Of a stretch of DNA of 64,000 nucleotides, positions 1 to 64,000 are shown one piece after another. The DNA comes from a virus: positions 124,001 to 188,000 of the IMG/VR virus record IMGVR_UViG_3300022745_000628. The stretch is one strand, 5' to 3'. The position numbers and the translations under genes are program-made. Positions within the stretch are counted from its first letter, which is position 1, and each line of letters starts with the position of its first letter. The notes under the pieces are model-generated. The model did no database searches. It was not told where the DNA came from and saw only the letters and a list, made by a program, of their open reading frames with translations.

Positions 1-405
1 GTCAGCGATAGTGCTCACCGTATGTGGAGCGGCGATGTATTGATCAAAGCTGCGGTACCTGCCGAGATATTCATAGATATATCGGTGGATAACGGCAGCG
101 TCAGCCTTTCAGACGCGGATAAACAAATTATTCAAGCTGCGGCAGCTAGCGCAGCCACTCCAGCAGGTTTTCCTGGCAAAGTGTACTTATCCGATATGAT
201 CCGCGCGGCAGCTACGGCATTGCCAATAGGTACACAGCTTAGACGGCTTAGTGCGTACGCTACTGTGTTGCAGACAGACGGTACTGAGCTTCACATCTCA
301 AATAGCACAGAGCTGACCATCCCGGATTTGCCAGATCAAGGGGTTACAGCTGCCACAGTAGGTTTCTTCTGTCACCCTTCCAACGTGAGCGTATCCACAA
401 ATTAA
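1..405 (+). CDS. Baseplate J-like protein, C-terminal part (5' truncated)
   Basis: The reading frame is open from base 1, so the first ATG at 22 is probably internal and the gene starts upstream of the window. The visible 134 residues resemble the C-terminal domain of baseplate J (gp47-like) wedge proteins: a beta-rich stretch (VLIKAAVPAEIFIDISV), a helix of about 25 residues after SLSDADKQIIQAA, then a YLSDMIRAAA segment. In other phages such proteins join the tail tube hub to the fibres. It is followed after 13 bases by another virion-like gene. The family call rests on pattern memory; a generic tail protein is the alternative. Confidence 0.55.
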   Translation, partial: VSDSAHRMWSGDVLIKAAVPAEIFIDISVDNGSVSLSDADKQIIQAAAASAATPAGFPGKVYLSDMIRAAATALPIGTQLRRLSAYATVLQTDGTELHISNSTELTIPDLPDQGVTAATVGFFCHPSNVSVSTN

Positions 406-418
406 CGAGTTCAATTTT

Positions 419-1963
419 TTGCCGTCAGTTTTTGACGACGCTGAACAATTCGCACATCAGCTGGGAAGCTGGTGGTGCGGAGATTATGACGGCGCCGATC
501 AAATTTATGGCGTAGTACAAGCGATGCTGAGAATTGCTAAATCCAACGACGAAGATGTCGATAGGATTGTGGATAGCTACGCTCGTACTAAAATCGCGCC
601 GTTACGTACCAAAACATGGATGCGGCTACGCTTGCCGCGAATTCGACTGCAACCCGCCGGAGATCGGTCGTACGATACAGATATTAATTTTGATGACGGC
701 TGGGAATACGACGTAGACCGTACGCAACCGAGGTTTGTATACGAACTGCCCAAAAATATCGTGGATATAGCCGCGCTTGCAAACTATCCAGCTGCTCCAG
801 ATGCCGTGCTTACTGGCGGATTGGATTTCATAATTGAAAACAATCGCGTAATCAGTAATTACGATTTACTAGAGTTTCAAAACGTGCTTGAAACAGAAGA
901 CACCGGGGTAGACAGCTTTGATGCTGATAACGTCGAAATATGGGCCTATGGCGTAAGTATCGATTATTCGGACATGTATCGGCTATTCGGATATATAGCT
1001 CAGATAAAGAAAGCTTCGTCGGAACAATACAATCGAATAGTCAACACATACCTAGACTGTCTGATTAGTGGTGTTACCGAGAACACGCTGTTCAATTTCA
1101 TATTGGCGTGCTTCGACGAACCACAAGTCAAAAATGACGTCGAAATAGTAGAAGCCATATACGCTAATGCTACTGAGCACACGATTATTACGGATCGCGA
1201 AGTATACAAGCACTCGAGTTTCAATACCACTCTCGTAGCAGTCGGCGATGTAGTTCGTAAAGGAAACGTATTGTCCGATGCAATACAGTTGTTCGAAAAC
1301 CTTGCCGATGCAAATCTTGTCACAGCGTTGATAGATTTACCATTTTTGGCGCCATGCCTTAAATTTCCGGTAATCCTGGAAAACAGAGACTTACCGCTAA
1401 TAATTACGAATTTGCACGGATTTACAAAACTCAGTTGGGAACTTCCCGGCGATACAGCACAAGCTGACGAATTTTTTGATTATGTGCACGAGCAAGGTTT
1501 AGCCGCAACCCGGCAAGATATTACGTGTGTGGATCGAAAATATATAGTAACTGTGCCAGATGGCCCTAAAGGTGTAAAAAGTTACCATAAGGGTACACTG
1601 GCTCACTATTTAGATACGCGGGTTAATTTAACAAGTGAGCCAACTAGCGCCACACTGCCCACTACTATCAATCCGTACAAGTTTTTTGCAAAAAACGTGT
1701 TTCAATCTAATCTGGCGGTAATAGTTGTAAAACTACCGCCAAGATTTCAAGGCAAGAATTTGGACGTGTTGCGTAAGGTGTGGGCGCTCCTTCCGCCAAC
1801 GAATAACATATATTTTGTGCTAGAATTGCCTACACAGGTCGAAAGTATTGGTCCTAGTTTTGTAACTACCGGAATTGACGTTTCACACGGCGCTATTATC
1901 CAACCGTTAGAAATTGATGCCTCAGTAGTCGATGTCGCGACGGTAACATTCCGAGAAATCTAG
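419..1963 (+). CDS. Probable tail/baseplate structural protein
   Basis: 514 aa read from a TTG start; an in-frame ATT at 401 is the only other upstream candidate because a TGA lies at 386. I do not recognise a family. The protein has no signal peptide or membrane segment and its mixed helical and beta composition suits a virion protein. The gene lies directly after the baseplate J-like gene and ends one base before the next ATG, so it belongs to the tail/baseplate operon. Role inferred from position only. Confidence 0.6.
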   Translation: MPSVFDDAEQFAHQLGSWWCGDYDGADQIYGVVQAMLRIAKSNDEDVDRIVDSYARTKIAPLRTKTWMRLRLPRIRLQPAGDRSYDTDINFDDGWEYDVDRTQPRFVYELPKNIVDIAALANYPAAPDAVLTGGLDFIIENNRVISNYDLLEFQNVLETEDTGVDSFDADNVEIWAYGVSIDYSDMYRLFGYIAQIKKASSEQYNRIVNTYLDCLISGVTENTLFNFILACFDEPQVKNDVEIVEAIYANATEHTIITDREVYKHSSFNTTLVAVGDVVRKGNVLSDAIQLFENLADANLVTALIDLPFLAPCLKFPVILENRDLPLIITNLHGFTKLSWELPGDTAQADEFFDYVHEQGLAATRQDITCVDRKYIVTVPDGPKGVKSYHKGTLAHYLDTRVNLTSEPTSATLPTTINPYKFFAKNVFQSNLAVIVVKLPPRFQGKNLDVLRKVWALLPPTNNIYFVLELPTQVESIGPSFVTTGIDVSHGAIIQPLEIDASVVDVATVTFREI

Positions 1964-1964
1964 T

Positions 1965-2558
1965 ATGCTAACTCCGATTCAGAACAAAATACTTGGGACA
2001 GTAACATTCAAAGACTTAGAGGGTAATTTTATTGCCCAAGTCCAGAATCAGTTGCAACTCGATTGGGCCATAATTGCCTCGAAATGTCTAGGATTTGGCG
2101 ATAGGGCGTACCGCATCAGCGCGATTTACGTTGAATATGAAAATCTCGAGGATGGCGGGGATACCGTAGCGTTGCCGGAGTTTGGTCGAGATTCTGGTGT
2201 GGAATATTACACCGGGCTAGCCGGATCTGCTGTACGAGATTACCTACGTATCTCGCTAGCTGCGCTACCTATGCCCGGCGTAGTAGACGGCACACAAGAT
2301 TATTACGGGGATGATCCTGAAATTGGTAACAAGCTAAGCTTTCTAGCTATTACAAACGGATCCGTCGGAGTTAACGGATTAGCTTTTGCGGACGGTGTCA
2401 ATTCTAAGATCTTTGGTGTTGCTTTAGCGGCTACCCCGAATGTTAACGATCCAACTGCTGACTTGATCTTTGCACGCACATATTTAGAGGGCGCAGATCA
2501 AATCCTGGTGCCAACTAACGCTCGGTACGCAATAACCTGGGAGACGGCATTCCTGTAA
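1965..2558 (+). CDS. Probable virion protein of unknown function
   Basis: 197 aa, ATG start one base after the previous stop, stop one base before the next ATG. The sequence is rich in G, A, D and short beta-type stretches (YRISAIYVEYENLEDGG) as in small tail or collar proteins. No known motif is seen. Membership of the tail operon is the only functional evidence. Confidence 0.6.
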   Translation: MLTPIQNKILGTVTFKDLEGNFIAQVQNQLQLDWAIIASKCLGFGDRAYRISAIYVEYENLEDGGDTVALPEFGRDSGVEYYTGLAGSAVRDYLRISLAALPMPGVVDGTQDYYGDDPEIGNKLSFLAITNGSVGVNGLAFADGVNSKIFGVALAATPNVNDPTADLIFARTYLEGADQILVPTNARYAITWETAFL

Positions 2559-2559
2559 G

Positions 2560-4404
2560 ATGTACACAAAATTTCCAAATGCCGTCCCGCAAATAACTTA
2601 CGGTGGCAATGTTCGCTCTGACACAATCAATAAGATTGCAAACGAGCTTGCTAGCCGCACGAATTATTTATTGGATCAACTTAACGAAGTAACCGCGGGT
2701 AGCGCGTTAGTTATCACTAACGAACCATGCACATCAGAAGTCACTGCGTTTAACGCCGTGTACTGGAATGCTGACGATCGGCTATTTGAGCCGGCATTAT
2801 CACAAATTGTGACGACCACTGGCGGAGAATACGTAGTAGGTCCGTCGGCACTGGCAATAGGCATAACCACCGTAAAAAATGGCGTAAATCTCTGCGATAT
2901 CACGATTGGCGGGCGTATAGCTATGACCGCTGATCAAGTAGCGATACTTATAAATAACGAAACGCCTGTAAGCGGGCTGCTGTATCTTTCGGCGACTATC
3001 CCAGGTAAATTGACGACATCAAAGCCGTTAGCCGCTATTCCAGTTGGCGTACTGCTCACTCCGTCGAATTCTTGTCGAACTACCTATCAAGTTATTCTCG
3101 GGGCTGGCTGTCTGGCCGGAGACATTAACAAAACGTCAACACACGAGTACCGCTTGTACGCCGTACCGGCTGGCGATCACGTACCGCCGGATGTAGGCAA
3201 CCCGCACACTATTTTGAATCCGGATTCAGCCAGCCACGGATGGCTGCCAGCCGATGACGCAATATTTAACGGGGCAGCGCCAGACGGGGCAGTATTCGGG
3301 TACAACATCTCGCAAGACCCTACTTTGGCAAATATATGGCCACCGAGCGGTAAACAAGTATTGGTAGAGTTTTATTCGTCCAGCGACATCGGAATTGTCG
3401 GACTAAAAGAAGTCCCGACGCATTTTTATATTGTCGACGACACCACTATTTGGTGGACTACGGATTGTTATAGCAAAGTGCCTTGGGATTATCTGCTTAA
3501 CACGGTAGATCCGCCAGATCCGCCAGAAGACTGCGCTATACCAGCGCCAACAGAGATGATCTTACGATTTGATCGCTCGTTTCTGGATAACGCTACACGA
3601 GTAGTTACGAAGTTATCCGGCACTGACGACAAATTGATTACGTTTGTAAACGCCGCAGGACAAGAAGCTAGCCGCGGAGACTTGAAGGCCAAGTTCAATG
3701 CGGATATCGCAATCACAAATTCAGCGGCCACTGGCTCTACCGCAATTAAATCCGTAGGGCCTGGCTTTACGTTTACATCCGGTAAGGTAGTGGAGGGCGT
3801 GCGAAGTTTGTCTAGCACGTTAATAGTTACAGGCACAGAAAGTCGGCTGATCGATCCAGGTCAAGCGGAGTCGGACTCAAACTACCGTATTTACCAGGGT
3901 ATCGTATCTGTTGAAAGCACACCTAGCGCTTTCGGACTGGACATATCGCCTACTCTGGTGCGCCTAGGCGACAGCTTGCAACGTGCATACAACGACATCA
4001 ACTATATCGGCTTTCCTAGCGGCATAGCGTCGTCGGTAACCTGCCGATTTGATATTCCTAACGGCGATCCAGGCTCAAAGAACTTAGTTCCTTATGTTGT
4101 TATGTTTGGACGCGCCGCAGGTCCGTTTTCGGCTATGTCTGCAAAGTATTACGTAATCAAAGCGCCGCCTGCGCCGGGCGGAGCTCAGATTGTGACCGGC
4201 TCTACGACAAGCACAACTTTCAATGTGGTTACACCATCTACGGGATTAGATGCAAATGCCGTTATTAAAGTAACGGCCGGGGCTATCCCTGTTTATGGCG
4301 GTGACACCGTGTTTGTAACATTCAGTCGAGCTGCCGATGCTTCGCCGAGTTTTTCGGCTGACATCGGATTTATTCGAATCGGAGCAGCAGTAAGGGCTAG
4401 ATAA
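2560..4404 (+). CDS. Probable tail fibre or tail-tip protein
   Basis: 614 aa, beta-rich, low in lysine, with many G, T, S and N residues, typical of an extended fibre or receptor-binding protein. The N-terminal 40 residues (NVRSDTINKIANELASRTN) look helical, like attachment regions that trimerise fibres. A short proline-rich hinge (PPDPPEDC) near residue 320 may separate two domains. It overlaps the next gene by one base (TAATG). No catalytic motif is seen. Function inferred from composition and location. Confidence 0.55.
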   Translation: MYTKFPNAVPQITYGGNVRSDTINKIANELASRTNYLLDQLNEVTAGSALVITNEPCTSEVTAFNAVYWNADDRLFEPALSQIVTTTGGEYVVGPSALAIGITTVKNGVNLCDITIGGRIAMTADQVAILINNETPVSGLLYLSATIPGKLTTSKPLAAIPVGVLLTPSNSCRTTYQVILGAGCLAGDINKTSTHEYRLYAVPAGDHVPPDVGNPHTILNPDSASHGWLPADDAIFNGAAPDGAVFGYNISQDPTLANIWPPSGKQVLVEFYSSSDIGIVGLKEVPTHFYIVDDTTIWWTTDCYSKVPWDYLLNTVDPPDPPEDCAIPAPTEMILRFDRSFLDNATRVVTKLSGTDDKLITFVNAAGQEASRGDLKAKFNADIAITNSAATGSTAIKSVGPGFTFTSGKVVEGVRSLSSTLIVTGTESRLIDPGQAESDSNYRIYQGIVSVESTPSAFGLDISPTLVRLGDSLQRAYNDINYIGFPSGIASSVTCRFDIPNGDPGSKNLVPYVVMFGRAAGPFSAMSAKYYVIKAPPAPGGAQIVTGSTTSTTFNVVTPSTGLDANAVIKVTAGAIPVYGGDTVFVTFSRAADASPSFSADIGFIRIGAAVRAR

Positions 4405-5348
4405 TGGCCGGTGACGGATTATGGAACAGTAATTGGCTAGTAGAGAATACCCAACGAGCTTATCCGTTGCGGTATAGCGCTTCTGCTACGGATTCTACTT
4501 CCGCAGTGCGCATACCGGATAACTTTATCTGCGCTGCGCAGTTGGTAACACGCGGTTACAACCCAGTCAAGTTCTTTATCTCTGGCGTTACCTATATGGG
4601 TAACTTTATTGTTGTAACCATAAGCAACCAGTTCTCAGATTCTACAGTTGTGGATATCGGCACTGTAACCGTGCCTATCGACACACCAGATTTTACGGTT
4701 TTGCAGATAAAACCAAATACTGCGGCGAGTGGCAAAGCTGCCGGGAATATCACAATAGGCTCGCTAGAGACTATTCTCAATTGGCCAACCGGGGTATTTA
4801 CATTCCTATTCGACACCACAGCATTAGAATTCGATGTTTGCCGACCAACACTTGATACCGCTACCAGTATTCAAATATGGGATGGCGACGCGATAAGCGG
4901 AATACTGACCGGCGACGTGATTTTGCGTAGCGGCGCAAATATCCAACTTGGCCAAAAATTCGGTAGTTCCGGCACTGTAGTAACTATTAGTGCGGTGAAC
5001 GATCCGAATTTCAACGACAATTGCGATTGTCAGTCCGCTATTATTGGACCGCCTATTCGCCAAATCAACGGTGTGTCTCCCGACATAAACGGAAATATAG
5101 AGATTGTCGGCAGCGACTGTATCGCGTTCAATACTGGAAACGGCTCGTTATCGGTCGCAAATAGCTGTGCATCGCCATGTTGCGGATGCGATCAGCTAGA
5201 CGCAGTCTTCGTGGAAATAAAGCGGTTTGTAGATGGGGCAGCAGATTTACGCGATTACGCAAATAGATTGCGACAAGCTATTGATAAACTAGACACTATC
5301 GTGTTGGTTTCTGATAGTGTCGGTAACTGCCCACAAGTACCAGGATAA
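4404..5348 (+). CDS. Tandem tail-protein paralogue 1 (YPL/ING family)
   Basis: 314 aa. The N-terminus carries the shared motif NWLVENTQRAYPL. From residue 221 it carries INGVSPDINGNIEI followed by a GSDC element, then a Cys cluster (CASPCCGCDQL) and a C-terminal helix. The same order recurs in the next four genes, so I read them as paralogues made by tandem duplication. The ING..PD..GNI pattern is the kind seen in phage tail fibre and tip proteins. The Cys-rich segment might bind metal or form disulphides in the mature virion. Overlaps the following ATG by one base (TAATG). Confidence 0.6.
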   Translation: MAGDGLWNSNWLVENTQRAYPLRYSASATDSTSAVRIPDNFICAAQLVTRGYNPVKFFISGVTYMGNFIVVTISNQFSDSTVVDIGTVTVPIDTPDFTVLQIKPNTAASGKAAGNITIGSLETILNWPTGVFTFLFDTTALEFDVCRPTLDTATSIQIWDGDAISGILTGDVILRSGANIQLGQKFGSSGTVVTISAVNDPNFNDNCDCQSAIIGPPIRQINGVSPDINGNIEIVGSDCIAFNTGNGSLSVANSCASPCCGCDQLDAVFVEIKRFVDGAADLRDYANRLRQAIDKLDTIVLVSDSVGNCPQVPG

Positions 5349-6802
5349 TGGCTGAGAGCAATCTAAACAATCGGCATATCCACGGGCGCTATTGCGTAGG
5401 GCGTAACCAAGGCTTACTTGGCGTACACTACCCGCTCATAGAGCCGTCGGCGGATATCAAATATCTAATCGCAGATATGTGGGTCGTGGTTTCAGACTCG
5501 CCGAAATTGCAAGCTGTGATCGCAGACGGCGGTTTAGCAATTACATGGCTATACGGTTTCGGAGCGAATGCAGTTACACCGCCGGAAAATACGCTGTATC
5601 AGGGTTACAACCTTCGAGATGTGGCCATATTTAACAGCAAGAACAAACTCCTGTTGTCGACGTCCGCTGTTACACCTAGCGGCCGTCCGATATTTAGCGA
5701 GACGGTGATAGACTCTCGACTGTCGTTAGCGCGCTGGACAATACCGCGGTTATATGACGTCGGTATCCTATACCACACTGCTTGGAATTACGAATTAAAA
5801 CCGGCGCCGCAAGAGTACGACGAGCATATTCTTCCGACTAGCGCTAGGTTAGTCGGAGCCGTAGTATCTTTTGAACAGAACCTGCATTTGCTTGCCGAGT
5901 TGCCTAACGGTACTAAAATACCGGTTAACGCATTAGGCAATAAATTTAATACGCAACTTACAATCGATACGAAGATAAAAGCACCTGCGGACGTGTTAAC
6001 TATTACAGCTCGCGCTGGCCTTGGTTTCGGACGCAATACCGATTGTTTTAGCAATAAGTACGTGGCATCCATAAATAAAGCTACGCCAGATCAAGCTGGC
6101 CGCCTAGTTATTTCCGGTGACGATTGCATGGTTATAGATACGCCAGTCACAGAAGATGCCAAGAATATTGTGCGTATCACAGACGATTGTAAAGCTTGCT
6201 GCGATTGCACTGATTTCAGCCAGGCCGGGCGAGCGCTTGATACCGCCGGAACACTGTATAAAAGCATCGGCGACAGTCTTGTTGAAACCAACGGCCTGTA
6301 CTCTGGTAAATTAGACGACTGGGAAGCCCGTGTGGCTTGCACAGACGATGCGCGGCTCGGCCTGGCATTAACAGCGCAGATTTGTCCGTATTTCGATATA
6401 ACAGCGCAATATTGCAATAACGCGGCTGAATGCGTACTCAACATAGAGTTGTTCGCAGATTTTAATATCCCAGACGGATTTAGTATTGATTTAGTTAGCG
6501 CACACTTGCTAAGTGATAAGCGTCAAACTGTAGAAGTAGATTTGTCGAAATATCCGATAATCCGATTTATTATTCCATCGATAGCTAAAAAAAGTCGGGA
6601 TGGCGTAATAGCCAGATTCAAATTCTCAGGGAATGGCGTACAAGAAGACAACACGCCAGTAAGTTTTAGCGTCTGCCTAACCGGCTCTGTCGACAACCAG
6701 CTTATAATTTCAGGGAATGCCCAAATCGTAACTTGCGCAGATTTGACTTTGAAATGTCCTGTAAGCACCGGCGATGTGATTGTCGTTGACGGATCGTGTT
6801 AA
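5348..6802 (+). CDS. Tandem tail-protein paralogue 2
   Basis: 484 aa, the second copy of the array. Its N-terminus is the most divergent (GLLGVHYPLIEPSADIKYLI), but the central motif is clear: from residue 242 INKATPDQAGRLVISGDDC, then CKACCDCTDF, which matches the Cys cluster of paralogue 1. The extra C-terminal 200 residues form a separate beta-rich Cys-containing domain absent from paralogue 1. Expected to be a virion surface or tail-tip protein; evidence is family resemblance within the array and operon position. Confidence 0.6.
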   Translation: MAESNLNNRHIHGRYCVGRNQGLLGVHYPLIEPSADIKYLIADMWVVVSDSPKLQAVIADGGLAITWLYGFGANAVTPPENTLYQGYNLRDVAIFNSKNKLLLSTSAVTPSGRPIFSETVIDSRLSLARWTIPRLYDVGILYHTAWNYELKPAPQEYDEHILPTSARLVGAVVSFEQNLHLLAELPNGTKIPVNALGNKFNTQLTIDTKIKAPADVLTITARAGLGFGRNTDCFSNKYVASINKATPDQAGRLVISGDDCMVIDTPVTEDAKNIVRITDDCKACCDCTDFSQAGRALDTAGTLYKSIGDSLVETNGLYSGKLDDWEARVACTDDARLGLALTAQICPYFDITAQYCNNAAECVLNIELFADFNIPDGFSIDLVSAHLLSDKRQTVEVDLSKYPIIRFIIPSIAKKSRDGVIARFKFSGNGVQEDNTPVSFSVCLTGSVDNQLIISGNAQIVTCADLTLKCPVSTGDVIVVDGSC

Positions 6803-6805
6803 TAA

Positions 6806-8419
6806 ATGCAAGAAACCATCGATTCCCTTAAATTAGGCTGGTTCTCGCGAAACAGCGGCCGGCGCTATCCTATTGAAGATACCGCTACTGCATTAAGTGA
6901 ATCCGGAGTTTATCTACCGGATTCTTTTTTAGTTGATTTGCGAATAAGCTGGCCGGAAAGCTACGGGCCGTACGCGTTCATCAGCTTTGCGTCCGTTTCG
7001 GCATCTACCGTTGCAATCGGTATAGCCGCATCGCAAGATCCTAATCTGGCTGACACAGTTATACCGCTAGCTAACGCATTAGTAAGTCGTAGAACCGCCA
7101 ATACGCAGGTGCACAAGTTAAATCCTATGGCTGACGGCGTAGCGGGATTTTTAACATTTGGAGATACCGCAGAAGAATTCAACTTGCGCTTTGCAACGCC
7201 AGCACAGACACGATTAGCGCCCACAGTATGCCAAGCTTACAAAGATGCGGGCGTTAGCAGTATGCGTGTGCCCAGCGCACAACCACTCACTGGGGATATT
7301 ACCCTTGTTGCCGGCAATGACGTTACCTTAAGAAATGTGATACTCGAAACTAAGACGGGAATGCATATCTGCAATGCGATTGCGATAGGCCTAGCCGCGG
7401 CTAATTCGCACAACGACCCCTTATCTAAATATGTGGGTGTTTGCAATAAACGACCTGAGAATGGCGATTGCGCCACTGGAAATACCGATACGCCAGCGGT
7501 GCAGACAATCAATGGGTTGATAGCAGCATGCGACGGAACCTTCACCATCCGAGTTGAGAACGGAACCATCCGAGACGGCACTCCGAAAGACTTTGGAACA
7601 AACAGCGTTGTCCTAGGCTACGACGCCACTTTAGAAGCAATTTGCGATACCAAAAATCGTAATCCGAACATTGCAGCCGTGATTAACGCATGCGAGTCTC
7701 CTGCGGACCCGCCAGAGCGTCCGTGCGAGGATTTGCCAGTTATATACCCCATGACGGGAGAACCGCGGGAAGCCGAGTTTTGGAACTTTTACGACAGTTT
7801 GCATACAGCTACAGCCACTGGCTGTAAATTCCTGCAGCGTGTGGCGAACAACGGCCCAACCTTCACAGACGGCTTTGCCACGTATGACAGCTGCGGACAT
7901 ACCGAGACGGTAGACAATACTTTAGAAGTTACTGTAACCGTTGACGTACCGGCCGCTACAGCAAGCACTCCTATTCCGACAAATCGCGGCGGCGGGCTAG
8001 TACTGAACTTTTTACGGGATCTCTGGCTATACAATTCGCTCGAGAATAAGCTGGAAAACACTACAGACAGTCAACTGAGGTTACTGATAGACATTGACGC
8101 TGAAGCGCATCCTGGCCCGCAACAAACGTTCACATATTACTACGTGATTCGTTACATGAAGCGCGGTGTAGTTTATAAGTCCGTGCGGCTAGAAGATCTG
8201 ACATCCCACTCCGTGGCCGCTTTCACGGTCAACGTTGTAATTACTCCTGGTACAACAGATATCGATGCCAACTTAGCTGTAGTTGTTACAAAAGACGGGG
8301 TTAAGCTGGCTGAGTTTAATATCTTAGAACAAGAATATGGGCCGCATTACGGAAAGCACGGGCTGGCTAGTTACGACGAAGTCTACACTCTTGGGAATTT
8401 CAAATTAAAGCATAACTAA
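6806..8419 (+). CDS. Tandem tail-protein paralogue 3
   Basis: 537 aa. Starts with LGWFSRNSGRRYPIED, the clearest version of the shared N-terminal motif. A degenerate ING element (VQTINGLIAACDGTFTI) lies at about residue 235. The C-terminal half is a different beta-rich domain with several cysteines and looks like a variable distal module. Begins three bases after the previous stop and ends immediately before the next ATG. Probably part of the receptor-facing tail apparatus. Confidence 0.6.
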   Translation: MQETIDSLKLGWFSRNSGRRYPIEDTATALSESGVYLPDSFLVDLRISWPESYGPYAFISFASVSASTVAIGIAASQDPNLADTVIPLANALVSRRTANTQVHKLNPMADGVAGFLTFGDTAEEFNLRFATPAQTRLAPTVCQAYKDAGVSSMRVPSAQPLTGDITLVAGNDVTLRNVILETKTGMHICNAIAIGLAAANSHNDPLSKYVGVCNKRPENGDCATGNTDTPAVQTINGLIAACDGTFTIRVENGTIRDGTPKDFGTNSVVLGYDATLEAICDTKNRNPNIAAVINACESPADPPERPCEDLPVIYPMTGEPREAEFWNFYDSLHTATATGCKFLQRVANNGPTFTDGFATYDSCGHTETVDNTLEVTVTVDVPAATASTPIPTNRGGGLVLNFLRDLWLYNSLENKLENTTDSQLRLLIDIDAEAHPGPQQTFTYYYVIRYMKRGVVYKSVRLEDLTSHSVAAFTVNVVITPGTTDIDANLAVVVTKDGVKLAEFNILEQEYGPHYGKHGLASYDEVYTLGNFKLKHN

Positions 8420-9241
8420 ATGGCTGACAACTTCGAAGGATTTGCCAGTTGGCGCGAACAACAAAAAGAATCTAGATACCCATTTGCAGACTTTAGCTCT
8501 GTCGAAAGTGTCGAAGGGTTAATTATTCCCAATGAAGTACTTATTGATGCCAGCGTCGCATTTGCAAATAGTGATAGTTACGTAGAGCTGATCTCGGTAT
8601 CCAAGACGGATAATCTACTTACATTTACATTTCGCAACCTGATTGAAACGGAAACAGCCGCAGGCGTTTTTGATTTAAGCGCTCCGTCGGACACCATATA
8701 TCTTTACGATACGTTTAATCGTCGGTTGGGGCTCTTGATTGTGGATATAGGCGCGACATTGACATTTGGCATAGGCCTTGCCACAAATCTGACCTTTAAG
8801 TCAGGTGCCGCACGGCTGTGTCCGCGGTGCGTACACACGTATGCAGGTGCCGGTGTAACTAGTTTACGAATACGCGACAGCTCGACGGCTTTATCTGGTA
8901 ACGCGTTACTGATTGGTGAGCAAGGAATATTACTACGGCATATAACTGAAGAAGTTACATCGTACACCGATCCATCCAGTTCCCACCCGATATTGGTAAC
9001 CCATACAGTTAACTACATTCGTGTCGATGTCGTTGGAGATCCATTGGCGGCTGCTGCGAATTGCGCAGACAGTACTAATATCCCAGTTACGTTTCCAACC
9101 TCCATAAATGGAGTAACTCCGAATGAGTACGGGAATATCAATTTAGCAATAGATCGCGGAACGCTTGGGAGTGCGTTACGCATAATTCCAAACGCTAAAA
9201 ACTCTGAGCTGATCATTAAATTAGCGGGGGTAGGTATTTAA
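8420..9241 (+). CDS. Tandem tail-protein paralogue 4
   Basis: 273 aa, the shortest copy. N-terminal motif FASWREQQKESRYPFADF. At residue 229 it carries INGVTPNEYGNINL, a textbook version of the shared motif. A CPRC pair near residue 134 is reminiscent of Cys clusters in the neighbours. No long distal domain follows the ING motif, so this copy may be the minimal form of the family. Overlaps the next ATG by one base. Confidence 0.6.
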   Translation: MADNFEGFASWREQQKESRYPFADFSSVESVEGLIIPNEVLIDASVAFANSDSYVELISVSKTDNLLTFTFRNLIETETAAGVFDLSAPSDTIYLYDTFNRRLGLLIVDIGATLTFGIGLATNLTFKSGAARLCPRCVHTYAGAGVTSLRIRDSSTALSGNALLIGEQGILLRHITEEVTSYTDPSSSHPILVTHTVNYIRVDVVGDPLAAAANCADSTNIPVTFPTSINGVTPNEYGNINLAIDRGTLGSALRIIPNAKNSELIIKLAGVGI

Positions 9242-10155
9242 TGTTTGAGTGGTATAACGAAAATCAATTCAGGTCGTGGCCATTAAAAAGTGGCGCGACG
9301 CTTGGTAATACTGTACTGGTGGACGCCGGCTTTACTTGCGGACTGCCTGCCACAGTCAATATCACTGTCTTAACGTTAATAGCCAGAGATACTGACAAAT
9401 TTAGACTGTTTGTGCGGGTTGGCGGTTATCAAGTAGTATTTGAAATACCAGTCGATACCCCAGAATTCACAACAATTTGGGCTGCTCCGCCAGCGGTATC
9501 TAACGCAACATTCCTAAATAACTGCATGAGCGGTAAAACACTATACGGATTTATAGTCATTGGGAAAATACAAGAACTGCTGACATTATTACCGGACGCC
9601 GATACCAGTCTCGTATTTGCCGACGAATTCGAACCTACCGTGACCGATATCATTAACAGTAAAGCCGTTAGCTCGATATCTTTAGGAAATACTGCGCGTA
9701 CCGTCTCTCCAGGGCTTATCAACTGTACAAATAATCCATACATACGCCCAACACCCTACAAAATCAAAAATGCCGATGGAATTAGCTATTCAGGCGTAAG
9801 CATCGACTACAACTGTATATCCGGCGATATAGTGTGGAAACCAGGGTATTCGTGCCGAATCATCCAATCTGACTCTGTAAAATCGTTCACAATATCGGCG
9901 ACGCAGGATTCTCAAGAAGGCGTAGCCTGTGGCGATGTGCCTATTGACGATGCGGAAGCCGCTTTACTAGTCAGCGGCGGAAATCTTTCTGGCGTACAGA
10001 CGTGCGCGGACGTAATAAGATCTATCAACGGCATTAGCGGGCCAAATATTACAATCAAAGGCGGACCCGGTGTAAAAATTACGAACGAAATACCTGCCAC
10101 AATTGTTGTAGAATTGGGCGCTAACGACGCTAACAACTGTGGATTGCCGCAATGA
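9241..10155 (+). CDS. Tandem tail-protein paralogue 5
   Basis: 304 aa. N-terminal motif FEWYNENQFRSWPLKSG; central motif INGISGPNITIKGGPGVKI from residue 262. Ends within the start of the next gene (4-base ATGA overlap). As in the other copies, the first 120 residues form a beta-rich domain with the element PVDTPEFTTIW, which also occurs in paralogue 1 as PIDTPDFTVLQ. This second shared element strengthens the case for common ancestry. Confidence 0.6.
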   Translation: MFEWYNENQFRSWPLKSGATLGNTVLVDAGFTCGLPATVNITVLTLIARDTDKFRLFVRVGGYQVVFEIPVDTPEFTTIWAAPPAVSNATFLNNCMSGKTLYGFIVIGKIQELLTLLPDADTSLVFADEFEPTVTDIINSKAVSSISLGNTARTVSPGLINCTNNPYIRPTPYKIKNADGISYSGVSIDYNCISGDIVWKPGYSCRIIQSDSVKSFTISATQDSQEGVACGDVPIDDAEAALLVSGGNLSGVQTCADVIRSINGISGPNITIKGGPGVKITNEIPATIVVELGANDANNCGLPQ

Positions 10156-11015
10156 GCCAAGAACAAGCATCAAATTGCCAACAAGGTTTTGTAGTTACAA
10201 ATGATTTCGCATTTGTACCTAATTGCGATATACGTATGCCGGATAATAAAACCGTCATAGCCTGTGCGCCTACGGTGCCTCCGTTAGATCCGCCAACGGT
10301 TCTTTTACCGTGCCCTACTTTTGAAATAACTGTATCAGCTACCGTCACAACCGTTACGCCGAATCCTAACTACCCGCAGCTTACCGGCGGCGCAGTCACA
10401 AATACGAATCGAGACTGTATAACGTGCGAAAACAACATTCAGGTGAATTTAGACCTGACGATGCCAAAATTGATGGAGTACGTCAATTTTAGGCTGGACG
10501 AGGCTATGACCCCTGATCATTCGTGTGTACCGGCTACGGTTATTTACGACTACGCTGGCGCACACGCACCCGGCGACACAATAACTGTTTGCGCAGATAG
10601 ATCGTTCCCGACGGATGCGCTGTACATTCCAAGCGGAGCGTACGGTATTGGGTTTAATACAGGTGACAGCGAAAATTTTCAAGTTTCCACGTATGAAAAA
10701 CCAGCGCTGTTGGTGCGTGCGAAATTAGTGAGCGCTTACGGTCTGGGTGTTATGGCTTGTAATGCTAACATCGCATATGTGACAGATTTACATCCTGTAC
10801 ACGTGCGCGATGATAACTATTTCCCATATCCGCCGAGCGCGATAATTCCCGTATCTAACGAAATGCATCTCACCGGCCAGCCTAATTACCGCGTACTGCT
10901 GTGTTTTGATCGAGAATTGCTAAGCCGTTCAGACGTCAAGCCGTATTTCATAGCAATCGTGTACCCTCCATGCGGTTTGGGAGCCGGCCCTACTGCCCCG
11001 CTAGAAGTGCCATAA
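10152..11015 (+). CDS. Cys-rich probable virion protein
   Basis: 287 aa. Contains at least ten cysteines, proline-rich stretches (PTVPPLDPPTVLLPCP) and beta-type segments, but not the YPL/ING motifs of the preceding genes. Overlaps paralogue 5 by four bases, so it is translated from the same mRNA. Likely a tail-associated protein. No family recognised. Confidence 0.55.
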   Translation: MSQEQASNCQQGFVVTNDFAFVPNCDIRMPDNKTVIACAPTVPPLDPPTVLLPCPTFEITVSATVTTVTPNPNYPQLTGGAVTNTNRDCITCENNIQVNLDLTMPKLMEYVNFRLDEAMTPDHSCVPATVIYDYAGAHAPGDTITVCADRSFPTDALYIPSGAYGIGFNTGDSENFQVSTYEKPALLVRAKLVSAYGLGVMACNANIAYVTDLHPVHVRDDNYFPYPPSAIIPVSNEMHLTGQPNYRVLLCFDRELLSRSDVKPYFIAIVYPPCGLGAGPTAPLEVP

Positions 11016-11016
11016 C

Positions 11017-11715
11017 ATGGTAAAACGCGCTGTTGTTAACGTAATTTATGGAGATCCATCGGATCACGCCATAACTACAGAAAATCATCGCCGATACGCT
11101 GAGAAATTGGGGTGTGATTATCGTGTAGTTAAGACGGTTAAGCCGGTGCGGCCACCAGTACCGGCTATGGATACCACGTACACATTCACACACGAGTGTT
11201 TTTTTAAGTTTGACGTCGCACAAGTTCTTAACGAATACGATCAGACGTTGTATTTAGACGGCGACATCGTCATAAGTCGCGCCTGCCCGAATATTTTCGA
11301 CTTTGTACCCCTCGAGAAGTACGGTTTTATTGACGAGCTCCTGTTGATGCGCCCAGAGCACGTCGAAACCATCAAATATTGGTTTGTAACTACTGGTTGG
11401 AACGATCCTTGGTGGAGTTTGAACGGCGGTGTGCTGGTTTTACCTAAAAACGGCGCTGAGTTCTATTCTTTCCACAAAGAGCTCGATTTTCAGTTCGCCA
11501 GCGACCAAAACATGCTGACATTGTCTATTCATGACAAACCTGACAAGTTTTTGCTGTTAGATCACCGGTTTAACCACTCTTACATGCATCACAAAGAGTT
11601 TTATCCAGGATTGCACGATGCCTGGATCATTCACATGGCTGGCATGGGGGCGTATCAATCGGTAAAAGAGCGCGATTTAGCGCTGACGCGGTGTTTGGAG
11701 ACATACGGACTCTAA
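11017..11715 (+). CDS. Glycosyltransferase-like protein (GT-A fold), copy 1
   Basis: 232 aa. Features of nucleotide-sugar glycosyltransferases of the GT8/GT34 type are visible: an N-terminal beta strand (RAVVNVIYG), NHRRYAEKLGCDY, the DxD metal-binding element in LYLDGDIVI near residue 78, and WWSLNGGVLVL near residue 130, the usual acceptor-side motif. His-containing C-terminal segment DAWIIHMAG also fits. It could glycosylate virion proteins or host surface sugars. Lies between the tail array and a paralogous copy, which favours a virion or host-envelope target. Donor and acceptor unknown. Confidence 0.65.
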   Translation: MVKRAVVNVIYGDPSDHAITTENHRRYAEKLGCDYRVVKTVKPVRPPVPAMDTTYTFTHECFFKFDVAQVLNEYDQTLYLDGDIVISRACPNIFDFVPLEKYGFIDELLLMRPEHVETIKYWFVTTGWNDPWWSLNGGVLVLPKNGAEFYSFHKELDFQFASDQNMLTLSIHDKPDKFLLLDHRFNHSYMHHKEFYPGLHDAWIIHMAGMGAYQSVKERDLALTRCLETYGL

Positions 11716-11716
11716 A

Positions 11717-12394
11717 ATGGTCAAACGAGCTCTAGTTAACATAGCGTATGGCGCATCTGCGATCGCAGAATTAGCACTTACTCGTAAAAATCACCAACTT
11801 TACGCTAAAAATTGCGGCGCGGAGTACATTGAGCTCGTAAAAGACGTGCAATTGGCGTACGGACCAGCCGCTAAGTTCAAAATAGTCGAAATTGCTAAAG
11901 ATTTTGATCAAACGCTGATGATAGACACGGATACCGTGGTCTTTCAGCCAAACATCAATATTTTTGACACTTGTCCGGTCGGATGGTGGGGATTTGTAGA
12001 CGAACTACGGTACATACAGTTTCCGCTAGAAGAATTTGAGCAAACATTGCGGCATATCGCGGATATTTTACTGCAGCCACACGTTGTGCCGAAAATAAAC
12101 GTGAATTCTGGCGTACTTTTGCTGCCAAGAGACGCCAGCATATACTTGCCAGCCGAAAAACCGCTGCCAACGACCTGGTGCATTGAGCAAATTTGGCTGT
12201 CGTACCGTCTTTTAAGCACAAATGCCAATTATGTACGCCTGGATCCTCGTTTTAACTGGTGTAAGTTTTTTAGAGAATTCGAAAGCGGTCGCAAAGATGC
12301 CATTATTTTGCATTGGAATGATCGCACAGACCGAATCAATATGCTGCAGAAGCTCATGTTAGAGCTGCCTAAAAAGCTAGGTGGACTAAAATAA
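11717..12394 (+). CDS. Glycosyltransferase-like protein (GT-A fold), copy 2
   Basis: 225 aa, starting one base after copy 1. Begins MVKRALVNIAYG, nearly the same as MVKRAVVNVIYG of copy 1, and has a DxD element in LMIDTDTVVF and INVNSGVLLLP in place of LNGGVLVL. The C-terminus DAIILHWN matches DAWIIHMAG of copy 1. The two genes therefore arose by tandem duplication and have diverged, presumably with different acceptors or successive sugars. Confidence 0.6.
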   Translation: MVKRALVNIAYGASAIAELALTRKNHQLYAKNCGAEYIELVKDVQLAYGPAAKFKIVEIAKDFDQTLMIDTDTVVFQPNINIFDTCPVGWWGFVDELRYIQFPLEEFEQTLRHIADILLQPHVVPKINVNSGVLLLPRDASIYLPAEKPLPTTWCIEQIWLSYRLLSTNANYVRLDPRFNWCKFFREFESGRKDAIILHWNDRTDRINMLQKLMLELPKKLGGLK

Positions 12395-12420
12395 AGGTAT
12401 TCACCCTTTACGAGGTCTAA

Positions 12421-12810
12421 ATGGCGCGCTCAATTAAAGTTACCTGGTCTGTAAGTCGTTATCGTGTTAACCGAGATGACGGTATTCGTGTCCGAATAGA
12501 GTTAACCGAAAACGAAGGCGTACCACTTGAATTGTTCGCGTATCGCATCGCGCCAGAAAATGGGGACACTGTAGCCACTTTTAGTCATATTTGCTCTCCG
12601 GCCGATATAGAAGAGTTTCCGGCGAACACAGCGAGCTCTACAGCCGTACCGCCATGGTTTCGGCTGGCATATGTAGATTTACTCCTCAGATCTACCGCAG
12701 AAGTTGATAATATAATAGCGATAGTCCAAGAAGACATTCAGCGGTTACTCGCTACCCTTAAACGAATGGAAACGTTGGTACCGACCGGTGACATCGTATT
12801 AACAGCATGA
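12421..12810 (+). CDS. Hypothetical protein
   Basis: 129 aa, ATG start with ACGAGG as a likely ribosome binding site ahead. The N-terminal part is beta-rich (SIKVTWSVSRYRVN), the C-terminal part is a long helix (DNIIAIVQEDIQRLLATLKRMETL). Overlaps the next gene by four bases (ATGA). No family recognised. Possibly the last structural gene of the tail operon. Confidence 0.5.
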   Translation: MARSIKVTWSVSRYRVNRDDGIRVRIELTENEGVPLELFAYRIAPENGDTVATFSHICSPADIEEFPANTASSTAVPPWFRLAYVDLLLRSTAEVDNIIAIVQEDIQRLLATLKRMETLVPTGDIVLTA

Positions 12811-13136
12811 CAGACCCCGTGTACAAACATTCTGTGGCTAACCTGGACGACCACGCAATTAAATTGCTAATGGCTAATCCAGAAGGTACTAAATTGTTAC
12901 CATGTCTTAGCCGACCTAAGAATGATTTGGGCACGCTACAGCCGGGAAACGCTAATTGTCAGACGTGCCAAGCGCAAAAGAACAAAATTAGAGCGCGAGC
13001 CATGAATATGGCGAAAGATTGCGTGATTAATGCTGACGCTAGCGCAATTTTAAAGCTAAAAACGCTGTTATCCGCGGCTACCATCAAAATACCGCGCACA
13101 TTGCCAAATGGCATGCAACAAGTGTTCGAAAGATAG
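12807..13136 (+). CDS. Small protein with CxxC pair
   Basis: 109 aa. Contains CQTCQAQKNKIRARAM, a CxxC pair followed by a basic helix, and an upstream lone Cys (LLPCLSR) that could complete a metal site. Function unknown. It is the last gene before a 221-bp intergenic region that carries a repeated promoter-like element and two hairpins. Confidence 0.5.
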   Translation: MTDPVYKHSVANLDDHAIKLLMANPEGTKLLPCLSRPKNDLGTLQPGNANCQTCQAQKNKIRARAMNMAKDCVINADASAILKLKTLLSAATIKIPRTLPNGMQQVFER

Positions 13137-13165
13137 CTAAATTCAGAGGAAAAATGCGTCATATA
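13137..13165 (+). promoter_or_regulatory. Bipartite promoter-like element, copy 1
   Basis: CTAAATTCAGA, six bases, then ATGCGTCATATA. The same two blocks with the same six-base spacer recur at 52411-52439 (26 of 29 bases identical). Both copies are intergenic, just after a stop codon and upstream of a + strand gene. ATATA sits where a -10 box would be, while the upstream block is not a sigma-70 -35 box. This suggests a phage-specific promoter or operator. Confidence 0.5.
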
Positions 13166-13170
13166 CTCTG

Positions 13171-13320
13171 CACATACACTTAGCATTTAATTGTATGTGA
13201 CCTGCCAAACGACTTCGTAAGAATTCGTTTAATTTACTACATCGCAAGGTGTATACTCTTCTTTAGTGTTTTCTTTCTCGGCCCCACACATACAGCTTTC
13301 TTAGTTTGTATGTGTGGGGC
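13171..13320 (+). terminator. Two hairpins sharing the stem CACATAC/GTATGTG
   Basis: Hairpin 1: CACATACA (13171-13178) pairs with TGTATGTG (13192-13199), 8 bp. Hairpin 2: 13281-13293 pairs with 13308-13320, a perfect 13-bp stem (GCCCCACACATAC) with a 14-base loop. Both contain the same 7-bp inner stem. Hairpin 2 is followed by TGCTTAGTTTTTAG, a weak T tract, so it may be a terminator. Between them lies TATACT at about 13252. The rest of the gap shows no coding frame. Confidence 0.5.
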
Positions 13321-13357
13321 TGCTTAGTTTTTAGCTATTGGCGATTAGGAGCTACAC

Positions 13358-13618
13358 ATGCTGACTGTGATTAAAAAAACCCGTAGCGGGCGCGTTGCAA
13401 ACGTAACTATCGAAGGTCTCGATATGGAAGAGCTGGAATCCCAAGCTGCGAAGCAAATGGCGATCGACGAATCCGGCCTGCACAACGCTGGTTTGACGTT
13501 TAATAGCTCTGCTATTTATCCGGTAGACGCGAACGGCGACGACGTTGTCGAATATGCGCCCGGCGCACAAGCGGTAACGCGCTGGCGCAAGGATTTTGAG
13601 GTTATGCAGGGGCTATAA
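13358..13618 (+). CDS. Hypothetical protein
   Basis: 86 aa, ATG start preceded by GATTAGGAGCTACAC (AGGAG ribosome binding site). Small mixed protein with no known motif. It stands alone between the hairpin region upstream and an intrinsic terminator immediately downstream, so it is probably a monocistronic unit expressed from the 13137-13260 region. Confidence 0.55.
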   Translation: MLTVIKKTRSGRVANVTIEGLDMEELESQAAKQMAIDESGLHNAGLTFNSSAIYPVDANGDDVVEYAPGAQAVTRWRKDFEVMQGL

Positions 13619-13619
13619 T

Positions 13620-13640
13620 CGGACTAACCGTCCGTTTTTT
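13620..13640 (+). terminator. Intrinsic terminator
   Basis: CGGAC (13620-13624), loop TAACC, GTCCG (13630-13634), followed by six T. It overlaps the end of the 86-aa gene and precedes the ribosome binding site AAGGGGG of the next gene. Confidence 0.6.
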
Positions 13641-13656
13641 GTTTAAGGGGGTATTT

Positions 13657-14322
13657 GTGCATCCATTTCGTACCGCATTGACCAGTGTCGATTCTTTTGC
13701 AACTACTTTACTTGTAGTTGCAGTGCAAACATACGGCACCGAATGCCTCACTTGGACGCCAGATACCCTGTTAATAGAACTACAAGAAGACTTCAATTGT
13801 GTAGTTCCGCAAGAGAATCTAGATAAATTAATGGCCGCGGTGACTATCGTGACCACCGATCGATTTAGAGCATCTTTGCCAGATTTTATTGACATTTGTA
13901 ATGCTTTATCCGGCACTCCGCTGGATACTGCTGTGTTTGACCCGGCGGACACATACGAAATAGCCTGGGGAATGACAGAAGCAGAATTGTTGTGGCCGCA
14001 GCATGATACGGAGATCAATCCGCAAATAATCGGGTATATCGAAAACGTGCTGGCTGACGACAGCTTTATTAGAGCGCCAAAAATATTGCAACCGTTTATA
14101 CCCGACTTCGACAAGTCGGTTAATTTTGAAAACTTTGGCGATGCAGAAGATGCCGACATATACTCCGGCATGTTTCAAAACCAGCAAGAACGCGTACAAG
14201 ATGTAGACGCTGCAGTCGCTGGTAATATCGAAAAATTGAAATTACAGTTAACTAGCTTAAATCTCGAAAATGGCACTGGAGAAGACATTCTTCAGAAACT
14301 CTTCAAAGAAATGGCTGAATGA
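13657..14322 (+). CDS. Hypothetical protein upstream of the Ycf46-type ATPase
   Basis: 221 aa. I chose the GTG at 13657 because AAGGGGG lies five to six bases ahead; an in-frame TTG at 13639 would place the terminator T tract inside the gene. The protein is acidic and helical, with a C-terminal coiled-coil-like segment (NIEKLKLQLTSLNLENG). Overlaps the AAA+ gene by four bases (ATGA), so the two are probably translationally coupled and may act together. No family recognised. Confidence 0.55.
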   Translation: MHPFRTALTSVDSFATTLLVVAVQTYGTECLTWTPDTLLIELQEDFNCVVPQENLDKLMAAVTIVTTDRFRASLPDFIDICNALSGTPLDTAVFDPADTYEIAWGMTEAELLWPQHDTEINPQIIGYIENVLADDSFIRAPKILQPFIPDFDKSVNFENFGDAEDADIYSGMFQNQQERVQDVDAAVAGNIEKLKLQLTSLNLENGTGEDILQKLFKEMAE

Positions 14323-15992
14323 GCGCACTGTTAAGCAAATGGCAGACGGAATTTGATTCATACGTGTTTTCAGGTTATCCCCTCCTGATGATCCCGACCA
14401 GTGAAGAAGGTCGCGTTAGAAACGATATAAATGGGTTTTGTAATGCACGCGGACTGTACCTAATAGAGTGGGACTGTGTCCGAGGTTTTTCTTCTGAAGA
14501 GCCGAATTTGGTTAAATCTATTGGTTTCGAACGCGGAGCCAGCGCGGCAGAAGATTATCGCAATCCACTGTTCGCTTTAGAAAAGATAACTAAAGAAGCT
14601 GGGCGCCCCGCGCATAATATCGTGTACTTGTTTAAAGATCTTGACGATTTCTACATGCAGAATAACCAACTTAGGCGAAAACTGCAAAATATGAGTCACG
14701 ACTTGGAAACCACGCACACGGTGCAAACGTTAGACGCCGAACAACGGTATTTTCAACCCGTGGTACTGCTGTCCAGTTCTGGCACGCTGCACGCCAAGCT
14801 GGCTAACTGTGTCGCGACACTGGAGTACAACCTACCAGTTGAAGAAGACTTCCTAGCAATGATCGAAAATTTAGCGCTGCAGCAGAAACTGAATGTGGCC
14901 GCCGAATTGAAAGAGCGCTTAGCTAAAAGCTTGGCCGGCTTAACATACATAGAAGGCGAAAACTGTACATATCGTGGAACACGTTTGTGCGACGGTATAA
15001 CGCCTGAGCTGCTTAAAGTCGTTAAAAACGAAAAGGCGCAGATTCTTAAACGCGGTGAGATACTGACCTATATCCCGGAAGACTCGCTAGGTACCGCGGA
15101 AGATGTCGGCGGATTTGATAACTTTAAAGCCTGGATAGAAAACCGTCGAAATTGCTACTCGCGGGAAGCTGCGGCAGCCGGCATTGAATATCCTAAAGGT
15201 GTTGGCTTGCTGGGTCCGCCGGGGACATGCAAATCGGTAGCTGCTAAGCTGATTTGTAAGACTCTTGGACTACCGGGTTACATATTCAACATCGGTGCGC
15301 TATTCGGCAAATATGTCGGCGAGAGCGAGCAGCGCGTACGCGACGCGATTAAACAAATCGAAGCACAACGCGGATGTGTGGTCGTAATGGACGAAGTGGA
15401 TAAGGCACTCGGCGGCACACACAATAGCGAAGGTGATAGCGGCGTGTCTAAGCGCGTGCTGGGCAGTATTCTTACGTGGTTAGCTGAAAAGACTTCGCCT
15501 ACGTTTGTAGTTATGACTATGAACCGTGTATCGGTGTTACCGCCAGAGTTTTTGCGTAGCGGCCGATTTGACGCTATATTCGCGACTGATTTACCAGATC
15601 GCGATGCTTGTAAAGAGATTGTCACAATTCATTTACGTAAACGCGGACGATTAAAAACATTGGCCGAGTTAGACAGCAGCGAATTAAAGTGGTCTAAAGT
15701 TCTTGGCGGTGTAGCTGATTTCTCTGGCGCCGAAATAGAAGCTGCTGTGGTGGAAGCACAGACAGTAGCCTTTACCCAGCGCGGAGTCCCGGATCCGACA
15801 GTTGACGAATTGTTAGATGCTATAAGTGTGACTGTCCCGTTAAGTCGTTCGCAAATGGATGAGATAAAATCCATGCGTGCTTATGTCACAGCTGGAAAAG
15901 CTAGACCTGTAAAATTACCGAGTGCTGCAGCCGTGACAGCTGCGCCACACAATAAAGTATCGAAGTCTCGAAACGTGGCTATTGGAGAGTGA
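14319..15992 (+). CDS. AAA+ ATPase, Ycf46-like
   Basis: 557 aa. The N-terminal 250 residues match the Ycf46 pattern: SGYPLLMIPTSEEGRVRND, then LYLIEWDCVRGF, then a vestigial P-loop-like domain with VYLFKDLDDF. The C-terminal AAA+ module has Walker A GPPGTCKS at residue 299, where Cys replaces the usual Gly before Lys, Walker B VVVMDEVDK with D358 and E359, a sensor-1 segment (TFVVMTMNR) and the arginine-finger region FLRSGRFD. Ycf46 proteins are of unknown function in cyanobacteria and plastids. It is followed by Ycf35-like and DUF2997 genes, the usual partners, so the three probably form one complex. Confidence 0.8.
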   Translation: MSALLSKWQTEFDSYVFSGYPLLMIPTSEEGRVRNDINGFCNARGLYLIEWDCVRGFSSEEPNLVKSIGFERGASAAEDYRNPLFALEKITKEAGRPAHNIVYLFKDLDDFYMQNNQLRRKLQNMSHDLETTHTVQTLDAEQRYFQPVVLLSSSGTLHAKLANCVATLEYNLPVEEDFLAMIENLALQQKLNVAAELKERLAKSLAGLTYIEGENCTYRGTRLCDGITPELLKVVKNEKAQILKRGEILTYIPEDSLGTAEDVGGFDNFKAWIENRRNCYSREAAAAGIEYPKGVGLLGPPGTCKSVAAKLICKTLGLPGYIFNIGALFGKYVGESEQRVRDAIKQIEAQRGCVVVMDEVDKALGGTHNSEGDSGVSKRVLGSILTWLAEKTSPTFVVMTMNRVSVLPPEFLRSGRFDAIFATDLPDRDACKEIVTIHLRKRGRLKTLAELDSSELKWSKVLGGVADFSGAEIEAAVVEAQTVAFTQRGVPDPTVDELLDAISVTVPLSRSQMDEIKSMRAYVTAGKARPVKLPSAAAVTAAPHNKVSKSRNVAIGE

Positions 15993-15997
15993 GCGGA

Positions 15998-16366
15998 ATG
16001 AGTCATACAATTCAATGTAAGGTTAAATGCGACAATGGAGATGCGTTGCACAGTGCCTGCAAAATATTGGGCATTGCTAAACCTGTACGCGGTCGCCACC
16101 GCCTATTTGACGGCAATGTTGTCAACGGATTGGCGTTTAGATTAAAAGATTGGCTGTATGATGTAGTGGTAGACAGCTCCGGTACGCTGCACTACGACAA
16201 CTACAACGAGCGCTGGGGTAAGACTGAGGAGCTCGATACTTTTCTACAACGCTATGCTCTTGAAGCGGCTAAAGCTGCCGCTACAAGCAACGGTTACGAG
16301 TACGACGAGTACACGCAACCGGACGGATCCATCGAATTGGTTTGTAAAGAGGTGTTCAATGGCTGA
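15998..16366 (+). CDS. DUF1257 / Ycf35-like protein
   Basis: 122 aa from ATG 15998, which gives the family-typical MSH start; GGAGAG lies 8 bases upstream. The frame also opens at GTG 15989. The C-terminal pattern FLQRYALEAAKAAATSNGY followed by QPDGSIELVCKEV is characteristic of DUF1257 (Ycf35). Biochemical function unknown. Its overlap with the DUF2997 gene and adjacency to the Ycf46-type ATPase reproduce a recurrent gene neighbourhood. Confidence 0.75.
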   Translation: MSHTIQCKVKCDNGDALHSACKILGIAKPVRGRHRLFDGNVVNGLAFRLKDWLYDVVVDSSGTLHYDNYNERWGKTEELDTFLQRYALEAAKAAATSNGYEYDEYTQPDGSIELVCKEVFNG

Positions 16367-16571
16367 TATTCGAATCATCGTGCCAAAAACCGGGTTGGCT
16401 ACTGGCAAAACACACGTAAAAGTAGATGCCGTCGGCTTTAAAGGCCAAGGCTGCACTACGGCTACTAAAATCTTCAGTGACGCCATAGGTAAATCTGAAG
16501 TCGAAGAACTCAAACCTGAGTTTTACGAATCGCCGGACGAGCAGTTAAATCCAGAGCTCGAGTTTGAGTAA
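16359..16571 (+). CDS. DUF2997-like protein
   Basis: 70 aa from ATG 16359 (overlapping the Ycf35-like gene by 8 bases). The pattern KVDAVGFKGQGCTTATKIF followed by KPEFYES is that of DUF2997, a small protein family usually next to DUF1257. The conserved Cys lies at the centre (GQGC). Role unknown; probably an accessory subunit of the AAA+ system. Confidence 0.7.
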   Translation: MADIRIIVPKTGLATGKTHVKVDAVGFKGQGCTTATKIFSDAIGKSEVEELKPEFYESPDEQLNPELEFE

Positions 16572-16848
16572 TATTCCGGCTGCAAAGTCTACACGACGCA
16601 GCAAAGCTCTGGCTCCGATAATGTTGGCACGCACCTCTGGCGGTCAATGCACTTTACGCCAGCGCGACGCGCAGAATTTACTGATAAATGACGCGTGGCG
16701 TACGTGGCTTGGCACTAAAAATGTCGCCGCCGATTTAAGATGCTTTAAAACTGTAAGTCATGCCGCAGATGCGGAGATATACAGCTTATTTGAAAAGTTC
16801 GTATACGAGCCTGTAACGTGGGGTGTAAGCTATGGCACAGAAACTTAG
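16564..16848 (+). CDS. Hypothetical basic protein
   Basis: 94 aa from TTG 16564, overlapping the previous gene by 8 bases; an alternative ATG lies at 16621 without a visible ribosome binding site. The first 25 residues are basic (STRRSKALAPIMLARTSGG). No family recognised. Overlaps the next gene by 17 bases. Confidence 0.45.
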   Translation: MSNIPAAKSTRRSKALAPIMLARTSGGQCTLRQRDAQNLLINDAWRTWLGTKNVAADLRCFKTVSHAADAEIYSLFEKFVYEPVTWGVSYGTET

Positions 16849-17152
16849 TATTAGAAAAGGCGGTGCCGTATACGCTATTTGTTCTGAAGAGTCCGTTAAA
16901 TTGCTAGAGACGTTAGGCAACATCAGCATTAAACGGGCGTCTCATGTAGAACCAGGTTCTGGACTTACATCCGACGCAAAAAGCTATCTGCATCGTATGC
17001 ATATCGATGCAAACAATTTTCAGAATAAATGGTTCGCTAATTTGTTACCAATAGCGGGGCCTGTGCTTGGCCCGTTTAATACTCGTACCGAAGCTGTAAC
17101 AGCAGAACTAAATTACATAGACAAAAACCTTGGGACAATAATACATGATTGA
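16832..17152 (+). CDS. Hypothetical protein with GPVLGPFNTR motif
   Basis: 106 aa. The C-terminal motif PIAGPVLGPFNTRTEAVTAE resembles a short segment found in many small phage proteins in which a Gly-Pro-Phe loop is followed by a TR.EA....E helix. Function unknown. Overlaps the DUF3150-like gene by 8 bases. Confidence 0.5.
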   Translation: MAQKLSIRKGGAVYAICSEESVKLLETLGNISIKRASHVEPGSGLTSDAKSYLHRMHIDANNFQNKWFANLLPIAGPVLGPFNTRTEAVTAELNYIDKNLGTIIHD

Positions 17153-18248
17153 CTCCACAACACAATTTTTAGACGATAACGTAGTGCTGCTGTGCCCTAC
17201 GTTCAGTTATTGGCGCGGACAATACCAGTTATCGCTTGACGGAATTAAAACTACCGTTGGTGAAATCGAAGTCGATTTTGCGCAAGTGACCGCACCACGC
17301 GCTAAGCTGTTAACCGATGCGTATCCGTTAGACAAAGAGGGTACGCCGTGGAAAAAGCGCTTTAACCAGATTGAGTCTGCGCTAACGAAACTAAAGCAAA
17401 GATATTCCGTGCCGTTTCCGATTAATGGCGTGCGAATTATTCCAAAAGCCAAGGTAACAAGCTTTCTGGACGCTATATACGGCAATACGGTTGCCAGCTT
17501 GAAGTATCGATTCGAAAATACACCGGACTCCGATCCGTTCTATGTATCTACCAAAGATGCGTATGAGCGTGTCAAGCATTTACCGGATATGACTCCTTTG
17601 CCTGACAACAGCAAAGAAGAACAGTCGTTAGCGTATCAACTGTGGACTACTGCGCAAGATTTCGTAGCAAATCTTGATGATGTGTGGGACCAGCTGTCTA
17701 AAAAGAGCGTGGTGTGGGAAAGCGTCAAAAGCCGTGTTCCTAGAAGCGGCGCTGATATGTTGAGCCGCTTTCGTATTGACGTTGTCCCGATTGAATTGGC
17801 GACCCGTACTATAACAGCCGGCTCTACCGCGGATCTACTAAAACATAAAGATGTGGTACAAGAGACTTGTCGCCGCCGTGTTGCGGACGCTATTGAGGCT
17901 ATGGTGTCGGAACCGAGACAACAACTCGGCGAAGCGCTAGCAAACCTGTCGGATTTAATAGCTCGTGACGGGAAGTTAACCAGTCGTAGTTTTCAACCTG
18001 TTCGCGAAGCAATAGCAAAGATCAGGTTGTTTGATTGCGTCGCGGACGAAGACTTGATGCTTCAGATTGACGCTATGGAAAAGCGTTTAAATGTTACTAC
18101 GCCAAAATTGTTGAATACTGCGAATGCAGCGTCTAGTGGCTTCTCCGCGGCAATTAACAGTTTGTATACTGAGATCGATAGTGCAGACGCGAAAGCGAAT
18201 GCATTGAATAAGGCAATGGGTCGAGTACGCGCTATAAAGTTGGACTAG
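17145..18248 (+). CDS. DUF3150-like protein
   Basis: 367 aa. The N-terminal third (GEIEVDFAQVTAPRAKLL, then LKQRYSVPFPINGVRIIP) and the central segment ADMLSRFRIDVVPIELA follow the outline of DUF3150 phage proteins, which often lie near AAA+ ATPases. Helical C-terminal half. The call is from pattern memory and is moderate. Operon position, two genes after the Ycf46/Ycf35/DUF2997 set, fits a shared function. Confidence 0.45.
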   Translation: MIDSTTQFLDDNVVLLCPTFSYWRGQYQLSLDGIKTTVGEIEVDFAQVTAPRAKLLTDAYPLDKEGTPWKKRFNQIESALTKLKQRYSVPFPINGVRIIPKAKVTSFLDAIYGNTVASLKYRFENTPDSDPFYVSTKDAYERVKHLPDMTPLPDNSKEEQSLAYQLWTTAQDFVANLDDVWDQLSKKSVVWESVKSRVPRSGADMLSRFRIDVVPIELATRTITAGSTADLLKHKDVVQETCRRRVADAIEAMVSEPRQQLGEALANLSDLIARDGKLTSRSFQPVREAIAKIRLFDCVADEDLMLQIDAMEKRLNVTTPKLLNTANAASSGFSAAINSLYTEIDSADAKANALNKAMGRVRAIKLD

Positions 18249-18249
18249 T

Positions 18250-19092
18250 ATGTTTGGTTTTGGAAAAACAAAGCAAGACATATTAGAAACTAATGCCACA
18301 GGCGTACAAATTAATACGTCGATCCGTAACATGTTAGAACCGCTGCTAGCGCCTGACCAAGTGCATTACACTGATATGCAGCTGTTAAGAACTGCAGCTG
18401 TTGCCAGATTAAATTACATGCAGCAGGAATTGGCGATACGCAGTAGTTTAGCTAAGGCGCGTATTCAAGAACAGCGTGGGAAGCTTGGCCGTAATATGCT
18501 CACGAATGAGTACGGAAAAGAGTACGCTAAGACGGTTGTAAAACCATTAGCAAATCAACCGTCTGCGGCTACTCGACAAACTAACCCTGTGCTCACTTTT
18601 TTGTGGACCAGTGTTAGTCATTGGAGATGTAGCGACGCTACCGGGCAAATAGTTGACTTTGAAATAACAAAGATGACGGATGAACATCTTTGGACCACTA
18701 TAAATTGGTTAGTCTCAAATACTGTGTATTTGGCTGCATGTGCTAAGACGGCGCAAACCGGCAAATCTACACCTATCAGTAATTTAGAAGCTGCTACATG
18801 GTTGGCTGCGCAACCCGTCGTGATCGCGATGGTCTTCGAAGCGTTAAAGCGCCAGCTTACATTCTCGGATGCAACTGCTTTGTTCATAAGGATCCATATA
18901 AAAACGGACCGACAAGTGAATACAGCACCGCCGTGGAAACAGCCGTTCAGTAAGAACGCATTACCGGACTTAAAGGATAAGTTGGAAAAAACGGTACATG
19001 CGGAAAAAATTCGACAAAAACTCGGGACAAGAAACCGAGCGATCGCACTGGAAGATACAAGTGGTTCCGGGGAACACGAAACTCGGCCCTAA
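18250..19092 (+). CDS. Hypothetical protein
   Basis: 280 aa, mostly helical. No motif recognised apart from a basic N-terminus (FGFGKTKQDIL) and a long helical segment (VARLNYMQQELAIRSSLAKA). Starts one base after the DUF3150-like gene. The C-terminus overlaps the GP88-like gene in another frame. Confidence 0.5.
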   Translation: MFGFGKTKQDILETNATGVQINTSIRNMLEPLLAPDQVHYTDMQLLRTAAVARLNYMQQELAIRSSLAKARIQEQRGKLGRNMLTNEYGKEYAKTVVKPLANQPSAATRQTNPVLTFLWTSVSHWRCSDATGQIVDFEITKMTDEHLWTTINWLVSNTVYLAACAKTAQTGKSTPISNLEAATWLAAQPVVIAMVFEALKRQLTFSDATALFIRIHIKTDRQVNTAPPWKQPFSKNALPDLKDKLEKTVHAEKIRQKLGTRNRAIALEDTSGSGEHETRP

Positions 19093-19747
19093 GATATTTT
19101 CATGGTCAGTAACCCCTGGTGCAAAACATAGTTGCCCAAAAGAAACTGAGACCTGCCGAGCATTATGTTACGCTAAGCACGGCTTCTTCCTCATGCGGAG
19201 TACCGCTGAGGCACATAAACGTAATCTCACGATGAGCAAACGCGCTACATTTGCTCCAAAGATGATCGCGTATTTGAAAACCAGCCGGGTGACTTGTGTG
19301 CGTATACACGCCGCAGGCGATTTTTACGACGTACACTACATACGAAAATGGCACCAAATAATGAGTGCCTTGCCAAATATCCAATTTTACGCGTATACCC
19401 GATCTTGGCAGGATGCTGTGATGTTGCGGAGTTTGGTGCGCTTAACACAGCTGCCAAACTTTAAACTGTGGTATTCATGTGATAGGAGTTCCGGCCGTCC
19501 GCCGGTAACCTATCGCGTCAATTGGGCATATCTTGCGGTGGACGATCTGGATAAGCCGGATTACGCCTGCGACTTAATATTTCGAGCCCGTAGAAATACA
19601 GTGCATAAGCGAATAAATGGTGTGTTAGTCTGTCCGGTTGAAAACGGGGTAGCCGCCAAATCAAAAATTACATGTACCACATGCGGAGTATGCTGGGACA
19701 ATAAAAAATTGCATGCCCTTGAACGAAAAATGAGTTTCGAGTGTTAG
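18998..19747 (+). CDS. GP88-like phage protein
   Basis: 249 aa from ATG 18998; GTG 19061 with GGAAGA five bases ahead would give 228 aa and a 32-base overlap instead of 95. The order of motifs matches the GP88 family of phages: NTKLGPKIFSWSVTPGAK, HSCPKETETCRALCYAKHG (Cys cluster), VRIHAAGDFYDVHYIRKWH and IQFYAYTRSW, then a C-terminal CxxC pair (CTTCGVCW). The family has no settled biochemical role; the conserved Cys and GDFY motifs suggest a metal-binding enzyme. Overlaps the start of csrA. Confidence 0.65.
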   Translation: MRKKFDKNSGQETERSHWKIQVVPGNTKLGPKIFSWSVTPGAKHSCPKETETCRALCYAKHGFFLMRSTAEAHKRNLTMSKRATFAPKMIAYLKTSRVTCVRIHAAGDFYDVHYIRKWHQIMSALPNIQFYAYTRSWQDAVMLRSLVRLTQLPNFKLWYSCDRSSGRPPVTYRVNWAYLAVDDLDKPDYACDLIFRARRNTVHKRINGVLVCPVENGVAAKSKITCTTCGVCWDNKKLHALERKMSFEC

Positions 19748-19986
19748 TGCTTAATCGCAAACAGAACGAGTCGGTTTGTATATGGTTATCGCGTCAACAT
19801 TTGTTGGCGCTATTAGCCGATCCGGCGAACGAATTTTTGATTACCGTTAAGGTAACTAAAATTGCGCCAACTTCAGTGAAGTTAGGATTCACGTCCCCAC
19901 AAGAAGTAGTGATTCTACGAGAAGAGGTCAGCCAGCGACAGCAAGCTGATCGAATTAATTCGTTACAGACGAATACTACCGCTTAG
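19741..19986 (+). CDS. csrA: CsrA-like RNA-binding translational regulator
   Basis: 81 aa from GTG 19741. Begins MLVLNRKQNESVCIW, the CsrA beta-1 strand with conserved Leu4, then ITVKVTKIAPTSVKLGFTSP and EVVILREEVSQRQQ with the arginine corresponding to RNA-binding R44. A roughly 14-residue insertion (SRQHLLALLADPAN) between strands 1 and 2 makes it longer than the usual 60-65 aa. CsrA dimers bind GGA motifs in mRNA leaders. The phage copy could redirect host translation or control phage mRNAs. The family call is strong; the target set is unknown. Confidence 0.85.
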   Translation: MLVLNRKQNESVCIWLSRQHLLALLADPANEFLITVKVTKIAPTSVKLGFTSPQEVVILREEVSQRQQADRINSLQTNTTA

Positions 19987-21181
19987 CGCTTAAATACGCG
20001 GCGGCTAATTCTTCTCGAGAGCCTGGGCTAAATACGCTAAAGGCTTTCTTTATCTGACCTTCCGTCCGGATGTTATGCGCGTTCATCATATTTTTAAACG
20101 CCATAGCATCCGGACGTGGAAGTGTCGGCGCTAGCTCAGCTAGCTTTTCCACGTCCACGTCATCCCCAATTATATTTGTGACTTCGTCTGCAAACGAATT
20201 TCCCATCCAAGTCGAAATGTCAGAAGGCGTAAGCGCTGCAAACGCTTCTTTATTGAAAATGTCGCCGGTGACAAGTTCCACCGCTTTGCTGCGAATATCT
20301 GCGGCTTGTTTGTAAGTGATGGCAAACATGACGTCTTCCGGAGCTTCAAGCTCTGCGCCGTACATATTTGTGAACGAATTATGCTTATCCATCGTGTCTA
20401 GCAGCTCGGCTAACTTCATGCGTGCTCCGACGTCTCGAGCGTCAATACTGGACGATACAACCGCGTCGGCTACCGCACACGCTTGTTTAGCCAACTCTGG
20501 CGCCTTGTGCTTCAAAAGAAGCGCGCGGTTACGCAGTGCGTCTGCAATTGTGTCTGCTGCGGTATACCCGTATCCGGCGCATTTCGCTAAGTGCTCGCTA
20601 TTCGGCAATTCAGTTGGATAAACCTGCGCCTGGTCGAGAATTCGCTTGGCCATGGCAGATTTAACTGCAAAATCTAATTGTTTGTGATATTTGGCGAATA
20701 CTTCAGCCGCGGCTGCTACTTCCCTAGAGTTGCGCATTGGGTAGGCCTTCTTAGTTCGGCCGTCCTCAGTGTATTCCAGTGCGTGGCAAACCGTGACAGT
20801 TGGCGCGTTCGCAGCTTCTTTGGACTGAAACATATTTTCTACGATATCGCCGATAGTCCAGTTATGCGCCGCGCGCTTAACGTTATTCTTGATATGTTCC
20901 AGCGTCGCATTTGGTTTATCCTGCATGTTATACGTAACAAACGCAGCTGATAGCCATGTGGCGGCTTTAGTGTGAATCGGAAAAGTGTTGTTAGGCCCAG
21001 CATAGGCCGAATCGGAGAGATACGTTGGTTCCCCGCACTTGCTCTCGTGCGAAGCGTTTTTCACAAAGTCAGGAGCTTTGTATAAACGTGCTAATTCCCA
21101 CTGGATCGCCCCACTTGTATCCCTAGATTGGTCAATTAACATGTCAGAAGCATTCCCGTTTCTTAATACGAACACAAACAC
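19976..21181 (-). CDS. Hypothetical protein, minus strand
   Basis: 401 aa if started at 21181, where AGGA lies seven bases ahead; ATG at 21142 would give 388 aa. Mainly helical with alanine-rich segments (NSREVAAAAEVFAKYH). A segment near residue 60 (NNTFPIHTKAATWLSAAF) resembles regions of phage proteins that sit near capsid genes, but I cannot name a family. One of only two minus-strand genes. Its 3' end overlaps csrA by 11 bases and its 5' end overlaps the divergent zinc-finger gene. Confidence 0.55.
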   Translation of the reverse strand: MFVFVLRNGNASDMLIDQSRDTSGAIQWELARLYKAPDFVKNASHESKCGEPTYLSDSAYAGPNNTFPIHTKAATWLSAAFVTYNMQDKPNATLEHIKNNVKRAAHNWTIGDIVENMFQSKEAANAPTVTVCHALEYTEDGRTKKAYPMRNSREVAAAAEVFAKYHKQLDFAVKSAMAKRILDQAQVYPTELPNSEHLAKCAGYGYTAADTIADALRNRALLLKHKAPELAKQACAVADAVVSSSIDARDVGARMKLAELLDTMDKHNSFTNMYGAELEAPEDVMFAITYKQAADIRSKAVELVTGDIFNKEAFAALTPSDISTWMGNSFADEVTNIIGDDVDVEKLAELAPTLPRPDAMAFKNMMNAHNIRTEGQIKKAFSVFSPGSREELAAAYLSAKR

Positions 21182-22217
21182 AATTATCCTGCAAAATTGC
21201 GGACAAGGTCACTTACAAAAGTCCAGCTTACACAAAAACCGATTCGAACAAATTGATTGTTGTAGTTGCCTTGCTAAAGCGAAAACGATGATTTTCCCTA
21301 AGATGGGGCAAATACCTACTTGGTTTTATTGTACCGTATGCGGTTTTGGTGGGGATATTCTAGATTATTTTAGCACCTACCATAGAATTCCCCCGGAAAA
21401 ACAAGAAGCGGTATTCAAAAGCCGATTTAGCTGGTATCAGCCAGAAGATAAGTACTTTAAACGGTACATGCTGCGCAAAAAAGTACGGCTACATTGTGAA
21501 AAATTGTGGAAATCGCTTCAGGTAGAAGCTGTCAAAATAAATCACAAAAAGAAGGGGCGTATTCCGCATCCTAGTTGTGTGCGCGTTACGAGCTCTAAAT
21601 GGGTCAATATACTTAACCGATTCGAGTGGCCGTCTGAATTTATAAGCGACGAATCTATTCGCGGCGGATACGTGAAAGAACACGTGTTATACCGCGCTAA
21701 CCGTAAAAATATCAAAACGCAGGTTATTATGCGGGCGTCCAATCGCCCGGGCGAGCTCTCTGGCTTTATTTTTATCGATATGGACGACACGCAATCTTGG
21801 ATGCTGCGGCCAATCACCCGTTTTCAATACGGCGGGATTGGAATGTTAGACCAATTATTTGAAGAAAAGAGTCCTGGCCAAATCGCTACGCAAGTAATCT
21901 CATTCAACCCGATTCGCAGTTATTACCTGAGCTCTAAATTCCTGCAAGAATTCGGGTATTTACCGGCTGTCGGTGCATTTCCCATGCGGGCTGCGCACAA
22001 TCGAGCCATGATAAAGAAAAATACATTCACTAGTACGCTGAAACGCATGGATTTGCCAATCCTGTGGGAGCCTAACGATCCGCTCGCGCTAAGCTTTGCT
22101 CGAAAATATCGAGTAGCTTATTCAGATTACGACCCTGAATTTGCGATAGATCCTAGAGTTATTCCGTCCGCCAATCGATTAATGCGGTCTATCGAGAATA
22201 ACTGGCTATTGGTTTAG
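21141..22217 (+). CDS. Zinc-finger protein, possibly primase-like
   Basis: 358 aa from ATG 21141. The frame is open upstream to 21039, but that region is occupied by the divergent gene. The N-terminus has C-rich elements: QNCGQGHLQ, DCCSCLAK and FYCTVCGFGGDILDYF, which recall the CHC2 zinc finger of DnaG-type primases. Further on, PGELSGFIFIDMDD and QYGGIGMLDQLF faintly resemble Toprim-type segments. A true Toprim primase is present at 38215, so this may be a paralogue or packaging-associated protein. It lies between two minus-strand genes, next to terL. Confidence 0.4.
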   Translation: MSEAFPFLNTNTNTIILQNCGQGHLQKSSLHKNRFEQIDCCSCLAKAKTMIFPKMGQIPTWFYCTVCGFGGDILDYFSTYHRIPPEKQEAVFKSRFSWYQPEDKYFKRYMLRKKVRLHCEKLWKSLQVEAVKINHKKKGRIPHPSCVRVTSSKWVNILNRFEWPSEFISDESIRGGYVKEHVLYRANRKNIKTQVIMRASNRPGELSGFIFIDMDDTQSWMLRPITRFQYGGIGMLDQLFEEKSPGQIATQVISFNPIRSYYLSSKFLQEFGYLPAVGAFPMRAAHNRAMIKKNTFTSTLKRMDLPILWEPNDPLALSFARKYRVAYSDYDPEFAIDPRVIPSANRLMRSIENNWLLV

Positions 22218-22258
22218 TTCCAATAGCTTGTTTTTGCCAGTTGAGGCGGTTAGACAAT

Positions 22259-24142
22259 TTAAGTCGACGCTGCTTGCAGCTCATCCGTCCAAACAGTGTC
22301 GTAATCGCCCATTTCTTCGTATTGAATGTCGTTTAAACGCATATGCTGGATAGCGTCTGAAAAATCAGGCCATGCGCGGTTCATGTGCCAGAGCGCGGCA
22401 CATCCGATATTGACAGCTTGCGCAAAGTCGTCCGTAAGCATCGGGTTGCGCGTAATCGTGTAAATGTCGCTACCGCTTCGCGACTCGAGCTTGTTTTCAA
22501 TAAGCGCCAAGAAATCGCGAATTAAGCCGGCATTTTCAGTGTTTACATAGTCATATTTGAAAAATTTGACTTTTTTGTACCTAATCGCGTTACACAGATT
22601 CAATAAAGACCGTGTTTTATCCAAGCGATATCGATCGCGAGCGTGTACTGTGCTGGCTGGTACGTGGCGGATAATGTTGCCTGCCGCCGATCCCACATAT
22701 TCAATAGGAATAATGTGCTGCAGCTTTAAACCAGTACTTACCATGACCGTTTCACGGATAGTTCCAGCCCCAGTGTAATCGTGCGCAATATGCGAACAAT
22801 TAAACGCCTGGTACCAGTGCTGCAACTCTTTAGCTTCTAACACGTGATTTTGCGATTGCACCATCCGCTTTGCCCAGATCACGTGTATTTCGCCGGAAGG
22901 TAAATAGCCTAGCACGGCGATAACTGTAAACGACGTTTGAGACTCTCCGCCTCCGCCCCAATCCACAGCCATAATTTTCATATGGTAATCGCGCAGGTTA
23001 TTTACCATTTTCAAATCCGGCCTTCGCGAGTTATCGAACGGAAGTATGGCCGCACTTCTCAATTCTGTCTCGGTAACTAGCTTTTGTCCGGCGTCGATAG
23101 ACTCGCCTAACACTTCGTTGCAGAATTTTGCGCGCGTCATGTTCCCAGCGCCATTACGCTTAGCCAGCAACAAACTCCATTTGTCCGGATTAGCGTAGTG
23201 CAGCGGCAAGATAACTTGCGGTATGTGGTACCCTGCAAACTCCCAGCGTCGCTCGGGAAAGCGGTGGACCCATCTACCAGTACGAGAGTACAGAAAGTAC
23301 TTGCAACGCGCGCAGCGCAAGCCAGGGCGCTCTTCTGAGATAAATTCGGAGTATTCTCCAAACATGTTATCTAAATCAAATTCAAGCGACGGAATGTTCC
23401 ATTTGTGGCAGCGCGTACATTTGATGACCCATTCGGCTTGAGAACTGTCTCGCCATTTAGCTTCGATAGGATTATCGAGTGTCTTGGGTGTACCGCCGTA
23501 TCCAACCGTTGGAATCGGATCTTGAGCTGCCGACATTGTTTCCATGATGATCGGAAGCAGGTCGATATCAAGATCCTGCAGCTCGTCCAGCAAACAGCGG
23601 TATACGGATAGCCCGCGGATACGATCCGCGTTATTAGATGCGAAACTAAAGAACATCGTAGAGCCGTTGCGAAAGCTACGCTGCAACACGGAGTTCTCTG
23701 TGGATGTGTTGTACCATATCGCTTTAACCGGCGAATTATCGATCAGTGGTCGCACGTAATTGCTAGAAAATCGCCGTATTTGCTCATAAAGCGGCGTAAC
23801 GTGAAGCGTTTTGTAATGAGGTATTGCCGCGGACATCATAACACTGGTAGCCGCCATAGACTGTGATTTAGACAACTGGCGCCCAGCTTTGAGTAACCAA
23901 CTTTTTGGTTGCGCCAGTCGAAAGATAGGCGTGAACGGAAAGTAGTTTTTAAGGCTGTACGGCTTCCCGTTGAGGCTCAAGCACAGTGGCAACAAAACTT
24001 CAAAACTAGGGAGCGCCTTTAATGTGGCGAGCTCCTGAATTTGTTGAAGTCTATCTGTCAATCGCTGACTCTTGGCCGAGTCAGGTTTAGCCCATTCGGA
24101 AACAATGCTATTGATGCGTGATTCTCTTGTAGCAATTTGCAT
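22259..24142 (-). CDS. terL: Terminase large subunit
   Basis: 627 aa. Packaging ATPase-nuclease: Walker A-like AGRQLSKSQ at residues 86-94, in which Ser replaces the usual Gly before Lys, and Walker B CLLDELQDL with D186 and E187. The nuclease domain shows MAVDWGGGG (D394) and HDYTGAG (D455). A four-Cys zinc ribbon (KCTRC at 242-245 and RCARC at 277-280) separates the two domains, a feature of some terminase lineages. It cuts and pumps the genome into the prohead through the portal. Unusually it lies on the minus strand and about 31 kb from the portal gene. The small subunit is not recognised. Confidence 0.85.
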   Translation of the reverse strand: MQIATRESRINSIVSEWAKPDSAKSQRLTDRLQQIQELATLKALPSFEVLLPLCLSLNGKPYSLKNYFPFTPIFRLAQPKSWLLKAGRQLSKSQSMAATSVMMSAAIPHYKTLHVTPLYEQIRRFSSNYVRPLIDNSPVKAIWYNTSTENSVLQRSFRNGSTMFFSFASNNADRIRGLSVYRCLLDELQDLDIDLLPIIMETMSAAQDPIPTVGYGGTPKTLDNPIEAKWRDSSQAEWVIKCTRCHKWNIPSLEFDLDNMFGEYSEFISEERPGLRCARCKYFLYSRTGRWVHRFPERRWEFAGYHIPQVILPLHYANPDKWSLLLAKRNGAGNMTRAKFCNEVLGESIDAGQKLVTETELRSAAILPFDNSRRPDLKMVNNLRDYHMKIMAVDWGGGGESQTSFTVIAVLGYLPSGEIHVIWAKRMVQSQNHVLEAKELQHWYQAFNCSHIAHDYTGAGTIRETVMVSTGLKLQHIIPIEYVGSAAGNIIRHVPASTVHARDRYRLDKTRSLLNLCNAIRYKKVKFFKYDYVNTENAGLIRDFLALIENKLESRSGSDIYTITRNPMLTDDFAQAVNIGCAALWHMNRAWPDFSDAIQHMRLNDIQYEEMGDYDTVWTDELQAAST

Positions 24143-24311
24143 TTTCAGACTTTTTGCATGTTAAAGCAGCTATTTCCAATGTTTTTCACAATTTTTGATT
24201 ATACGCAGTATGCAGTAACGCAATTTGCGAAGTTTTACACGATTTATACAGCGTATCGACTTGTTTGCCTCACTACGAGGTGAAGAAATGGCGTGGTAAA
24301 ATACAACTATC
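24143..24311. other. Intergenic region between divergent genes
   Basis: 169 bp, AT-rich, between terL (minus) and a small + strand gene. It must carry promoters in both directions. On the + strand TGGTAAAAT (24294-24302) looks like an extended -10 but lies very close to the ATG at 24312. No coding frame or clear hairpin is seen. Confidence 0.4.
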
Positions 24312-24524
24312 ATGCGCATTTCTCGATCACCAAAGCTGTATCAACAACGTAAGCTCCCGATGGATCGGGAGACTCTGCAGCGCACCGGTCCTAGGTTCGC
24401 TCCAGAGTTGAGTCGTGTTCACAAATTACCCATTGAACCTCCGTACCCGTCACCGGATGCGATACGTGAACTGTCGTCCACACAGCCGGATGCTGGTGGT
24501 ACCGTAGTGATTACGGATGTTTAG
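24312..24524 (+). CDS. Small basic proline-rich protein
   Basis: 70 aa, basic N-terminus (MRISRSPKLYQQRKLP) and several Pro-rich segments (LPIEPPYPSPDA). No family recognised. Probably the first gene of a short operon with two membrane proteins and an RNase H-like gene. Confidence 0.4.
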   Translation: MRISRSPKLYQQRKLPMDRETLQRTGPRFAPELSRVHKLPIEPPYPSPDAIRELSSTQPDAGGTVVITDV

Positions 24525-24537
24525 TCAGCACATTTGA

Positions 24538-24723
24538 ATGATCCAACCTAATCGAAAAAAGTATTGTCGCGATAACATAAATCCAGATGCGGCAATTTTG
24601 CAGTGGCGTGTAGTTGCAACAGGCGCTCTTAGCGGAATGCTGTTGTCGCTTGTTACGCAATCCATATGGCCGCTGGCTATAGCCGTCGGCACTTACTTGC
24701 TGATGCAGCAACTAACTACTTAA
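24538..24723 (+). CDS. Small membrane protein
   Basis: 61 aa. A basic, soluble N-terminus of about 22 residues is followed by two hydrophobic stretches (VVATGALSGMLLSLVTQ and IWPLAIAVGTYLLM), which would form one or two membrane spans. Size and topology resemble holins or small phage inner-membrane proteins; no lysin gene lies beside it, so the role is open. Followed by an intrinsic terminator. Confidence 0.5.
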   Translation: MIQPNRKKYCRDNINPDAAILQWRVVATGALSGMLLSLVTQSIWPLAIAVGTYLLMQQLTT

Positions 24724-24749
24724 AAAGTAACCTAACTACTGATTCCATC

Positions 24750-24786
24750 AAGCAAGGCGGTGCAAAAGTACCGCCTTGCTTCTTTT
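24750..24786 (+). terminator. Intrinsic terminator with GGTGCAAAAGTACC core
   Basis: AAGCAAGGCGGT (24750-24761) pairs with ACCGCCTTGCTT (24770-24781), followed by CTTTTG. The apical GGTGCAAAAGTACC is itself a hairpin and recurs exactly at 33254-33267 and 48149-48162. Confidence 0.75.
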
Positions 24787-24797
24787 GAGGACCAAAT

Positions 24798-25238
24798 ATG
24801 CCGTTTGAGCTTGTATTGTTGTACGCACTATATGCCTTAGCCGTTAAGGCAATAGTCCACATCTGGTTATACTCCTCGCTGTTCGAGCCTTTGCAAACAG
24901 CCATGTCAGCGGTATTAGACGCTAGATATGCCGATGCAAAGGAAAGTGCGATTGCAGCTACGCCTAGCGAAGATACTGCGCCGGCTACTGCGTATATCCA
25001 AAATACGGTGACCTGGCCAAATTACATTGCTGGGCGCTTGCACACTTGGATGCTAGAGTTACTCACGTGCCAGCTTTGTTTGTCCGTGCACGTGGCATTC
25101 TGGTATGGCTTGTTAATTATCGTTCCTACCTTAACGTGCTGGTTTAACGGGTCTTGGCTGTTATGGCTGTTCTTGACCCCGACAACCGTATTTTCAATCG
25201 TGACGCTGGTTAATTCACCGAGAATATGGATCACATGA
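24798..25238 (+). CDS. Integral membrane protein
   Basis: 146 aa. An N-terminal span (FELVLLYALYALAVKAIVHIWLY) and two C-terminal spans (around HVAFWYGLLIIVPTL and WLLWLFLTPTTVFSIV) flank a soluble loop of about 60 residues. A CQLC pair begins the second hydrophobic region, an arrangement reminiscent of DUF1360-type membrane proteins. AGGA ribosome binding site upstream. Overlaps the RNase H-like gene by 13 bases. Role unknown. Confidence 0.55.
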   Translation: MPFELVLLYALYALAVKAIVHIWLYSSLFEPLQTAMSAVLDARYADAKESAIAATPSEDTAPATAYIQNTVTWPNYIAGRLHTWMLELLTCQLCLSVHVAFWYGLLIIVPTLTCWFNGSWLLWLFLTPTTVFSIVTLVNSPRIWIT

Positions 25239-25780
25239 AAATTAAAATTCCAAGTGAGGAGCGAATTAGAAATATCGACGTAAATAGCGTGCTGCGCGAG
25301 CTCAACATTGAAAATTGGGATGTGTTGATAATCGGCGATGGTTCTGGAAGTACTTGGCAAAACTACTGCGGTTGGGCAGCGTTAATTATCGATCGAGAAA
25401 CACAAGGAAGGCGCTTAATTGGCGGAAACGCCAATATGGGCAGCATCACTTTTGCGGAAGCAATGCCGTACGTGCAAGCCTTGTCTTGGTTCGATCACAC
25501 CTACGGCTCACGCCGTCTAAAATCCGTGGACAAACTCTCGGTACACATCGTTACCGATTCAACTGCAATCGCTACGATCGGCAGTCAGATCTCAAGTAAA
25601 TCCAAGGATAGTCTGCGAAAACACGCGTACTTAGCTGCTTTTTGTCAACAAATGGCTAAATTCCGTTATGACATTCAATGGCATTGGCTACGCAGGGAAA
25701 TTGCGGATGGAAATCGACTTGTCGATGGTGTTTCTAAAGCGTTGAGGTTGTTTGGAGCAGGCGCGTTGGAATCTCAATGA
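25226..25780 (+). CDS. RNase H-fold protein, probable ribonuclease HI
   Basis: 184 aa. The four acidic residues of the RNase H fold can be placed: D38 in VLIIGDGSGS, E78 in ITFAEAMPYVQAL, D111 in VHIVTDSTAI and D167 in GNRLVDGVSKAL. The WHWLRR segment precedes the last motif, as in RNase HI. The enzyme would remove RNA primers from the lagging strand or RNA:DNA hybrids. It lies directly upstream of the noncoding region at 25781-26705, where transcripts might prime replication. A non-catalytic reverse-transcriptase-like RNase H domain is the alternative, but the acids are all there. Confidence 0.7.
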   Translation: MDHMKIKIPSEERIRNIDVNSVLRELNIENWDVLIIGDGSGSTWQNYCGWAALIIDRETQGRRLIGGNANMGSITFAEAMPYVQALSWFDHTYGSRRLKSVDKLSVHIVTDSTAIATIGSQISSKSKDSLRKHAYLAAFCQQMAKFRYDIQWHWLRREIADGNRLVDGVSKALRLFGAGALESQ

Positions 25781-25789
25781 GATCGATCT

Positions 25790-25900
25790 GAGTGTTTGAT
25801 ATTAAAGTTTGTAAATGTTAAATGTAATGTGAATGTTAGATAATTTAAAATGTTAGATAAATGTAAATGTGTGCGATGATGTAAGTAAACGCGTGGAATG
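25790..25900. repeat. AT-rich tract with direct repeats, possible unwinding element
   Basis: Very AT-rich stretch made of variants of AATGTTA and AATGTA. AATGTTAGATAA occurs exactly at 25832-25843 and 25849-25860. It opens the longest noncoding region of the window and is adjacent to RNase H, so it could be an origin unwinding element; direct evidence is only composition and repetition. Confidence 0.4.
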
Positions 25901-25929
25901 ATAATGCCAAGTTGGCGCGGGTTGTTTTG

Positions 25930-26350
25930 ATTTGGTTTAGGAAAGCCCTTGAGGGTTGAAGACATGATAGCAAGGAATTTGAATTGGCAACGTACTATTT
26001 TTCAAAATTGCCAAAATAGTTTGCTCAACCACAGAAGTAAGACCACTAGGGCTGGTGGAGCCGCCCATAGGCGAGACCACCCGAACCTGACGCTAGGAAG
26101 GTTGTGGTTTTACTTTCTGTGTGTTCTAGCGAACCCACTATGAAATAGGGGGTTTGCTAGTAGACCGTCCAGAGTCCTCGTTTTGCCTTTTAAAATCGAC
26201 GTACGTCCGGGCTAGAGTCCTCGTTTTTGGTCATGTGTCCTCGTTTTTTACGATTTTCGCCAAAAAACGAGGACTCTGGACGGTCTATAGAAGGGTCGCG
26301 AGGACTCTAGCCCGGACGTAGAATCAAAAACGAGGACACATGACCGAGAT
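25930..26350 (+). ncRNA. Candidate structured noncoding RNA
   Basis: Several helices can be drawn on the + strand. A short hairpin has CCC 25946-25948 with GGG 25953-25955 and a TTGA loop. A possible H-type pseudoknot has TTGGCAA 25984-25990 with TTGCCAA 26008-26014 crossed by ACTATT 25994-25999 with AATAGT 26015-26020. A long helix 26030-26046 with 26104-26121 (one G-U, one bulge) encloses two hairpins (26054-26081 and 26084-26103). A hairpin 26126-26160 has an 11-bp stem (one G-T), a mismatch, then CTAT/ATAG capped by GAA. Three complementary segment pairs follow. No protein frame covers this stretch. It does not match tmRNA, RNase P or a group I intron as I know them; a large ornate phage RNA of the GOLLD or ROOL kind, or a new class, is possible. 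Confidence 0.45.
26161..26345. repeat. Three collinear complementary segment pairs (A-B-C-A'-B'-C')
   Basis: A 26161-26184 is the exact reverse complement of A' 26264-26287 (24 nt). B 26202-26223 matches B' 26299-26320 (22 nt). C 26229-26248 matches C' 26326-26345 (20 nt). All three left-hand copies end in GTCCTCG plus T residues; the flanks are pair-specific. Because the order is the same on both sides, the three full pairs cannot all form in one nested fold. A nested alternative uses only the shared core: C with A' (13 bp), B with B' (22 bp) and A with C' (11 bp). Confidence 0.85.
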
Positions 26351-26424
26351 TGACAGTTAATAAACTAATGTTAACGATTTAAAATTAGTATTTGTGATTG
26401 AAGCTACCACGGTAAAATTTACCG
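26350..26424 (+). promoter_or_regulatory. Possible promoter and palindromic operator
   Basis: TTGACA at 26350-26355 is a perfect -35 box, with TAACGA 16 bases further on as a weak -10. Downstream, CGGTAAAATTTACCG (26410-26424) is a perfect 7-bp palindrome around a central A, the size and form of an operator for a dimeric repressor. Confidence 0.35.
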
Positions 26425-26705
26425 ATGCCGCGTTGTCCGACCGTTTTTGTCGCGCACACCCAGGACGTATTTTTGACTTCCAGGCTTCCTTAATTTGACC
26501 TAGGGCGAGTCGAAAATTTTTCAAAAAAAAACTTGCTGCTTAGCCAATATCAGGCTAGTCTGCGGTGGTTTAAGTGCTTTCGCACACTCCGGTTCGCAAA
26601 ATTCGGCAGCGCGCTGGCATCAAAATCCAACGTAAAGCGTATGTACTTAAATTGTGTTATGTAATAACTTTTGTTAGATGCGTTTGTAAGAAAGAAGTGT
26701 GATAT
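26425..26705. other. Remainder of the noncoding region
   Basis: No coding frame. Small hairpins can be drawn: TAGCC/GGCTA around 26540-26556 and GTGC TTTC GCAC around 26574-26585. A run of nine A lies near 26523. This stretch may be the 3' part of the same large RNA or the leader of the gene at 26706. Confidence 0.35.
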
Positions 26706-27089
26706 ATGGGCACGATGCATTACAGTAATCGCACTATGCGCGGTGTGATTCGGGAATCGTTAGAAGATACGCATAGAGGAAGATTACGCGCGGTGCGTTG
26801 CGTAGAGGCTTGTTGGCGTGGAAATAAATTTAGTGGGATCTTGTGGTCTCGCTGGCAGAATCCAAGTTTTCCAGTAGAGAGCCTTATCATGGCTGACAGG
26901 ATTACGTGTAAAGGTAATGCTATCTGGCATTCCACGTACACGGAGCAGGATGGTCCGTACGCGTACAGTTGTCCGCTAAAGTATTTAGAGGCGCCTACTG
27001 TTTACATGAATCCTTCTTGGCGTGACAGTGTTATCGAATACCACGCTAGAAGGGCGGCTAAGCGTAATGGCAGCTTCGCGACCAAATAA
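26706..27089 (+). CDS. Hypothetical basic protein
   Basis: 127 aa, rich in Arg and Trp with a few Cys (RLRAVRCVEACWRGNKF, then KGNAIWHSTYTEQDG). No family recognised. Follows the large noncoding region and overlaps the next gene by 23 bases. An RNA- or DNA-binding role would fit the charge but is not shown. Confidence 0.45.
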   Translation: MGTMHYSNRTMRGVIRESLEDTHRGRLRAVRCVEACWRGNKFSGILWSRWQNPSFPVESLIMADRITCKGNAIWHSTYTEQDGPYAYSCPLKYLEAPTVYMNPSWRDSVIEYHARRAAKRNGSFATK

Positions 27090-28125
27090 ACGGAGGTTCT
27101 GGCGGCGAAAGCCTGCAGCAGCCCCCGCTCCGGAAACGGCTACACCTGCCGCGACACCAGCAGTAGTTCGTAAATTACTGGACGCGTCTGCGCCAGATAA
27201 TATCAAACGGCTTAAGTTTTTACTCAAACGCCGCTTGATTTTAAGATCGTTGTATCCAAAAGCTAGTATGCGCTACATCGTGTTGCGACAACAGCAAGAA
27301 ACGGTCGATACCTGGTTACGCGTCAAGTTGGACGAGTTACAGACGTTCGGGCGTGCCAGCCGATTTGCGCAGCCTTACATATCTACCGGGCTGGTTAATC
27401 GTATGTCCAATTGCTACAAATTGTACGGACATAAAAACGATTCCACCGGGTACAGAGCGTGTGGCAATCTGTTGCTTTGTCCGTATTGTTATGGGCGGGC
27501 TATGACTAATCGGGCACTAGATTGCTTAACTCGAGTGCATGCGCATCGTGGACAATTACACAACGCACGTTTGGTGGTTATGCGTCGCCGAAGTAAGTCG
27601 CTAATTCTGACGGACAATCACAATGTGTTGGCGCGTGACGCGATAGCTGAAAGCGCCAGGTTGTACAAAGAGCTGCAACTATTTAGACGAGGCTTGCATA
27701 AAAACGATACGGCTCGTGGCGTGTTAGGGTGTCTGGGCAAAGTCGCAATGGATCCGGTGTTTTCCAGACAAGCGCCGATTAATCCGGACGAACTGATCGT
27801 GGCGCCGCCAACACTTTACGAGATAAACACGCAGATTCCGGATATGCAGCAGGTTTATTACAACACTGTCGATATTCTCGTTGTGACCAAAGACGCCAAC
27901 CTTAAGTATTACGGGAATACCGGGTTTACAAAGGCTGTCGATAGGCCACTACAAGATGTCACGCAAGTTGAATTTACAATGGAGTTCGCAAAGATTTTTT
28001 GCTATCCTCGGTATTTATTTCACAACACGGCGTTAGCGCAGCACATGGTGTACTCCGCATACAGCCAGCATAAACATCGACATATTCATTTATCAGGTAT
28101 TTTCAAAAATTTGGACAGGAACTGA
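27067..28125 (+). CDS. Zinc-finger protein with faint Rep-like features
   Basis: 352 aa from ATG 27067; the frame also opens at 27022, but the earlier start would deepen the overlap with the previous gene. Very basic, Ala/Pro-rich N-terminus (KRRFWRRKPAAAPAP). Central Cys motif YRACGNLLLCPYCYGRAMTN, like the zinc motif of some replication initiators, and a His cluster (QHKHRHIHLSG) at the extreme C-terminus. A catalytic Tyr motif after the His cluster is missing, so a rolling-circle Rep is not supported. It probably binds nucleic acid. Its place next to a candidate origin is suggestive. Confidence 0.45.
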   Translation: MAASRPNKRRFWRRKPAAAPAPETATPAATPAVVRKLLDASAPDNIKRLKFLLKRRLILRSLYPKASMRYIVLRQQQETVDTWLRVKLDELQTFGRASRFAQPYISTGLVNRMSNCYKLYGHKNDSTGYRACGNLLLCPYCYGRAMTNRALDCLTRVHAHRGQLHNARLVVMRRRSKSLILTDNHNVLARDAIAESARLYKELQLFRRGLHKNDTARGVLGCLGKVAMDPVFSRQAPINPDELIVAPPTLYEINTQIPDMQQVYYNTVDILVVTKDANLKYYGNTGFTKAVDRPLQDVTQVEFTMEFAKIFCYPRYLFHNTALAQHMVYSAYSQHKHRHIHLSGIFKNLDRN

Positions 28126-28126
28126 A

Positions 28127-29185
28127 GTGGAAACTAACGAGCAATCTATAGCGGATGCGTTACAGTTGTTTGCAGCCAGGCCGGGGTGTCAGTCGTACGC
28201 TAGCGTGAAAAAGCAGGTAGCTTTGCTAACTGACTATTTATGGCTAAGAAACTTATCACCTACGCTGACATTCGAAGTATTTCTCGATTGTTATGCCAAA
28301 GTAGCCGACTTTGACGAGGCCAACTTAAAGCATCCAAAAGATGCAGTTAAAGTATTGTTGCCAAGTAAAAGCGAGGCAGGCGAGACGTACAACCAGCAAG
28401 ATGTAGTTACTTTGCTAAGTACGTACGTCGATATGGTGCGCAGTGCGGAATTGGCAAATACGCCGGTGCCTGTGACTTTAGCGCAGTTCCTGCAAACGCC
28501 TGCAATACTCCAGGCGTTTAGGAACGGAGATTTTGACACTGTAAAGCAGCCAGTAAACAAGAAAAGTAAAAAACCGGCGCCAGCCGTTAACAACATACCT
28601 ACGTCGGAAGGCGAGCGGTGCATTTTTACCGCCGAAGAAGCGCGAGAACACCGCGGGACACTTTTGTATGCGGACATTAGCTCAAACAGTGCGGTCGTAC
28701 AGGCTGATTCTGGAGAAGTGCACTCTAACGTCATGCTGACAGCGCTTCGGAAGTGTAATGATCCGGTGCGAAAAGGATATACCGACGATCACGGCGTCCC
28801 ACTGCCAATAGGCGGAAAAGGGCGTAAGTTTATACCTAAACCAGAATACGAACGCATTCTGCAGCTGCAGGCACTTAAGATTGCTGTAGGCGTCACTCCG
28901 ATAGGCAGTCCGTTGTATTCGTACGAAATACTGTTTCCAGAGAAAGAAGCAAAAGCGCTAATTGAGGTAATCAACGACGCGCCGCTTTATGTGGACGCCA
29001 GGTTGACGTCGATACATAACAATGATGAAGTGTATTTTGAAGTAGAACCGCGGCAGAATTTACTAGGCGACTATGAATTTGTGCACATGTCGGAAGTCTA
29101 CTCGGTACGCTTGCTAAGTCCGGCGGCCGATGACCCAGAACAGTTACCGACTACGCCTGTGCAGTTCTCAGTTCCGACAGCTTAA
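28127..29185 (+). CDS. Hypothetical protein of the replication block
   Basis: 352 aa from GTG 28127, one base after the previous stop. Helical N-terminal domain of about 140 residues, a basic linker (KKSKKPAPA), then a beta-rich C-terminal domain ending in a Pro-rich tail. No motif recognised. Sits upstream of a promoter-terminator module that precedes sbcD. Confidence 0.5.
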   Translation: METNEQSIADALQLFAARPGCQSYASVKKQVALLTDYLWLRNLSPTLTFEVFLDCYAKVADFDEANLKHPKDAVKVLLPSKSEAGETYNQQDVVTLLSTYVDMVRSAELANTPVPVTLAQFLQTPAILQAFRNGDFDTVKQPVNKKSKKPAPAVNNIPTSEGERCIFTAEEAREHRGTLLYADISSNSAVVQADSGEVHSNVMLTALRKCNDPVRKGYTDDHGVPLPIGGKGRKFIPKPEYERILQLQALKIAVGVTPIGSPLYSYEILFPEKEAKALIEVINDAPLYVDARLTSIHNNDEVYFEVEPRQNLLGDYEFVHMSEVYSVRLLSPAADDPEQLPTTPVQFSVPTA

Positions 29186-29204
29186 AAAATAACGTTAATA
29201 TGCC

Positions 29205-29303
29205 TTGACGCTATAGAAGCAAGTAGTATTCTGACAGTACTAGGCTCTCTGTGGCAAGAGACTATCGGCTAGCGCGGTGCCCCACTGCGCTAGCTTTTTT
29301 TAT
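29205..29303 (+). ncRNA. Promoter, short hairpin RNA and intrinsic terminator module
   Basis: TTGACG (29205-29210), 16-base spacer, TATTCT (29227-29232) form a good sigma-70-type promoter. Transcription from about 29240 would cross a hairpin (TAG.CTCT with AGAG.CTA) and end at a strong terminator: GCTAGCGC (29268-29275) with GCGCTAGC (29287-29294), extended inside by four pairs, then seven T. The product would be a 55-60-nt RNA, or the module attenuates sbcD expression, whose ATG lies ten bases downstream. Confidence 0.55.
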
Positions 29304-29311
29304 GGAGAGTT

Positions 29312-30433
29312 ATGAAGAAAATTGCATATGTAGCCGCAGATTTGCATTTGCGGCCGACGGTTTGGGCTCATCATCCGACAATGCGCGGAGATACATACGA
29401 TAGTTTCAAGCAAGTTATTCAGATCGTGCTGAACGATCCGGATAAGTTACCGCTTGTGCTGTTAGGCGACATATTCGATAAAAGTCGTCCAGATTCGGAA
29501 TCCGTACAGGTTTATTTAAGTGGTGCGGAACAGCTACACGCTGCAAACATACCGCTGTACTATATTCAAGGTAATCACGATTTAGCCGATCCTGCCTGGC
29601 CTGCGTTAGCGTCAAACGCTATTTCTTTGCATAACAATTGTGTAACGATTAATGGCAAACGATTTGTCGGGCTGGACTATCAACGCGCTGATCAACTCGA
29701 GACGGCTGTTCAAAACCTAGACCAGTTCAGGCCGTTTGACTATGTATGTGTGCATCAAGCCTGGCAAGAATTGCAAGGCGTTGGCAGCACACACGGTGCC
29801 GTAACAATGTTTAAGTCTGGTGATACGGTGCTCAGTGGCGATTTACATATTCGCATGACGCGTGCAATTAACAATGTGGTTGCGCATTCTCCCGGTTCTA
29901 CGAGTATGCAGTCGATTACCGAAGCGCGAGATAAGTTCGTAACGCTGCTGTGTGATTCGACGGATCCAGATATCCAATTTAGCAGCGTGCCATTAAAAAC
30001 AAGAGGCTTGCTGCAACAGACAATACTTACGGTTAGCGGGTTAGCCACGACTATTCAGCAAATCAAAGCGTTTGCTAAATCGGCCGGGCCAAATAAACCG
30101 CTGGTACACGTGAAATATTCTCCGAACGTCACGGATGCGTTTTCAAAGCTAACCGGAGAGTGTGGCGAGCTCGCCTACTTGTTTTTAAATCAATTAGCAG
30201 ATATCGACGGCAATAAAATTGTAAACATAGATCCGACATCCGCGGACTTGACTGTAAATTTGCGAACAGCCGTGACACTGCTGGCGCAAAACCATTCTGA
30301 ATTTGAAGCCGTTATAGCAGCTAGTCTGTTAGACGCCACTAACGTAGTCACTACCATTGAAAAATTGAAAGAGGATTTTCATGCACTTGCGAAAGCTGGC
30401 TCTGCAAAACTACTGCAACCACAAAAAACGTGA
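29312..30433 (+). CDS. sbcD: SbcD/Mre11-like exonuclease subunit (T4 gp47-like)
   Basis: 373 aa. Calcineurin-like nuclease motifs in order: DLHL (D10, H12), GDIFD (52-56), GNHD (87-90), CVHQAW near 150 and GDLHIR near 175. These coordinate two metal ions. With the downstream SbcC/Rad50-like ATPase it forms the SbcCD complex that processes double-strand ends and hairpins and, in T4-like phages, feeds recombination-dependent replication and degrades host DNA. GGAG lies upstream of ATG 29312. The 3' end overlaps sbcC by 53 bases, implying coupled translation. Confidence 0.85.
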   Translation: MKKIAYVAADLHLRPTVWAHHPTMRGDTYDSFKQVIQIVLNDPDKLPLVLLGDIFDKSRPDSESVQVYLSGAEQLHAANIPLYYIQGNHDLADPAWPALASNAISLHNNCVTINGKRFVGLDYQRADQLETAVQNLDQFRPFDYVCVHQAWQELQGVGSTHGAVTMFKSGDTVLSGDLHIRMTRAINNVVAHSPGSTSMQSITEARDKFVTLLCDSTDPDIQFSSVPLKTRGLLQQTILTVSGLATTIQQIKAFAKSAGPNKPLVHVKYSPNVTDAFSKLTGECGELAYLFLNQLADIDGNKIVNIDPTSADLTVNLRTAVTLLAQNHSEFEAVIAASLLDATNVVTTIEKLKEDFHALAKAGSAKLLQPQKT

Positions 30434-32501
30434 AATCACGTTTGAACGCGGACTAACCGCGATTACAGGGCGTAACGGGTCTGGTAAGTCCAATGTGATG
30501 GACGGTGTGAGATTGGCGCTTACCGGTAAAAGCGCTAACTATGGTAAAAAGTCCGACAACATATGTTGCCTGGCTGGTAAAAAAGAACAAGCGTACGTCG
30601 AACTAGAATTTGAGCACGCTGGCACGAATGCGGTAGTCCGACGCTGGCTTCGCCCAGCACAGCCAGCAACGTTGCAACTAGCTGACGGGTCTTCGTATGT
30701 CGGAGATAACGAGGTGAGTAGAATTCTCGCCGAGTTCGTAGGCGTCGATGATGCAACTATGAATACTGTAGTTTTAGTGGCTCAGCGAGACTTGTTTGGT
30801 TTTATAGATCAGACACCTGCGGTGCGTGCTAAACATTTTCAAGATCTGTTCAAGACAGAGCAGGCCGAGCGTATTTATACAGCGGTAAATAAATACATCA
30901 ACGGTTTTAAAGTTACAGATTGGCAAAGTCTATTTGATTCAGCGTTCGCGCAGTGCTTAGCGGCGCAGCAAACGGCAGCTGAAATTAAGAGACTGAATCC
31001 GACTGTTGCTGTAGAAGCTAATCCGTTTGGCGAAATGCTAGAACAACAGCGTAACCTGTTACATATAGTTCAGCAGAAAAACAACTTGTCGCGTACGATA
31101 CAGGATAAGTCTGTTAGTTTAGGCGAGCAGACGGCATTGCTGGTTACGTTAACTGAACAGCGTGCGAAGTTGCTAGCCGAGTATCAGGTGTTAAATAAAT
31201 CGGTTACGGATTTAAGTACACAGCGTGACGAAGCGTTACAACTTGTCGCTGTTGCAGAAGCTACTAAAAAAGCAAACGCGCAGTATCTTGCGCAAGAAGC
31301 TAAGGTACAAGCTTGTTTAGCGCTTCTGCAAGATAAAATGCCTGTGGCTATGCTTGAAGAACAGGTGGAAAGTCGAGAAATTGTAATTGGAGTGCGAGAT
31401 AGGGAATTAGCAGATCTTATATCTCGTCACGGCACATTGCAGCAATTTCTGCAGAACAGTGTATGCCCGACATGTGGCACTGTTAAAGACAGTACGCCAG
31501 AGCAGTTGGCTGCGAAGCAACAAGAAGCTGGGCGGTTAGCTACTGAAATAGCTGAGTTGCAGCGCATACATACCGAAGATAAGGCGGTATTAGCCAAGAC
31601 AAAGTTGGAGCGCAACTGGTTAAAAGAATACACCGCTAACTATCAGAATACTCGAGCCGTATTAGAGGGTATGGCGCCTCCGCAGCCGGTGGCGGATACC
31701 GCAGCAGCGGAAGCTGTGGCAAATGCTTATGCTGCTGACAAAGCTAAGTTAGCTGCAGTAGTAGCAGCGGGTACAAGTGTAGGAGCCAGTATTGCCGCTA
31801 CAAACGCCACTATCAAAGGTCTAAATGAGAGCGTTGCAGAAGCACAGGCAGCGACGCAGCAGCTTCCAGAGGTGGCATTTACGGCCACAGAGCTCGAGGC
31901 TAAGATAGCAGAGCTTCGCCAGCAATCGGAACAATGGACAACGTTTCGGGCGAATTACGTATACGCACTTCGCCAAATGGAGCAAAAGCAGGCTGAAGTG
32001 GCCGAGTATCAAAAGAAAATAGCCGATAGCAAACTGGACACTAAATGGCTGGAGAGCCTAACGACCGTTAGCGATATTTTTCATCGAGATGCGGCACCTA
32101 AATACGTCGCATTGCAAAACATGCAAATCGTGGAACGCGAGATTAACAAGTTTTTGGAATTGTTCGACACGGAGTATCGTGTGGCTGCGGACGAAAACCT
32201 ATCCTTCGTCGCTAGATTTTTAGACGGGCGAGAGCAGTTAGTAGAGCGGTTATCAGGCGGGCAAGCTGCCATAGTAGCGCTAGCTTTTCGATTATCGGTA
32301 AACACATTGTTTGCTGGATCGTTGGGCTGTTTATTTTTGGACGAGCCCACGGCGTATCAAGACGAACACCACATCCGAGGGTTTGGACCAGTAATTTCCA
32401 AGTTGAAGGAATATTCTGCCAACAGAGGTTTACAATGTATTATCGTTACGCATGAGAAAGACCTTGCACCGCTGTTTGATCAGACGGTAGATCTTGGATA
32501 G
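30381..32501 (+). CDS. sbcC: SbcC/Rad50-like ATPase subunit (T4 gp46-like)
   Basis: 706 aa from ATG 30381 with GAGG five bases ahead. N-terminal Walker A GRNGSGKS near residue 31, long coiled coils either side of a zinc hook (CPTC near residue 362), ABC signature LSGGQAA near 622 and Walker B CLFLDEPTAYQD near 650, with a distal His in VTHEKD. The order is that of SMC/Rad50 ATPases. Partner of the SbcD-like nuclease immediately upstream. About 700 aa is shorter than cellular SbcC but typical for phage gp46. Confidence 0.88.
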   Translation: MHLRKLALQNYCNHKKREITFERGLTAITGRNGSGKSNVMDGVRLALTGKSANYGKKSDNICCLAGKKEQAYVELEFEHAGTNAVVRRWLRPAQPATLQLADGSSYVGDNEVSRILAEFVGVDDATMNTVVLVAQRDLFGFIDQTPAVRAKHFQDLFKTEQAERIYTAVNKYINGFKVTDWQSLFDSAFAQCLAAQQTAAEIKRLNPTVAVEANPFGEMLEQQRNLLHIVQQKNNLSRTIQDKSVSLGEQTALLVTLTEQRAKLLAEYQVLNKSVTDLSTQRDEALQLVAVAEATKKANAQYLAQEAKVQACLALLQDKMPVAMLEEQVESREIVIGVRDRELADLISRHGTLQQFLQNSVCPTCGTVKDSTPEQLAAKQQEAGRLATEIAELQRIHTEDKAVLAKTKLERNWLKEYTANYQNTRAVLEGMAPPQPVADTAAAEAVANAYAADKAKLAAVVAAGTSVGASIAATNATIKGLNESVAEAQAATQQLPEVAFTATELEAKIAELRQQSEQWTTFRANYVYALRQMEQKQAEVAEYQKKIADSKLDTKWLESLTTVSDIFHRDAAPKYVALQNMQIVEREINKFLELFDTEYRVAADENLSFVARFLDGREQLVERLSGGQAAIVALAFRLSVNTLFAGSLGCLFLDEPTAYQDEHHIRGFGPVISKLKEYSANRGLQCIIVTHEKDLAPLFDQTVDLG

Positions 32502-32506
32502 GTAGA

Positions 32507-33457
32507 ATGGCGATCAACGAATGCGCAATGTTTTTGGGCAGCATCAAGCCGCGGCATTACGACATTGTGTTTACAAACAAAACAGGTGAAATGGCGCAAA
32601 AAGCAATAGCGTGCGCCAAACTACACCAGTTTTTGGATGATCTGGCTCCTAAGCGCATACGCATGGCGGTGCGAGGAGAGGGAGCTGTTTTCGCATGTAG
32701 TGTCTACGATTGGGCAAGCAAAGCGGAATCGTCGGATTTAGACGGGCCAGCGCGTTGCGAAGTATTTTCGCTTGAGCCTCAGATGTTGGTCTGGTCTGAG
32801 GACGCTAAACACCCGAGTCACTATCGCACATGGACAGCATTAAATAAATGTAGTGCGCCCGGGTCTTTAGGCGGGCCGCATAAGATGACTTATCGAGATT
32901 ACTTGAATATGCAGGTGTTCTCTGGCGATGTTAGCGCTATTAAGTCAGGTTCGTACGACAATTTGTTAGCCAAAGCACATTTTTTATCGCCAAGATTAAA
33001 TTTCAAAGTTTTAACAATAGTTATGCACATTCTCGGAAGTCCGCGCTGGTGGGCAATGATGGACAACGTGACTGGCGGGTACAAAGCAAATATGGTGCTT
33101 GGTATTACGGAAGAAGCTTGGCCCACAATGCCGAAGAATACTGCAATGCGATATAAACATGCACGCGAAGCGTTTAACCAAGCTTTGCGAGAAGGTGTAT
33201 CTGAGGACAACAGCCAGGCTGCCGACGTTTTAGAATCGTTTGGCTGGGCGCGCGGTGCAAAAGTACCGCCTCCGCAAGCCTTAGAGTTGTTTGTAAATTA
33301 CTTTATGGCTGCCTGGCTCGAATGGTCAGAAGCGTCGCTAACTTCCGATAAAATAGACAGGCAATTTTTAATACCAGAGCACTACATGCCAAAGCAGTAC
33401 GTTGCAGCTTACAAAGAGAGATTCAGTGGCTACCGTAATAATAAAACGCCTGAATAA
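32507..33457 (+). CDS. Hypothetical protein of the replication block
   Basis: 316 aa, ATG five bases after sbcC. Mixed fold; no known motif. Contains LSPRLNFKVLTIVMHILGS and a tryptophan-rich C-terminal helix. The exact 14-mer GGTGCAAAAGTACC occurs inside it at 33254. It lies between recombination nuclease and helicase genes, so a DNA-metabolism role is likely but unproven. Overlaps the helicase gene by 32 bases. Confidence 0.5.
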   Translation: MAINECAMFLGSIKPRHYDIVFTNKTGEMAQKAIACAKLHQFLDDLAPKRIRMAVRGEGAVFACSVYDWASKAESSDLDGPARCEVFSLEPQMLVWSEDAKHPSHYRTWTALNKCSAPGSLGGPHKMTYRDYLNMQVFSGDVSAIKSGSYDNLLAKAHFLSPRLNFKVLTIVMHILGSPRWWAMMDNVTGGYKANMVLGITEEAWPTMPKNTAMRYKHAREAFNQALREGVSEDNSQAADVLESFGWARGAKVPPPQALELFVNYFMAAWLEWSEASLTSDKIDRQFLIPEHYMPKQYVAAYKERFSGYRNNKTPE

Positions 33458-34964
33458 TTTGATTCAGTTGAGCATCGAGGGAGATTTGCCGCTGCCAGAA
33501 AACTTGGTGGCGTTGCTACATCCGCATCTTTCGTATGAAAAGAAAGAATTCCTACGCGGACAGGACACGCAGTTGCTGCCGAATATGGAATTTCCAATTG
33601 TGCGCAGAAATACGCGAGGACGCATGCGGTTTACACCGGTGTCTATGTATGAGCTGCGAAGCGGCGCACTTATTACAGGCTACGGAATGCTAACAAAGAT
33701 AGTTAGTGTTCTTGATAAAGCCGGAATCGGATCCAGATACGTAGACCTTACGCCGCCACACGAGGATCCAACGATATTCGAACCGGATTGGGCTAATCTT
33801 GCTAAGAAAGTACCAACGTTACGCCCTAAACAGCTCGAGTGTTTACAACGCTTGGCCGGAACAGACTGCGGGATAATTGCAGCTGCGCCTGGGTTTGGTA
33901 AAAGTTTTATGGTTGAAGCCATATGCCATTTGTATCCCAGAGCCCGGATACATTATGTCGTGCCTCAGAAAGACGTTGCTCAAAAAGTAGCGGCTGTTTT
34001 AACCGGCAAGTTTCCAAATGTTGGCGTGTACGGCGGAGGCAGCCATAAACCAGGAGAGCGTATCACGGTGTTTACGTCTGGAAGTGTGCATCATTCCGAC
34101 GGAGCCGCCGATATCTTGCTGTGTGACGAAGTCCACGACATGATGACCGATAAAATGATTGAGAAAATCACGGCTACATGGCGAACAACTCGCAATTACG
34201 GGTTTACGGCCACACCTAAAGGAAGAATGGACGGAGCGGACGCGCAATTAGAATTGTATTTCGGACCGCAGATCTTTTATTTGTCTTATCAAGAGGCGTG
34301 CGAGTTAGGTTTAGTAGTGCCTATCGTAGTACGTTGGTTGCCGATAAACATGGATATCAATCCGTGCGCTGGTAAAGAAGACGTGCGCAAAATGCGGTTA
34401 GGAATTTGGCGAAATGAGGCACGTAATCGGGCTATAGCCCAGGATATACGCAATAACTACCCCGATCCGGATACGCAGGTGCTGGTGTTATGTGCGACAG
34501 TAGAGCACGCTATTCATCTGTGGCAGTTTCTACCAGAGTTTAAGATGTGTTTTTCAGATCAAGACATGGGAAACATAGAGTGGTATCAAAAAACGCACAT
34601 GTTGCCGCACAACTTTGAAATTGTGACTGGCAAAATACGGGAGCGAATGCGTACGGAGTTCGCAGCTGGCACATTAAAGCGTGTGATAGCTACAGACGTA
34701 TGGACAACTGGTGTGGACTTTTCAAGTCTTCAAGTGTTGTATCGAGTAGACGCGCGCAGCTCTCAAATTAAAGATGTGCAAGCGCCAGGTCGGGTTAGTC
34801 GTATCAGTCCGGACACTGGTAAGCAGTTTGGAGAAGTGATCGACTGCTGGGACCGGTTCGATCCCACCTTCCTGCGCAAATCGGAAGGTAGACGCCGTAC
34901 TTACAAGAGTTTAGGCTGGAAACAAACGACCATATCGCCCGACGGCCAACTCACGTTGTTTTAA
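33426..34964 (+). CDS. Superfamily 2 DNA helicase, UvsW-like
   Basis: 512 aa. I chose GTG 33426 because GAGAG lies upstream; the frame also opens at 33402. Motifs: RPKQLECLQRL (Q-like region), Walker A APGFGKS at 154-160, YVVPQKDVAQ (motif Ia), DEVH at 234-237, YGFTATPKGRMDG (motif III), VLVLCATVEHAI (motif IV) and VIATDVWTTGVDF (motif V) followed by QAPGRVSRI (motif VI). This set fits UvsW-type helicases, which unwind R-loops and branch-migrate recombination intermediates. It would cooperate with UvsX, SbcCD and RNase H in recombination-dependent replication. Confidence 0.75.
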   Translation: MATVIIKRLNNLIQLSIEGDLPLPENLVALLHPHLSYEKKEFLRGQDTQLLPNMEFPIVRRNTRGRMRFTPVSMYELRSGALITGYGMLTKIVSVLDKAGIGSRYVDLTPPHEDPTIFEPDWANLAKKVPTLRPKQLECLQRLAGTDCGIIAAAPGFGKSFMVEAICHLYPRARIHYVVPQKDVAQKVAAVLTGKFPNVGVYGGGSHKPGERITVFTSGSVHHSDGAADILLCDEVHDMMTDKMIEKITATWRTTRNYGFTATPKGRMDGADAQLELYFGPQIFYLSYQEACELGLVVPIVVRWLPINMDINPCAGKEDVRKMRLGIWRNEARNRAIAQDIRNNYPDPDTQVLVLCATVEHAIHLWQFLPEFKMCFSDQDMGNIEWYQKTHMLPHNFEIVTGKIRERMRTEFAAGTLKRVIATDVWTTGVDFSSLQVLYRVDARSSQIKDVQAPGRVSRISPDTGKQFGEVIDCWDRFDPTFLRKSEGRRRTYKSLGWKQTTISPDGQLTLF

Positions 34965-34983
34965 TCTGCGTACCAAGTACAAT
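34956..34983 (+). promoter_or_regulatory. Possible sigma-70-type promoter
   Basis: TTGTTT (34956-34961), 16-base spacer, TACAAT (34978-34983), ahead of the gene at 35024. It begins inside the end of the helicase gene. No hairpin is seen in the 59-bp gap. Confidence 0.4.
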
Positions 34984-35023
34984 AATAGTCTGCTTTGCAT
35001 CCCATATTTCACGGTAACCCATC

Positions 35024-35743
35024 ATGCGCGATAGGCATCTACGTTTAAATGACGATACGCCGTGTATGCCAATACAGCCGGTTATCCCTGATAAGCTGAG
35101 CGAATCAGTTGAACTAGTGCAAGCTGGTCAAAATATCCGGGCAATTTATTTCGGACTGTACCGGATGTATTCTGGCAATCAGAACATGGGCTCTACGCAC
35201 ATACCTAGTCTAGACGGCGGGTATAGCGCGCGCAGCTCTAGAAACTATTCGAAAGCCATTTGGCCTAGCATAGCGCAGAAGTTGCTGGAAGTCGGCTGCA
35301 ATCCGTTTGCGTTTATTAAAGTGCAATTTGATAAAGCCACTCCTGGTAGGTGGCCTTACGCAACTTATTTAAAGTCCGCAGCCGCAATGGCTAATTGGCG
35401 GCAATACTCAGAGCAGCATTTCGCGGAATTGCGAATGAAACTCGTATCTGAGTTTAATGTGTTAAAAAGCGACTATTTGCTTATTGGTGCGGCGTCTAAC
35501 TTGAATACAGAGCAGGCGGTGCATTACGCGTTAAATGCTGCGGCAACTAAAGTAACGCCGCTAGTCAAATACATTTTTGTCAGCGAGCGCGGGCTTGATC
35601 CAAAGGCATTTGGACTTACGCGCGACGCAGCGCAACAGTACGCTTTTGAATCTAAAAAGTACGACGAGCTACTTAATGGCCGTATTCCTGCTACATTACG
35701 GTCGGAAGCCACAGCGTTAAAGAATTTGATTAAGGGGGCGTAG
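35024..35743 (+). CDS. Hypothetical protein upstream of the replicative helicase
   Basis: 239 aa. Mixed helix protein with basic N-terminus (MRDRHLRLNDDTPC). The sequence FIKVQFDKATPGRWPYATYL has no match I recognise. Ten bases separate it from the DnaB-like gene, so it may be a helicase loader or primosome accessory protein, an inference from position alone. Confidence 0.5.
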   Translation: MRDRHLRLNDDTPCMPIQPVIPDKLSESVELVQAGQNIRAIYFGLYRMYSGNQNMGSTHIPSLDGGYSARSSRNYSKAIWPSIAQKLLEVGCNPFAFIKVQFDKATPGRWPYATYLKSAAAMANWRQYSEQHFAELRMKLVSEFNVLKSDYLLIGAASNLNTEQAVHYALNAAATKVTPLVKYIFVSERGLDPKAFGLTRDAAQQYAFESKKYDELLNGRIPATLRSEATALKNLIKGA

Positions 35744-35752
35744 TACACACAC

Positions 35753-38212
35753 ATGTTTAAAAATGGGGCACGGCCAGCCACGGCCGGCACTTCTAGACCT
35801 GAAGTGTCTCCGTCGGCAATTGAATTGATTTTGATACTGTGCGCGACTAACGAAGCATTGTTTAACGATGTAGCCAGGCTTATCGAGCCTGATGATCTAT
35901 ATAAAGAAGAAGAAACAGCGCTAAAAGCTGTGTGGGCTGGAATGTTGCAGTCTAAAGAGCTAGTGAGCGGCCTCAGTTTTGAATCGGTGTGTTACTACAC
36001 CGATCATTATTTGAAAACGCATCCGCTAGAGGCGACTACTCTTCCACAAGAAGCTGTAGACGCAATATACAGACCTGATCCAAGCGGATTGATTTATTCG
36101 ATTGCATATCCGGACATTCCAGCTAGTCCTGAAAACATAGCATTAGCCCGCCGACATTTACAAAACTTGTCGTACGAGCGCGATGTGTTTCGGGTAATTC
36201 AAAATGCGGTATCTGCTCCGTATGGCGGGGTTAATGATATCACCGATGTTTTAAACGCGGCCAAAGAACATATAGTTCGGATCACAGCCACTAGTGCAAT
36301 TCCTAAAGTAGACGTGGCCCCGCCATTTGGAACGCAGCTCGCACCGGCGGCTAATTATCTGCTGACGGGTATGCCGTTTATAGATAATAGATTAGGCGGT
36401 CAGCGTGTCGGCGATGTTAACGGAATATTGGGGCCCACGGGCGGCGGGAAAGCGCAGCCGTTAGACGCTATTGTTATGACCAGTCGCGGACCAAAGCCTA
36501 TGGGCGACATTGTCGTTGGCGAAGTAATTTGCGATCCAATGGGCGGCTATACACGTGTTACAGGTGTTTTTCCGCAAGGAAAACTGGATGCGTATGAAAT
36601 AGTCTTTTCGGACGGCAGCACGACCCGCTGCTGTGGTGATCATTTATGGAAGGTAGATTCCGTATACAACGGGTGGCGTGGCCGTGTGATGTCCACAGAT
36701 GAGCTACGCAAGCAACTCAAATCTAAAACTGGAGCCGCTAGATATTCGATAGGTTTAACAGCTCCTGTAGATTTTGAGCATCAGTCTGTAATGCTAGATC
36801 CGTATCTTATTGGGACAATTATGGGGCGCATGGGTAAATATGCTTATGAGAAGGCTATACCAGACGAATATTTGTATACAGATGCTGCGTCGAGATGGGC
36901 GCTGTTACAAGGATTAATGGACACCGATGGTTATGTAATGGCGCGAGTAGAGCGTCCGGACAGGTGTCGCCTAGAGTACACAACCACAAGTTACCAGTTG
37001 CACAAGCAATTTGTATGGCTAGTGCAATCGTTAGGCGGGCTAGCCACGGTAACTATTAAAAAGACTAAAAAATACCGAGATGCCTATCGTATATGCGTCA
37101 AAATGGACGATTCCGCTAAATGCTTTAGATTGCCGCGTAAAAAACGACTGTGTAGCGACAGGCGAAAAGCGCAAGGTAAAAAGCACCCAGTTAAACGACT
37201 AATAAAGGATATACGGGCTATTGGCGCTGTTGAGTGTCAATGTATTTCTGTAGATTCGCCGTCTAAATTGTATTTGACCGATAACTTCATTGTTACGCAC
37301 AATACAACTTTGGCACTAGATATGGCGTTACAGGCTTGCAAACAAAGCTTAATCGAGTCACTGGAGACAGGTAAACCGCCGGCACAGGTGATATTTTTAA
37401 CTGCCGAAGAAAGCGCCGAAAAGTTACGCCCAAGACTATGGTCTAACTGGTTTAATATCCCACGTGATTTCTTAGAACGAAATGCCGATTGGGAAGAATA
37501 TTCTAGGCCTGGAGCGTTAAAGCCGTATGAATTGCAGATGTACCAGGGTTCGCCAGCGCAGTTCTCCGAAGTAGAACGGTACAACATGTTTGCAGAGCAA
37601 TTGAGTAAAACACTTGTGCTGTTGGATATATCCGGCAATACCATGTTTCCAGATGCCGGAAACTTCGGATTAAAAGAAATAACGTCGCTGGTAGTAAGAG
37701 CGGTGGACGAGTACGGCATCGCTCCGCGCGCTGTATTTGTGGACTACGCTGGCTTGATAGTAGAGCGGCAGTTAACTAGTTCGCGAGACCCAGCTAAAGA
37801 TCTGCAATTTAAACTCAAGCGATTTGCAGATGAGTTCCGTAAAGACATAATTGAAAAGGTAAGCTCCACTGGCTGGTTGCTGCATCAATTAAAAGGCGAA
37901 GCCGCTGAGTTTTCACCAACTAAAGAATTGACTATGGCCGACGCAGGATCTTGTAAGGATTTTGCAGTTAACATGGCGGTGTGCATGATGCTGGGAGTAC
38001 CAGACCCGCATACAGGTTGCAGAATACTGCATATGCCTAAAACACGGTACCGAGGTCCAAATATGGATACGCAGCCACATAAAGTGCTTTTACAAATTCA
38101 TAATCAATTTTCTAGGATGGTGGACGTGTCAACAGAATTTTCAGTCGATGCTGCTACCAGGCAGTTTTTACCGGTTAACGAGTTACGCAGTATTGGCGGG
38201 ATGGGGATGTGA
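35753..38212 (+). CDS. dnaB: DnaB-like replicative helicase with in-frame class 3 intein
   Basis: 819 aa before splicing. N-extein: a helical DnaB N-terminal domain (IELILILCATNEALFNDV) and the start of the RecA-like domain. The Walker A loop GPTGGGK-TT is split after Lys233 by a 284-residue intein (36452-37303). Splicing gives a 535-aa helicase. C-extein motifs: QVIFLTAEES, AVFVDYAGLIVERQ (Walker B region), GWLLHQLKGEA and an arginine-finger-like MPKTRYRGPN. It unwinds the fork with the primase encoded next. Because the intein breaks the P-loop, helicase activity depends on splicing. Confidence 0.85.
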   Translation: MFKNGARPATAGTSRPEVSPSAIELILILCATNEALFNDVARLIEPDDLYKEEETALKAVWAGMLQSKELVSGLSFESVCYYTDHYLKTHPLEATTLPQEAVDAIYRPDPSGLIYSIAYPDIPASPENIALARRHLQNLSYERDVFRVIQNAVSAPYGGVNDITDVLNAAKEHIVRITATSAIPKVDVAPPFGTQLAPAANYLLTGMPFIDNRLGGQRVGDVNGILGPTGGGKAQPLDAIVMTSRGPKPMGDIVVGEVICDPMGGYTRVTGVFPQGKLDAYEIVFSDGSTTRCCGDHLWKVDSVYNGWRGRVMSTDELRKQLKSKTGAARYSIGLTAPVDFEHQSVMLDPYLIGTIMGRMGKYAYEKAIPDEYLYTDAASRWALLQGLMDTDGYVMARVERPDRCRLEYTTTSYQLHKQFVWLVQSLGGLATVTIKKTKKYRDAYRICVKMDDSAKCFRLPRKKRLCSDRRKAQGKKHPVKRLIKDIRAIGAVECQCISVDSPSKLYLTDNFIVTHNTTLALDMALQACKQSLIESLETGKPPAQVIFLTAEESAEKLRPRLWSNWFNIPRDFLERNADWEEYSRPGALKPYELQMYQGSPAQFSEVERYNMFAEQLSKTLVLLDISGNTMFPDAGNFGLKEITSLVVRAVDEYGIAPRAVFVDYAGLIVERQLTSSRDPAKDLQFKLKRFADEFRKDIIEKVSSTGWLLHQLKGEAAEFSPTKELTMADAGSCKDFAVNMAVCMMLGVPDPHTGCRILHMPKTRYRGPNMDTQPHKVLLQIHNQFSRMVDVSTEFSVDAATRQFLPVNELRSIGGMGM
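36452..37303 (+). mobile_element. Class 3 intein with LAGLIDADG-like homing domain
   Basis: Residues 234-517 of the helicase precursor. First residue Ala instead of Cys or Ser (AQPLDAIVMTSRG, block A). Block B CCGDHLWKV has His297 and Trp299; block F ECQCISVDSP has Cys497; the C-terminus ends in IVTHN followed by Thr. The Trp-Cys-Thr triplet with a non-nucleophilic first residue defines class 3 inteins. Between the splicing blocks lies LLQGLMDTDGYVMA (residues about 384-397), a LAGLIDADG-like motif; only one clear copy is seen, so the endonuclease may be reduced or inactive. Confidence 0.85.
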
Positions 38213-38214
38213 CT

Positions 38215-39294
38215 ATGGTAGGTGATCCGTTGTACCAAAGGGTGCAAAGAGGAGTGCCGTCCGTGTTAAATAAACCGCTGTATATGCGCTTGGAGCAGTT
38301 ATACGGTAAGGTTAAAGTGCACAAGCAAGGCGAACATTTGCGAGAAGTTCCGGCTATTAATCCGGTAACAGGTAAACAAGGTAAAAGAGTCGCGGTATTT
38401 GGCGAGCAGTATCGAATAAATTGTCCGTATTGCGCTGATACGACGTACCGATGTTACGTAAATCACATGTTTGGCGCATATACGCAAGATGGTCGACAGT
38501 TAACGCAGTTGATCAAGTGTTACAACGAAGATTGTTTCAAAACTGCTAGCACGTTGGAACGTTTTAAGAGCTTGGTCATTGGCATTCTTAATGCAAATTC
38601 CAGACAAGCTATGCAATTTGTTACGACAGGTGTGATGGATACATCGCCGATACTACGTAAACAACCTGAGTTGCCGGGCGAGGTCATGTCTTTGACGATG
38701 CTGGAGCGTATATCGCCTAAACATCCGGCTGTGCAATATATGAAGGCCGATCGCAAATACACAAGTGAGATGCTAGACAAGTATCAAGTAGGTTATTGCA
38801 CCCACTCTCAAAAATACGGAATGGCGTCGGAACGCATAATATTCCCGTGTTTTAAAGAACAAGCGTTGTGGGGCTGGCAAGCCAGGTATGTTGGCAAGCC
38901 TATAAAGTCTGTGCCGAAGTATTACAATTTTCCAGACATGGAAAAAACGGCGTGGATGTACAACCTTGACACGGCCAAAGATAAGGACATGCTTGTGCTT
39001 GTAGAAGGCATACCAGCTGTGCATTTTGTAGGCGATAACGCAGCCGCGTTATTAGGTAAGACTATATCGTCTGCGCAAGCTGAGCTAATAGGTAGATATT
39101 TTAAGAATAAAGTAGTAGTGCTTTGGCTGGATCTGGACGCACAGCCGACTATAAATTTTCAATTGGAAACAATTAAACGCGCGGGGGCTATTGCCGTAAA
39201 CGTATCGCCAATAAATGATTTGGATCCGGCGGACTACGGCACTTCTGACGCGTGGAGGTTGATTCACGGAGCAATAGCGAAAGCAAGAAAATAG
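38215..39294 (+). CDS. DNA primase with Toprim domain
   Basis: 359 aa from ATG 38215, with GGGG eight bases ahead; the frame also opens at GTG 38209. A zinc finger of the form CPYC ... CYNEDC in the N-terminal third binds template DNA, then a linker, then a Toprim core: LVLVEGIPAVHFVG (the acidic E motif) and VVVLWLDLDAQP (the DxD motif). It resembles gp61-type and DnaG-like phage primases. Makes RNA primers at the fork together with the adjacent helicase; a TAGTG junction couples it to the polymerase gene. Confidence 0.78.
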   Translation: MVGDPLYQRVQRGVPSVLNKPLYMRLEQLYGKVKVHKQGEHLREVPAINPVTGKQGKRVAVFGEQYRINCPYCADTTYRCYVNHMFGAYTQDGRQLTQLIKCYNEDCFKTASTLERFKSLVIGILNANSRQAMQFVTTGVMDTSPILRKQPELPGEVMSLTMLERISPKHPAVQYMKADRKYTSEMLDKYQVGYCTHSQKYGMASERIIFPCFKEQALWGWQARYVGKPIKSVPKYYNFPDMEKTAWMYNLDTAKDKDMLVLVEGIPAVHFVGDNAAALLGKTISSAQAELIGRYFKNKVVVLWLDLDAQPTINFQLETIKRAGAIAVNVSPINDLDPADYGTSDAWRLIHGAIAKARK

Positions 39295-42200
39295 TGCGTA
39301 CAAACACAGAGTTGTTCAACGAGCTTGTAGCCAGTAACAATGTTACGGCACTGAACGACGCATTTCCGATGTATGCGTTGAATTCGCCAGGGCTACCTCC
39401 GCCTGGGATAGATTTTATTAAACACGCTGAGCAACTTGGAGATACCCAAGCGGTAATTCAAGGAGCGGCGTCCAAAGGCCAGTTGATGTCCTGGGGTAAA
39501 AATCTAGAGTATTTGTATAGGCGCGCGTTATATGACAACATGTTTTCATTACCCGTGGCTATTAAGAATCTGGTTAAACCAGCACGGGTAGTACCGGGGC
39601 ATATTATTGGCGACGATACGTCGGACATGTCTGGTGGACCGCGTCCGGCTAAAGTGATGATCGTTACTAAAGCACCTACTCGCGACGAAGCTGCAAGTTG
39701 CAGGTATTTAGTTGGAGACATATTCGGCGTGTTAAATACGACATTGCGTGAAGTAGGGCTAACGGATGCGATAGTTAGCGAGTTCTATGTAACGGCTATA
39801 TGCAAGTGGCCAGCGCTGTTACCGCAGTCGGACGCCATACCTGCAACGCATTTGAACGATTGCGCGTTACTGCTGCATCAAGAATTGCGCATAGTCAGGC
39901 CTGACTACATTTTGTGCTTAGGGTCTGACGCAGGTAAATGGTTTTTGGGGACCAACGGCGCGGTAGCCGCTATGGTCGGAAAGATTGATAAATACGAGTA
40001 CGCTGTTCAAAAGTTTGGAGAAGAGCCCGTTAGCCATACTGCAAAGATTGTGGTGGCTCCGCATCCGGCCGCGGTATTTAGAAAGACCGAGCTGTTCCCA
40101 GAATTCCGGGACCAACTCAAACTTTTTAAATCGCTGTGTAGCGGCGAAAAAATCGTAGAGTACGAAGTCGGACTTAAATACAAGAACGTCTACAAATTAC
40201 GAGAGTTACGAAAGATAGTTGACAGTATTGTTAACAATCCTGACCCGACGGCGAGAATAATAGCTGTCGACGGAGAGTGGCACGGCGATCAGCCGATGGA
40301 ACCAGGAGCGTATCTACGCACCATTCAAATTAGCGCCGCTGAAAAAGAAGCCTATTGTGTGGTGTTACGCCATCAAGGCGGATCCGAAGCGTTTAAACCT
40401 AATATCCCGGCGGCAATTAATGAATTGAAGCGCTTGCTAAAGCGCGACCCAGCTAAAAATTACTATCCAAGACCTGGCGGCCACTATTTCCGAGCCGACT
40501 TGCCGTGGCTGCTACATGAAGGGCTGGACTTACGAGAAGAGTACGCACCGCCATCCAGTTATTTAGATGCAAGACACAGTGGCGGCTGGGATACTTCCCA
40601 CATGGTGCATGCACATAACGAAACCGCTATGTTCGGGCTCACAGAAGTAATGGTGCGCTGGACTACTATGCCTGTGTACGACACTTTGATCAAGAAAGCT
40701 GTAAGTGAGTACTGCAAACAGCGCGATATTAAAAAAGAGGCGCTGGAAGGATACGGATTTCTCGGTAACTGGTTACTGCATCCGGAACCTTATGACCCTG
40801 AATGGCGATTTAATTACAGTGCTATTGATGCAGACGTGACTCGCCGTATTGCTATGCGCTTCCTGAGCCCAGGCGGTGCGCTGGACAAAGATTGGTTTGG
40901 AAACCCATGTTGGGAGCCGTATTGGCTAACACATACAGCTAGTCTAGGCGTATTGCAGATGGAGATGAACGGCATTGCGTTGGATAAACAACGCGTTGAC
41001 GATCTGACAACCATGTTTATGTACGTATACGGCGTACTATTAGCTGACTTTCGTAATCAAATCAATTGGCCAGATTTTAATCCAGACTCAGTGCCTAATT
41101 GCGTGGCGTTCATGTTTGGAGATAGCTACAGCCAAAAGATAGATCCAGAAACCAAGCAGCGCGTACTGGTGAAGCCGCCGGATGCACTTAGTTTGAATTT
41201 GGAGCCTATTAAAAGTACTGGTAAACGACCTAAATTGTGGTCCGACGTGGTTAAAAACCGTGAAACGGATGCTTACTCGCCGAGTACCGATAAAGAAGTT
41301 TTAGGCATATTGGGACACGCGCACCCGTTAGCTATGCAACTTCGAGACTTGAAATTTATAAATCAAGTTCTTAAAGGCGCGCTACGAAAGCCTAATTACG
41401 ACGAAGAATCGTCGGATTGGGAAGTGGACGAGGAAGGAAACCTGGTCTACGATAAAGGTGTGCCTGGGTCAGTATGTTCGGACGGTTGCGTTCGCACGCA
41501 TATATCGCAGAATAAAGAAACCGGGCGATACTCTAGTGCGCGGCCTAACTTACAGGCAATTTCTAAAAAGCGCGAAGCTGATTACGCGCGTATTTGCGGA
41601 TATTACGAAACAAACGCAGAAGGCGTTAAAACGCCGAAAGGCGATTATTTACGGTTGCTGCATGAACCGCTGTATAAAAATCAGATACGGTCTATTTTTA
41701 AAGCAAAACCAGGCTACGTCTTGGTAGAAGCAGACTATATCGGTGCTGAGTTAGCGGCTATCGGATGGCTAGCTCAAGATAAAACGTTGATGGACAGGGT
41801 ACGACGAAACTGCTTGCCAACCACCGATCCGGATTATTACGAAATACACAGTCAAACAGCCGTGAAGGCGTTTAAGTTAAACTGCGCTCCAACTAAAAAG
41901 GGGCTCGAGTCGTTAGGAAAAATCGCATTACGCGTGGCTGCCAAAAATATAGCGTTTGGAATTCCGTACGGCCGCGGGGCAGAAGCGATATCTAGACAAT
42001 GTCGCGAAGAAGGTGTTAACGTTTCGGTAGAAGAGTGTCAGCAACTAATGGCATTCTATTTTGAAGAGTATCCGGCAGTAGCTGTTTATTTGGACAAGGC
42101 TAAAGCTAGAACGCAGGTAGAGCGTTGGATGGCTGGATCGTTCGGAAGATTACGAAGATTTTTTCCGTCTAAAGAACGATCTGTGATCGGAGAACAAGAA

Positions 42201-42602
42201 CGCCAAGGTTGTAATTTTGGTGTTCAGAATTGTGTGGCAGACGCGCTGACCACAGCAATCAGCAATTTTTATCAATATCAGTGTAATCACGACGATTGTG
42301 CTTTTGAGCTTACGCTTCCAATACACGACGCGATTTTGTTTAATGTGCGGATTGACGCGCTAACAAGATTCTGCAAAGATGTGCACCTCCAAGACGGCAC
42401 AGTAAAACGATCGGTACTACGGCAATGTATGGTCGATTCCGTACCGATCTGGCCAAGACTTTTAGACAATACGCCAATGGCTATTGACGCTCCATACCAC
42501 TTTGGTATTGATATTACGGTATCAACCAGTTGGGGGGAGAAGATGTCTGAAGACGAAGCCAAAGAATTGGGAATTAATTTGCACGATTTGGATCTCGAGT
42601 GA
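39294..42602 (+). CDS. polA: UDG-like domain fused to 3'-5' exonuclease and family A DNA polymerase
   Basis: 1102 aa from GTG 39294; the frame also opens at 39252 inside the primase gene. Residues about 115-280 carry a uracil-DNA glycosylase-superfamily pattern: VMIVTKAPTRDEAA, SEFYVTAICKWPAL, RPDYILCLGSDAGKWFLG and VVAPHPAAVFRK. Next is a DnaQ-like exonuclease with IIAVDGEWHG (D324, E326) and YSAIDAD. The polymerase domain shows motif A VEADYIGAELAAIGWLA near 813, motif B RVAAKNIAFGIPYGRGAE near 885 and motif C LPIHDAILF near 1010. The UDG domain may guide the enzyme on modified or uracil-containing DNA or be structural. Confidence 0.88.
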   Translation: MRTNTELFNELVASNNVTALNDAFPMYALNSPGLPPPGIDFIKHAEQLGDTQAVIQGAASKGQLMSWGKNLEYLYRRALYDNMFSLPVAIKNLVKPARVVPGHIIGDDTSDMSGGPRPAKVMIVTKAPTRDEAASCRYLVGDIFGVLNTTLREVGLTDAIVSEFYVTAICKWPALLPQSDAIPATHLNDCALLLHQELRIVRPDYILCLGSDAGKWFLGTNGAVAAMVGKIDKYEYAVQKFGEEPVSHTAKIVVAPHPAAVFRKTELFPEFRDQLKLFKSLCSGEKIVEYEVGLKYKNVYKLRELRKIVDSIVNNPDPTARIIAVDGEWHGDQPMEPGAYLRTIQISAAEKEAYCVVLRHQGGSEAFKPNIPAAINELKRLLKRDPAKNYYPRPGGHYFRADLPWLLHEGLDLREEYAPPSSYLDARHSGGWDTSHMVHAHNETAMFGLTEVMVRWTTMPVYDTLIKKAVSEYCKQRDIKKEALEGYGFLGNWLLHPEPYDPEWRFNYSAIDADVTRRIAMRFLSPGGALDKDWFGNPCWEPYWLTHTASLGVLQMEMNGIALDKQRVDDLTTMFMYVYGVLLADFRNQINWPDFNPDSVPNCVAFMFGDSYSQKIDPETKQRVLVKPPDALSLNLEPIKSTGKRPKLWSDVVKNRETDAYSPSTDKEVLGILGHAHPLAMQLRDLKFINQVLKGALRKPNYDEESSDWEVDEEGNLVYDKGVPGSVCSDGCVRTHISQNKETGRYSSARPNLQAISKKREADYARICGYYETNAEGVKTPKGDYLRLLHEPLYKNQIRSIFKAKPGYVLVEADYIGAELAAIGWLAQDKTLMDRVRRNCLPTTDPDYYEIHSQTAVKAFKLNCAPTKKGLESLGKIALRVAAKNIAFGIPYGRGAEAISRQCREEGVNVSVEECQQLMAFYFEEYPAVAVYLDKAKARTQVERWMAGSFGRLRRFFPSKERSVIGEQERQGCNFGVQNCVADALTTAISNFYQYQCNHDDCAFELTLPIHDAILFNVRIDALTRFCKDVHLQDGTVKRSVLRQCMVDSVPIWPRLLDNTPMAIDAPYHFGIDITVSTSWGEKMSEDEAKELGINLHDLDLE

Positions 42603-42619
42603 AATTTTAAGGATGATTT

Positions 42620-44362
42620 ATGAGCAGAGCTCAAACGAAGTATAGTTACGCAACACATGCTGCAGCAGCAGCGAATAAGAACTGGTCCAATAACTTTATT
42701 TGCAAAAACGGTGCGGCCAGTACTTACAAATTAGCGTACGGGATTGGTACGCCGTCGCAAAAGATGCCAAATCCGGACGGCGTTACCGTGCTGCGATTGC
42801 TGCCTCACTTAGAGCAGACCGGCGACCCCAGTAACCCTACCGCTTGGGTGCCATATCGGACAAGTATGGAAGCCAATCATTACGGTGATTGGATTCGCAG
42901 ATACCGAGCTGTCCGCGGTTTTGGGGAAGATCAGGACCGTTGTACGTTTATCGTAGCGGATCCGGTACAAGAAGGATTGTCGCCAGATACTAAGTATCCT
43001 AGCGACGTGTTGTACGATGCTATTAATTCGGCGGTGCGCGCCGGCCAAGGTTTAGGCGAATGGACGCCTCTGATTCTTCCGCCAGCGAATAAGCAAGCGG
43101 CTTTAAAGAAAAGCGAGTCGGTCACGCTAGTTAAAGCAGTGATCGTGTACTTGAACGGTAAATTGCACAACAATCCGCCGCTCGGTATTACAAACTTACC
43201 GATCGTTATGGAATTGACGAATTCCGCAAGTAAGGCGTTGTTGGGAGCTCTGGAGCGTCCAATTAGCGACGCTGTGCGAGAACAGCGACTAGCTGCGCAC
43301 GAGACTAATCCGTACGAATTGCACTTTGAGAATGGCGATCCGATTGCATTGGATCGCGGAAGATTCTTCACGTTCTATAAAAATGGCGATGGATCACCAT
43401 CGACGCGACGTGCTGCGCAAACGCAGGTGGCAGCTCAGCCGGTATTTGGCATGGGTGGCGGATCTAATTTCGGCGGAGCACAATCCGCAAACGGTTTCGA
43501 CGCTAACAGCTATGCGTGTGAGGTTTCGGATAACTTCCAAGGATTGCCAGCTAACTTCCTGTGCGATCCTGCTTGGTACCAACTTATCGAGCGCTCGCAG
43601 AAAGATTGGGATTCGATATTGCAGTTCCCATCTATCGAAGAGCAAGTAGAAATGGTCGCGACGCGGTTTCCGTGGTCAGCGATCGAATATGCATTCGCAA
43701 ATAATCCGTTATGGATGCGACATGCAAGAGCGGCTACCGGGCGTACGGAGCAAGTACAGGGATTTACTGCTCCAGATCCTGGTATGGGGTTCGGAGGGCA
43801 AGGGTTTGCCCCGCCTCCGTTTACACCACAACCGGCGTACCTTCCGCAACAAGGTATGCCGCAGTACGGCGCCCCTAACACGTTTATGCCGCCCGCCGGG
43901 CCAGCCGCGCCGCAGCAATTTAATCCGCAAATGACTAGCTACAATCCGCCAGCCCCGGTGCAGCAAAACACTGCTCCGATTACAAGTGGCGGGCCTAGTT
44001 ATGCAAACCTTTATCCAGAACGCACTGCCCCTATACAAGGACAGTTTGCGCCACAGCCTATACCGCAACCAGCGTCGCCACCTCCGACGGCTGCAGCGCC
44101 GGCTGTTAACACAGTTTCGCCAGGAATAGCTGGAGCTACATTTCCAGCGCTAGCTGGCAATACGCCTGGATCAGCGGTACCGCAGACGCCTTATCAGCAA
44201 GGTGCGTTTGGAACTCAGCAGGCTAATGCGTTTAATACGCCTAGTCCTGGGTTCGCGCCACCTGCTGCCATGTCTCGCGGACAGCAAGCTTTACAGCTAG
44301 CTGCAGCAAATGCTGCTGCACAAGCTGCAGCAGCAGACGGTGCAGACGGGCCACCGTTTTAA
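42620..44362 (+). CDS. Probable single-stranded DNA-binding protein
   Basis: 580 aa. An N-terminal globular part of about 250 residues is followed by a long Pro/Gln/Gly/Ala-rich, presumably disordered tail, and the protein ends in ADGADGPPF. An acidic tip ending in PF preceded by a disordered linker is the hallmark of bacterial SSB, where it docks other replication proteins. Location between DNA polymerase and UvsX matches the T4 gp32 role. The sequence of the globular part is not recognised. Much longer than typical SSB because of the linker. Confidence 0.6.
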   Translation: MSRAQTKYSYATHAAAAANKNWSNNFICKNGAASTYKLAYGIGTPSQKMPNPDGVTVLRLLPHLEQTGDPSNPTAWVPYRTSMEANHYGDWIRRYRAVRGFGEDQDRCTFIVADPVQEGLSPDTKYPSDVLYDAINSAVRAGQGLGEWTPLILPPANKQAALKKSESVTLVKAVIVYLNGKLHNNPPLGITNLPIVMELTNSASKALLGALERPISDAVREQRLAAHETNPYELHFENGDPIALDRGRFFTFYKNGDGSPSTRRAAQTQVAAQPVFGMGGGSNFGGAQSANGFDANSYACEVSDNFQGLPANFLCDPAWYQLIERSQKDWDSILQFPSIEEQVEMVATRFPWSAIEYAFANNPLWMRHARAATGRTEQVQGFTAPDPGMGFGGQGFAPPPFTPQPAYLPQQGMPQYGAPNTFMPPAGPAAPQQFNPQMTSYNPPAPVQQNTAPITSGGPSYANLYPERTAPIQGQFAPQPIPQPASPPPTAAAPAVNTVSPGIAGATFPALAGNTPGSAVPQTPYQQGAFGTQQANAFNTPSPGFAPPAAMSRGQQALQLAAANAAAQAAAADGADGPPF

Positions 44363-44387
44363 TTAAGCAACCGCTTTAATTGACTAG

Positions 44388-44424
44388 CAACAAGCCGCGT
44401 GGTAACATGCGGCTTGTTGTTTTT
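44388..44424 (+). terminator. Intrinsic terminator
   Basis: CAACAAGCCGC (44388-44398) pairs with GCGGCTTGTTG (44409-44419), with three further inner pairs around a GTAA loop, then five T. It ends the transcript of the SSB-like gene before uvsX. Confidence 0.8.
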
Positions 44425-44447
44425 CATCTCTAATGTAGGAAAAGTTT

Positions 44448-45761
44448 ATGGCTCGTCCTAAAAAAACGATAGACGCTTCTGAAACAGACGCAACGCAGTC
44501 GAGTATGGTTGCCGGAATGGTCGCCGGGTTAAAAAATGCCAAAGATATCGCTGATTTTAATGTTGGCGGAATGTTCTCTCAAGAAGTTGGAATTCCTTTG
44601 CCGTCGATCGCTCTGCGATATTTATTCCAAAGCACATGCATACCGCTTTCAAAGATCATTCAAATTGCTGGAGAAGAAGGATCAGCAAAGTCGGCATTTC
44701 TTAACGAGATGGCGAACTGGATATTAACTTTCAAAGGTCTGTACGTTTACGCCGAGAACGAAAACAAAGACACGCGTAACTTGCGATCGTCGATTCTAGG
44801 CTGGGATCCGCTGAAAACACAAAATATTATCGAAACAGCCACTACTGATATGCAAGAGTGGCAAACGTTTATGACCAGGAATATCCTGAATGCTAAGAAC
44901 ATTCAGACCGCTAAAGGCGGTATCGGTCGTACTGTTCCGGTAATGTTTGCTGTCGATTCGTTGACCGGCACACCGTTGAAAGAGCAAGTCGAAGAAGTCG
45001 AGGCAGATGGCAGCGCCAAGATCGGTTATCCGGTAATGGCTAACGTTTTGGCTAAATATTTCAGGACAATGCCAAAGCAAATAGCGGACTATCCGTTTTG
45101 GTTTGTGGCAACTAACCACGCTAAACCAGGTAGTACCCCGCAAGGATTGCCAACTGTTAATATTCCAGGCGGGAAGTCCATCAAGTTCATGGAAACACTG
45201 GAGATACAAATGAGTCGCGTGCGGGACATTAATAAAATGACCGCTAAAGGACTGACAGTACGGTTTAAAACCAATAAAAACAGCATGGGTCCAGGACGGA
45301 AGACCATCGAAGCGGATTTGTTGTGGACAATCGGAGAAGATGCCACCGGTAATTTTCGACAGTATACCGCGTGGGATTGGCACACAGCGGCTATTAAGTT
45401 GTTAGCGTCGTTCGATACGGAAGCGTATATGCGAAACGCTATTCGCGAGATTACCGACATCCGTATAACAAAAGCGTCTGCGTGTTTGGCAACCTCAGAA
45501 CTTTTGGGCGCAGTTGAGCCGATTTCCTACTATGAGATGTCCCAACGATTGGAACAGCGGCCAGATATTCTTAGCAAGTTGTACAAATTGCTGCACATTA
45601 CACCTACGGCAGAGTTCGAGACCGGCAAATGCTTTAAACAGCAACGAGCCGAGGCTCAGAAAGCCGCGGCTGCTGTGGTAGCTAGCAGATATGCCATGAC
45701 AAGCTTGCTACCGGCTATGTCCGGTGACGAGTTGACGGATGAAGATAAAGCCGGTGAATAG
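44448..45761 (+). CDS. uvsX: RecA/UvsX-like recombinase
   Basis: 437 aa. RecA-fold ATPase: Walker A GEEGSAKS at 75-82, YVYAENENKD (catalytic Glu region), VMFAVDSLTGTP (Walker B) and FWFVATNHAKPGS (motif like the L2 region), with a Gly-rich NIPGGKSIKFMETLEIQM typical of UvsX. It forms filaments on single-stranded DNA and drives strand invasion. Forms the recombination module with the SSB-like protein, SbcCD and the UvsW-like helicase. It has its own leader between the upstream terminator and ATG 44448. Confidence 0.8.
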   Translation: MARPKKTIDASETDATQSSMVAGMVAGLKNAKDIADFNVGGMFSQEVGIPLPSIALRYLFQSTCIPLSKIIQIAGEEGSAKSAFLNEMANWILTFKGLYVYAENENKDTRNLRSSILGWDPLKTQNIIETATTDMQEWQTFMTRNILNAKNIQTAKGGIGRTVPVMFAVDSLTGTPLKEQVEEVEADGSAKIGYPVMANVLAKYFRTMPKQIADYPFWFVATNHAKPGSTPQGLPTVNIPGGKSIKFMETLEIQMSRVRDINKMTAKGLTVRFKTNKNSMGPGRKTIEADLLWTIGEDATGNFRQYTAWDWHTAAIKLLASFDTEAYMRNAIREITDIRITKASACLATSELLGAVEPISYYEMSQRLEQRPDILSKLYKLLHITPTAEFETGKCFKQQRAEAQKAAAAVVASRYAMTSLLPAMSGDELTDEDKAGE

Positions 45762-45794
45762 GCGTTGTACGCGGTTGCAACGTCACACCTTACC

Positions 45795-45800
45795 TATAAT
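45795..45800 (+). promoter_or_regulatory. TATAAT box ahead of the 180-aa gene
   Basis: A perfect TATAAT at 45795-45800; the nearest -35 candidate, TTGCAA at 45775-45780, is only 14 bases away. It lies in the 148-bp gap after uvsX, where no coding frame is seen. Confidence 0.4.
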
Positions 45801-45909
45801 GTGATGTATGGAGAACACAAACATGCTCTGAATTACTGATTAGAGGCCCCCCTGCATCACTAACCGCGATTTATTGGTTCTGTTCGTTTCAAAATCAAAG
45901 GTTAGTAAA

Positions 45910-46452
45910 ATGGAAAAAGATAGAAGGTTGGAATTTGCCAAGTTTCGTGTGAAAATCAAGAGCTTGGCGGCAGAGGCGCGGATTATCCGTGGAGAGGTTC
46001 GTAAATTAGAACAAGCAGCGTGCACTAATACTGAGTACTTGAGCACGTTGGATAATGAGCCAGCAAAGCAAGCTAAAGTGCTGCGGCAAATTTGGTACAG
46101 TCACGCTTACGCAGGCACCTTAGCTAACCATAATCGCAGTGTGGTAGCTAAGGAAATGCGCGCGACGTTGATGGCTTACGCATTTTTGCGCGATCGCTGG
46201 AAATCGGTAGACACTGCGCGTCCGCATATGCTTGCCAAAGACGTAGCAAGAGTGTTGAAATCGCTCTGTTATCGTAACGAATCAGAGCTTACTGTAGCAA
46301 ATTGGCTATTTGCGGCTGCGGAAAAGAAAGAGCGTTACGACGCTGAGAAACTGCGCCAGGCAGTGGCGGCTCGTCCGCCTAAGGTACCGTTTGTTTATCA
46401 TCCGCCGGAAGCTGTCACAGATACAGCTCCAATGGTTGAGTTGGACTGCTAA
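45910..46452 (+). CDS. Hypothetical helical protein
   Basis: 180 aa from ATG 45910; a TTG-opened frame starts at 45874 but AAGG lies just before the ATG. Long helices and a basic N-terminus (MEKDRRLEFAKFRVKIK). Contains RPPKVPFVYHPPEAV near the C-terminus. Followed by an intrinsic terminator. No family recognised. Confidence 0.55.
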   Translation: MEKDRRLEFAKFRVKIKSLAAEARIIRGEVRKLEQAACTNTEYLSTLDNEPAKQAKVLRQIWYSHAYAGTLANHNRSVVAKEMRATLMAYAFLRDRWKSVDTARPHMLAKDVARVLKSLCYRNESELTVANWLFAAAEKKERYDAEKLRQAVAARPPKVPFVYHPPEAVTDTAPMVELDC

Positions 46453-46475
46453 CAATGGACGATTGACAATTTTTA

Positions 46476-46507
46476 ATGCAGCGGTACAAAAACACCGCTG
46501 CATTTTT
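46476..46507 (+). terminator. Intrinsic terminator
   Basis: ATGCAGCGGT (46476-46485) pairs with ACCGCTGCAT (46494-46503), eight-base loop, then a T tract. Confidence 0.75.
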
Positions 46508-46530
46508 CGTTTAGTAGGTAACAACTAGCG

Positions 46531-46601
46531 GCGCCGTTAGCACCAAGGCGGTGCACCAGCTTTCAATCTGAGTGAGATCGGTTCGATTCCGATACGGCGC
46601 T
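46531..46601 (+). tRNA. tRNA-like element, possibly degenerate tRNA-Glu
   Basis: 71 nt. Acceptor stem GCGCCGT/ACGGCGC is perfect over 7 bp; D arm GCAC/GTGC is 4 bp; T arm ATCGG-TTCGATT-CCGAT is perfect. Spacing fits a tRNA body. The anticodon arm is poor: a strict 5-bp stem fails, but CCAG can pair with CTG(A)G with one bulge and an 8-base loop CTTTCAAT. The loop resembles CTTTCA of tRNA-Glu (anticodon TTC); strict numbering would give TCA. No CCA is encoded. It sits directly ahead of the ribosome binding site of the next gene. Confidence 0.5.
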
Positions 46602-46614
46602 ATGGAGGAGAATT

Positions 46615-47184
46615 ATGGAAGAAGATAGTTTTGCAGATGTGATGCGACAGCGATTACAGCAGCGGGACGGCGATCAGCAAATTATTGGATTTGAATCGCG
46701 GTGTGTGCGGGCAATACTGAAATTTGGCAATGTTTCGGGGGATGTTTCCGGAAAGCTGGCATTAGCCAGGATTAATCACGGTAAAGCCAAGTTGGATCTA
46801 GAGTGGTTTAATCGCGAACACCCGAATTTTCCAGCTACGTTAATAGCGGATAAGTTAGAAAAAACTTACGACATCGCTTGGGCAGGACTATTTGGACCTA
46901 ATTTTTTCAAGCAAGCTTGGACTAAGGCGTATTTTAAGGCAGTAGAGCTCCAAGAGTACGATCTTGAAAAAGATTGGGTAGCGCTGATGTTTAAAGTGCC
47001 GCACGCTAAAAATGCCGAAATAATGGTGCTGCATAATAAGCCAGGTAATTTCGACACCACAGATATAGCAGACGTGGAAACAAGGATTGTGCGAAAATAT
47101 TCCACAGAAAGTTCCGCAATATTGATTATCGAATCGTTACAATCATTCGTTGCTAGCACCGGTGCGACCTGGCAAGAACAGTAA
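46615..47184 (+). CDS. Hypothetical protein
   Basis: 189 aa, ATG preceded by GGAGGAG. Mixed fold with an acidic N-terminus (MEEDSFADVMRQRL). No family recognised. Its leader contains the tRNA-like element, so its translation could be influenced by that structure. Confidence 0.55.
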   Translation: MEEDSFADVMRQRLQQRDGDQQIIGFESRCVRAILKFGNVSGDVSGKLALARINHGKAKLDLEWFNREHPNFPATLIADKLEKTYDIAWAGLFGPNFFKQAWTKAYFKAVELQEYDLEKDWVALMFKVPHAKNAEIMVLHNKPGNFDTTDIADVETRIVRKYSTESSAILIIESLQSFVASTGATWQEQ

Positions 47185-47185
47185 C

Positions 47186-47213
47186 TTGTCGAATAACTGC
47201 CAAGTGCTATAAA
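47186..47213 (+). promoter_or_regulatory. Sigma-70-type promoter
   Basis: TTGTCG (47186-47191), 16-base spacer, TATAAA (47208-47213), about 40 bases upstream of the ATG at 47253. Confidence 0.5.
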
Positions 47214-47252
47214 TTGATCTTTGTTTCAAACTAAAATAGAGCAGGAGCTATC

Positions 47253-48134
47253 ATGGTACGCACAGAACCACAGACAATTCAAGCACTGACAGCGAAGCGA
47301 GAAGCAGCTTTAAGTGCAATGAGCGAAGAACTTCGCGCAGTTTTTGCCGATATAGAGACTCGGCTGGACGACCTTAAAAGCCAAAATATTAGGCAATATC
47401 ACATTATCGGCAAAATGCTTAACGACGTGAGCACGCGTCCGGACGATTACCGAACGTTGAACGGCGCTTCGGGTGTAAGTGTGTTGTCCAAGGCTTTGGA
47501 CATGGACAAGCGGACGCTGCGCTGCGCAGCGCAGTTTTATAACTTCTACACGCAAGAGCAATTAGAAGCGCTTCTAGACTTGCGTAACGAGCACACGAAC
47601 TTTCGACTGAATTTCGGGCATGTGCGGTATTTAATGACGGTTATAGATACAGAGGCGCGTACGGCGTACGGTGTAGAAGCTGTAGCACAGTCACTGAGTC
47701 CTCAAGATCTTCACGACATGATTAAACGTCGAGAAGGTAGAGAGCCGGCCCATGGCAGAGCGCACACGCTTCCTCGATCTTTGACGGCACAACTGCAACA
47801 GATTTGTAAATTTGCACGCACGTTTGTAAGTAAGCAAGAAAACGTGTGGAATGGGCAATCTGTGTCAGTGTTTACAAACATTGACAATGCTGCTGCATCA
47901 GAAATCGATGCGGAGCATGTTGCAATTATTGAAGAGATTCGAGATTTGATGGTGCGCATCGGCGAGTACTCTGTTGCCAACGTGCGTAGATGTGAAGAGA
48001 TTAAAACAGTAGTGGAACAAAAGCTTAACGAAGAAGAAACGCGAATTACTACTGAAACCGCAGCAGCTGCCACGGCTACTGCCAATAGAACTCGCAGAAG
48101 TAGATCTATTTCTATGCAAGGGGCAAACGCGTAG
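47253..48134 (+). CDS. Helical, possibly DNA-binding protein
   Basis: 293 aa with GGAG ahead. A middle segment (GVSVLSKALDMDKRTLRCAAQFYNF) looks like a helix-turn-helix, similar in layout to the N-terminal region of DUF1016-type or ParB-like proteins. The C-terminal third is helical and ends in a basic tail (TANRTRRSRSIS). No enzyme motif. First gene of an operon that runs to about 52.4 kb, so a regulatory role is possible. Confidence 0.45.
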   Translation: MVRTEPQTIQALTAKREAALSAMSEELRAVFADIETRLDDLKSQNIRQYHIIGKMLNDVSTRPDDYRTLNGASGVSVLSKALDMDKRTLRCAAQFYNFYTQEQLEALLDLRNEHTNFRLNFGHVRYLMTVIDTEARTAYGVEAVAQSLSPQDLHDMIKRREGREPAHGRAHTLPRSLTAQLQQICKFARTFVSKQENVWNGQSVSVFTNIDNAAASEIDAEHVAIIEEIRDLMVRIGEYSVANVRRCEEIKTVVEQKLNEEETRITTETAAAATATANRTRRSRSISMQGANA

Positions 48135-49024
48135 TGACTGCAGAAACTGGTGCAAAAGTACCGCGGACTCCAATATCCGCGGTACTTTCGTTACGTAACC
48201 GTCTAAATGGTCGGTTCAAATTGTTTGAGGATAAGACAGCAGATCGGCTGCACATGCAGCATTTGTTGGACACGATATGCTCCGCCAGCAGCGCCGTACA
48301 GCGTTGCGCAGTACAAGAAACAATACGAACATTAGCGGATGCGGTACTTACCAGCGATTTGTTGCAAATGTTGTCGGCGAAAATAGCAGGGAATGTAACG
48401 GAGCTGGCGGCTGGCAAAACTGTACCCATCCGGGCAGCGTTAGCTAAGTCGGTGATTATCCCGACAATCTTGTACATTAGCACTGCAACTGCGGTGCGCA
48501 ATAGATTTGATGAAATTGTCACACAGCTTCGCGTAGACAGTATTACCGGGGATACGGCCGGGCAAGTGTTTAATTGGGATATTACTCGCGGTGTGGCTCG
48601 GGTACTTGCCAGTCGTATCGGCTTTTCTGGCATAACGCACAATTATCCGTTCGTAGCGCCAGAGCAGCTCAGCGGCCTGTACGTATACGTCAATTTGACC
48701 GGTTCAGACTATTCCAATGATCCGGCTATAAAAGATGTGTTAGAAATGGACAACATAATCCAGTACAATCGCAAGCACGTTTTGAAACTTCGCTGTAGAT
48801 CTGGCGAGCAGTGTCCTAACAAATTTACGCATCCGTGTCACAAATGCGCGATGGGTAGAGATAGATGCCCAGCTGCTACACATTTACAGACGTATGTATT
48901 TGCAACGTGTAATTGTTGTAGGGTAGAACGGTCGATTGTCGACCCGGCCACAAATAACGGGCTGTGTTTGGACTGCGATCGAAATTTAAGGCTCAATTTA
49001 AAGGAAACCGCAAGTGTCGTTTAA
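48134..49024 (+). CDS. Zinc-binding hypothetical protein
   Basis: 296 aa from GTG 48134, overlapping the previous TAG by one base. The C-terminal 90 residues hold a dense Cys/His cluster: CRSGEQCPNKFTHPCHKC, then DRCPAATH, CNCCRVERS and GLCLDCDR, enough for two or three zinc sites. The first 20 codons contain a perfect 13-bp inverted repeat. Function unknown; zinc modules of this density usually bind nucleic acid. Confidence 0.55.
   Translation: MTAETGAKVPRTPISAVLSLRNRLNGRFKLFEDKTADRLHMQHLLDTICSASSAVQRCAVQETIRTLADAVLTSDLLQMLSAKIAGNVTELAAGKTVPIRAALAKSVIIPTILYISTATAVRNRFDEIVTQLRVDSITGDTAGQVFNWDITRGVARVLASRIGFSGITHNYPFVAPEQLSGLYVYVNLTGSDYSNDPAIKDVLEMDNIIQYNRKHVLKLRCRSGEQCPNKFTHPCHKCAMGRDRCPAATHLQTYVFATCNCCRVERSIVDPATNNGLCLDCDRNLRLNLKETASVV
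48155..48188 (+). repeat. Perfect inverted repeat in the 5' coding end
   Basis: 48155-48167 (AAAGTACCGCGGA) is the exact complement of 48176-48188, with an 8-base loop. It lies 20 bases inside the zinc-protein frame and includes the recurrent GGTGCAAAAGTACC. No long T run follows, so it may act as an mRNA hairpin or attenuator. Confidence 0.75.
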
Positions 49025-49688
49025 CATGCAACCTAGTAACTCACCTGGTTCAAAAATGTATGCGCCGGACCGCGACATGGCCTATCTGTATCCAGCCCTT
49101 CTTAAGGAAGTGTTTGCAAGGTTGGACGAGATTAACTGGACTAGCGATATGCGAGCGCAGTTCGAACAAGCCGGTATTACCGAGGTAGATTTAGCTGCCA
49201 CGGCAAAGGCTTTCGGAGAAGCTCTGCGGTTATTTATTCGTGTGCCTACCGTTACGGATGTAGTGTCCGCGTTGAATAGATCGGGATTCCTAGCCAGGTC
49301 TTTCGTGGAACGCCAAACTATGTACGCCAAAATTGGCGAAAGTATGACCGCTGGCTTTTTCATATCTGCCAAGCAAGTTACGTTGCAAGGTATGCCATCG
49401 CCTATGCATCACGAGTATATAGACGCTATTGCTGCGGCAACCGCAGCATACAAAAGATTGGCGAAGGTACCGCAAGAACCACAGACCGACGCCGTAATAG
49501 AGCGATACGCTGCGGAACTACAAGAATACCAGTATATTGTGGCGCAACAGACGCGCTTACTTAACGAAAAAGATCTGGAAATTACTAGACTTTTGAAAGA
49601 ATTGAGAAAGCAAAATGACGACGGGTCAGACACAATTGACAGTGCTGGAGTGGACGCTGCAAAACCTCTATCCGATGCCACCGCGTAG
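49014..49688 (+). CDS. Hypothetical protein with C-terminal coiled coil
   Basis: 224 aa from GTG 49014 with AAGGAA ahead. Globular N-terminal part with alternating helices, then a coiled-coil-like stretch (LLNEKDLEITRLLKELRKQN) and an acidic tail. Overlaps the neighbouring genes by 11 and 74 bases. No family recognised. Confidence 0.5.
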   Translation: MSFNMQPSNSPGSKMYAPDRDMAYLYPALLKEVFARLDEINWTSDMRAQFEQAGITEVDLAATAKAFGEALRLFIRVPTVTDVVSALNRSGFLARSFVERQTMYAKIGESMTAGFFISAKQVTLQGMPSPMHHEYIDAIAAATAAYKRLAKVPQEPQTDAVIERYAAELQEYQYIVAQQTRLLNEKDLEITRLLKELRKQNDDGSDTIDSAGVDAAKPLSDATA

Positions 49689-50406
49689 CAAATACGTGGT
49701 TTTAGAGCTGTTTACCGCAGGCTTTTCTGCCAGAAAACATCCGATACTGGCATACAAAGTTAATGATATGCCAACCGAGTACATCGGTTGGCTTTGCGAA
49801 GGGGCCAGCGATTACTACCCAACAGATTTTGTCGCTGAAACGCTAGAGACAAGTGTACTGGCGCAAAAAGATTCTATGACGGCTGCCGGACGAGAATGCC
49901 TGCCGCGAGACGATTTCTTGACAGACGTCACCAGTACTGCGCCAAATATCGCTTCAGGAATGTTATTTGAGTTGCTAACCGCATGTGCGAATAATACACG
50001 GCATGTAAATTTAGTTTGCCACAACTACTACAAATTTTTCAAGGCGTTTCTACACACGCTGTTAAAATCCAGTCAGTTTGATGCCGACGCCGTTCTTGCC
50101 GCTGTCGATACTAAAATTTACGACACTGCGTTTCCATATATCGCTGCGACAAGCGGTGCGCGGATTAAAAATACTGTGAGTAGAGAGGAATTTATGCAGA
50201 ACTGTCTGGATTGGCGACCGCAAGTAAAAACTAACATTAATGCAGTTGCGGAGTATTTAGGTATTGAAGTGCCCAGTACCGGAGATATTATGGCTACGCA
50301 AGCGCAGCTGACTGACGCTGTGTATCAAAACTATGTAGGACTCGTGCACGGAGACGCTATATGCCAAAGGGCAACGCTAAAGGAAGTGCTTTCGAGCGCT
50401 CGATAG
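49615..50406 (+). CDS. Hypothetical protein
   Basis: 263 aa from ATG 49615. Mixed fold with a helical middle part containing CHNYYKFFKAFLHTLLK. No known motif. The 74-base overlap with the upstream gene is unusually long even for this genome, so the true start may be later, for example at an in-frame ATG near 49675 (MPPRSKYVV). Confidence 0.5.
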   Translation: MTTGQTQLTVLEWTLQNLYPMPPRSKYVVLELFTAGFSARKHPILAYKVNDMPTEYIGWLCEGASDYYPTDFVAETLETSVLAQKDSMTAAGRECLPRDDFLTDVTSTAPNIASGMLFELLTACANNTRHVNLVCHNYYKFFKAFLHTLLKSSQFDADAVLAAVDTKIYDTAFPYIAATSGARIKNTVSREEFMQNCLDWRPQVKTNINAVAEYLGIEVPSTGDIMATQAQLTDAVYQNYVGLVHGDAICQRATLKEVLSSAR

Positions 50407-50939
50407 CTACCGCATTAAGTTTGTGGTGGTCTGGAAATTACCGCGATGATTGGTTTTACAGGACTGCCGGTTCCGGCGGTCGCGCCACCATGCGAGCTAA
50501 ACGTGGTAAGACTACCAGTAACTCTGCCGGCGATATTGGCGCAACTACTCCCGAGGGCGGTAAACTGCTGAGTGTCGTGACTTACGAATTGAAACGCGGC
50601 TATAACGGCACAAACTTACAGGATCTGATCGATAAGCCTGACGGTCCTGCGATTATCCGCAAGTTTTTGGATCAAGCAAAGGATTCCGCAGCGTTAGCTG
50701 GGACGAAGTTGTGGGCAATAATTTGGCGACGAGATCGCAGAGAGCCTATTTTTGTCGGAAATCACGACCCATCTCGCGGTGTAATGATGGAAAGTATGTC
50801 GATGCAGCTCCGCATGCCGGACGGAACGGTAATATATGTTTTGCCGTTCGGATCAGTGGTAAGTGAGACGGCGCGAGATTTTTATCAGGATGCCATAATA
50901 AATGACAAGAGAGCAAGCGAAAAGGATATCGTTCTCTAA
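50361..50939 (+). CDS. PD-(D/E)XK nuclease, Holliday-junction-resolvase-like
   Basis: 192 aa. The catalytic frame of the restriction-endonuclease fold is visible: GSAFERSIATAL (E12), FYRTAGSGGRAT, NSAGDIGA (D58) and TYELKRGYNG (E76-x-K78). The RT.GSGG and AGDI elements are typical of archaeal-type Hjc and phage resolvases. It could resolve recombination junctions or debranch DNA before packaging; a VRR-NUC-like nuclease is the alternative. Overlaps both neighbours by about 40 bases. Confidence 0.65.
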   Translation: MPKGNAKGSAFERSIATALSLWWSGNYRDDWFYRTAGSGGRATMRAKRGKTTSNSAGDIGATTPEGGKLLSVVTYELKRGYNGTNLQDLIDKPDGPAIIRKFLDQAKDSAALAGTKLWAIIWRRDRREPIFVGNHDPSRGVMMESMSMQLRMPDGTVIYVLPFGSVVSETARDFYQDAIINDKRASEKDIVL

Positions 50940-51141
50940 ACTAGATGAGACGTGCCCAATCTTGCACGATATATTGCAAGAGATGCGAGACGCAATTTGT
51001 TTAAACTGCACAATAGACGAATACGAGGAGTTTCAATTGCAAGATGCAATTAATTCCGCGGAAAGTAAAATACGTAGGTTGGTTAGCGATCCGCTACGTG
51101 AATTGAGCATCGTTTTACTGTGTGAGTGCGCCAGTGGTTAA
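50902..51141 (+). CDS. Small acidic helical protein
   Basis: 79 aa. Acidic N-terminal helix region with two Cys (CPILHDILQEMRDAICLNC). Overlaps the nuclease gene by 38 bases and the next by 20. No family recognised. The overlaps on both sides fit the gene density here. Confidence 0.45.
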   Translation: MTREQAKRISFSKLDETCPILHDILQEMRDAICLNCTIDEYEEFQLQDAINSAESKIRRLVSDPLRELSIVLLCECASG

Positions 51142-51808
51142 AATTCCAGATCGTAGCAATTACTTACCAAAATACTCGGCGATTCACAAAGATAACGTCC
51201 CGGCGCCAATATTTGGAATGCTGCGCAAAGATGCCGGTAAAGCCAATGATGGTCACGTAGAAGACGAATCGCTCGAGCATACGCTAGTATCGCTATCCAA
51301 TACGTACGAATTCTTTACTACTGGAGTATTGGCGGTAGCCCCACGCTTGCAGCGCGATTTATTAATCGAGTTTTGCAATCAACATCCGGCCAGCGTACCA
51401 GAAGCACAACCTGTGGCAATTGATTATGAAAGCCGATTCTTTGCAGGATTTCCGCCGGTAGCTAGCGGGATAGACTACAACCGTCGCATATACATGGTTG
51501 TTAAAAACCGGTGGCCGTTATTGCGAGATATGATCGCTAGCGCAGCGTTTTTGGATAGTAATACCGGTTATTACGCACGCGTAAACTACTACAATTTAGA
51601 AATGGTGGACCCGTTCGCCCTTAAAAAACAAAGGGTTGTGATAGATTTGCCAAAAGTAAACGTGTGTGTATTCGGTTATTCAAGCACACATAGTTTTTCA
51701 CACATAGCTAGCGCGGAGTTTCCGCGATTACCTATGTATAGAAAAGATCCGCCTAAGGTAGAGATCGTAATCGAACGCGACAGCCGTTGGAAACAAATAG
51801 TCGTATGA
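51122..51808 (+). CDS. Hypothetical protein
   Basis: 228 aa from GTG 51122. Beta-rich C-terminal half (KVNVCVFGYSSTHSF). No motif recognised. Ends in an ATGA overlap with the next gene. Confidence 0.5.
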   Translation: MSAPVVKIPDRSNYLPKYSAIHKDNVPAPIFGMLRKDAGKANDGHVEDESLEHTLVSLSNTYEFFTTGVLAVAPRLQRDLLIEFCNQHPASVPEAQPVAIDYESRFFAGFPPVASGIDYNRRIYMVVKNRWPLLRDMIASAAFLDSNTGYYARVNYYNLEMVDPFALKKQRVVIDLPKVNVCVFGYSSTHSFSHIASAEFPRLPMYRKDPPKVEIVIERDSRWKQIVV

Positions 51809-52392
51809 CACAACAAAACAAAACAGTGGCGCCACCCCGTCCGAAGCAAAATGTTATAGACGCTGTGGAAGTGAAAGAAGTGCCGACTCCGGTTAAACCA
51901 GCTGCGCCGGAGTTGGATATGGATAAATTAGCAAAAGTATTGGACGGGCTGCAATCGACCCTGTTGCGCATAGATCAAAATATGCAGCAGGACAGCAATA
52001 AAGCTGCTACCGGTGGGAGTGTCGTTAAAGATGCGGCGCAGCTTACGCTGGTACAGCAGGCGTTGAACACGAATCGGCCAACTGGTTATAAGTTTTTACT
52101 GGTAGTTGTGCCGGACGACAGTAGTCCGATGTGCGAAGAATTTGACGATATAAATTCCATGCTGCTTAGGATACGCCAGTTGATTGGGCAGAAATGCTAC
52201 TTGTTTCCAATCATAGGGCAGCGGTTCGGATTAAGTAGCGGCACCCATAAATTCTTATCCACACCGTACGGGCAGTTTCCGTTGTTCGATACAACACCAG
52301 ATAGCGACGGGGAAACTACGCAAACAGGCTGGGTCGGGCCACCGGAATTAGAAAGTGTCGGGCCAGATCTTTTAGCTATTGACCACGACTAA
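51805..52392 (+). CDS. Hypothetical protein
   Basis: 195 aa from ATG 51805, which overlaps the preceding TGA; a TTG-opened frame begins at 51787 inside that gene. N-terminal Pro/Val-rich linker (VKEVPTPVKPAAPELDMD), then a coiled-coil-like helix and a globular domain with YKFLLVVVPDDSSPM. Last gene of the operon before the repeated regulatory element. Confidence 0.5.
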   Translation: MTQQNKTVAPPRPKQNVIDAVEVKEVPTPVKPAAPELDMDKLAKVLDGLQSTLLRIDQNMQQDSNKAATGGSVVKDAAQLTLVQQALNTNRPTGYKFLLVVVPDDSSPMCEEFDDINSMLLRIRQLIGQKCYLFPIIGQRFGLSSGTHKFLSTPYGQFPLFDTTPDSDGETTQTGWVGPPELESVGPDLLAIDHD

Positions 52393-52410
52393 TAAGCTGC
52401 GCGTGCGCAA

Positions 52411-52439
52411 CTAAATTCAGACCAATAATGCGTCATATA
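52411..52439 (+). promoter_or_regulatory. Bipartite promoter-like element, copy 2
   Basis: CTAAATTCAGA, six bases (CCAATA), ATGCGTCATATA; the same blocks as at 13137-13165 with three mismatches in the spacer only. It lies 36 bases ahead of the lipoprotein gene. Confidence 0.5.
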
Positions 52440-52474
52440 TGGTGATCCCATTTATCATGCAGGAGGTTTGAATT

Positions 52475-52753
52475 ATGCGGAATCACATATTGCTATTGCT
52501 AGCCATGTGCATCATTTTTTCAGGATGCGCAGTCTCTCGACCAAATAATCCCAATACATTTCGAGTTTCGCCGGAATCTCGATATGCTGTCTCGCCGCCA
52601 GCCGATGAGCTGGTTGTGAGAGTTTACAAAATTCCGGCGGTACCACGCTCTGAACTGGTCAGAGATTGGTTGGAAGTGCACAAGGCCGAACTTGTGCGTC
52701 TGGGCGTTTCTTTAGCAGTAGCCATAGCGCTACACGACAGGAGTACATTGTGA
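52475..52753 (+). CDS. Small lipoprotein, possible outer-membrane spanin
   Basis: 92 aa with AGGAGG ahead of ATG 52475. The N-terminus is a lipoprotein signal (MRNHILLLLAMCIIFSGC) with lipobox FSGC and the modified Cys at position 18. The mature part is short, Pro-rich, and ends in a second hydrophobic stretch (LVRLGVSLAVAIAL). Size fits phage lipoproteins such as o-spanins or superinfection-exclusion proteins. No lysin or inner spanin lies beside it, so the exact role is open. It implies a Gram-negative host. Confidence 0.6.
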   Translation: MRNHILLLLAMCIIFSGCAVSRPNNPNTFRVSPESRYAVSPPADELVVRVYKIPAVPRSELVRDWLEVHKAELVRLGVSLAVAIALHDRSTL

Positions 52754-53850
52754 GAAACAAGCAACAGGGCAGTAACAAATCACCGCGCGGAAAAACTGCT
52801 TACGCGCCGCGTACAGGAGTCTTGGACCGGCACGCGTCTTACGCGGCACGGGAAGGGGCTGTTATCGGTGAACACCCGTTGACAATCGCGCATGAGAAAT
52901 TGGTCCGCCATATTTCGAAGCGAGTGAAGATTGCGATCAGTAGTCGCTACATCGTCATGTTTTGGCCGGAAACGCCAGTGGCGCCGTTCGGGACAACTAC
53001 CATGCAAGTGATCATTCCAGTGATCAGTGCAGACGGTTGGCTAACGTTCGTCGATCTTTTCGGTTTCCAAGCTACGCTCGGGAAAGACGGTCGCATCAAG
53101 TACGTGTTGCGATTGGATCACGATTTGTGGCTGCGCCCAGCTCCTGGGGCTACACAACGGCAGCTGGATCCACGTGATCCGGCGAATGTCCCGCGAAACG
53201 CTGGCACGCGGACCTTCGCCAAACAAAACTGGGTGATACGCGCCCTGGTTACGTGGAAACAGTTGATTGACACCGTCGACCTGCCGGATCTCGAGTTGCC
53301 TGTGCAGCTAGAGTTGCCGAAAGTATGTGTCGGTTTTCCGGAGTGTCCAGACGCTCCTAAAGTGGACGAGTTGTCGCAATACGGTCGAGAGATCTTTGGC
53401 GATAACGGAGAAAGAATGTTTGATCCAGACACGGGCTGGCATACAAAATTTCTTCAGCCCACAGATCCGTTGAACACTTCCGGAAAATGGCTGGTAGAGG
53501 CCGGGATCTACAAGCAATTGCCAGAACAACCGCTGTTCGAGTATTTCGATACCAGGTTTATCGAATACCGCAGCGATAGTGCTCAGCAAGCAGCAAACGA
53601 CGCCGATTCGCAAGAATCGGAAGAATCGGAAGAATCGGAAGAATCGCAAGACCCGCGTGGGTTACTGTATGCGAACGGCGCGCCTAATTGGCAACCTGTG
53701 CCGCAGATCCTGTATATGGACGTGCCGCGAGAATCCTTGCAGCACAATGTCCAGAACGGAGGGTTTGCGGTGGAGCTGGATTTGCGATATGGCGCAAAGC
53801 CAGATATTAATAAGCAGCAGCTAAGTACGCTGTTTGGCATTCAACTGTAG
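52750..53850 (+). CDS. Hypothetical protein with acidic ESE repeat
   Basis: 366 aa from GTG 52750, which has AGGAG six bases ahead and overlaps the previous TGA; the frame opens earlier at 52666 within the lipoprotein gene. Contains an acidic stretch of repeated ESE units near residue 290-300, encoded by four 9-bp repeats. A very basic N-terminus (RNKQQGSNKSPRGK). Remainder beta-rich with many Pro and Trp. It may be a virion or scaffold-type protein; no family recognised. Followed by a strong terminator. Confidence 0.5.
   Translation: MRNKQQGSNKSPRGKTAYAPRTGVLDRHASYAAREGAVIGEHPLTIAHEKLVRHISKRVKIAISSRYIVMFWPETPVAPFGTTTMQVIIPVISADGWLTFVDLFGFQATLGKDGRIKYVLRLDHDLWLRPAPGATQRQLDPRDPANVPRNAGTRTFAKQNWVIRALVTWKQLIDTVDLPDLELPVQLELPKVCVGFPECPDAPKVDELSQYGREIFGDNGERMFDPDTGWHTKFLQPTDPLNTSGKWLVEAGIYKQLPEQPLFEYFDTRFIEYRSDSAQQAANDADSQESEESEESEESQDPRGLLYANGAPNWQPVPQILYMDVPRESLQHNVQNGGFAVELDLRYGAKPDINKQQLSTLFGIQL
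53614..53649 (+). repeat. Tandem 9-bp repeat
   Basis: Four tandem copies of GAATCGGAA (the last ends in CAA), encoding the ESE stretch. Such a tract can change length by slippage without breaking the frame. Confidence 0.8.
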
Positions 53851-53884
53851 ATTTTCAGCAAAATTTTGGGCCTTTTGTGACCCA

Positions 53885-53945
53885 ACTGCGTAGGTCCGTA
53901 AGATTTTGGTATAAAGTATCAGAATCTTTACGGACCCGCAGTTTT
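53885..53945 (+). terminator. Intrinsic terminator
   Basis: CTGCG-TA-GGTCCGTAAGATT (53885-53905) pairs with AATCTTTACGGACC-CGCAG, with a bulge and one extra T, then TTTTT. TATAAA in the loop (53910-53915), preceded by TGG, could also act as an extended -10 for the next gene. Confidence 0.7.
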
Positions 53946-53962
53946 TGTTATCTATTGAGATC

Positions 53963-54676
53963 ATGGCTGAACCAGTACACGACATAGTTGATAATTACAT
54001 GACCTTAGACAATATGCCTGCTGAAAAGCTCGCGATCTATGGTACCGTCATGGACGGAAGCACTTCGCTTATTCCAACCGGTAATGAGAAAGGTGGGAAC
54101 GCCGCTTATTCCAGTGATTCTTATCTAGATGAGGTGTGGACTGTTAATCCGGGTATGCCGGGCAGTTATCAATATTCGCCGCGAGCACAAATGCAGCAAA
54201 ACAATATTCAAAAGCACGCAAACGAAGGGAGAGTCCTGAACACAGATTCTGCACTATTTGGAGATGATCGCAGTATGCCTAGTCAACAAGCGCACGCAAC
54301 ATCGTTACGAGCTCAAATGCAGCGATCTAGCGAACCGCCAAAAATCAAAAGACCGTCTACTCCGCAAATCGCGGTATTGTGGGAAACGCAAAGCGGCGAA
54401 CAAATTAGCGCGGTGTACACCGATATCGTGGAAGCTGAAGATTCGTTGGTTTTGGTGGCGGCCGATGATTTGGCGACAAGATTCTTCCCAAAAAATTGCT
54501 CGGCAGAGTATGCCGCACAGATTTCATGGGCGAATGGCACTGTGTTATACTCAGTTGTACCGCTGGGCATTGTTTTTACGTATCAAACAAAGCAATTTTG
54601 CGCGTTACGGGTTACGCGGCGTGTAACCAGCGATGGCGCTGGACAAGTCGAAAACGCAGACTCCGACGAAGATTAA
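53963..54676 (+). CDS. Hypothetical protein upstream of the portal
   Basis: 237 aa from ATG 53963; a TTG-opened frame starts at 53945. Acidic, disordered-looking N-terminal half with many Gln and Ser, then a beta-rich C-terminal domain (QIAVLWETQSGEQISAVYTD). First gene of the portal operon. A virion or prohead role is likely but not shown. Confidence 0.5.
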   Translation: MAEPVHDIVDNYMTLDNMPAEKLAIYGTVMDGSTSLIPTGNEKGGNAAYSSDSYLDEVWTVNPGMPGSYQYSPRAQMQQNNIQKHANEGRVLNTDSALFGDDRSMPSQQAHATSLRAQMQRSSEPPKIKRPSTPQIAVLWETQSGEQISAVYTDIVEAEDSLVLVAADDLATRFFPKNCSAEYAAQISWANGTVLYSVVPLGIVFTYQTKQFCALRVTRRVTSDGAGQVENADSDED

Positions 54677-54681
54677 CAATC

Positions 54682-54864
54682 ATGGAAAAATACGGAAATA
54701 TCACAAAAAACACCCCTGATCATGAAGTTTGCGGGTGTAAAGGCAGTTGCCAGGGCAAATCAGCTGCTGACAACACTAAAGAAGTGATTCTGCAGTTAGA
54801 CAACGATTTGACAGCAAAATTGGCTAACGCCGCGAAAGCCGCAACAGACTCCCCTAAGAAATAA
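54682..54864 (+). CDS. Small Cys-containing protein
   Basis: 60 aa from ATG 54682, with CGCKGSC near residue 18, a compact metal-binding-like motif, followed by an amphipathic helix (DLTAKLANAAKAAT). Sits between the previous gene and the portal. Unknown. Confidence 0.45.
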   Translation: MEKYGNITKNTPDHEVCGCKGSCQGKSAADNTKEVILQLDNDLTAKLANAAKAATDSPKK

Positions 54865-54907
54865 TAGGGTCGAGCACGTAACGGTAAATTAATTAAGCGG
54901 GACGCTA

Positions 54908-56809
54908 ATGACTGGTAATCCATTACAACATACTCGAGCATCAGCGCAATTTCCCGATCCGTTTATGGATATGGCTTCAACAGCCATGCCGAAGGATATC
55001 AAGGAAGCGCTACGATGGTGCCAGTTTATAGTTTCTAAGAACGGCACATACCGAGAAGCCTTGCGGCGCGTTGTAAGCTACTTTCTTACTGATATTGAAA
55101 TATCGGCTAAGTCGTCTAGCGACAGTGCAAGCGGTGACTTGAGTGACGCTGAAAAGCAGAAGTACCGAGAATTTCTAAATGATACGCTTGGCGTTAAGAC
55201 ACATTTAGCGGCTATCGCTATGGATTACATGGTGTACGGCAATTCGTTCACCAGCTTGATAATCCCATTCCGCCGCAGTCTAGGCTGTCCAAAGTGCGGG
55301 CGAGAAGCACCTATTAAAGAGGTGTACGAGAATAAGTTATTCAACTTTAAATGGGAAAATTTCAAATTTCACGCCACATGTCCGCGGTGCAATTACACCG
55401 GGGAATTTCGGCGCATGGATCGAAAATCTAACGAACCAGAACGCATCCGCATCAAACGGTGGTCTCCTCTAGAACTGGATTTGATACATGATTACTATAG
55501 CGATACTTGTAAGTATATTTGGCGTATTCCGCCGACCTATAAACAAGATATTCGCCGAGGCGAGCTCTTTCATTTGCAAGATGTTCCGTGGGAAATCGTA
55601 CGCACGGTAGCGCAGGACAAGCTGTTCGAATTCTCTTCGGATGCCATGCATCATATGAAAGAAGAGGCTTTGGCCGGACTTGTACACCGCGGTTATGGAA
55701 TATCTCGAGTATTGGCTAACCTGCCGCAAGCGTGGTATTGCCAAATTTTGCATAGATACAACGAAGCCATTGCGATGGACTTTATCGTACCGCACCGTGT
55801 AATTAGTCCAGCAACCAGAAGTGGAGCTAGTGCAGAGTCGTCCGATCCGTTAACGTCCATGTACATGGGAGATTTCGTATCGCAAGTGCACAGCATGTTG
55901 AGAGATCATCGCGAAGATCCTACCAATATCAGTGCGTTCCCGTTCCCGATCAATTACCAGATGCTTGGCGGAGAAGCTAATCAGCTGGCGCCGCATGAAT
56001 TGATTAATCAAGGCCTGAAAACATTGCTGGACGCCATCGGCGTACCTATGGAGTTGTATTCTGGAACGCTGACTGCGCAAAGCGCGCCGTCCAGCCTAAG
56101 ATTGTTTGAAGCCAACTGGTCGCATTTGGTACATCAGTTAAATAGATTTTTACAGTATGTTGTCGATACTGTATCTAAAGTCATGAGCTGGGAGCCAGTT
56201 GTTTGTCGCCTCACCAGAGTCACGCATGCGGACGATCTAAACCGACAAATGGCGAAACTGCAACTTATGCAAGCAGGTCAAATTAGCAAGTCGACTGGAC
56301 TGGCTAGCATCGGTCTGCAGCATAATGACGAATCTCGAATAATGATGGACGAAGACAAAGAAGACGCCAAATTACAAGAGCGTATGAAGAACGAGATGGA
56401 GCAAGATGAGGCTCTATCGTCTTATATCAAAAACAATGCTCAGGCGGCAGCGCAAAACGGCGCCGGCGGACAAGCAGCAGGCGGAGGTGCAGCACCAGCG
56501 GCTGCAGCATCGCCTATGGCTGCCGCTAGCGGTACGTCTCCTGCGTCAACTATGTTTGCGGCTGGGCAAAAACTCATTCCAAATGCTCCCACTACCGTTG
56601 AAGAATTAGACGGCATAGCCCAATCTTTAGCTCAACAAGCTATGCAAATGCCCTCGCGCAGCCAGCGCGTTTCGTTTATGATGCAGTTGCGTAAAGAAAA
56701 CCCGACTATCCATTCCTTGGTAAAATCCAAGATTGACGATGTAGAGCGACAAGCCGCATTGCAAGGAAGGGACATGGTTTTACAGCAACAATTTGGGCAA
56801 CAGCAGTAG
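54908..56809 (+). CDS. Portal protein
   Basis: 633 aa. A long helical protein with the layout of large-phage portals: an N-terminal segment with DPFMDMAS, a zinc ribbon insertion (CPKC 127-130 and CPRC 158-161), a central clip/stem region, a helical wing, and a low-complexity Ala/Gly-rich C-terminal tail. The dodecameric ring forms the DNA entry channel where terminase docks. TerL also carries a Cys4 ribbon. No portal-adjacent terminase is present; terL is about 31 kb away on the other strand. Family assigned by overall layout, not by a diagnostic motif. Confidence 0.72.
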   Translation: MTGNPLQHTRASAQFPDPFMDMASTAMPKDIKEALRWCQFIVSKNGTYREALRRVVSYFLTDIEISAKSSSDSASGDLSDAEKQKYREFLNDTLGVKTHLAAIAMDYMVYGNSFTSLIIPFRRSLGCPKCGREAPIKEVYENKLFNFKWENFKFHATCPRCNYTGEFRRMDRKSNEPERIRIKRWSPLELDLIHDYYSDTCKYIWRIPPTYKQDIRRGELFHLQDVPWEIVRTVAQDKLFEFSSDAMHHMKEEALAGLVHRGYGISRVLANLPQAWYCQILHRYNEAIAMDFIVPHRVISPATRSGASAESSDPLTSMYMGDFVSQVHSMLRDHREDPTNISAFPFPINYQMLGGEANQLAPHELINQGLKTLLDAIGVPMELYSGTLTAQSAPSSLRLFEANWSHLVHQLNRFLQYVVDTVSKVMSWEPVVCRLTRVTHADDLNRQMAKLQLMQAGQISKSTGLASIGLQHNDESRIMMDEDKEDAKLQERMKNEMEQDEALSSYIKNNAQAAAQNGAGGQAAGGGAAPAAAASPMAAASGTSPASTMFAAGQKLIPNAPTTVEELDGIAQSLAQQAMQMPSRSQRVSFMMQLRKENPTIHSLVKSKIDDVERQAALQGRDMVLQQQFGQQQ

Positions 56810-56817
56810 GAATTAAA

Positions 56818-57264
56818 ATGAGCGCAGAGTTTAGAAAACGATTGGCAGATCGAGAAGCTGCCGAAACACAGAGTGAACAACCAGCAGTGGTAACGCCAGA
56901 AGTGGTAGCGCCACCTGAACCAGTAGTACCGCCGGCTCCGGTGGTTACGCCAGCTGCAAAAGTAGAAACACAGCTGGTAGCGGAATGGAAAGAGCTCGAT
57001 GCGGATGCCGCGTTAGCGGTAGCTATGTCAGCCGATGCCGATACATACGCCGCGTTTATGGAAGATTTGGCGAAGCATCAGCCAGATGTGCACGCACAGG
57101 TTGTCGCGGCTATCCTTGGACAGTCCGAAAACAAAGACGCTACACCTGCGGCCGGAGCGGATATTACACCTGCCGCAACAGAGCATGCAGATGTGGCGCA
57201 TCACGAAAGTGTTGAAGCCGCAAAAGTGCCGCACAAAGCTACTCGAAAAAAGAAGCAAGTGTGA
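56818..57264 (+). CDS. Hypothetical Pro/Val/Ala-rich protein
   Basis: 148 aa. N-terminal helix, a Pro/Val-rich linker (PEVVAPPEPVVPPAPVV) and a short central globular part, then a basic tail (HKATRKKKQV). Located immediately after the portal, where scaffold or prohead-assembly proteins often lie; unproven. Ends in a TGATG overlap with the next gene. Confidence 0.5.
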   Translation: MSAEFRKRLADREAAETQSEQPAVVTPEVVAPPEPVVPPAPVVTPAAKVETQLVAEWKELDADAALAVAMSADADTYAAFMEDLAKHQPDVHAQVVAAILGQSENKDATPAAGADITPAATEHADVAHHESVEAAKVPHKATRKKKQV

Positions 57265-57536
57265 TGGACCACGCATTTTTAGCGGAAAGTTTAGAAGCAG
57301 CTGCCGAGGCTGCGCAAGTAAGCGCGAAAGATCTTACTGCCGTACAGTTTCTCGGATATTTAGAGAATTTGTACGTTCAGGATCCTATTGCAGACTTTTC
57401 TGTAATTGACGGAGAGCTGTATCACGCTAGCGGGCGAGTTGTAAAAACACCGCGATACCAACCCGATCTTGTCATGTCTCCGTCTGAGAACGTGGCAATA
57501 AATGTATTTCCGCCAACGAAAGGACCAGGCGTCTAA
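57264..57536 (+). CDS. Hypothetical protein
   Basis: 90 aa from ATG 57264 (GTG 57261 would add one residue). Short, acidic and helical at first, then beta-type. Ends in TAATG overlap with the next gene. No family recognised. Confidence 0.5.
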   Translation: MDHAFLAESLEAAAEAAQVSAKDLTAVQFLGYLENLYVQDPIADFSVIDGELYHASGRVVKTPRYQPDLVMSPSENVAINVFPPTKGPGV

Positions 57537-57928
57537 TGCTGTTAGATTATTTGAAAAATTTGGTGGCTAAAGAGGTAATCCGCAAATCGCCAACGGAGTT
57601 AGTACGCAATGGCGACGAACCAGGTTGTTTCATGGTGCGCGAATCCGCACAAGCGGAATTCAAATGCGTGCGGTTAAAAGTTTGCACGGAATGCTGTAAA
57701 ACATCACCGGAGCCGACATGCTGCAAGCAGACATGCGGTACTTCTGCACCAACTGTAGTTGAAGTTCCGGCAGCTATGCCGGAAGCGGCACCAGTGCCGG
57801 AAGTCGTAGAAGCTATTAGCGCTACGCCTGCTGTATCAGATGAGCCCGAAGACAAACCAGTCTTGGCGACAGAAGAAGCAGATTCTGACGACAAGGCTGT
57901 AAAATCCAAGCGCTCTCGTAAGCACTAG
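57536..57928 (+). CDS. Cys-rich protein with acidic tail
   Basis: 130 aa. Contains CTECCKTSPEPTCCKQTCG (seven Cys in 19 residues), a compact metal-binding or disulphide-bonded knot, followed by a Pro/Ala-rich acidic segment and a basic end (KSKRSRKH). Followed by an intrinsic terminator. Unknown role. Confidence 0.5.
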   Translation: MLLDYLKNLVAKEVIRKSPTELVRNGDEPGCFMVRESAQAEFKCVRLKVCTECCKTSPEPTCCKQTCGTSAPTVVEVPAAMPEAAPVPEVVEAISATPAVSDEPEDKPVLATEEADSDDKAVKSKRSRKH

Positions 57929-57955
57929 GCAGCGTTTTTGTTGACCGATTAAAAT

Positions 57956-57984
57956 AAAGAGGCGGCGCTACCGCCTCTTTTTGT
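57956..57984 (+). terminator. Intrinsic terminator
   Basis: AAAGAGGCGG (57956-57965) pairs with CCGCCTCTTT (57971-57980), loop CGCTA, then further T. Ends the portal operon. Confidence 0.82.
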
Positions 57985-58043
57985 TTTCATACCTGGAAAT
58001 AAACAGCGGTAATTTTATTTGCAATAGAACTGTAGTGGTGATT

Positions 58044-58436
58044 ATGAAACCTAACATCAAACTTTTTAGAGATGCGTTATCTTCGCGGATCCAATACCAC
58101 GATTCAATGCTACGTATTGAAAAATTGGGTATAGATCAAGCGATATTGAAGCAATCTCAAGCCGGTTTGACGTTAGCGCAGGGTAATCTCGCGCCAGCAC
58201 CAATGCAAAATACCGCGTTTCCGCATCGTATGTTGACTACGAGGCAGAAACTAATCGGAGCCGATGGCGGGATTCATAACCCGCCAGGAGCAGCAGGTAA
58301 AACTCCGGCGTTGCCGGGGCAACCAGGTCATGCTGCAACAAATGTAATCGATAGGCTCGGTGGGTTGGACCCTCAGGGTATGACTATCGATGGTAATAAT
58401 GCGGCCGGACTGCGTAAGTCTGCGCCGATTGGTTGA
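58044..58436 (+). CDS. Hypothetical protein with glycine-rich tail
   Basis: 130 aa from ATG 58044; the frame opens at 57981 but that would lie in the terminator. Helical start with LFRDALSSRIQYHDS, then a Pro/Gly-rich segment (PPGAAGKTPALPGQPG). No family recognised. Confidence 0.5.
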   Translation: MKPNIKLFRDALSSRIQYHDSMLRIEKLGIDQAILKQSQAGLTLAQGNLAPAPMQNTAFPHRMLTTRQKLIGADGGIHNPPGAAGKTPALPGQPGHAATNVIDRLGGLDPQGMTIDGNNAAGLRKSAPIG

Positions 58437-58452
58437 TTTTTAGGAGTGTGTG

Positions 58453-58746
58453 ATGAAATTTGGACGACTGATCGTTGCTTTTGCAACAGCGCTCATGGTT
58501 TTTGCATGTACCTCGTCGGCAGAAGCAGGTTGTCGCCGACCTATTTCAAAGATGCGGCACGCGGCAGCTTGTCGCGTAAGTGCTGCGCCAGTGCAAGCTT
58601 GTTCCCGACAATACGTCGGACATGTGATTGTTGACAAAGTGACCCACCCAGTGCGTACCGTTACAAATACTGTGCGTGCGACCGTGGTTAGCGGACGCTC
58701 AATCATTTCCGGAGCGAAGTGCTCTTCCGGAGCTTGCGGGCTGTAA
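58453..58746 (+). CDS. Secreted Cys-rich protein
   Basis: 97 aa from ATG 58453 with TAGGAG ahead. N-terminal signal peptide (KFGRLIVAFATALMVFAC then TSSAEA) with a likely cleavage after AEA, leaving a mature protein with Cys pairs (CRR, AACRV, QACSR) and a C-terminal motif SGAKCSSGACGL. It would be exported and may act in the envelope. Not recognised as a family. Confidence 0.55.
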   Translation: MKFGRLIVAFATALMVFACTSSAEAGCRRPISKMRHAAACRVSAAPVQACSRQYVGHVIVDKVTHPVRTVTNTVRATVVSGRSIISGAKCSSGACGL

Positions 58747-58761
58747 ATTGTATAAAAAGTG

Positions 58762-58799
58762 GCCTAGGGCGGTATTAATCCGTCCCTAGGCTATTTTTA
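58762..58799 (+). terminator. Intrinsic terminator
   Basis: GCCTAGGG (58762-58769) pairs with CCCTAGGC (58784-58791), with an inner GG/CC pairing and a short loop, then TATTTTTATT. Confidence 0.75.
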
Positions 58800-58866
58800 T
58801 TACAATTAAAGTTGTACGGGCGTGGTTACGACCCTAAACCTTGCCACATCGGTAAGGCAAAACCAG

Positions 58867-59520
58867 ATGGCAATACTGCTTGTCGACATAGGTATATTTA
58901 AAAAATCCATAAAATTCGAATCTGCCGCAAATTGCGGTACGGATCGAGTTTCTGAGTTTTTGTTTCGAATGTACGAATTCGTGGACGATGTTTATTGGCT
59001 AGTCGCAGCGGATTCTGACGCCGAACTAGATACGGCACTGCAAAAACGCACTAAACGCGAAATAGCCAGATGTGTAGGCGGTGAGCTGCTTATGCGTTCT
59101 ATAGCGGACACAGCCACATTGTTACAGCCAATTGTATTGGCCGTATTAACTGAAGATGCCGAGGTTGCCATGGCTTGGAATGCTGTCGGCGTACCAACCG
59201 TAGGCGCTCAAGATATTAACGAAATCGTTGATAAACTTGCGGCATTGACCGGGCGTAGAGAGCAAAATGTGCTGCAAACTGTTGATGATATCGAGATCAG
59301 ATATAACAGAAGTATCCCGCCGCAAGTGGGAAAATGCTATTTTCCCACACAGGAAATGCGCATAAAACACGAAAACAGAGCCCGTGAAGTGATCGGGTGC
59401 TATCAAAATCAAGTATTTTTTCGACATGTCGGGGATGACGGAAAACCGTTGTCGAACAAGAAGAAAATAGTTACGCAGCGCGCCTGGCAAGACTGGTTTT
59501 CGCGTTCTAAATCTAAGTAG
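58867..59520 (+). CDS. Hypothetical protein
   Basis: 217 aa from ATG 58867; GTG at 58822 is an earlier in-frame start with a weak ribosome binding site. The N-terminus (MAILLVDIGIFKKSIKF) looks like a beta strand of an alpha/beta fold. The central region (EVAMAWNAVGVPTVGAQDI) could be a small Rossmann-like domain. No family recognised. Confidence 0.5.
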   Translation: MAILLVDIGIFKKSIKFESAANCGTDRVSEFLFRMYEFVDDVYWLVAADSDAELDTALQKRTKREIARCVGGELLMRSIADTATLLQPIVLAVLTEDAEVAMAWNAVGVPTVGAQDINEIVDKLAALTGRREQNVLQTVDDIEIRYNRSIPPQVGKCYFPTQEMRIKHENRAREVIGCYQNQVFFRHVGDDGKPLSNKKKIVTQRAWQDWFSRSKSK

Positions 59521-59588
59521 GCTTTGGCTAAATGGGCCGTTGGCTATAATTGGTAGAGATATTGAATCTCTACGAATTTGGACAATCT

Positions 59589-59891
59589 ATGGCTCAGCAT
59601 CTCAAACTTGTGAAGTTGCTACGCAAAGCATACCCTACTTTAAAAGTAAGACTGGGGCGACCGACAATACGCCCCGAGTTTTTCGGAAAGTGCATATGCC
59701 GTGGAAAAAACGATTTTTTGTTGCAATTAGATCGTTCTATAAATGGGCAAACGCTTACTGATACGATAATTCACGAATTCGCGCACTGCGCTGCGTGGGA
59801 CGAATGGCAAAGTACTGGCGACCACGGACCGGTCTGGGGGCAACATTACGCTAAATGTTACAAAATTTGGGAACAAAATTTCACATCATGA
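59589..59891 (+). CDS. SprT-like zinc metalloprotein
   Basis: 100 aa from ATG 59589. The frame opens at TTG 59550, but TATAAT at 59545-59550 would be inside it. HEFAH at 62-66 is the HExxH metal-binding motif; H79 in GDHGPVWG is a good third ligand, as in SprT/Spartan-type proteins. The family includes DNA-protein crosslink proteases. Very compact, so it may be a core domain only. Confidence 0.65.
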   Translation: MAQHLKLVKLLRKAYPTLKVRLGRPTIRPEFFGKCICRGKNDFLLQLDRSINGQTLTDTIIHEFAHCAAWDEWQSTGDHGPVWGQHYAKCYKIWEQNFTS

Positions 59892-59906
59892 AGAACAGAG
59901 GAGTTT

Positions 59907-60263
59907 GTGCGATTATTTACAGTCTCGAATACTCAGTTGAAGAGATTGCGTAGCGAGCCATATATTGTTGTGGCAGTACCTACGCTGCCGGCAGAATCGT
60001 ATAAGTTTGAACTGCCGGATGTTGAAAAGCAGGCAATGGAAAAAGTAGCCAGATCCGAGCCAATTAGTGTGTTTTGCCCTGGTGAGGGGCAAGGTTTGAG
60101 CGGCTTGGTAGGGATACTGAAACCAACAGATTCTAATAAGTTTGAAGTTGTTATTCTGTGTGATTTATTCGCCGTATTCACGCCAGAATTGAAACCGAGT
60201 ATCAACTTCAACCTTATTTCTAAAAGTGGAATTGTTTGGGCTGCTTTGCAAAATAGTAATTGA
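59907..60263 (+). CDS. Hypothetical protein
   Basis: 118 aa from GTG 59907 with GAGGAG ahead. Basic start, beta-rich middle (EPISVFCPGEGQGLSGLVGIL). No family recognised. Confidence 0.5.
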   Translation: MRLFTVSNTQLKRLRSEPYIVVAVPTLPAESYKFELPDVEKQAMEKVARSEPISVFCPGEGQGLSGLVGILKPTDSNKFEVVILCDLFAVFTPELKPSINFNLISKSGIVWAALQNSN

Positions 60264-60291
60264 CAGCCCTAGCGTCGGTGCAGTCGAGTGT

Positions 60292-60317
60292 TAAAATGAC
60301 CATGATAGTTTCATGGT
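60292..60317 (+). promoter_or_regulatory. Extended -10 candidate and short hairpin
   Basis: TGTTAAAAT (60289-60297) looks like an extended -10. A hairpin ACCATGA/TCATGGT (60299-60305 and 60311-60317) follows immediately, where transcription would begin. Confidence 0.35.
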
Positions 60318-60335
60318 TTTACATTCGAGGTAGAT

Positions 60336-61337
60336 ATGGCTATGCCCAAGGGAAAACTGCGTCAAGAAGCTGAAGCGCTCTGTAAGAAATATCCGGACGC
60401 GCCGTCGCTTACCATGGCGAAACGGTTAGCGAAAGAGTTAGGCGTAGCGGTAGAAACAGCGCGAACAGCGGTACGAACCGTACGTGGTAACTCCGGAACA
60501 GTAAAACGAAAGAATGCAACGGTACCCAGAAAAAATGGAAAAGCCGGGGCGCCTAGACCGCAAATGCCGAAATCCAGGGTAGAGCCGTGGGCCCCGTTTG
60601 AATTAGACGGTGCTAAAAATGTAGGCGTGTTAAGCGATCTACATATTCCGTGGCATTCAGAGCTTGCACTTTCTAGTGCGGTGGATCATCTAAAAAAGCA
60701 AAATATCGACGCTCTCGTAATCAACGGCGATTACGGCGACTGGTACGGATTAAGCCGGTTTCTAAAGCATCCAAAAGATAGGGATGATTTGGACGAATTG
60801 CGCGCGCAGCGCGAAGGTATCGCGTGGTTGCGAGATTCGTTTCCTAAAGCTCGCATCGTGTTTAAAGCCGGCAATCATGACGAGCGTTGGGATATTCATT
60901 GTTTTGAATCACATGCGCGATTAGCGTTAGAAGACGAAATGAGCTTGTCGCATTGGCTGCATTTCGATAAACACGGCGTGGAGTACGTAACTGATCAGCG
61001 TCCTGTGTTGGTCGGTAAATTAGCCATATTTCATGGGCACGAACTTGGCCGAGTTGGCGTAGCTAATCCAGTAAATCCAGCCCGTGGCGCATATTTGCGA
61101 GCACAGGATACAGTGCTAGTCGGGCATTCGCATCAAACATCTTCGCACGCCGACACTAGTTGGCGAAGAAAAGAAGTGATGGTGTGGTCGACTGGTTGTT
61201 TGTGTGAACTTAGCCCGCGATACGCTCGCGTAAATCGCTGGAACTGGGGGTTTGCGCAAGTAATGGTAGCTGCGGACTCTACATTCGACGTATTCAATTA
61301 TCGAATTGATTCCGGAGGAAAGGTCCGCCGAAGCTGA
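60336..61337 (+). CDS. HTH-calcineurin-like phosphoesterase
   Basis: 333 aa. N-terminal helix-turn-helix-like segment (MAKRLAKELGVAVETARTAV) and a basic linker, then a metallophosphoesterase domain with DLHIPWH (D101, H103), NGDYGDW (130-136), GNHDER (179-184), GHELG and GHSHQ near 265. The domain acts on phosphodiesters; paired with a DNA-binding part it may cut or process phage DNA or RNA. This is separate from the SbcD-like protein. Confidence 0.75.
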   Translation: MAMPKGKLRQEAEALCKKYPDAPSLTMAKRLAKELGVAVETARTAVRTVRGNSGTVKRKNATVPRKNGKAGAPRPQMPKSRVEPWAPFELDGAKNVGVLSDLHIPWHSELALSSAVDHLKKQNIDALVINGDYGDWYGLSRFLKHPKDRDDLDELRAQREGIAWLRDSFPKARIVFKAGNHDERWDIHCFESHARLALEDEMSLSHWLHFDKHGVEYVTDQRPVLVGKLAIFHGHELGRVGVANPVNPARGAYLRAQDTVLVGHSHQTSSHADTSWRRKEVMVWSTGCLCELSPRYARVNRWNWGFAQVMVAADSTFDVFNYRIDSGGKVRRS

Positions 61338-61346
61338 GGTGCGCAG

Positions 61347-61577
61347 GTGACACATCCAAGAACGAATAAAGTAATCGTGCTTTGTTCCGTAGCGCTATTG
61401 TTGCTGATCATGGGCGGAGTTTTTATAAATTCCGCCGACAGCATGCGTATCGAGCATAATGCACGCGTCGGGTTAACGGATTGGTTTCAAATAGTCGGTA
61501 TTCAGATGACAGCTTGTGCAACGATTGCAGCTGTATGCGCTGTAATAACTGTATTTCTGGATGACTGGGCTAGGTAG
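61347..61577 (+). CDS. Small membrane protein
   Basis: 76 aa from GTG 61347. Two hydrophobic spans (IVLCSVALLLLIMGGVFI and ACATIAAVCAVITVFL) with a short polar loop and a C-terminal LDDWAR. Size and topology are holin-like, but no lysin lies close. The C-terminus resembles that of the next small protein. Confidence 0.5.
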   Translation: MTHPRTNKVIVLCSVALLLLIMGGVFINSADSMRIEHNARVGLTDWFQIVGIQMTACATIAAVCAVITVFLDDWAR

Positions 61578-61671
61578 CGCAGTGTCGCCATTCTTGCATA
61601 TATTGTGCGGCACGGTCATACCGGCAGTGTTAGCTTTAACTGCCATAGCTTTAGTTTTCTTGGACGATTAA
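61561..61671 (+). CDS. Tiny single-span membrane protein
   Basis: 36 aa from ATG 61561; GTG 61582 is an alternative. The sequence ends VLALTAIALVFLDD, which closely resembles CAVITVFLDD of the preceding protein, suggesting partial duplication or a truncated copy. It overlaps the previous gene by 17 bases. Confidence 0.45.
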   Translation: MTGLGSAVSPFLHILCGTVIPAVLALTAIALVFLDD

Positions 61672-61675
61672 TCAA

Positions 61676-62050
61676 ATGACAAAGAGTATCAAAAACGGTG
61701 TACAGGTAGAGTATTTACGCGGCACCGGGCCGGGCGGGCAGAATCGAAACAAGATTGAATCCGCTTGCCGGCTTACGGATATCGCCACTGGGATTCAAGC
61801 TTACGCAGACTGTCGTACGCAAGCCACCAGTTATAGAAAAGCTTTGGCGGAGCTGACAAATAGAATTGCGGAAAGCAAGTTGGCCAAGAAAGCGGCTGAC
61901 AAAAAGAAGCATCGCGATGCTATTATTCATGACCACACGGTGGTGCGTACCTATAACTACAGTCGTGGGCAAGTGAAAGACCATCGAACTGATAAAACAG
62001 CGAGCATTAAAGATATCGTGGAAAAGGGGAAACTGGATTTGTTGCGATGA
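61676..62050 (+). CDS. Stand-alone peptide-release-factor domain (GGQ protein)
   Basis: 124 aa. RGTGPGGQNRNKIESACRLT places the catalytic GGQ at residues 20-22; HTVVRTYNYSRGQVKDHR is the conserved RTYN...RVTDHR segment of RF1/RF2 domain 3. It lacks the stop-codon-reading domains, so it resembles ArfB, PrfH or other ribosome-rescue hydrolases. The RTYN/DHR part makes it look like a trimmed RF1/RF2, not ArfB. It would hydrolyse peptidyl-tRNA on stalled ribosomes. Possible role: keep ribosomes free in infected cells. Confidence 0.78.
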   Translation: MTKSIKNGVQVEYLRGTGPGGQNRNKIESACRLTDIATGIQAYADCRTQATSYRKALAELTNRIAESKLAKKAADKKKHRDAIIHDHTVVRTYNYSRGQVKDHRTDKTASIKDIVEKGKLDLLR

Positions 62051-62059
62051 GGCCATGCG

Positions 62060-62593
62060 ATGTGGACTATTTATATCGCGCTACTGCACGCGGCAGCGCT
62101 TGTGCTCATAATTCGTGAGTTCGTCAGGTTTTTGTCTGGAGTTGTCGACAGAGAAGAGCAGCTCGAGAGAGTAACGGATATTGCGCATCTAAAAAAGATG
62201 TGGATGACTGCTGCGACAAATACAGATCTATCGCAAATAGCTATAGTAGCCGCCGCTGATTCGCCAGAAGGTACAAGTCACTCTGAGGAAGTACTGATAT
62301 CGCATCAAGCGCCCGCCGGTACTCGCGCGGTGCCAAGCAACAATAGAATTTTACGCGCAGCTGTTAAAGTAGATGACGTGCTGTATATCGGTAGACGACA
62401 CTGCAATTGTTTTGACGCTATGCGCAGGTTTAATATTTCTGTCGAGAAACGTGTCGGCGCTGTACAAGGTTTCGTAGATGGGCACTTCAAGTTCTTAACC
62501 AGAGCCGAGGCCTTAGTAATTGCAAAACAACACAACCAAATCATTAAGAAACATCCGCCTGAAGATGTGTTGCTTAGTGAAGATATTTATTGA
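62060..62593 (+). CDS. Membrane-anchored hypothetical protein
   Basis: 177 aa. N-terminal transmembrane span (MWTIYIALLHAAALVLII), then a linker and a C-terminal domain with VLYIGRRHCNCFDAMRRF, GFVDGHFKFLTRAEAL and LLSEDIY, a pattern shared by many small phage proteins of unknown function. The domain probably faces the cytoplasm. Confidence 0.5.
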   Translation: MWTIYIALLHAAALVLIIREFVRFLSGVVDREEQLERVTDIAHLKKMWMTAATNTDLSQIAIVAAADSPEGTSHSEEVLISHQAPAGTRAVPSNNRILRAAVKVDDVLYIGRRHCNCFDAMRRFNISVEKRVGAVQGFVDGHFKFLTRAEALVIAKQHNQIIKKHPPEDVLLSEDIY

Positions 62594-62601
62594 GGTTCAG
62601 C

Positions 62602-63627
62602 ATGTTCGGATGGTTCAAAAAAGAAGCAATAGCAGCTGATCAGCCAGTTGTAAGTCAGGAAACCGAGACGGTCGAAACGGTTTATCCAGTTCCGGAAAAT
62701 ATCGTAGGCAAGGTTTACGAACTGTACGATGCTATAGACGAGAAACCTACAAGTTTGTCAGCCAAGTACCAGTTCTGGAAGTTTCTGGAAGATGCAATTC
62801 CGGAATTAACGCCTGGGCCCGTACCACAAACCCTTATATTTAAATTCAAGGGTAAACTAACGTTTCCAGAGGTAGTTAAGACTGTCGTCAGGCCGAAAGT
62901 CGATACCGTCGATGACGGTATCGACGATGCCGACGTGTTGGATGACGCTGTGGCAGAGAGCGGCGCTTCCGAACTTCTACCGGCATATACGTGGTCGCTA
63001 CCGCCTTGGGTAGTTTTAGACTGTCGGCAACTAGGCGAAGAGTCCATCGCAATAGCTTCAGCTCAGAGTGCAGCTGATGCATCGATCGTGTGCCGCATTA
63101 AAAACGAAGTAAGTGGCAAGCCGCTAACCGCTGAAGATGTGGCTAACGCGCAACTTATCGCAGCTGCCCCGAAATTGTATCAGGAGCTCGACGAAGTACT
63201 TACCCTTCTGTACCATCTTGAAGACCTGTTTCCGGACGCCTCGGGGTCTTCAGAAGCAGCGGATGCCGTGCCGCGGAATAAGATTAACGCGCATATAGCC
63301 AAAATTGAAATAGCTTTAAAGGCGGAAGTCGCGGATATTGCAGAAACACCAGCCGCGGCGGTGTCAACAGAATCTCTTGCATCTGTCGCGGCTGCGCCGA
63401 ACACGCATATGTCGTTCGAAGACTGGTGTGATTATGTAGCTATTATTGCCGGACCGAGATCTAAAGAACTCCGGTTAGGGCAGCACGCGTTTAACACATT
63501 GCAGACTAGAAACCCGTCTATTGCTTCGCGTATAGTTACCACCGAATACGATCCGTTTTATGTCGATGCGCGTATGCCGCTTTTTCTAAAGCGTGTATTA
63601 GATTTTGTAACTGTTCTTTATTCTTAA
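62602..63627 (+). CDS. Hypothetical acidic protein
   Basis: 341 aa from ATG 62602 with GAGG six bases ahead; a TTG-opened frame starts at 62590. Acidic and Ala/Val-rich with low-complexity parts (DGIDDADVLDDA). Contains the short phage-protein segment ANAQLIAAAPKLYQELDEVL. No family recognised. Confidence 0.5.
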   Translation: MFGWFKKEAIAADQPVVSQETETVETVYPVPENIVGKVYELYDAIDEKPTSLSAKYQFWKFLEDAIPELTPGPVPQTLIFKFKGKLTFPEVVKTVVRPKVDTVDDGIDDADVLDDAVAESGASELLPAYTWSLPPWVVLDCRQLGEESIAIASAQSAADASIVCRIKNEVSGKPLTAEDVANAQLIAAAPKLYQELDEVLTLLYHLEDLFPDASGSSEAADAVPRNKINAHIAKIEIALKAEVADIAETPAAAVSTESLASVAAAPNTHMSFEDWCDYVAIIAGPRSKELRLGQHAFNTLQTRNPSIASRIVTTEYDPFYVDARMPLFLKRVLDFVTVLYS

Positions 63628-63648
63628 TAATTTTGCGGAGTTTGTAAC

Positions 63649-64000
63649 ATGTGTGATACAAAAACAGAAACATACCTGGTGTATCAGTCTGGGCAGTATA
63701 GCATAGCCAGTGCTATAACTATCTTCACTTTTCTCGCCGGGGTGTGCGTAGTTTTGCTGGCGCAAAGCATAACGCCGGATCGGGTAACTCGGGATTTACA
63801 CGAAGAATTGCAAAAAGAGTTGGCACTTGAGATGTTAGGACATCGCGTGTTGCCAGGTCCGTGTTTGGATACGCCCGAGATTAAAAACGAGCTGTATACG
63901 TCGGTGCCCGAGATACACAAGTTATTCGTGGTGTACGTTGCAAACAATGTTACTGGCGAGGCGGTGCACGGATATGTGTATACCGATAAATCGCAAGCAA
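63649..64000 (+). CDS. Membrane-anchored protein, 3' truncated
   Basis: Open frame from ATG 63649 to the end of the window (117 codons). One N-terminal span (ASAITIFTFLAGVCVVLLA), then a helical, acidic segment (DLHEELQKELALEMLG). No family recognised; the C-terminus is not in the window. Confidence 0.5.
   Translation, partial: MCDTKTETYLVYQSGQYSIASAITIFTFLAGVCVVLLAQSITPDRVTRDLHEELQKELALEMLGHRVLPGPCLDTPEIKNELYTSVPEIHKLFVVYVANNVTGEAVHGYVYTDKSQA

Follow-up and report, generated by a model that had tools for sequence, protein, structure and literature searches.

Five adjacent paralogous genes near a baseplate J gene

The window analysed here (the whole stretch of 64,000 nucleotides) covers positions 124001-188000 of a 193,796-base IMG/VR record of a large uncultivated bacterial virus. 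Five successive open reading frames, called A to E, occupy positions 4404-10155 of its plus strand, four genes 3' of the baseplate J gene of this 194-kb phage record; their junctions are abutting, overlap by 1 nt or leave a gap of 3 nt. We take the phage as contractile-tailed because the same record has a tail sheath gene (PHROG match, E 7e-11) some 18 kb upstream of A-E. The features of the locus are listed below, with E-values for the orthologs in the related IMG/VR contig L028.

22..405, + strand: J, C-terminal part of a baseplate J-like gene that starts upstream of the window (J-ortholog profile, 2e-33)
419..1963, + strand: X, 514 aa, conserved neighbour and putative baseplate wedge component, between J and Y in relatives (L028 ortholog 4e-29)
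1965..2558, + strand: Y, 197 aa, conserved neighbour by synteny (L028 ortholog 2e-22)
2560..4404, + strand: Z, 614 aa, conserved neighbour that is not a paralog of A-E (no profile match; L028 ortholog 1e-27)
4404..5348, + strand: A, 314 aa, core-only paralog, 297-322 aa in relatives (L028 ortholog 6e-46)
5064..5105, + strand: ING segment of A, INGVSPDINGNIEI (motif search)
5166..5189, + strand: invariant cysteine cluster of A, CASPCCGC (ortholog comparison)
5196..5318, + strand: C-terminal segment of A with weak coiled-coil resemblance (its profile hits are all coiled-coil chains, with E of at least 0.34)
5348..6802, + strand: B, 484 aa, paralog with distal domain, length-variable in relatives (L028 ortholog 3e-9)
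6071..6112, + strand: degenerate ING segment of B, INKATPDQAGRLVI (sequence comparison)
6188..6208, + strand: cysteine cluster of B, CKACCDC (sequence comparison)
6380..6799, + strand: distal domain of B, common to the main clade only (tail grouping)
6806..8419, + strand: C, 537 aa, paralog with core and distal domain (L028 ortholog 2e-28)
7508..7549, + strand: degenerate ING segment of C, INGLIAACDGTFTI (sequence comparison)
7721..8416, + strand: distal domain of C, residues 306-537, predicted concanavalin-A-like lectin or carbohydrate-binding jelly roll (structure match)
8420..9241, + strand: D, 273 aa, core-only paralog (L028 ortholog 1e-22)
9104..9145, + strand: ING segment of D, INGVTPNEYGNINL (motif search)
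9241..10155, + strand: E, 304 aa, core-only paralog (L028 ortholog 1e-4)
10024..10056, + strand: degenerate ING segment of E, INGISGPNITI (sequence comparison)
10152..11015, + strand: F, 287 aa, next gene, tentative divergent counterpart of the variable fibre-like gene that follows E in relatives

Gene F matches the gene after E in locus L045 (2e-4). In a leave-one-out profile test it did not match the N-terminal motif of its counterparts (E 9.2), and it is therefore listed as tentative.

The five proteins are paralogs with a common core

Single-sequence BLASTP between the window proteins linked C with D (5e-8), A with B (2e-5), A with C (1e-4) and A with E (2e-4). When profiles of about 19-23 orthologs per gene were compared using hhalign, all ten pairs among A-E matched, with probabilities of 94.7-99.7% and E-values of 5.8e-8 to 2.2e-26. 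The alignments spanned at least 200 columns in nine of the ten pairs, B-E aligning over only 60 columns. Controls with column-shuffled profiles gave E-values of 0.23-0.8, and the profiles of the neighbouring families X, Y and Z did not match those of A-E. By this comparison of sequence profiles, A-E are real paralogs with a homologous core, far beyond chance, as a preliminary description of five consecutive paralogous genes had proposed. The lengths given there, 273 to 537 aa, were likewise correct.

The motifs named in that description proved less uniform. A start of the form W..N..R.YPL had been assigned to all five proteins; a literal W..R.YP occurs in A, C, D and E, but B of the window has only '...GVHYPL', while B orthologs in some other phages begin with W and YP. 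A common ING..PD..GNI segment had been placed at residues of about 220-260. Its position holds (residues 221, 242, 235, 229 and 262), but a literal ING..P..GN[IV] is found in A and D only and the segment is degenerate in B, C and E.

Gene order is conserved in related viral contigs

A search with the aligned N-terminal parts of A, C and D retrieved a single IMG/VR contig, L028, whose genes correspond one-to-one by position with A-E and with X, Y and Z upstream in first-round BLASTP. Later search rounds raised the total to 25 loci. The order A-B-C-D-E on one strand was found in 23 other IMG/VR records by iterative profile searches of open reading frames; three pairs or trios among these 23 relatives look near-identical, and the stretch of L038 ends before E. 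All relatives are metagenomic contigs. In record G013 (L030/L031), A-D lie apart from one another and no E was located, indicating that contiguity is not absolutely required. J-X-Y-Z lie upstream of A-E wherever the fetched stretch reaches, and J of L028, L046 and L053 scores above the Baseplate_J (PF04865) cut-off; the array therefore lies in the baseplate gene cluster. Since E-values of the iterated profiles include sequences used for profile building, we base the argument on first-round BLASTP, on the tree and on the comparisons of profiles. The conservation of the same gene order in distantly related viruses makes it probable that each of the five genes has its own set function within a single attachment machine.

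Single-sequence searches of IMG/VR with A, D or X returned no relatives. Queries were also taken from A, C, D, E or X of several phages; none of them gave a convincing match in a tblastn comparison with 50,697 GenBank phages. Scans of GTDB genomes found no relatives of A-E; they depend on short exact peptide patterns, so that diverged members could be missed. The array was missing from distant contractile phages retrieved by a sheath alignment, even with a deeper A profile. PHROGs and Pfam yielded no significant match for A-E of the window and single-member matches among C and E orthologs. No published description of a five-paralog module was found in a literature search.

Each copy has a separate ancestry

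In a tree of 77 cores, built with a quick method and supported by SH-aLRT only, four label changes separate the five groups, which is the minimum possible. The C and D groups each have a support of 99 and the E group of 83, while the A and B groups are unresolved as single branches. Each copy thus has its own line of descent across phages, from which it follows that the duplications are older than these phages and that the copies are fixed parts rather than interchangeable variants. Several subtrees contained the same phage pairs, which suggests that the cores are inherited together, and the tree of 77 cores contained no sign of exchange between the copies.

Structure of the core and of the distal domain of C

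An AlphaFold2 model of C was built with 23 orthologs. Its N domain (residues ~11-150, pLDDT mostly over 90) consists of an N-terminal helix bearing the W..N..R.YP motif, followed by a beta domain. The central part is of moderate confidence and the distal part is weak, with a local pLDDT of about 30-60. By profile homology, A, B, D and E would share the core fold of C. The common plan would comprise the N-terminal helix with W..N..R.YP, the beta domain, and strands with LTGD..L..G.N and ING..P..GN. A model of A calculated from the five paralogs only had a mean pLDDT of 34.5, and the last 40-50 residues of A are weakly coiled-coil-like in a profile search of the PDB.

The distal part of C (residues 306-537) aligned to CBM66 4azz with a VIA Z of 11.6 and an rmsd of 3.2 over 146 residues, and also to the receptor-binding domain of TM4 gp23 and to the CBM2 of J-1 Dit, both with Z 10.4 (matches 9n6a and 5ly8). 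These matches had 5-10% sequence identity. Beta-glucanase jelly rolls ranked first in Foldseek (7.9e-4), and Foldseek against BFVD gave no useful match. Pfam had no match for C of the window (537 aa) and no lectin model among the 23 C orthologs. The predicted fold is like that of concanavalin-A-like lectins, CBM66, TM4 gp23 and the J-1 Dit CBM2, from which the domain differs by the low identity and the missing Pfam match. We provisionally assign the distal domain of C to the concanavalin-A-like jelly rolls, on a model with the local pLDDT given above. Structural matches to C concerned mostly the distal domain, the N domain being hardly sampled, and no T4 baseplate chain was listed among them. 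PDB profile searches with A, C and D likewise retrieved no relative of the core and no T4 baseplate chain.

Variation is concentrated at set sites

A, D and E consist almost wholly of core, and most variable domains lie in B and C. After the core, A has 41-60 residues in all 23 phages, D has 23-39 in 20 of 23, and E has 21-64; in the window phage the three proteins end about 28-49 residues past the motif region. The proposal that different domains follow the core in every copy is thus right for B and C only, as A has a short tail and D and E stop ~28 residues past the motif region. C tails are absent or nearly so in L035, L036, L053 and L056 and reach up to 670 residues elsewhere; C of L050 has two apparent copies of the distal domain (judged by eye). 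At E<1e-3 the tails fall into seven (B) and six (C) unlinked sequence groups, and the cores form a single group.

B varies at its N-terminus as well: in L047 it has 1929 residues, with repeated modules split by poly-serine N-terminal to the core, and in L038 its open reading frame starts with a Laminin_G_3 domain (Pfam, 6e-13). D of L057 has a VWA-like C-terminal stretch below Pfam's cut-off. Additional genes sit between A and B in two loci: one collagen-like gene in L052 and three genes in L038. The adhesin-like variable parts are thus the C tail, the N-terminus and tail of B, rarely D, the genes inserted between A and B, and the gene after E. Distal parts are lost, doubled or replaced across phages: L036 and L039 have cores that are 38-57% identical, yet their C proteins measure 294 and 559 aa, and L041 and L050 have cores that are 59-72% identical, yet C of 576 and 810 aa. 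Close cores with different tails and variation at set sites indicate that the five copies are not equally swappable. The "modular set" of the preliminary description can be kept in the sense of variable adhesin-like parts at set places, but not of domains swappable in every copy.

Discussion

We consider it probable that A-E, products of ancient duplications, are proteins of the baseplate periphery (tail tip) with fixed functions in a large contractile-tailed phage lineage. The most likely mechanism, by analogy with T4 gp10-gp12, would be a heteromeric periphery in which scaffold subunits are fixed and adhesins attach at dedicated ports. The core would dock each protein beside its paralogs and the baseplate wedge (J, X, Y and Z), and A, D and E would act as connectors or organisers. 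B and C may present host-binding domains, as probably may gene F and the genes inserted between A and B. In the window phage, the predicted lectin-like end of C would bind a surface glycan.

For T4 gp10, gp11 and gp12, which form much of the baseplate rim, a single ancestral fold has been proposed (PMC3004832). Like these proteins (with gp9), A-E would be a paralogous rim set encoded near the J/gp6 gene, with differing roles in one baseplate. Linkage to J/gp6 was found for A-E in the window (J ortholog at 22-405) and through Baseplate_J in L028, L046 and L053. A-E differ from the T4 set in having five copies, a homology that is still visible in the sequences and a predicted lectin-like distal domain on C, and the profiles of A, C and D showed no sequence homology to T4 baseplate chains in the PDB. 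We do not claim membership in the T4 baseplate-periphery set for A-E. To a lesser degree A-E resemble the tailspike cluster of CBA120, in which TSP1-4 have related assembly domains, form one branched attachment complex and each recognise a different lipopolysaccharide (PMC8825819). Several related proteins would again form one attachment complex; however, a cluster of the CBA120 type would have a receptor-binding or catalytic distal domain on every member, whereas three of the five proteins described here (A, D and E) have none, and the copies are fixed by position.

Other explanations of the array can be weighed against these data. The four tailspikes of CBA120 provide a precedent for five parallel receptor-binding proteins, each with a different receptor and with the core as anchor only, which would give one particle several host specificities. 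The variable distal domains of B and C, with lectin-like folds among them, would fit this reading, but A, D and E stop soon after the core in most phages, are conserved in length and have no separate receptor-binding-like domain, and we regard it as decidedly unlikely. Five swappable receptor-binding variants, as proposed earlier, are not supported in that form, in view of the same lack of distal domains in most phages and of copies that are not interchangeable. Common cores with variable tails are also what a recombination reservoir would need, in which distal domains are shuffled between interchangeable copies within one genome to alter host range. This is extremely unlikely: each gene groups with its positional counterpart with the fewest label changes, its core is passed on whole, and interchangeable variants were rejected on the tree of 77 cores. 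The chance that short fibre motifs are alike by accident or convergence without common ancestry is practically nil; the literal motifs are indeed short and degenerate in several copies, but the extent of the profile alignments, set against the shuffled controls, refutes it.

The five genes could also encode another virion or tail decoration, such as tail whiskers or capsid fibres, that happens to lie beside baseplate genes. Lectin-like domains could serve decorations too, but the constant linkage to J, X, Y and Z and the tight gene junctions make this reading very unlikely. In T4, the periphery genes 7-12 come after gene 6. The latter is the homologue of J (PMC3004832), and the same arrangement argues against a decoration here. 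On the other side stands the large phage CBB, which has whisker-like structures along the tail (PMC5259590). Between the two interpretations offered in the preliminary description, we favour the heteromeric tail tip, which is the better half in view of the gene order, the one-to-one correspondence, the linkage to J and the tree; several receptor-binding specificities, one per copy, are disfavoured.

A more specific arrangement of the proposed periphery can be put forward tentatively, although we think it rather unlikely. A-E would occupy quasi-equivalent positions of one heteromeric fibre hub or ring, in which fixed ports (B, C, the A/B boundary and F) take adhesin modules, in a lineage that has no cultured member in the collections searched. 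In such a hub, A-E would be a five-way specialised form of a once homo-oligomeric baseplate protein.

As a conserved tail-tip gene set, J-X-Y-Z-A-B-C-D-E is usable as a marker for a group of large phages missing from the GenBank phage collection searched, and it maps where host-binding parts vary and where they are constant. For annotators, it points to genes worth examining for receptor-binding prediction. The duplicated and probably specialised periphery proteins would show, at the level of sequence, how a complex baseplate periphery can arise when genes are duplicated and their products specialise; for T4, the same idea is based on comparing folds.

Cysteine cluster within A and B, and variable gene following the array

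Window 5166-5189 (A) and 6188-6208 (B): cysteine cluster, 3' of the ING segment
Window 10152-11015 (also L035, L036, L041, L042, L045, L046, L050 and L051 of relatives): first gene after E, fibre-like, variable
Window 11017-12394: neighbouring pair of glycosyltransferase-like genes that look alike, immediately 3' of the module
Window 46530-46602: tRNA gene, the only one called in the window

Among the five tandem paralogs A-E, a cysteine cluster was restricted to the orthologs of A and B, where it is possibly a metal site or a disulfide cluster. It follows the ING segment as CxxPCCGC in A and CxxCCxC in B and is nearly invariant. In relatives, one N-terminal motif is common to the genes after E (leave-one-out E 1e-8 to 1e-11) and is followed by differing bodies, some of them collagen-like, giving total lengths of 312-1370 aa; the window copy, their tentative counterpart, failed the same motif test (E 9.2). 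Of the glycosyltransferase-like pair, the first gene matched Glyco_transf_8 at the Pfam cut-off and the second had no Pfam match. The anticodon of the tRNA was called as an odd four bases (ttca).

Scattered gene families in a relative

L030 8274-15729 and L031 15015-18997: gene families of record G013

In the IMG/VR relative G013 gene families of the module are dispersed: Z-A lie on the plus strand, D-J on the minus strand, and B-C-X on the minus strand with tight junctions. X is split into two parts, and A is followed by genes for an AAA ATPase and an HNH-like protein. This order reflects either a real rearrangement or a misassembly.

Features outside the window

G000:C1 70450-71625 (L005 6450-7625): TnpB-type-looking ORF, identified by eye
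G000:C1 about 17.7-44.8 kb (L006, L007, L008), plus strand: group of about 26 small ORFs

On the contig that contains the window (G000:C1), the candidate TnpB-type transposon protein ORF sits within the phage structural region. The roughly 26 small ORFs, mostly of 90-136 aa, have the motif MW..L in common, and Y[AS]G occurred at most 45 residues downstream of it in 9/26, as compared to 0/26 control ORFs. The MW..L ORFs are a large expanded small-protein family.

What the first reader, a model, noticed from the sequence alone, without database searches (positions are those of the whole stretch)
26161..26345. Three collinear pairs of perfectly complementary segments (A-B-C then A'-B'-C')
A (24 nt), B (22 nt) and C (20 nt) are each exactly complementary to a segment about 100 bases downstream, in the same order, not the mirrored order expected of a hairpin. 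A shared core (GTCCTCG plus T) also allows a nested fold. The RNA or DNA could therefore switch between two pairing patterns, link copies in trans, or use kissing interactions. Pair-specific flanks argue against chance duplication. This does not resemble a CRISPR, terminator, iteron or retron layout that I know.
Basis: seen in the sequence. Interest (0 to 1): 0.88.

Follow-up and report, generated by a model that had tools for sequence, protein, structure and literature searches.

The report
Collinear inverted repeats, likely phage origin
A large, uncultured virus of bacteria carries three exactly matching inverted repeat pairs in an unusual A-B-C/A'-B'-C' order, and they sit in what looks like the control region where it starts copying its DNA, so the pattern may be an unusual replication-origin array rather than an RNA switch.

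Summary
A/A' (24 nt), B/B' (22 nt) and C/C' (20 nt) are perfect reverse complements in collinear order, and with one shorter core match they are the only perfect inverted repeats of 15 nt or more in this 193.8-kb phage record. Pairing is pair-specific: 20-24 nt for true partners, 7-15 nt for others. All 66 pairs are Watson-Crick. The six shared cores (GTCCTCG, three per strand) fall on one face of B-DNA (period about 10.4 bp, simulated p about 0.001), which means nothing for an RNA. The array lies in a 925-nt gap that also holds the genome's most AT-rich 80 bp, made of 17-bp tandem repeats. It precedes a zinc-motif gene and the replication genes. In 12 related contigs the sequence is gone, but the lowest-GC 200 bp lies within 4 kb upstream of the same gene in 10; in the window phage it ranks third (10 of 13, about 0.45 expected). 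I read it as a lineage-specific site array in a putative replication origin or control region; template switching between inverted cores probably made the flanks pair-specific. RNA switching is energetically possible but untested, because no homologue exists for covariation.

The parts
26161..26184 (+). Arm A (24 nt), core GTCCTCG at 26174-26180
26202..26223 (+). Arm B (22 nt), core at 26217-26223
26229..26248 (+). Arm C (20 nt), core at 26237-26243
26264..26287 (-). Arm A' (exact complement of A), core at 26268-26274
26299..26320 (-). Arm B' (exact complement of B), core at 26299-26305; lacks the A run
26326..26345 (-). Arm C' (exact complement of C), core at 26331-26337
25791..25870 (.). AT-rich element (18.8% GC, lowest 80-nt window of the whole genome) made of a 17-bp tandem repeat x3.5; candidate DNA-unwinding element
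25781..26705 (.). Noncoding gap (925 nt), the largest in the window when ORFs of at least 120 aa are counted as coding; putative origin/control region
26024..26160 (+). Strongly foldable stretch (long branched stem plus hairpin), possible RNA leader; 2 G-U among 51 predicted pairs
27022..28125 (+). Zinc-motif protein (C-x15-C-x5-CPxC), clade-wide family; weak Rep_1 resemblance; candidate initiator
29312..32501 (+). SbcD-like and SbcC-like genes, start of the replication/recombination cluster (helicase, DnaB-like, primase, PolA-type polymerase, UvsX-like follow)
25226..25780 (+). RNase H-like gene (named from sequence resemblance, no family hit) left of the gap; conserved neighbour of terL in relatives

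Best explanation
The six arms are a lineage-specific site array inside the putative replication origin / control region of a large tailed phage. SHOWN: six copies of a GTCCTCG core, three on each strand, phased at the B-DNA helical repeat. They lie about 0.3 kb from the genome's most AT-rich tandem-repeat tract and upstream of a conserved zinc-motif gene and the replication genes. INFERRED: an initiator, perhaps the zinc-motif protein encoded at 27022-28125, binds the cores on one DNA face, helps melt the AT-rich tract and loads the helicase. INFERRED: while the strand is single-stranded, a nascent 3' end ending in an inverted core anneals to a core already copied on the same strand and copies its flank (template switch). 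In all three pairs the shared core sits at the end from which such copying would start (3' end of A, B, C; 5' end of A', B', C'). Three such events, each across about 75-80 nt, give pair-specific flanks in collinear order.
For: Exact pairs and uniqueness in the genome. Core positions 26174, 26217, 26237, 26268, 26299, 26331: R 0.96 at 10.4 bp, R 0.93 at 10.5 and R 0.02 at 11.0; p 0.00125 in 20,000 simulated spacings. All 66 pairs Watson-Crick with the core at the priming end. Lowest-GC 80-nt window of the genome at 25791-25870, with a 17-bp tandem repeat. Replication genes downstream. Zinc-motif family found in 26 of 43 relative records. The lowest-GC 200-nt window lies within 4 kb upstream of that gene in 10 of 13 contigs, about 0.45 expected; with a 2-kb limit, 7 of 13. 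Rare long inverted repeats sit beside or in that AT-rich stretch in three relatives too: 19 bp in G059, 18 bp in G067, 17 bp in G002. Three direct repeats lie there in G064. Template switching at imperfect inverted repeats is established in E. coli and was first described in phage T4 and yeast (PMC7202029), and can create perfect stems in one event (PMC8794818).
Against: No replication, binding or transcription data. Rep_1 similarity of the zinc-motif protein is weak (2 of 21 members, best E 0.1), no HUH motif is visible, and the structure prediction failed (mean pLDDT 38.5). Repeat arrays are not general in the clade (clear copies only in own and G064). In the window phage itself the AT-rich stretch ranks first at 80 nt but only third at 200 nt. 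GC skew does not change sign here. The 4-kb limit was chosen after seeing the data, and intergenic promoters are also AT-rich. Template-switch loops of 75-80 nt are longer than the short loops usually studied. Phasing rests on six positions.
Confidence: 0.42

Rival explanations
1. Structured RNA switch: the + strand is transcribed into a leader or small RNA (about 26020-26345) that first forms A:A' and then rearranges to the nested A:C', B:B', C:A' fold, or forms partial pseudoknots or trans links.
For: MFE -89.0 kcal/mol, z -7.9; -168.5, z -9.65 for 25990-26400. The growing-transcript MFE flips from A:A' to B:B' plus C:A'. Collinear duplexes are each far stronger than mismatched ones (-44.9, -46.4, -33.5). 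The upstream 26024-26160 stretch also folds well, z about -3.5 on + versus -2.3 on -.
Against: No Rfam match beyond a spurious one. No homologue for covariation. No G-U in 66 pairs. B-DNA phasing has no meaning for RNA. The z-scores largely restate the inverted repeats.
Confidence: 0.2
2. Operator array: a regulator dimer binds the phased cores to control the promoter of the replication operon; not an origin.
For: Phased cores in both orientations, large gap before an operon, AT-rich tract could be a promoter/UP-like element.
Against: Only chance-level sigma-70-like sites were found. The genome-wide lowest-GC position upstream of the same gene in most relatives fits an unwinding element at least as well.
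Confidence: 0.17
3. Mutational relic: successive template switches among short repeats made the pattern, with no present function of the arms.
For: Perfect Watson-Crick identity, one-sided extension from the core, no conservation in relatives.
Against: Helical phasing and the special location are then coincidences; three perfect pairs with no decay need recent or recurrent events.
Confidence: 0.14
4. Assembly or amplification artefact of the metagenomic contig.
For: Single record; raw reads were not available here, so no tool result bears on it directly (one search shows only that the record is one virus contig).
Against: Inverted chimeras give one mirror-order repeat, not three collinear ones with intact unique spacers; the flanking gene order matches relatives.
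Confidence: 0.04
5. Recombination sites of a DNA invertase (shufflon-like), A/A', B/B' and C/C' each being a pair of crossover sites.
For: Multiple inverted 20-24-bp repeats sharing a core.
Against: Segments of under 80 bp with no coding content; inverting one pair would destroy the collinear order; an invertase gene was not sought.
Confidence: 0.03

Closest known systems
Iteron-type phage origins (lambda / Stx phage ori with O protein)
   Same: Repeated initiator sites (4 in lambda, 6 in Stx phages), each an inverted repeat with an A-tract, flanked by an AT-rich tract and linked to replication genes (PMC7466680). Here six core copies, A/T runs, an AT-rich tandem tract and a neighbouring candidate initiator.
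   Different: Sites here are not individually palindromic; they form long-range inverted pairs with pair-specific flanks in collinear order. The initiator is unproven and unrelated in sequence.
Quasipalindrome correction / template-switch mutation
   Same: Perfect one-sided extension of inverted repeats from a short shared seed (PMC7202029, PMC8794818).
   Different: Three interleaved pairs across 75-80 nt; usual cases are single hairpins with short loops.
Rolling-circle replicons with Rep_1 initiators (double-strand origin)
   Same: Zinc-motif protein with a Rep_1-like C-terminal pattern directly downstream of an inverted-repeat region.
   Different: No HUH motif recognised; Pfam score far below cut-off.
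ROOL / GOLLD ornate phage RNAs
   Same: Long foldable noncoding region in a large phage.
   Different: No Rfam match, no conservation, not in a tRNA island.

Membership tests
Iteron-type replication origin | Several copies of a short repeat (initiator sites) | tested here: met
   Six GTCCTCG cores within 164 nt, phased near 10.4 bp
Iteron-type replication origin | Adjacent AT-rich unwinding tract | tested here: met
   Genome-minimum GC 80-nt window with 17-bp tandem repeats, about 0.3 kb away
Iteron-type replication origin | Initiator gene next to the sites | tested here: inconclusive
   Zinc-motif family with weak Rep_1 score only
Iteron-type replication origin | Initiator binding and autonomous replication | not testable with these tools
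   Needs footprinting, coverage or plasmid assay
Rolling-circle Rep_1 replicon | HUH endonuclease motifs and catalytic Tyr in the Rep protein | tested here: not met
   Invariant columns are C131, C147, C153, P154, C156 only; no conserved HxH; Rep_1 below cut-off
Known RNA families (Rfam 15) | Score above gathering threshold | tested here: not met
   No match here; one tRNA elsewhere in the window
CRISPR array | Identical direct repeats separated by unique spacers | tested here: not met
   Only a 7-nt core is shared and half the copies are inverted
Intrinsic terminator | GC-rich hairpin with short loop, then T run | tested here: not met
   Only one terminator-like hit in 25700-26800, at 25905, chance level
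Template-switch product | Arms perfectly complementary, extended one-sidedly from a seed | tested here: met
   66/66 Watson-Crick, core at the priming end of all three pairs
Template-switch product | An ancestral imperfect state in a relative | tested here: inconclusive
   No homologous sequence found
DNA invertase crossover sites (shufflon-like) | Cognate recombinase gene and inverted isomers | not tested
   Neither gene search nor reads examined

The most novel reading that the evidence does not exclude
A new kind of phage origin or leader element in which three interleaved, mutually exclusive perfect pairings are selected, so that DNA melting or transcription steps the strand through an ordered series of hairpins (A, then B, then C) as a timing or counting device.
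Probability: 0.1. Interest if true: 0.88.

Novelty: new variant of a known kind. Interest (0 to 1): 0.55.

Why it matters
Origins of large environmental phages are almost unmapped. The position-conserved, sequence-free AT-rich element in front of a clade-wide zinc-motif gene gives a testable origin prediction for a whole group of phages. The collinear repeat array would be a clean natural case of templated flank copying between inverted sites, or a new pairing switch if selection maintains it.

Tried and rejected
Rfam at gathering and relaxed thresholds: nothing relevant (one spurious microRNA hit). Direct DNA search in phage records, in the first 34 relative records and exact or degenerate patterns in viral contigs: no homologue; the degenerate three-core pattern gave only unrelated hits without crossing repeats. 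TerL scans gave relatives at up to 57% identity, none with the array. GC skew as an origin marker: uninformative. DnaA boxes: not enriched, none in the gap. AlphaFold of the zinc-motif protein: unusable, so no fold search was run and the second fold job was not used. PDB profile search: nothing. An 8-10-mer match (AACGAGGACA) in L134/L151 is not significant given the number of regions searched. A 150-nt sliding fold scan of relatives timed out. A-tract phasing alone is modest (R 0.63).

Full report
OBSERVATION. The three pairs exist exactly as described: A 26161-26184 with A' 26264-26287, B 26202-26223 with B' 26299-26320, and C 26229-26248 with C' 26326-26345, all 100% complementary. The record is a virus contig of 193,796 bases and the window is 124001-188000 of it. 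Reading the rest in pieces, the only perfect inverted repeats of 15 nt or more within 400 nt are these three pairs plus one 15-nt core cross-match. In 1000 Markov shuffles of the gap the longest was 14 nt. True partners match over 20-24 nt, wrong partners over 7-15 nt. So the pair-specific flanks are real. The core common to all six is GTCCTCG; the T/A run is missing at B'.

SETTING. The array lies in a gap of 925 nt (25781-26705), the largest in the window when ORFs of at least 120 aa are counted. Left of it are a terminase large subunit gene (minus strand; phrog_675) and an RNase H-like gene (so named from sequence, no family hit). Right of it are a 127-aa gene, a zinc-motif gene, SbcD-like and SbcC-like genes, helicase, DnaB-like, primase, PolA-type polymerase and UvsX-like genes. 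The most AT-rich 80 nt of the whole genome are 25791-25870 (18.8% GC), built of a 17-bp tandem repeat. Between the AT tract and the array, 26024-26160 folds strongly.

DNA OR RNA. Three facts favour DNA. First, all 66 pairs are Watson-Crick, whereas the predicted upstream stems (51 pairs) contain two G-U pairs. Second, the six core positions (26174, 26217, 26237, 26268, 26299, 26331) are phased at 10.4-10.5 bp (R 0.96 and 0.93) and not at 11 (R 0.02); 0.125% of simulated spacings do as well. Third, the surroundings. On the RNA side, the nested fold (A:C', B:B', C:A') is the MFE at -89.0 kcal/mol, while forcing A:A' gives -73.7 and C:C' -69.9. The MFE of growing transcripts passes from A:A' to B:B' plus C:A'. 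A switch is therefore energetically possible. Full simultaneous collinear pairing in one strand is unlikely, because the 5-nt linkers B-C and B'-C' would have to span helices of 20-22 bp (inference).

RELATIVES. TerL alignments found more than 100 related contigs, the nearest at 52-57% identity. None has the array, and a DNA search of the first 34 relative records found nothing. No comparable crossing pair occurs in about 3 Mb of other loci or in about 1.6 Mb of relatives fetched as large pieces; two trivial crossings between copies of one short repeat were the only hits. The zinc-motif gene, however, belongs to a clade-wide family: profile matches in 26 of 43 records and an alignment of 21 with invariant C131, C147, C153-P-x-C156 and a C-terminal YP..L / R....G..R pattern. 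Two members match Rep_1 weakly (E 0.1); no HUH motif is visible, so it is at most Rep-like. In 13 contigs read whole in pieces (12 relatives and the window phage), the lowest-GC 200-nt window lies within 4 kb upstream of this gene in 10, all of them relatives, against about 0.45 expected. With a 2-kb limit it is 7 of 13. In the window phage and G067 it ranks third, in G061 fifth. Rare long inverted repeats sit beside or in that stretch in G059 (19 bp), G067 (18 bp) and G002 (17 bp). G064 has three direct repeats there. Position is conserved while sequence is not, as expected of an origin or control region evolving with its binding protein.

MECHANISM. My preferred reading has two layers. Function: phased initiator-type sites next to an unwinding tract, like the six-iteron origins of Stx phages and the four of lambda in general plan (PMC7466680). 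History: template switching. In each pair the shared core is at the 3' end of the upstream arm and the 5' end of the downstream arm, exactly where a nascent strand would anneal to the earlier copy and extend by copying its flank. That process is documented at imperfect inverted repeats (PMC7202029) and can create perfect stems in one event (PMC8794818). Near-constant spacing of the pairs (75-79 nt between arms) makes the collinear order natural if the switch works at a preferred distance. Shown: sequence facts, phasing, AT minimum, gene context, position conservation. Inferred: initiator identity, unwinding, template-switch history.

LIMITS. One metagenomic record, no reads, no host, no transcripts, no sister phage. 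The protein model was unusable. The upstream distance limit was chosen after inspection. AT-rich intergenic promoters are a confounder, so an operator array is a serious rival.

VERDICT. The pattern is real and singular in the data at hand. It is best filed as an unusual site array in a putative phage replication-control region, a new variant of a known kind, with a pairing switch not excluded.

Noticed in passing
window 27022-28125 and loci L151-L176: Clade-wide zinc-motif protein family (C-x15-C-x5-CPxC, C-terminal R....G..R) with no PHROG or Pfam assignment; weak Rep_1 and IS91-zinc resemblance.
   Followed up: partly
L168 (about 910-1170, + strand) and L169, upstream of the zinc-motif gene: About 30-bp long-range stem with a perfect 18-nt core enclosing about 212 nt of foldable sequence, in two nearly identical phages; may be another structured noncoding element.
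   Followed up: no
L165 1122, 1163, 1227 (+ strand): Three direct repeats TATGGGTTGAANGTC..CTTANTGTACC, spaced 41 and 64 nt, in the AT-rich stretch upstream of the zinc-motif gene.
   Followed up: partly
L174, reverse strand, about 920-1240: Two copies of a stretch of roughly 75 nt holding a CATATACACACCGAAGACGGTGTATATG hairpin.
   Followed up: no
window 46530-46602 (+): tRNA gene for which ARAGORN reports a four-base anticodon (ttca); Rfam also calls it a tRNA. Possible frameshift-type or degenerate tRNA.
   Followed up: no
window 26024-26160: Strongly foldable branched stem plus hairpin just upstream of arm A, better on the + than the - strand; no Rfam match.
   Followed up: partly
genome 97997-99031 (L009 17997-19031) and 123172-124000 (L011 3172-4000, up to the window start): Other long stretches without ORFs of 60 aa or more in this phage; the calculation was done per piece, so gaps at piece ends may be cut artificially.
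   Followed up: no

What the first reader, a model, noticed from the sequence alone, without database searches (positions are those of the whole stretch)
36452..37303. Class 3 intein inside the helicase P-loop
The intein begins with Ala, not Cys or Ser, and carries the Trp-Cys-Thr triplet (W299, C497, +1 Thr) that marks class 3. It splits the Walker A Lys from the next Thr. Splicing is therefore obligatory for helicase action, which could make replication dependent on splicing conditions. The endonuclease region shows a single LAGLIDADG-like motif.
Basis: partly seen in the sequence, partly recalled or inferred. Interest (0 to 1): 0.72.

Follow-up and report, generated by a model that had tools for sequence, protein, structure and literature searches.

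The report
Ordinary phage class 3 P-loop intein
A viral DNA-unwinding enzyme carries a self-removing protein insert in its ATP-binding loop; it is a textbook member of a large known group of phage inserts, with a broken homing enzyme, and so is real but not new.

Summary
ORF 35753-38212 (819 aa) is a divergent phage DnaB-like helicase whose Walker A motif GPTGGGK|T is split by a 284-aa intein at exactly 36452-37303. Removing it leaves 535 aa and turns broken matches into one DnaB-like match (PHROG 19, E 1.2e-21). The intein starts with Ala, ends THN, and carries the class 3 signature.

One point needs correcting. The T of "WCT" is the intein's own Thr282 (precursor Thr515, block G:5), not the +1 Thr. 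The +1 Thr is the second nucleophile. W66, C264, T282, H64 and the terminal HN are invariant in 96 aligned phage inteins. The AlphaFold model fits solved class 3 inteins (6bs8: 1.4 Å over 123 residues).

The LAGLIDADG domain is a decayed DOD endonuclease: motif 2 is intact, motif 1 has lost its acidic residue, and about 52 residues between them are missing. Homing activity is unlikely. Seven other relatives show comparable shortening.

Inteins of this type, at this site, occur in hundreds of phage records and many P-loop ATPases, including another DnaB helicase (L052). Dependence of replication on splicing is a fair inference, but conditional regulation is untested; the disulfide partner of mycobacterial DnaBi1 (Cys48) is Ala here.

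The parts
35753..36451 (+). N-extein (233 aa) of a DnaB-like replicative helicase, ending in Walker A GPTGGGK
   Evidence: ORF and translation; PHROG 19 DnaB-like E 1.2e-21 for the spliced protein
36452..37303 (+). class 3 intein, 284 aa, AQPLDA...IVTHN
   Evidence: AlphaFold model pLDDT 89.5 with HINT fold matching class 3 crystal structures
36641..36643 (+). block B His (B:10), intein H64 / precursor H297
   Evidence: invariant in 96 of 96 aligned inteins
36647..36649 (+). WCT Trp (B:12), intein W66 / precursor W299
   Evidence: invariant in 96 of 96 aligned inteins
36800..36829 (+). remnant of LAGLIDADG motif 1 (PYLIGTIMGR), catalytic acid lost
   Evidence: 73 of 96 have Asp in the column where this has Arg; 18 residues from the motif-1 Gly121 to Tyr140 against a median of 70
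36902..36931 (+). LAGLIDADG motif 2 (LLQGLMDTDG), intact
   Evidence: Pfam LAGLIDADG_3 E 4.8e-7; alignment
37241..37243 (+). WCT Cys (F:4), the initiating nucleophile, intein C264 / precursor C497
   Evidence: invariant in 96 of 96 aligned inteins
37295..37303 (+). block G Thr-His-Asn: WCT Thr (G:5, precursor T515), penultimate His, cyclising Asn
   Evidence: THN in 96 of 96 aligned inteins
37304..37306 (+). +1 Thr: second nucleophile of splicing and Walker A Thr after splicing
   Evidence: 91 Thr and 5 Ser in 96 aligned inteins
37304..38212 (+). C-extein (302 aa) of the helicase and stop codon

Best explanation
A class 3 cis-splicing intein sits between Lys and Thr of the Walker A motif of a divergent phage DnaB-like replicative helicase. 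After translation, Cys264 (F:4) attacks the Lys-Ala1 peptide bond to make a block F branched intermediate. The N-extein passes to the +1 Thr, Asn284 cyclises with help from His283, and an acyl shift joins ...GPTGGGK to TTLALDM..., rebuilding the P-loop of a 535-aa helicase. The element is a former homing element: its DOD endonuclease has lost the first catalytic motif and about 52 residues, so it now persists by vertical inheritance at a site where only precise loss is tolerated. Shown here: anatomy, signature, fold, family, endonuclease truncation. Inferred: that it splices, that the precursor is inactive, that the endonuclease is dead.
For: Exact in-frame junctions, GK|A...THN|T. The spliced protein gives one DnaB-like match, E 1.2e-21 over residues 121-515, against a best stretch of 518-799 and E 3.1e-13 for the precursor. 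W, C, T, H and HN are invariant in 96 aligned inteins, 92 of which sit after GK. Profile match to class 3 PDB entry 6bs8, E 2.1e-25. Model pLDDT 89.5; class 3 superpositions 1.4 A over 123 residues with 6bs8 and 1.7 A over 128 with 6riy; the whole model resembles PI-SceI (Z 22.7). Motif 1 acid lost and 18 residues in place of a median of 70. Triplet definition and mechanism: PMC3196547, PMC5222942, PMC7664689. L052 is a DnaB helicase with an intein of this family after GK.
Against: No splicing experiment. One class 3-like intein in the literature (Arth_1007, PMC3196547) is a non-splicing pseudogene, but it lacks the F:4 Cys and B:10 His that are present here. Residues other than the signature could still impair splicing. 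No close homologue of the helicase was found, so selection on the extein could not be measured.
Confidence: 0.94

Rival explanations
1. Conditional regulator: the class 3 intein acts as a switch, holding the helicase inactive until redox or metal conditions allow splicing, so that phage replication answers to the host's state.
For: P-loop placement; a class 3 DnaB intein of Mycobacterium smegmatis is inhibited by H2O2 (PMC6195587). This intein has cysteines in the active-site blocks (C60, C61 in block B, C262 at F:2).
Against: The disulfide partner of the studied case, Cys48, is Ala47 here and is Cys in only 2 of 96 aligned inteins. C60/C61 and C262 come and go in the family. No distances could be measured because model coordinates are not exposed.
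Confidence: 0.08
2. Pseudogene intein: the element no longer splices and the helicase is dead or replaced by a host protein.
For: The endonuclease is degenerate; a non-splicing class 3 pseudogene is known (PMC3196547).
Against: All signature residues needed for splicing are intact, the frame is open throughout, exteins are full length, and the gene lies beside primase and DNA polymerase genes.
Confidence: 0.04
3. Class 1 or class 2 intein, or an ordinary helicase insertion domain.
For: The fold is shared with class 1 inteins such as gp41-1.
Against: No nucleophile at position 1; Cys at F:4, Trp at B:12 and Thr at G:5 together; nests among class 3 phage inteins. [quoted passage not shown]
Confidence: 0.02

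Closest known systems
Phage class 3 P-loop inteins (e.g. Pseudomonas phages SL2, PhiPA3, BRkr; Vibrio phage K412; mycobacteriophage inteins of PMC5050341)
   Same: Insertion after GK of a P-loop, AQPL-type start, THN|T end, WCT invariant, DOD endonuclease
   Different: Here in a very divergent DnaB-like helicase; endonuclease shortened. About 29-43% identity to the others
Mycobacterium smegmatis DnaBi1 (6bs8, DnaB site b) and MchDnaB1 (6rix, 6riy)
   Same: Class 3 signature, P-loop Lys|hydroxyl-residue site of DnaB, splicing domain superposes at 1.4-1.8 A
   Different: Those are mini-inteins with no endonuclease; DnaBi1 has the redox partner Cys48, here Ala47; +1 is Ser there, Thr here
PI-SceI and other DOD homing-endonuclease inteins
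   Same: Splicing domain plus LAGLIDADG endonuclease, Z 22.7 over 277 residues
   Different: Class 1 with two intact motifs; here motif 1 is lost

Membership tests
Class 3 intein | No Ser/Thr/Cys nucleophile at intein position 1 | tested here: met
   Ala1
Class 3 intein | Trp at block B:12 | tested here: met
   W66, two residues after the block B His, invariant in 96 of 96
Class 3 intein | Cys at block F:4 | tested here: met
   C264, invariant in 96 of 96; column aligned with the nucleophile of 6bs8
Class 3 intein | Thr at block G:5 | tested here: met
Class 3 intein | HINT fold like the solved class 3 inteins | tested here: met
   AlphaFold model, pLDDT 89.5; 1.4 A over 123 residues with 6bs8, 1.7 A over 128 with 6riy; active-site distances not measured
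Class 3 intein | Splicing through a block F branched intermediate | not testable with these tools
   needs protein chemistry
Active DOD (LAGLIDADG) homing endonuclease | two LAGLIDADG motifs, each with a catalytic acid | tested here: not met
   motif 2 LLQGLMDTDG intact; motif 1 PYLIGTIMGR has no acid; 18 residues against a median of 70 in the segment
DnaB-like replicative helicase (extein) | match of the spliced protein to DnaB families | tested here: met
   PHROG 19 E 1.2e-21; Pfam DnaB_C E 1.6e-5, slightly below its gathering score at 24.8 of 27 bits
DnaBi1-type redox switch | Cys at the position of Msm DnaBi1 Cys48 that pairs with the F:4 Cys | tested here: not met
   Ala47 at that column

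The most novel reading that the evidence does not exclude
The cysteines in the active-site blocks (C60/C61 of block B, C262 at F:2) form a redox trap with the catalytic Cys264, different from that of DnaBi1, so that the phage's replicative helicase is released only in a suitable host state.
Probability: 0.06. Interest if true: 0.5.

Novelty: new member of a known kind. Interest (0 to 1): 0.17.

Why it matters
It adds one more host protein, a divergent phage DnaB-like helicase, to a large set of class 3 inteins (1,701 were already counted in PMC7891396), at the common P-loop Lys|Thr site. It also gives a further case of endonuclease loss with the splicing parts kept. Nothing in it changes the picture of how such elements work.

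Tried and rejected
Close relatives of the helicase, with or without the intein, to show an empty site: none in viral contigs, genome contigs or annotated phages, so no empty allele could be compared. A further copy of this class 3 intein in the same viral record: none. Pfam Intein_splicing in the record: no match at E<=0.001, so that model misses inteins of this type. Base composition: the intein (45.8% GC) does not stand out from the exteins (47.9% and 45.9%), so no sign of recent entry. The broad alignment A1 was too diverse to seed a search; A2 worked. Active-site distances for the redox idea could not be measured, as model coordinates are not exposed. Two founding papers on class 3 (PMC3133030, PMC2807308) are not held; later open papers were used.

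Full report
What is there. The + strand ORF at 35753-38212 encodes 819 residues. Residues 234-517, nucleotides 36452-37303, are a 284-residue insert AQPLDAIVMT...FIVTHN between Walker A GPTGGGK and TTLALDM. The window is bases 124,001-188,000 of a 193,796-base virus record.

The host protein. The precursor gives only fragmentary DnaB matches. With the insert removed, PHROG 19 (DnaB-like replicative helicase) matches residues 121-515 in one stretch at E 1.2e-21, and Pfam DnaB_C and AAA_25 appear just under their cut-offs. The neighbours fit a replication block: a DEAD-type helicase at 33402-34964, a primase at 38209-39294, a family A DNA polymerase at 39252-42602 and a UvsX-like recombinase at 44448-45761. 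The helicase has no relative in the phage collection by tblastn at E<=1e-3, nor in viral or genome contigs by peptide patterns.

The insert is a class 3 intein. The class is defined by no nucleophile at position 1, Trp at B:12, Cys at F:4 and Thr at G:5 (PMC3196547, PMC5050341, PMC7891396). I collected relatives from annotated phages and 80 viral contigs and aligned 96 inteins, the window's own included. H64, W66, C264, T282, H283 and N284 are invariant; +1 is Thr in 91 and Ser in 5; 92 of 96 follow GK. A profile of 17 of these inteins finds the solved class 3 intein 6bs8 at E 2.1e-25. The AlphaFold model (pLDDT 89.5) superposes on 6bs8 at 1.4 A over 123 residues and on 6riy at 1.7 A over 128. 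As a whole it resembles PI-SceI, Z 22.7.

The endonuclease. The middle of the insert is a LAGLIDADG_3 domain. Motif 2, LLQGLMDTDG, is intact. Motif 1, PYLIGTIMGR, lacks the acid found in most relatives, and the segment that follows is 18 residues where the median is 70. The endonuclease is therefore very likely dead (inference). Seven other relatives have a similar shortening (under 45 residues), so decay is not rare in this family.

How it works. By the established class 3 pathway (PMC5222942, PMC7664689): Cys264 attacks the N-junction, the N-extein passes to the +1 Thr, Asn284 cyclises, and an acyl shift joins the exteins. This rebuilds the Walker A motif. That the precursor lacks ATPase activity is inference from the position; for another P-loop intein (RadA) loss of ATPase function has been reported (as cited in PMC6195587). 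That replication depends on splicing follows only if no other helicase serves.

Regulation. In M. smegmatis DnaBi1, oxidation makes a disulfide between the F:4 Cys and Cys48 (PMC6195587). The aligned residue here is Ala47, so that switch is absent. Other cysteines (C60, C61, C262) lie in blocks B and F and could do something similar, but this is untested.

How common it is. The intein matches 494 phage records, and inteins of this family at the same Lys|Thr site sit in SNF2 helicases, terminases, RecA-like recombinases, AAA ATPases and at least one other DnaB helicase, L052. In an 80-row tree the window's intein has no close neighbour (43% identity at best); its nearest rows include the intein of a RecA-like protein. 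1,701 class 3 inteins had been counted by 2020, 82.5% with LAGLIDADG motifs (PMC7891396). The finding is a largely correct reading of an ordinary member of a known kind.

Noticed in passing
L030:1502-3814 (same virus record, G000:C1 about 54,001-56,313; outside the window): A second, different intein in the same virus: a 418-residue class 1-like intein (Cys start...ISN|C end, two LAGLIDADG motifs) inside a 352-residue protein, splitting KIGD|CVSWG. The joined motif looks like the catalytic Cys region of a papain-like protease, so the +1 Cys may be the catalytic Cys; no Pfam, PHROG or PDB match of the joined protein confirms this.
   Followed up: partly
L030:831-1475 (same record, directly upstream): A 214-residue ORF with Hint-like ends (SGTLVTMCDGAMMPVQRLRPGDSIL ... 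GTLIANGI) beside the second intein; Pfam Hint matches are only marginal.
   Followed up: partly
window 39252-42602: The family A DNA polymerase has a uracil-DNA glycosylase superfamily domain fused near its N-terminus (Pfam UDG, E 8.9e-15).
   Followed up: no
window 46530-46602: A tRNA gene (Rfam tRNA, 37.6 bits) for which ARAGORN reports a four-base anticodon 'ttca' and no amino acid, perhaps a frameshift-reading tRNA.
   Followed up: no
L002 (Pseudomonas phage PA1C) 2066-5220: The class 3 intein of this SNF2-type helicase is spread over two overlapping ORFs, broken inside the endonuclease, while the same gene is one ORF in phage BRkr (L009); frameshift, sequencing error or split intein.
   Followed up: no
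L008 (Pseudomonas phage vB_PQ1) 135-1331: An ORF annotated as RNA polymerase beta subunit carries the C-terminal part of a class 3-like intein, ending THN|S.
   Followed up: no
annotated phage records; PHROG 50, 15, 19299, 36964: Several PHROG family matches ('terminase large subunit', 'DnaC-like helicase loader') to this helicase are to the intein itself, and names such as 'DarB-like antirestriction' recur for unrelated intein-bearing proteins, so annotation seems to be carried over by the intein.
   Followed up: partly
L032 and L033: Class 3-like inteins a few residues off the usual site: they follow ...SIGNQ and precede SGKT, that is before the Walker A Ser-Gly-Lys instead of after the Lys.
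   Followed up: no
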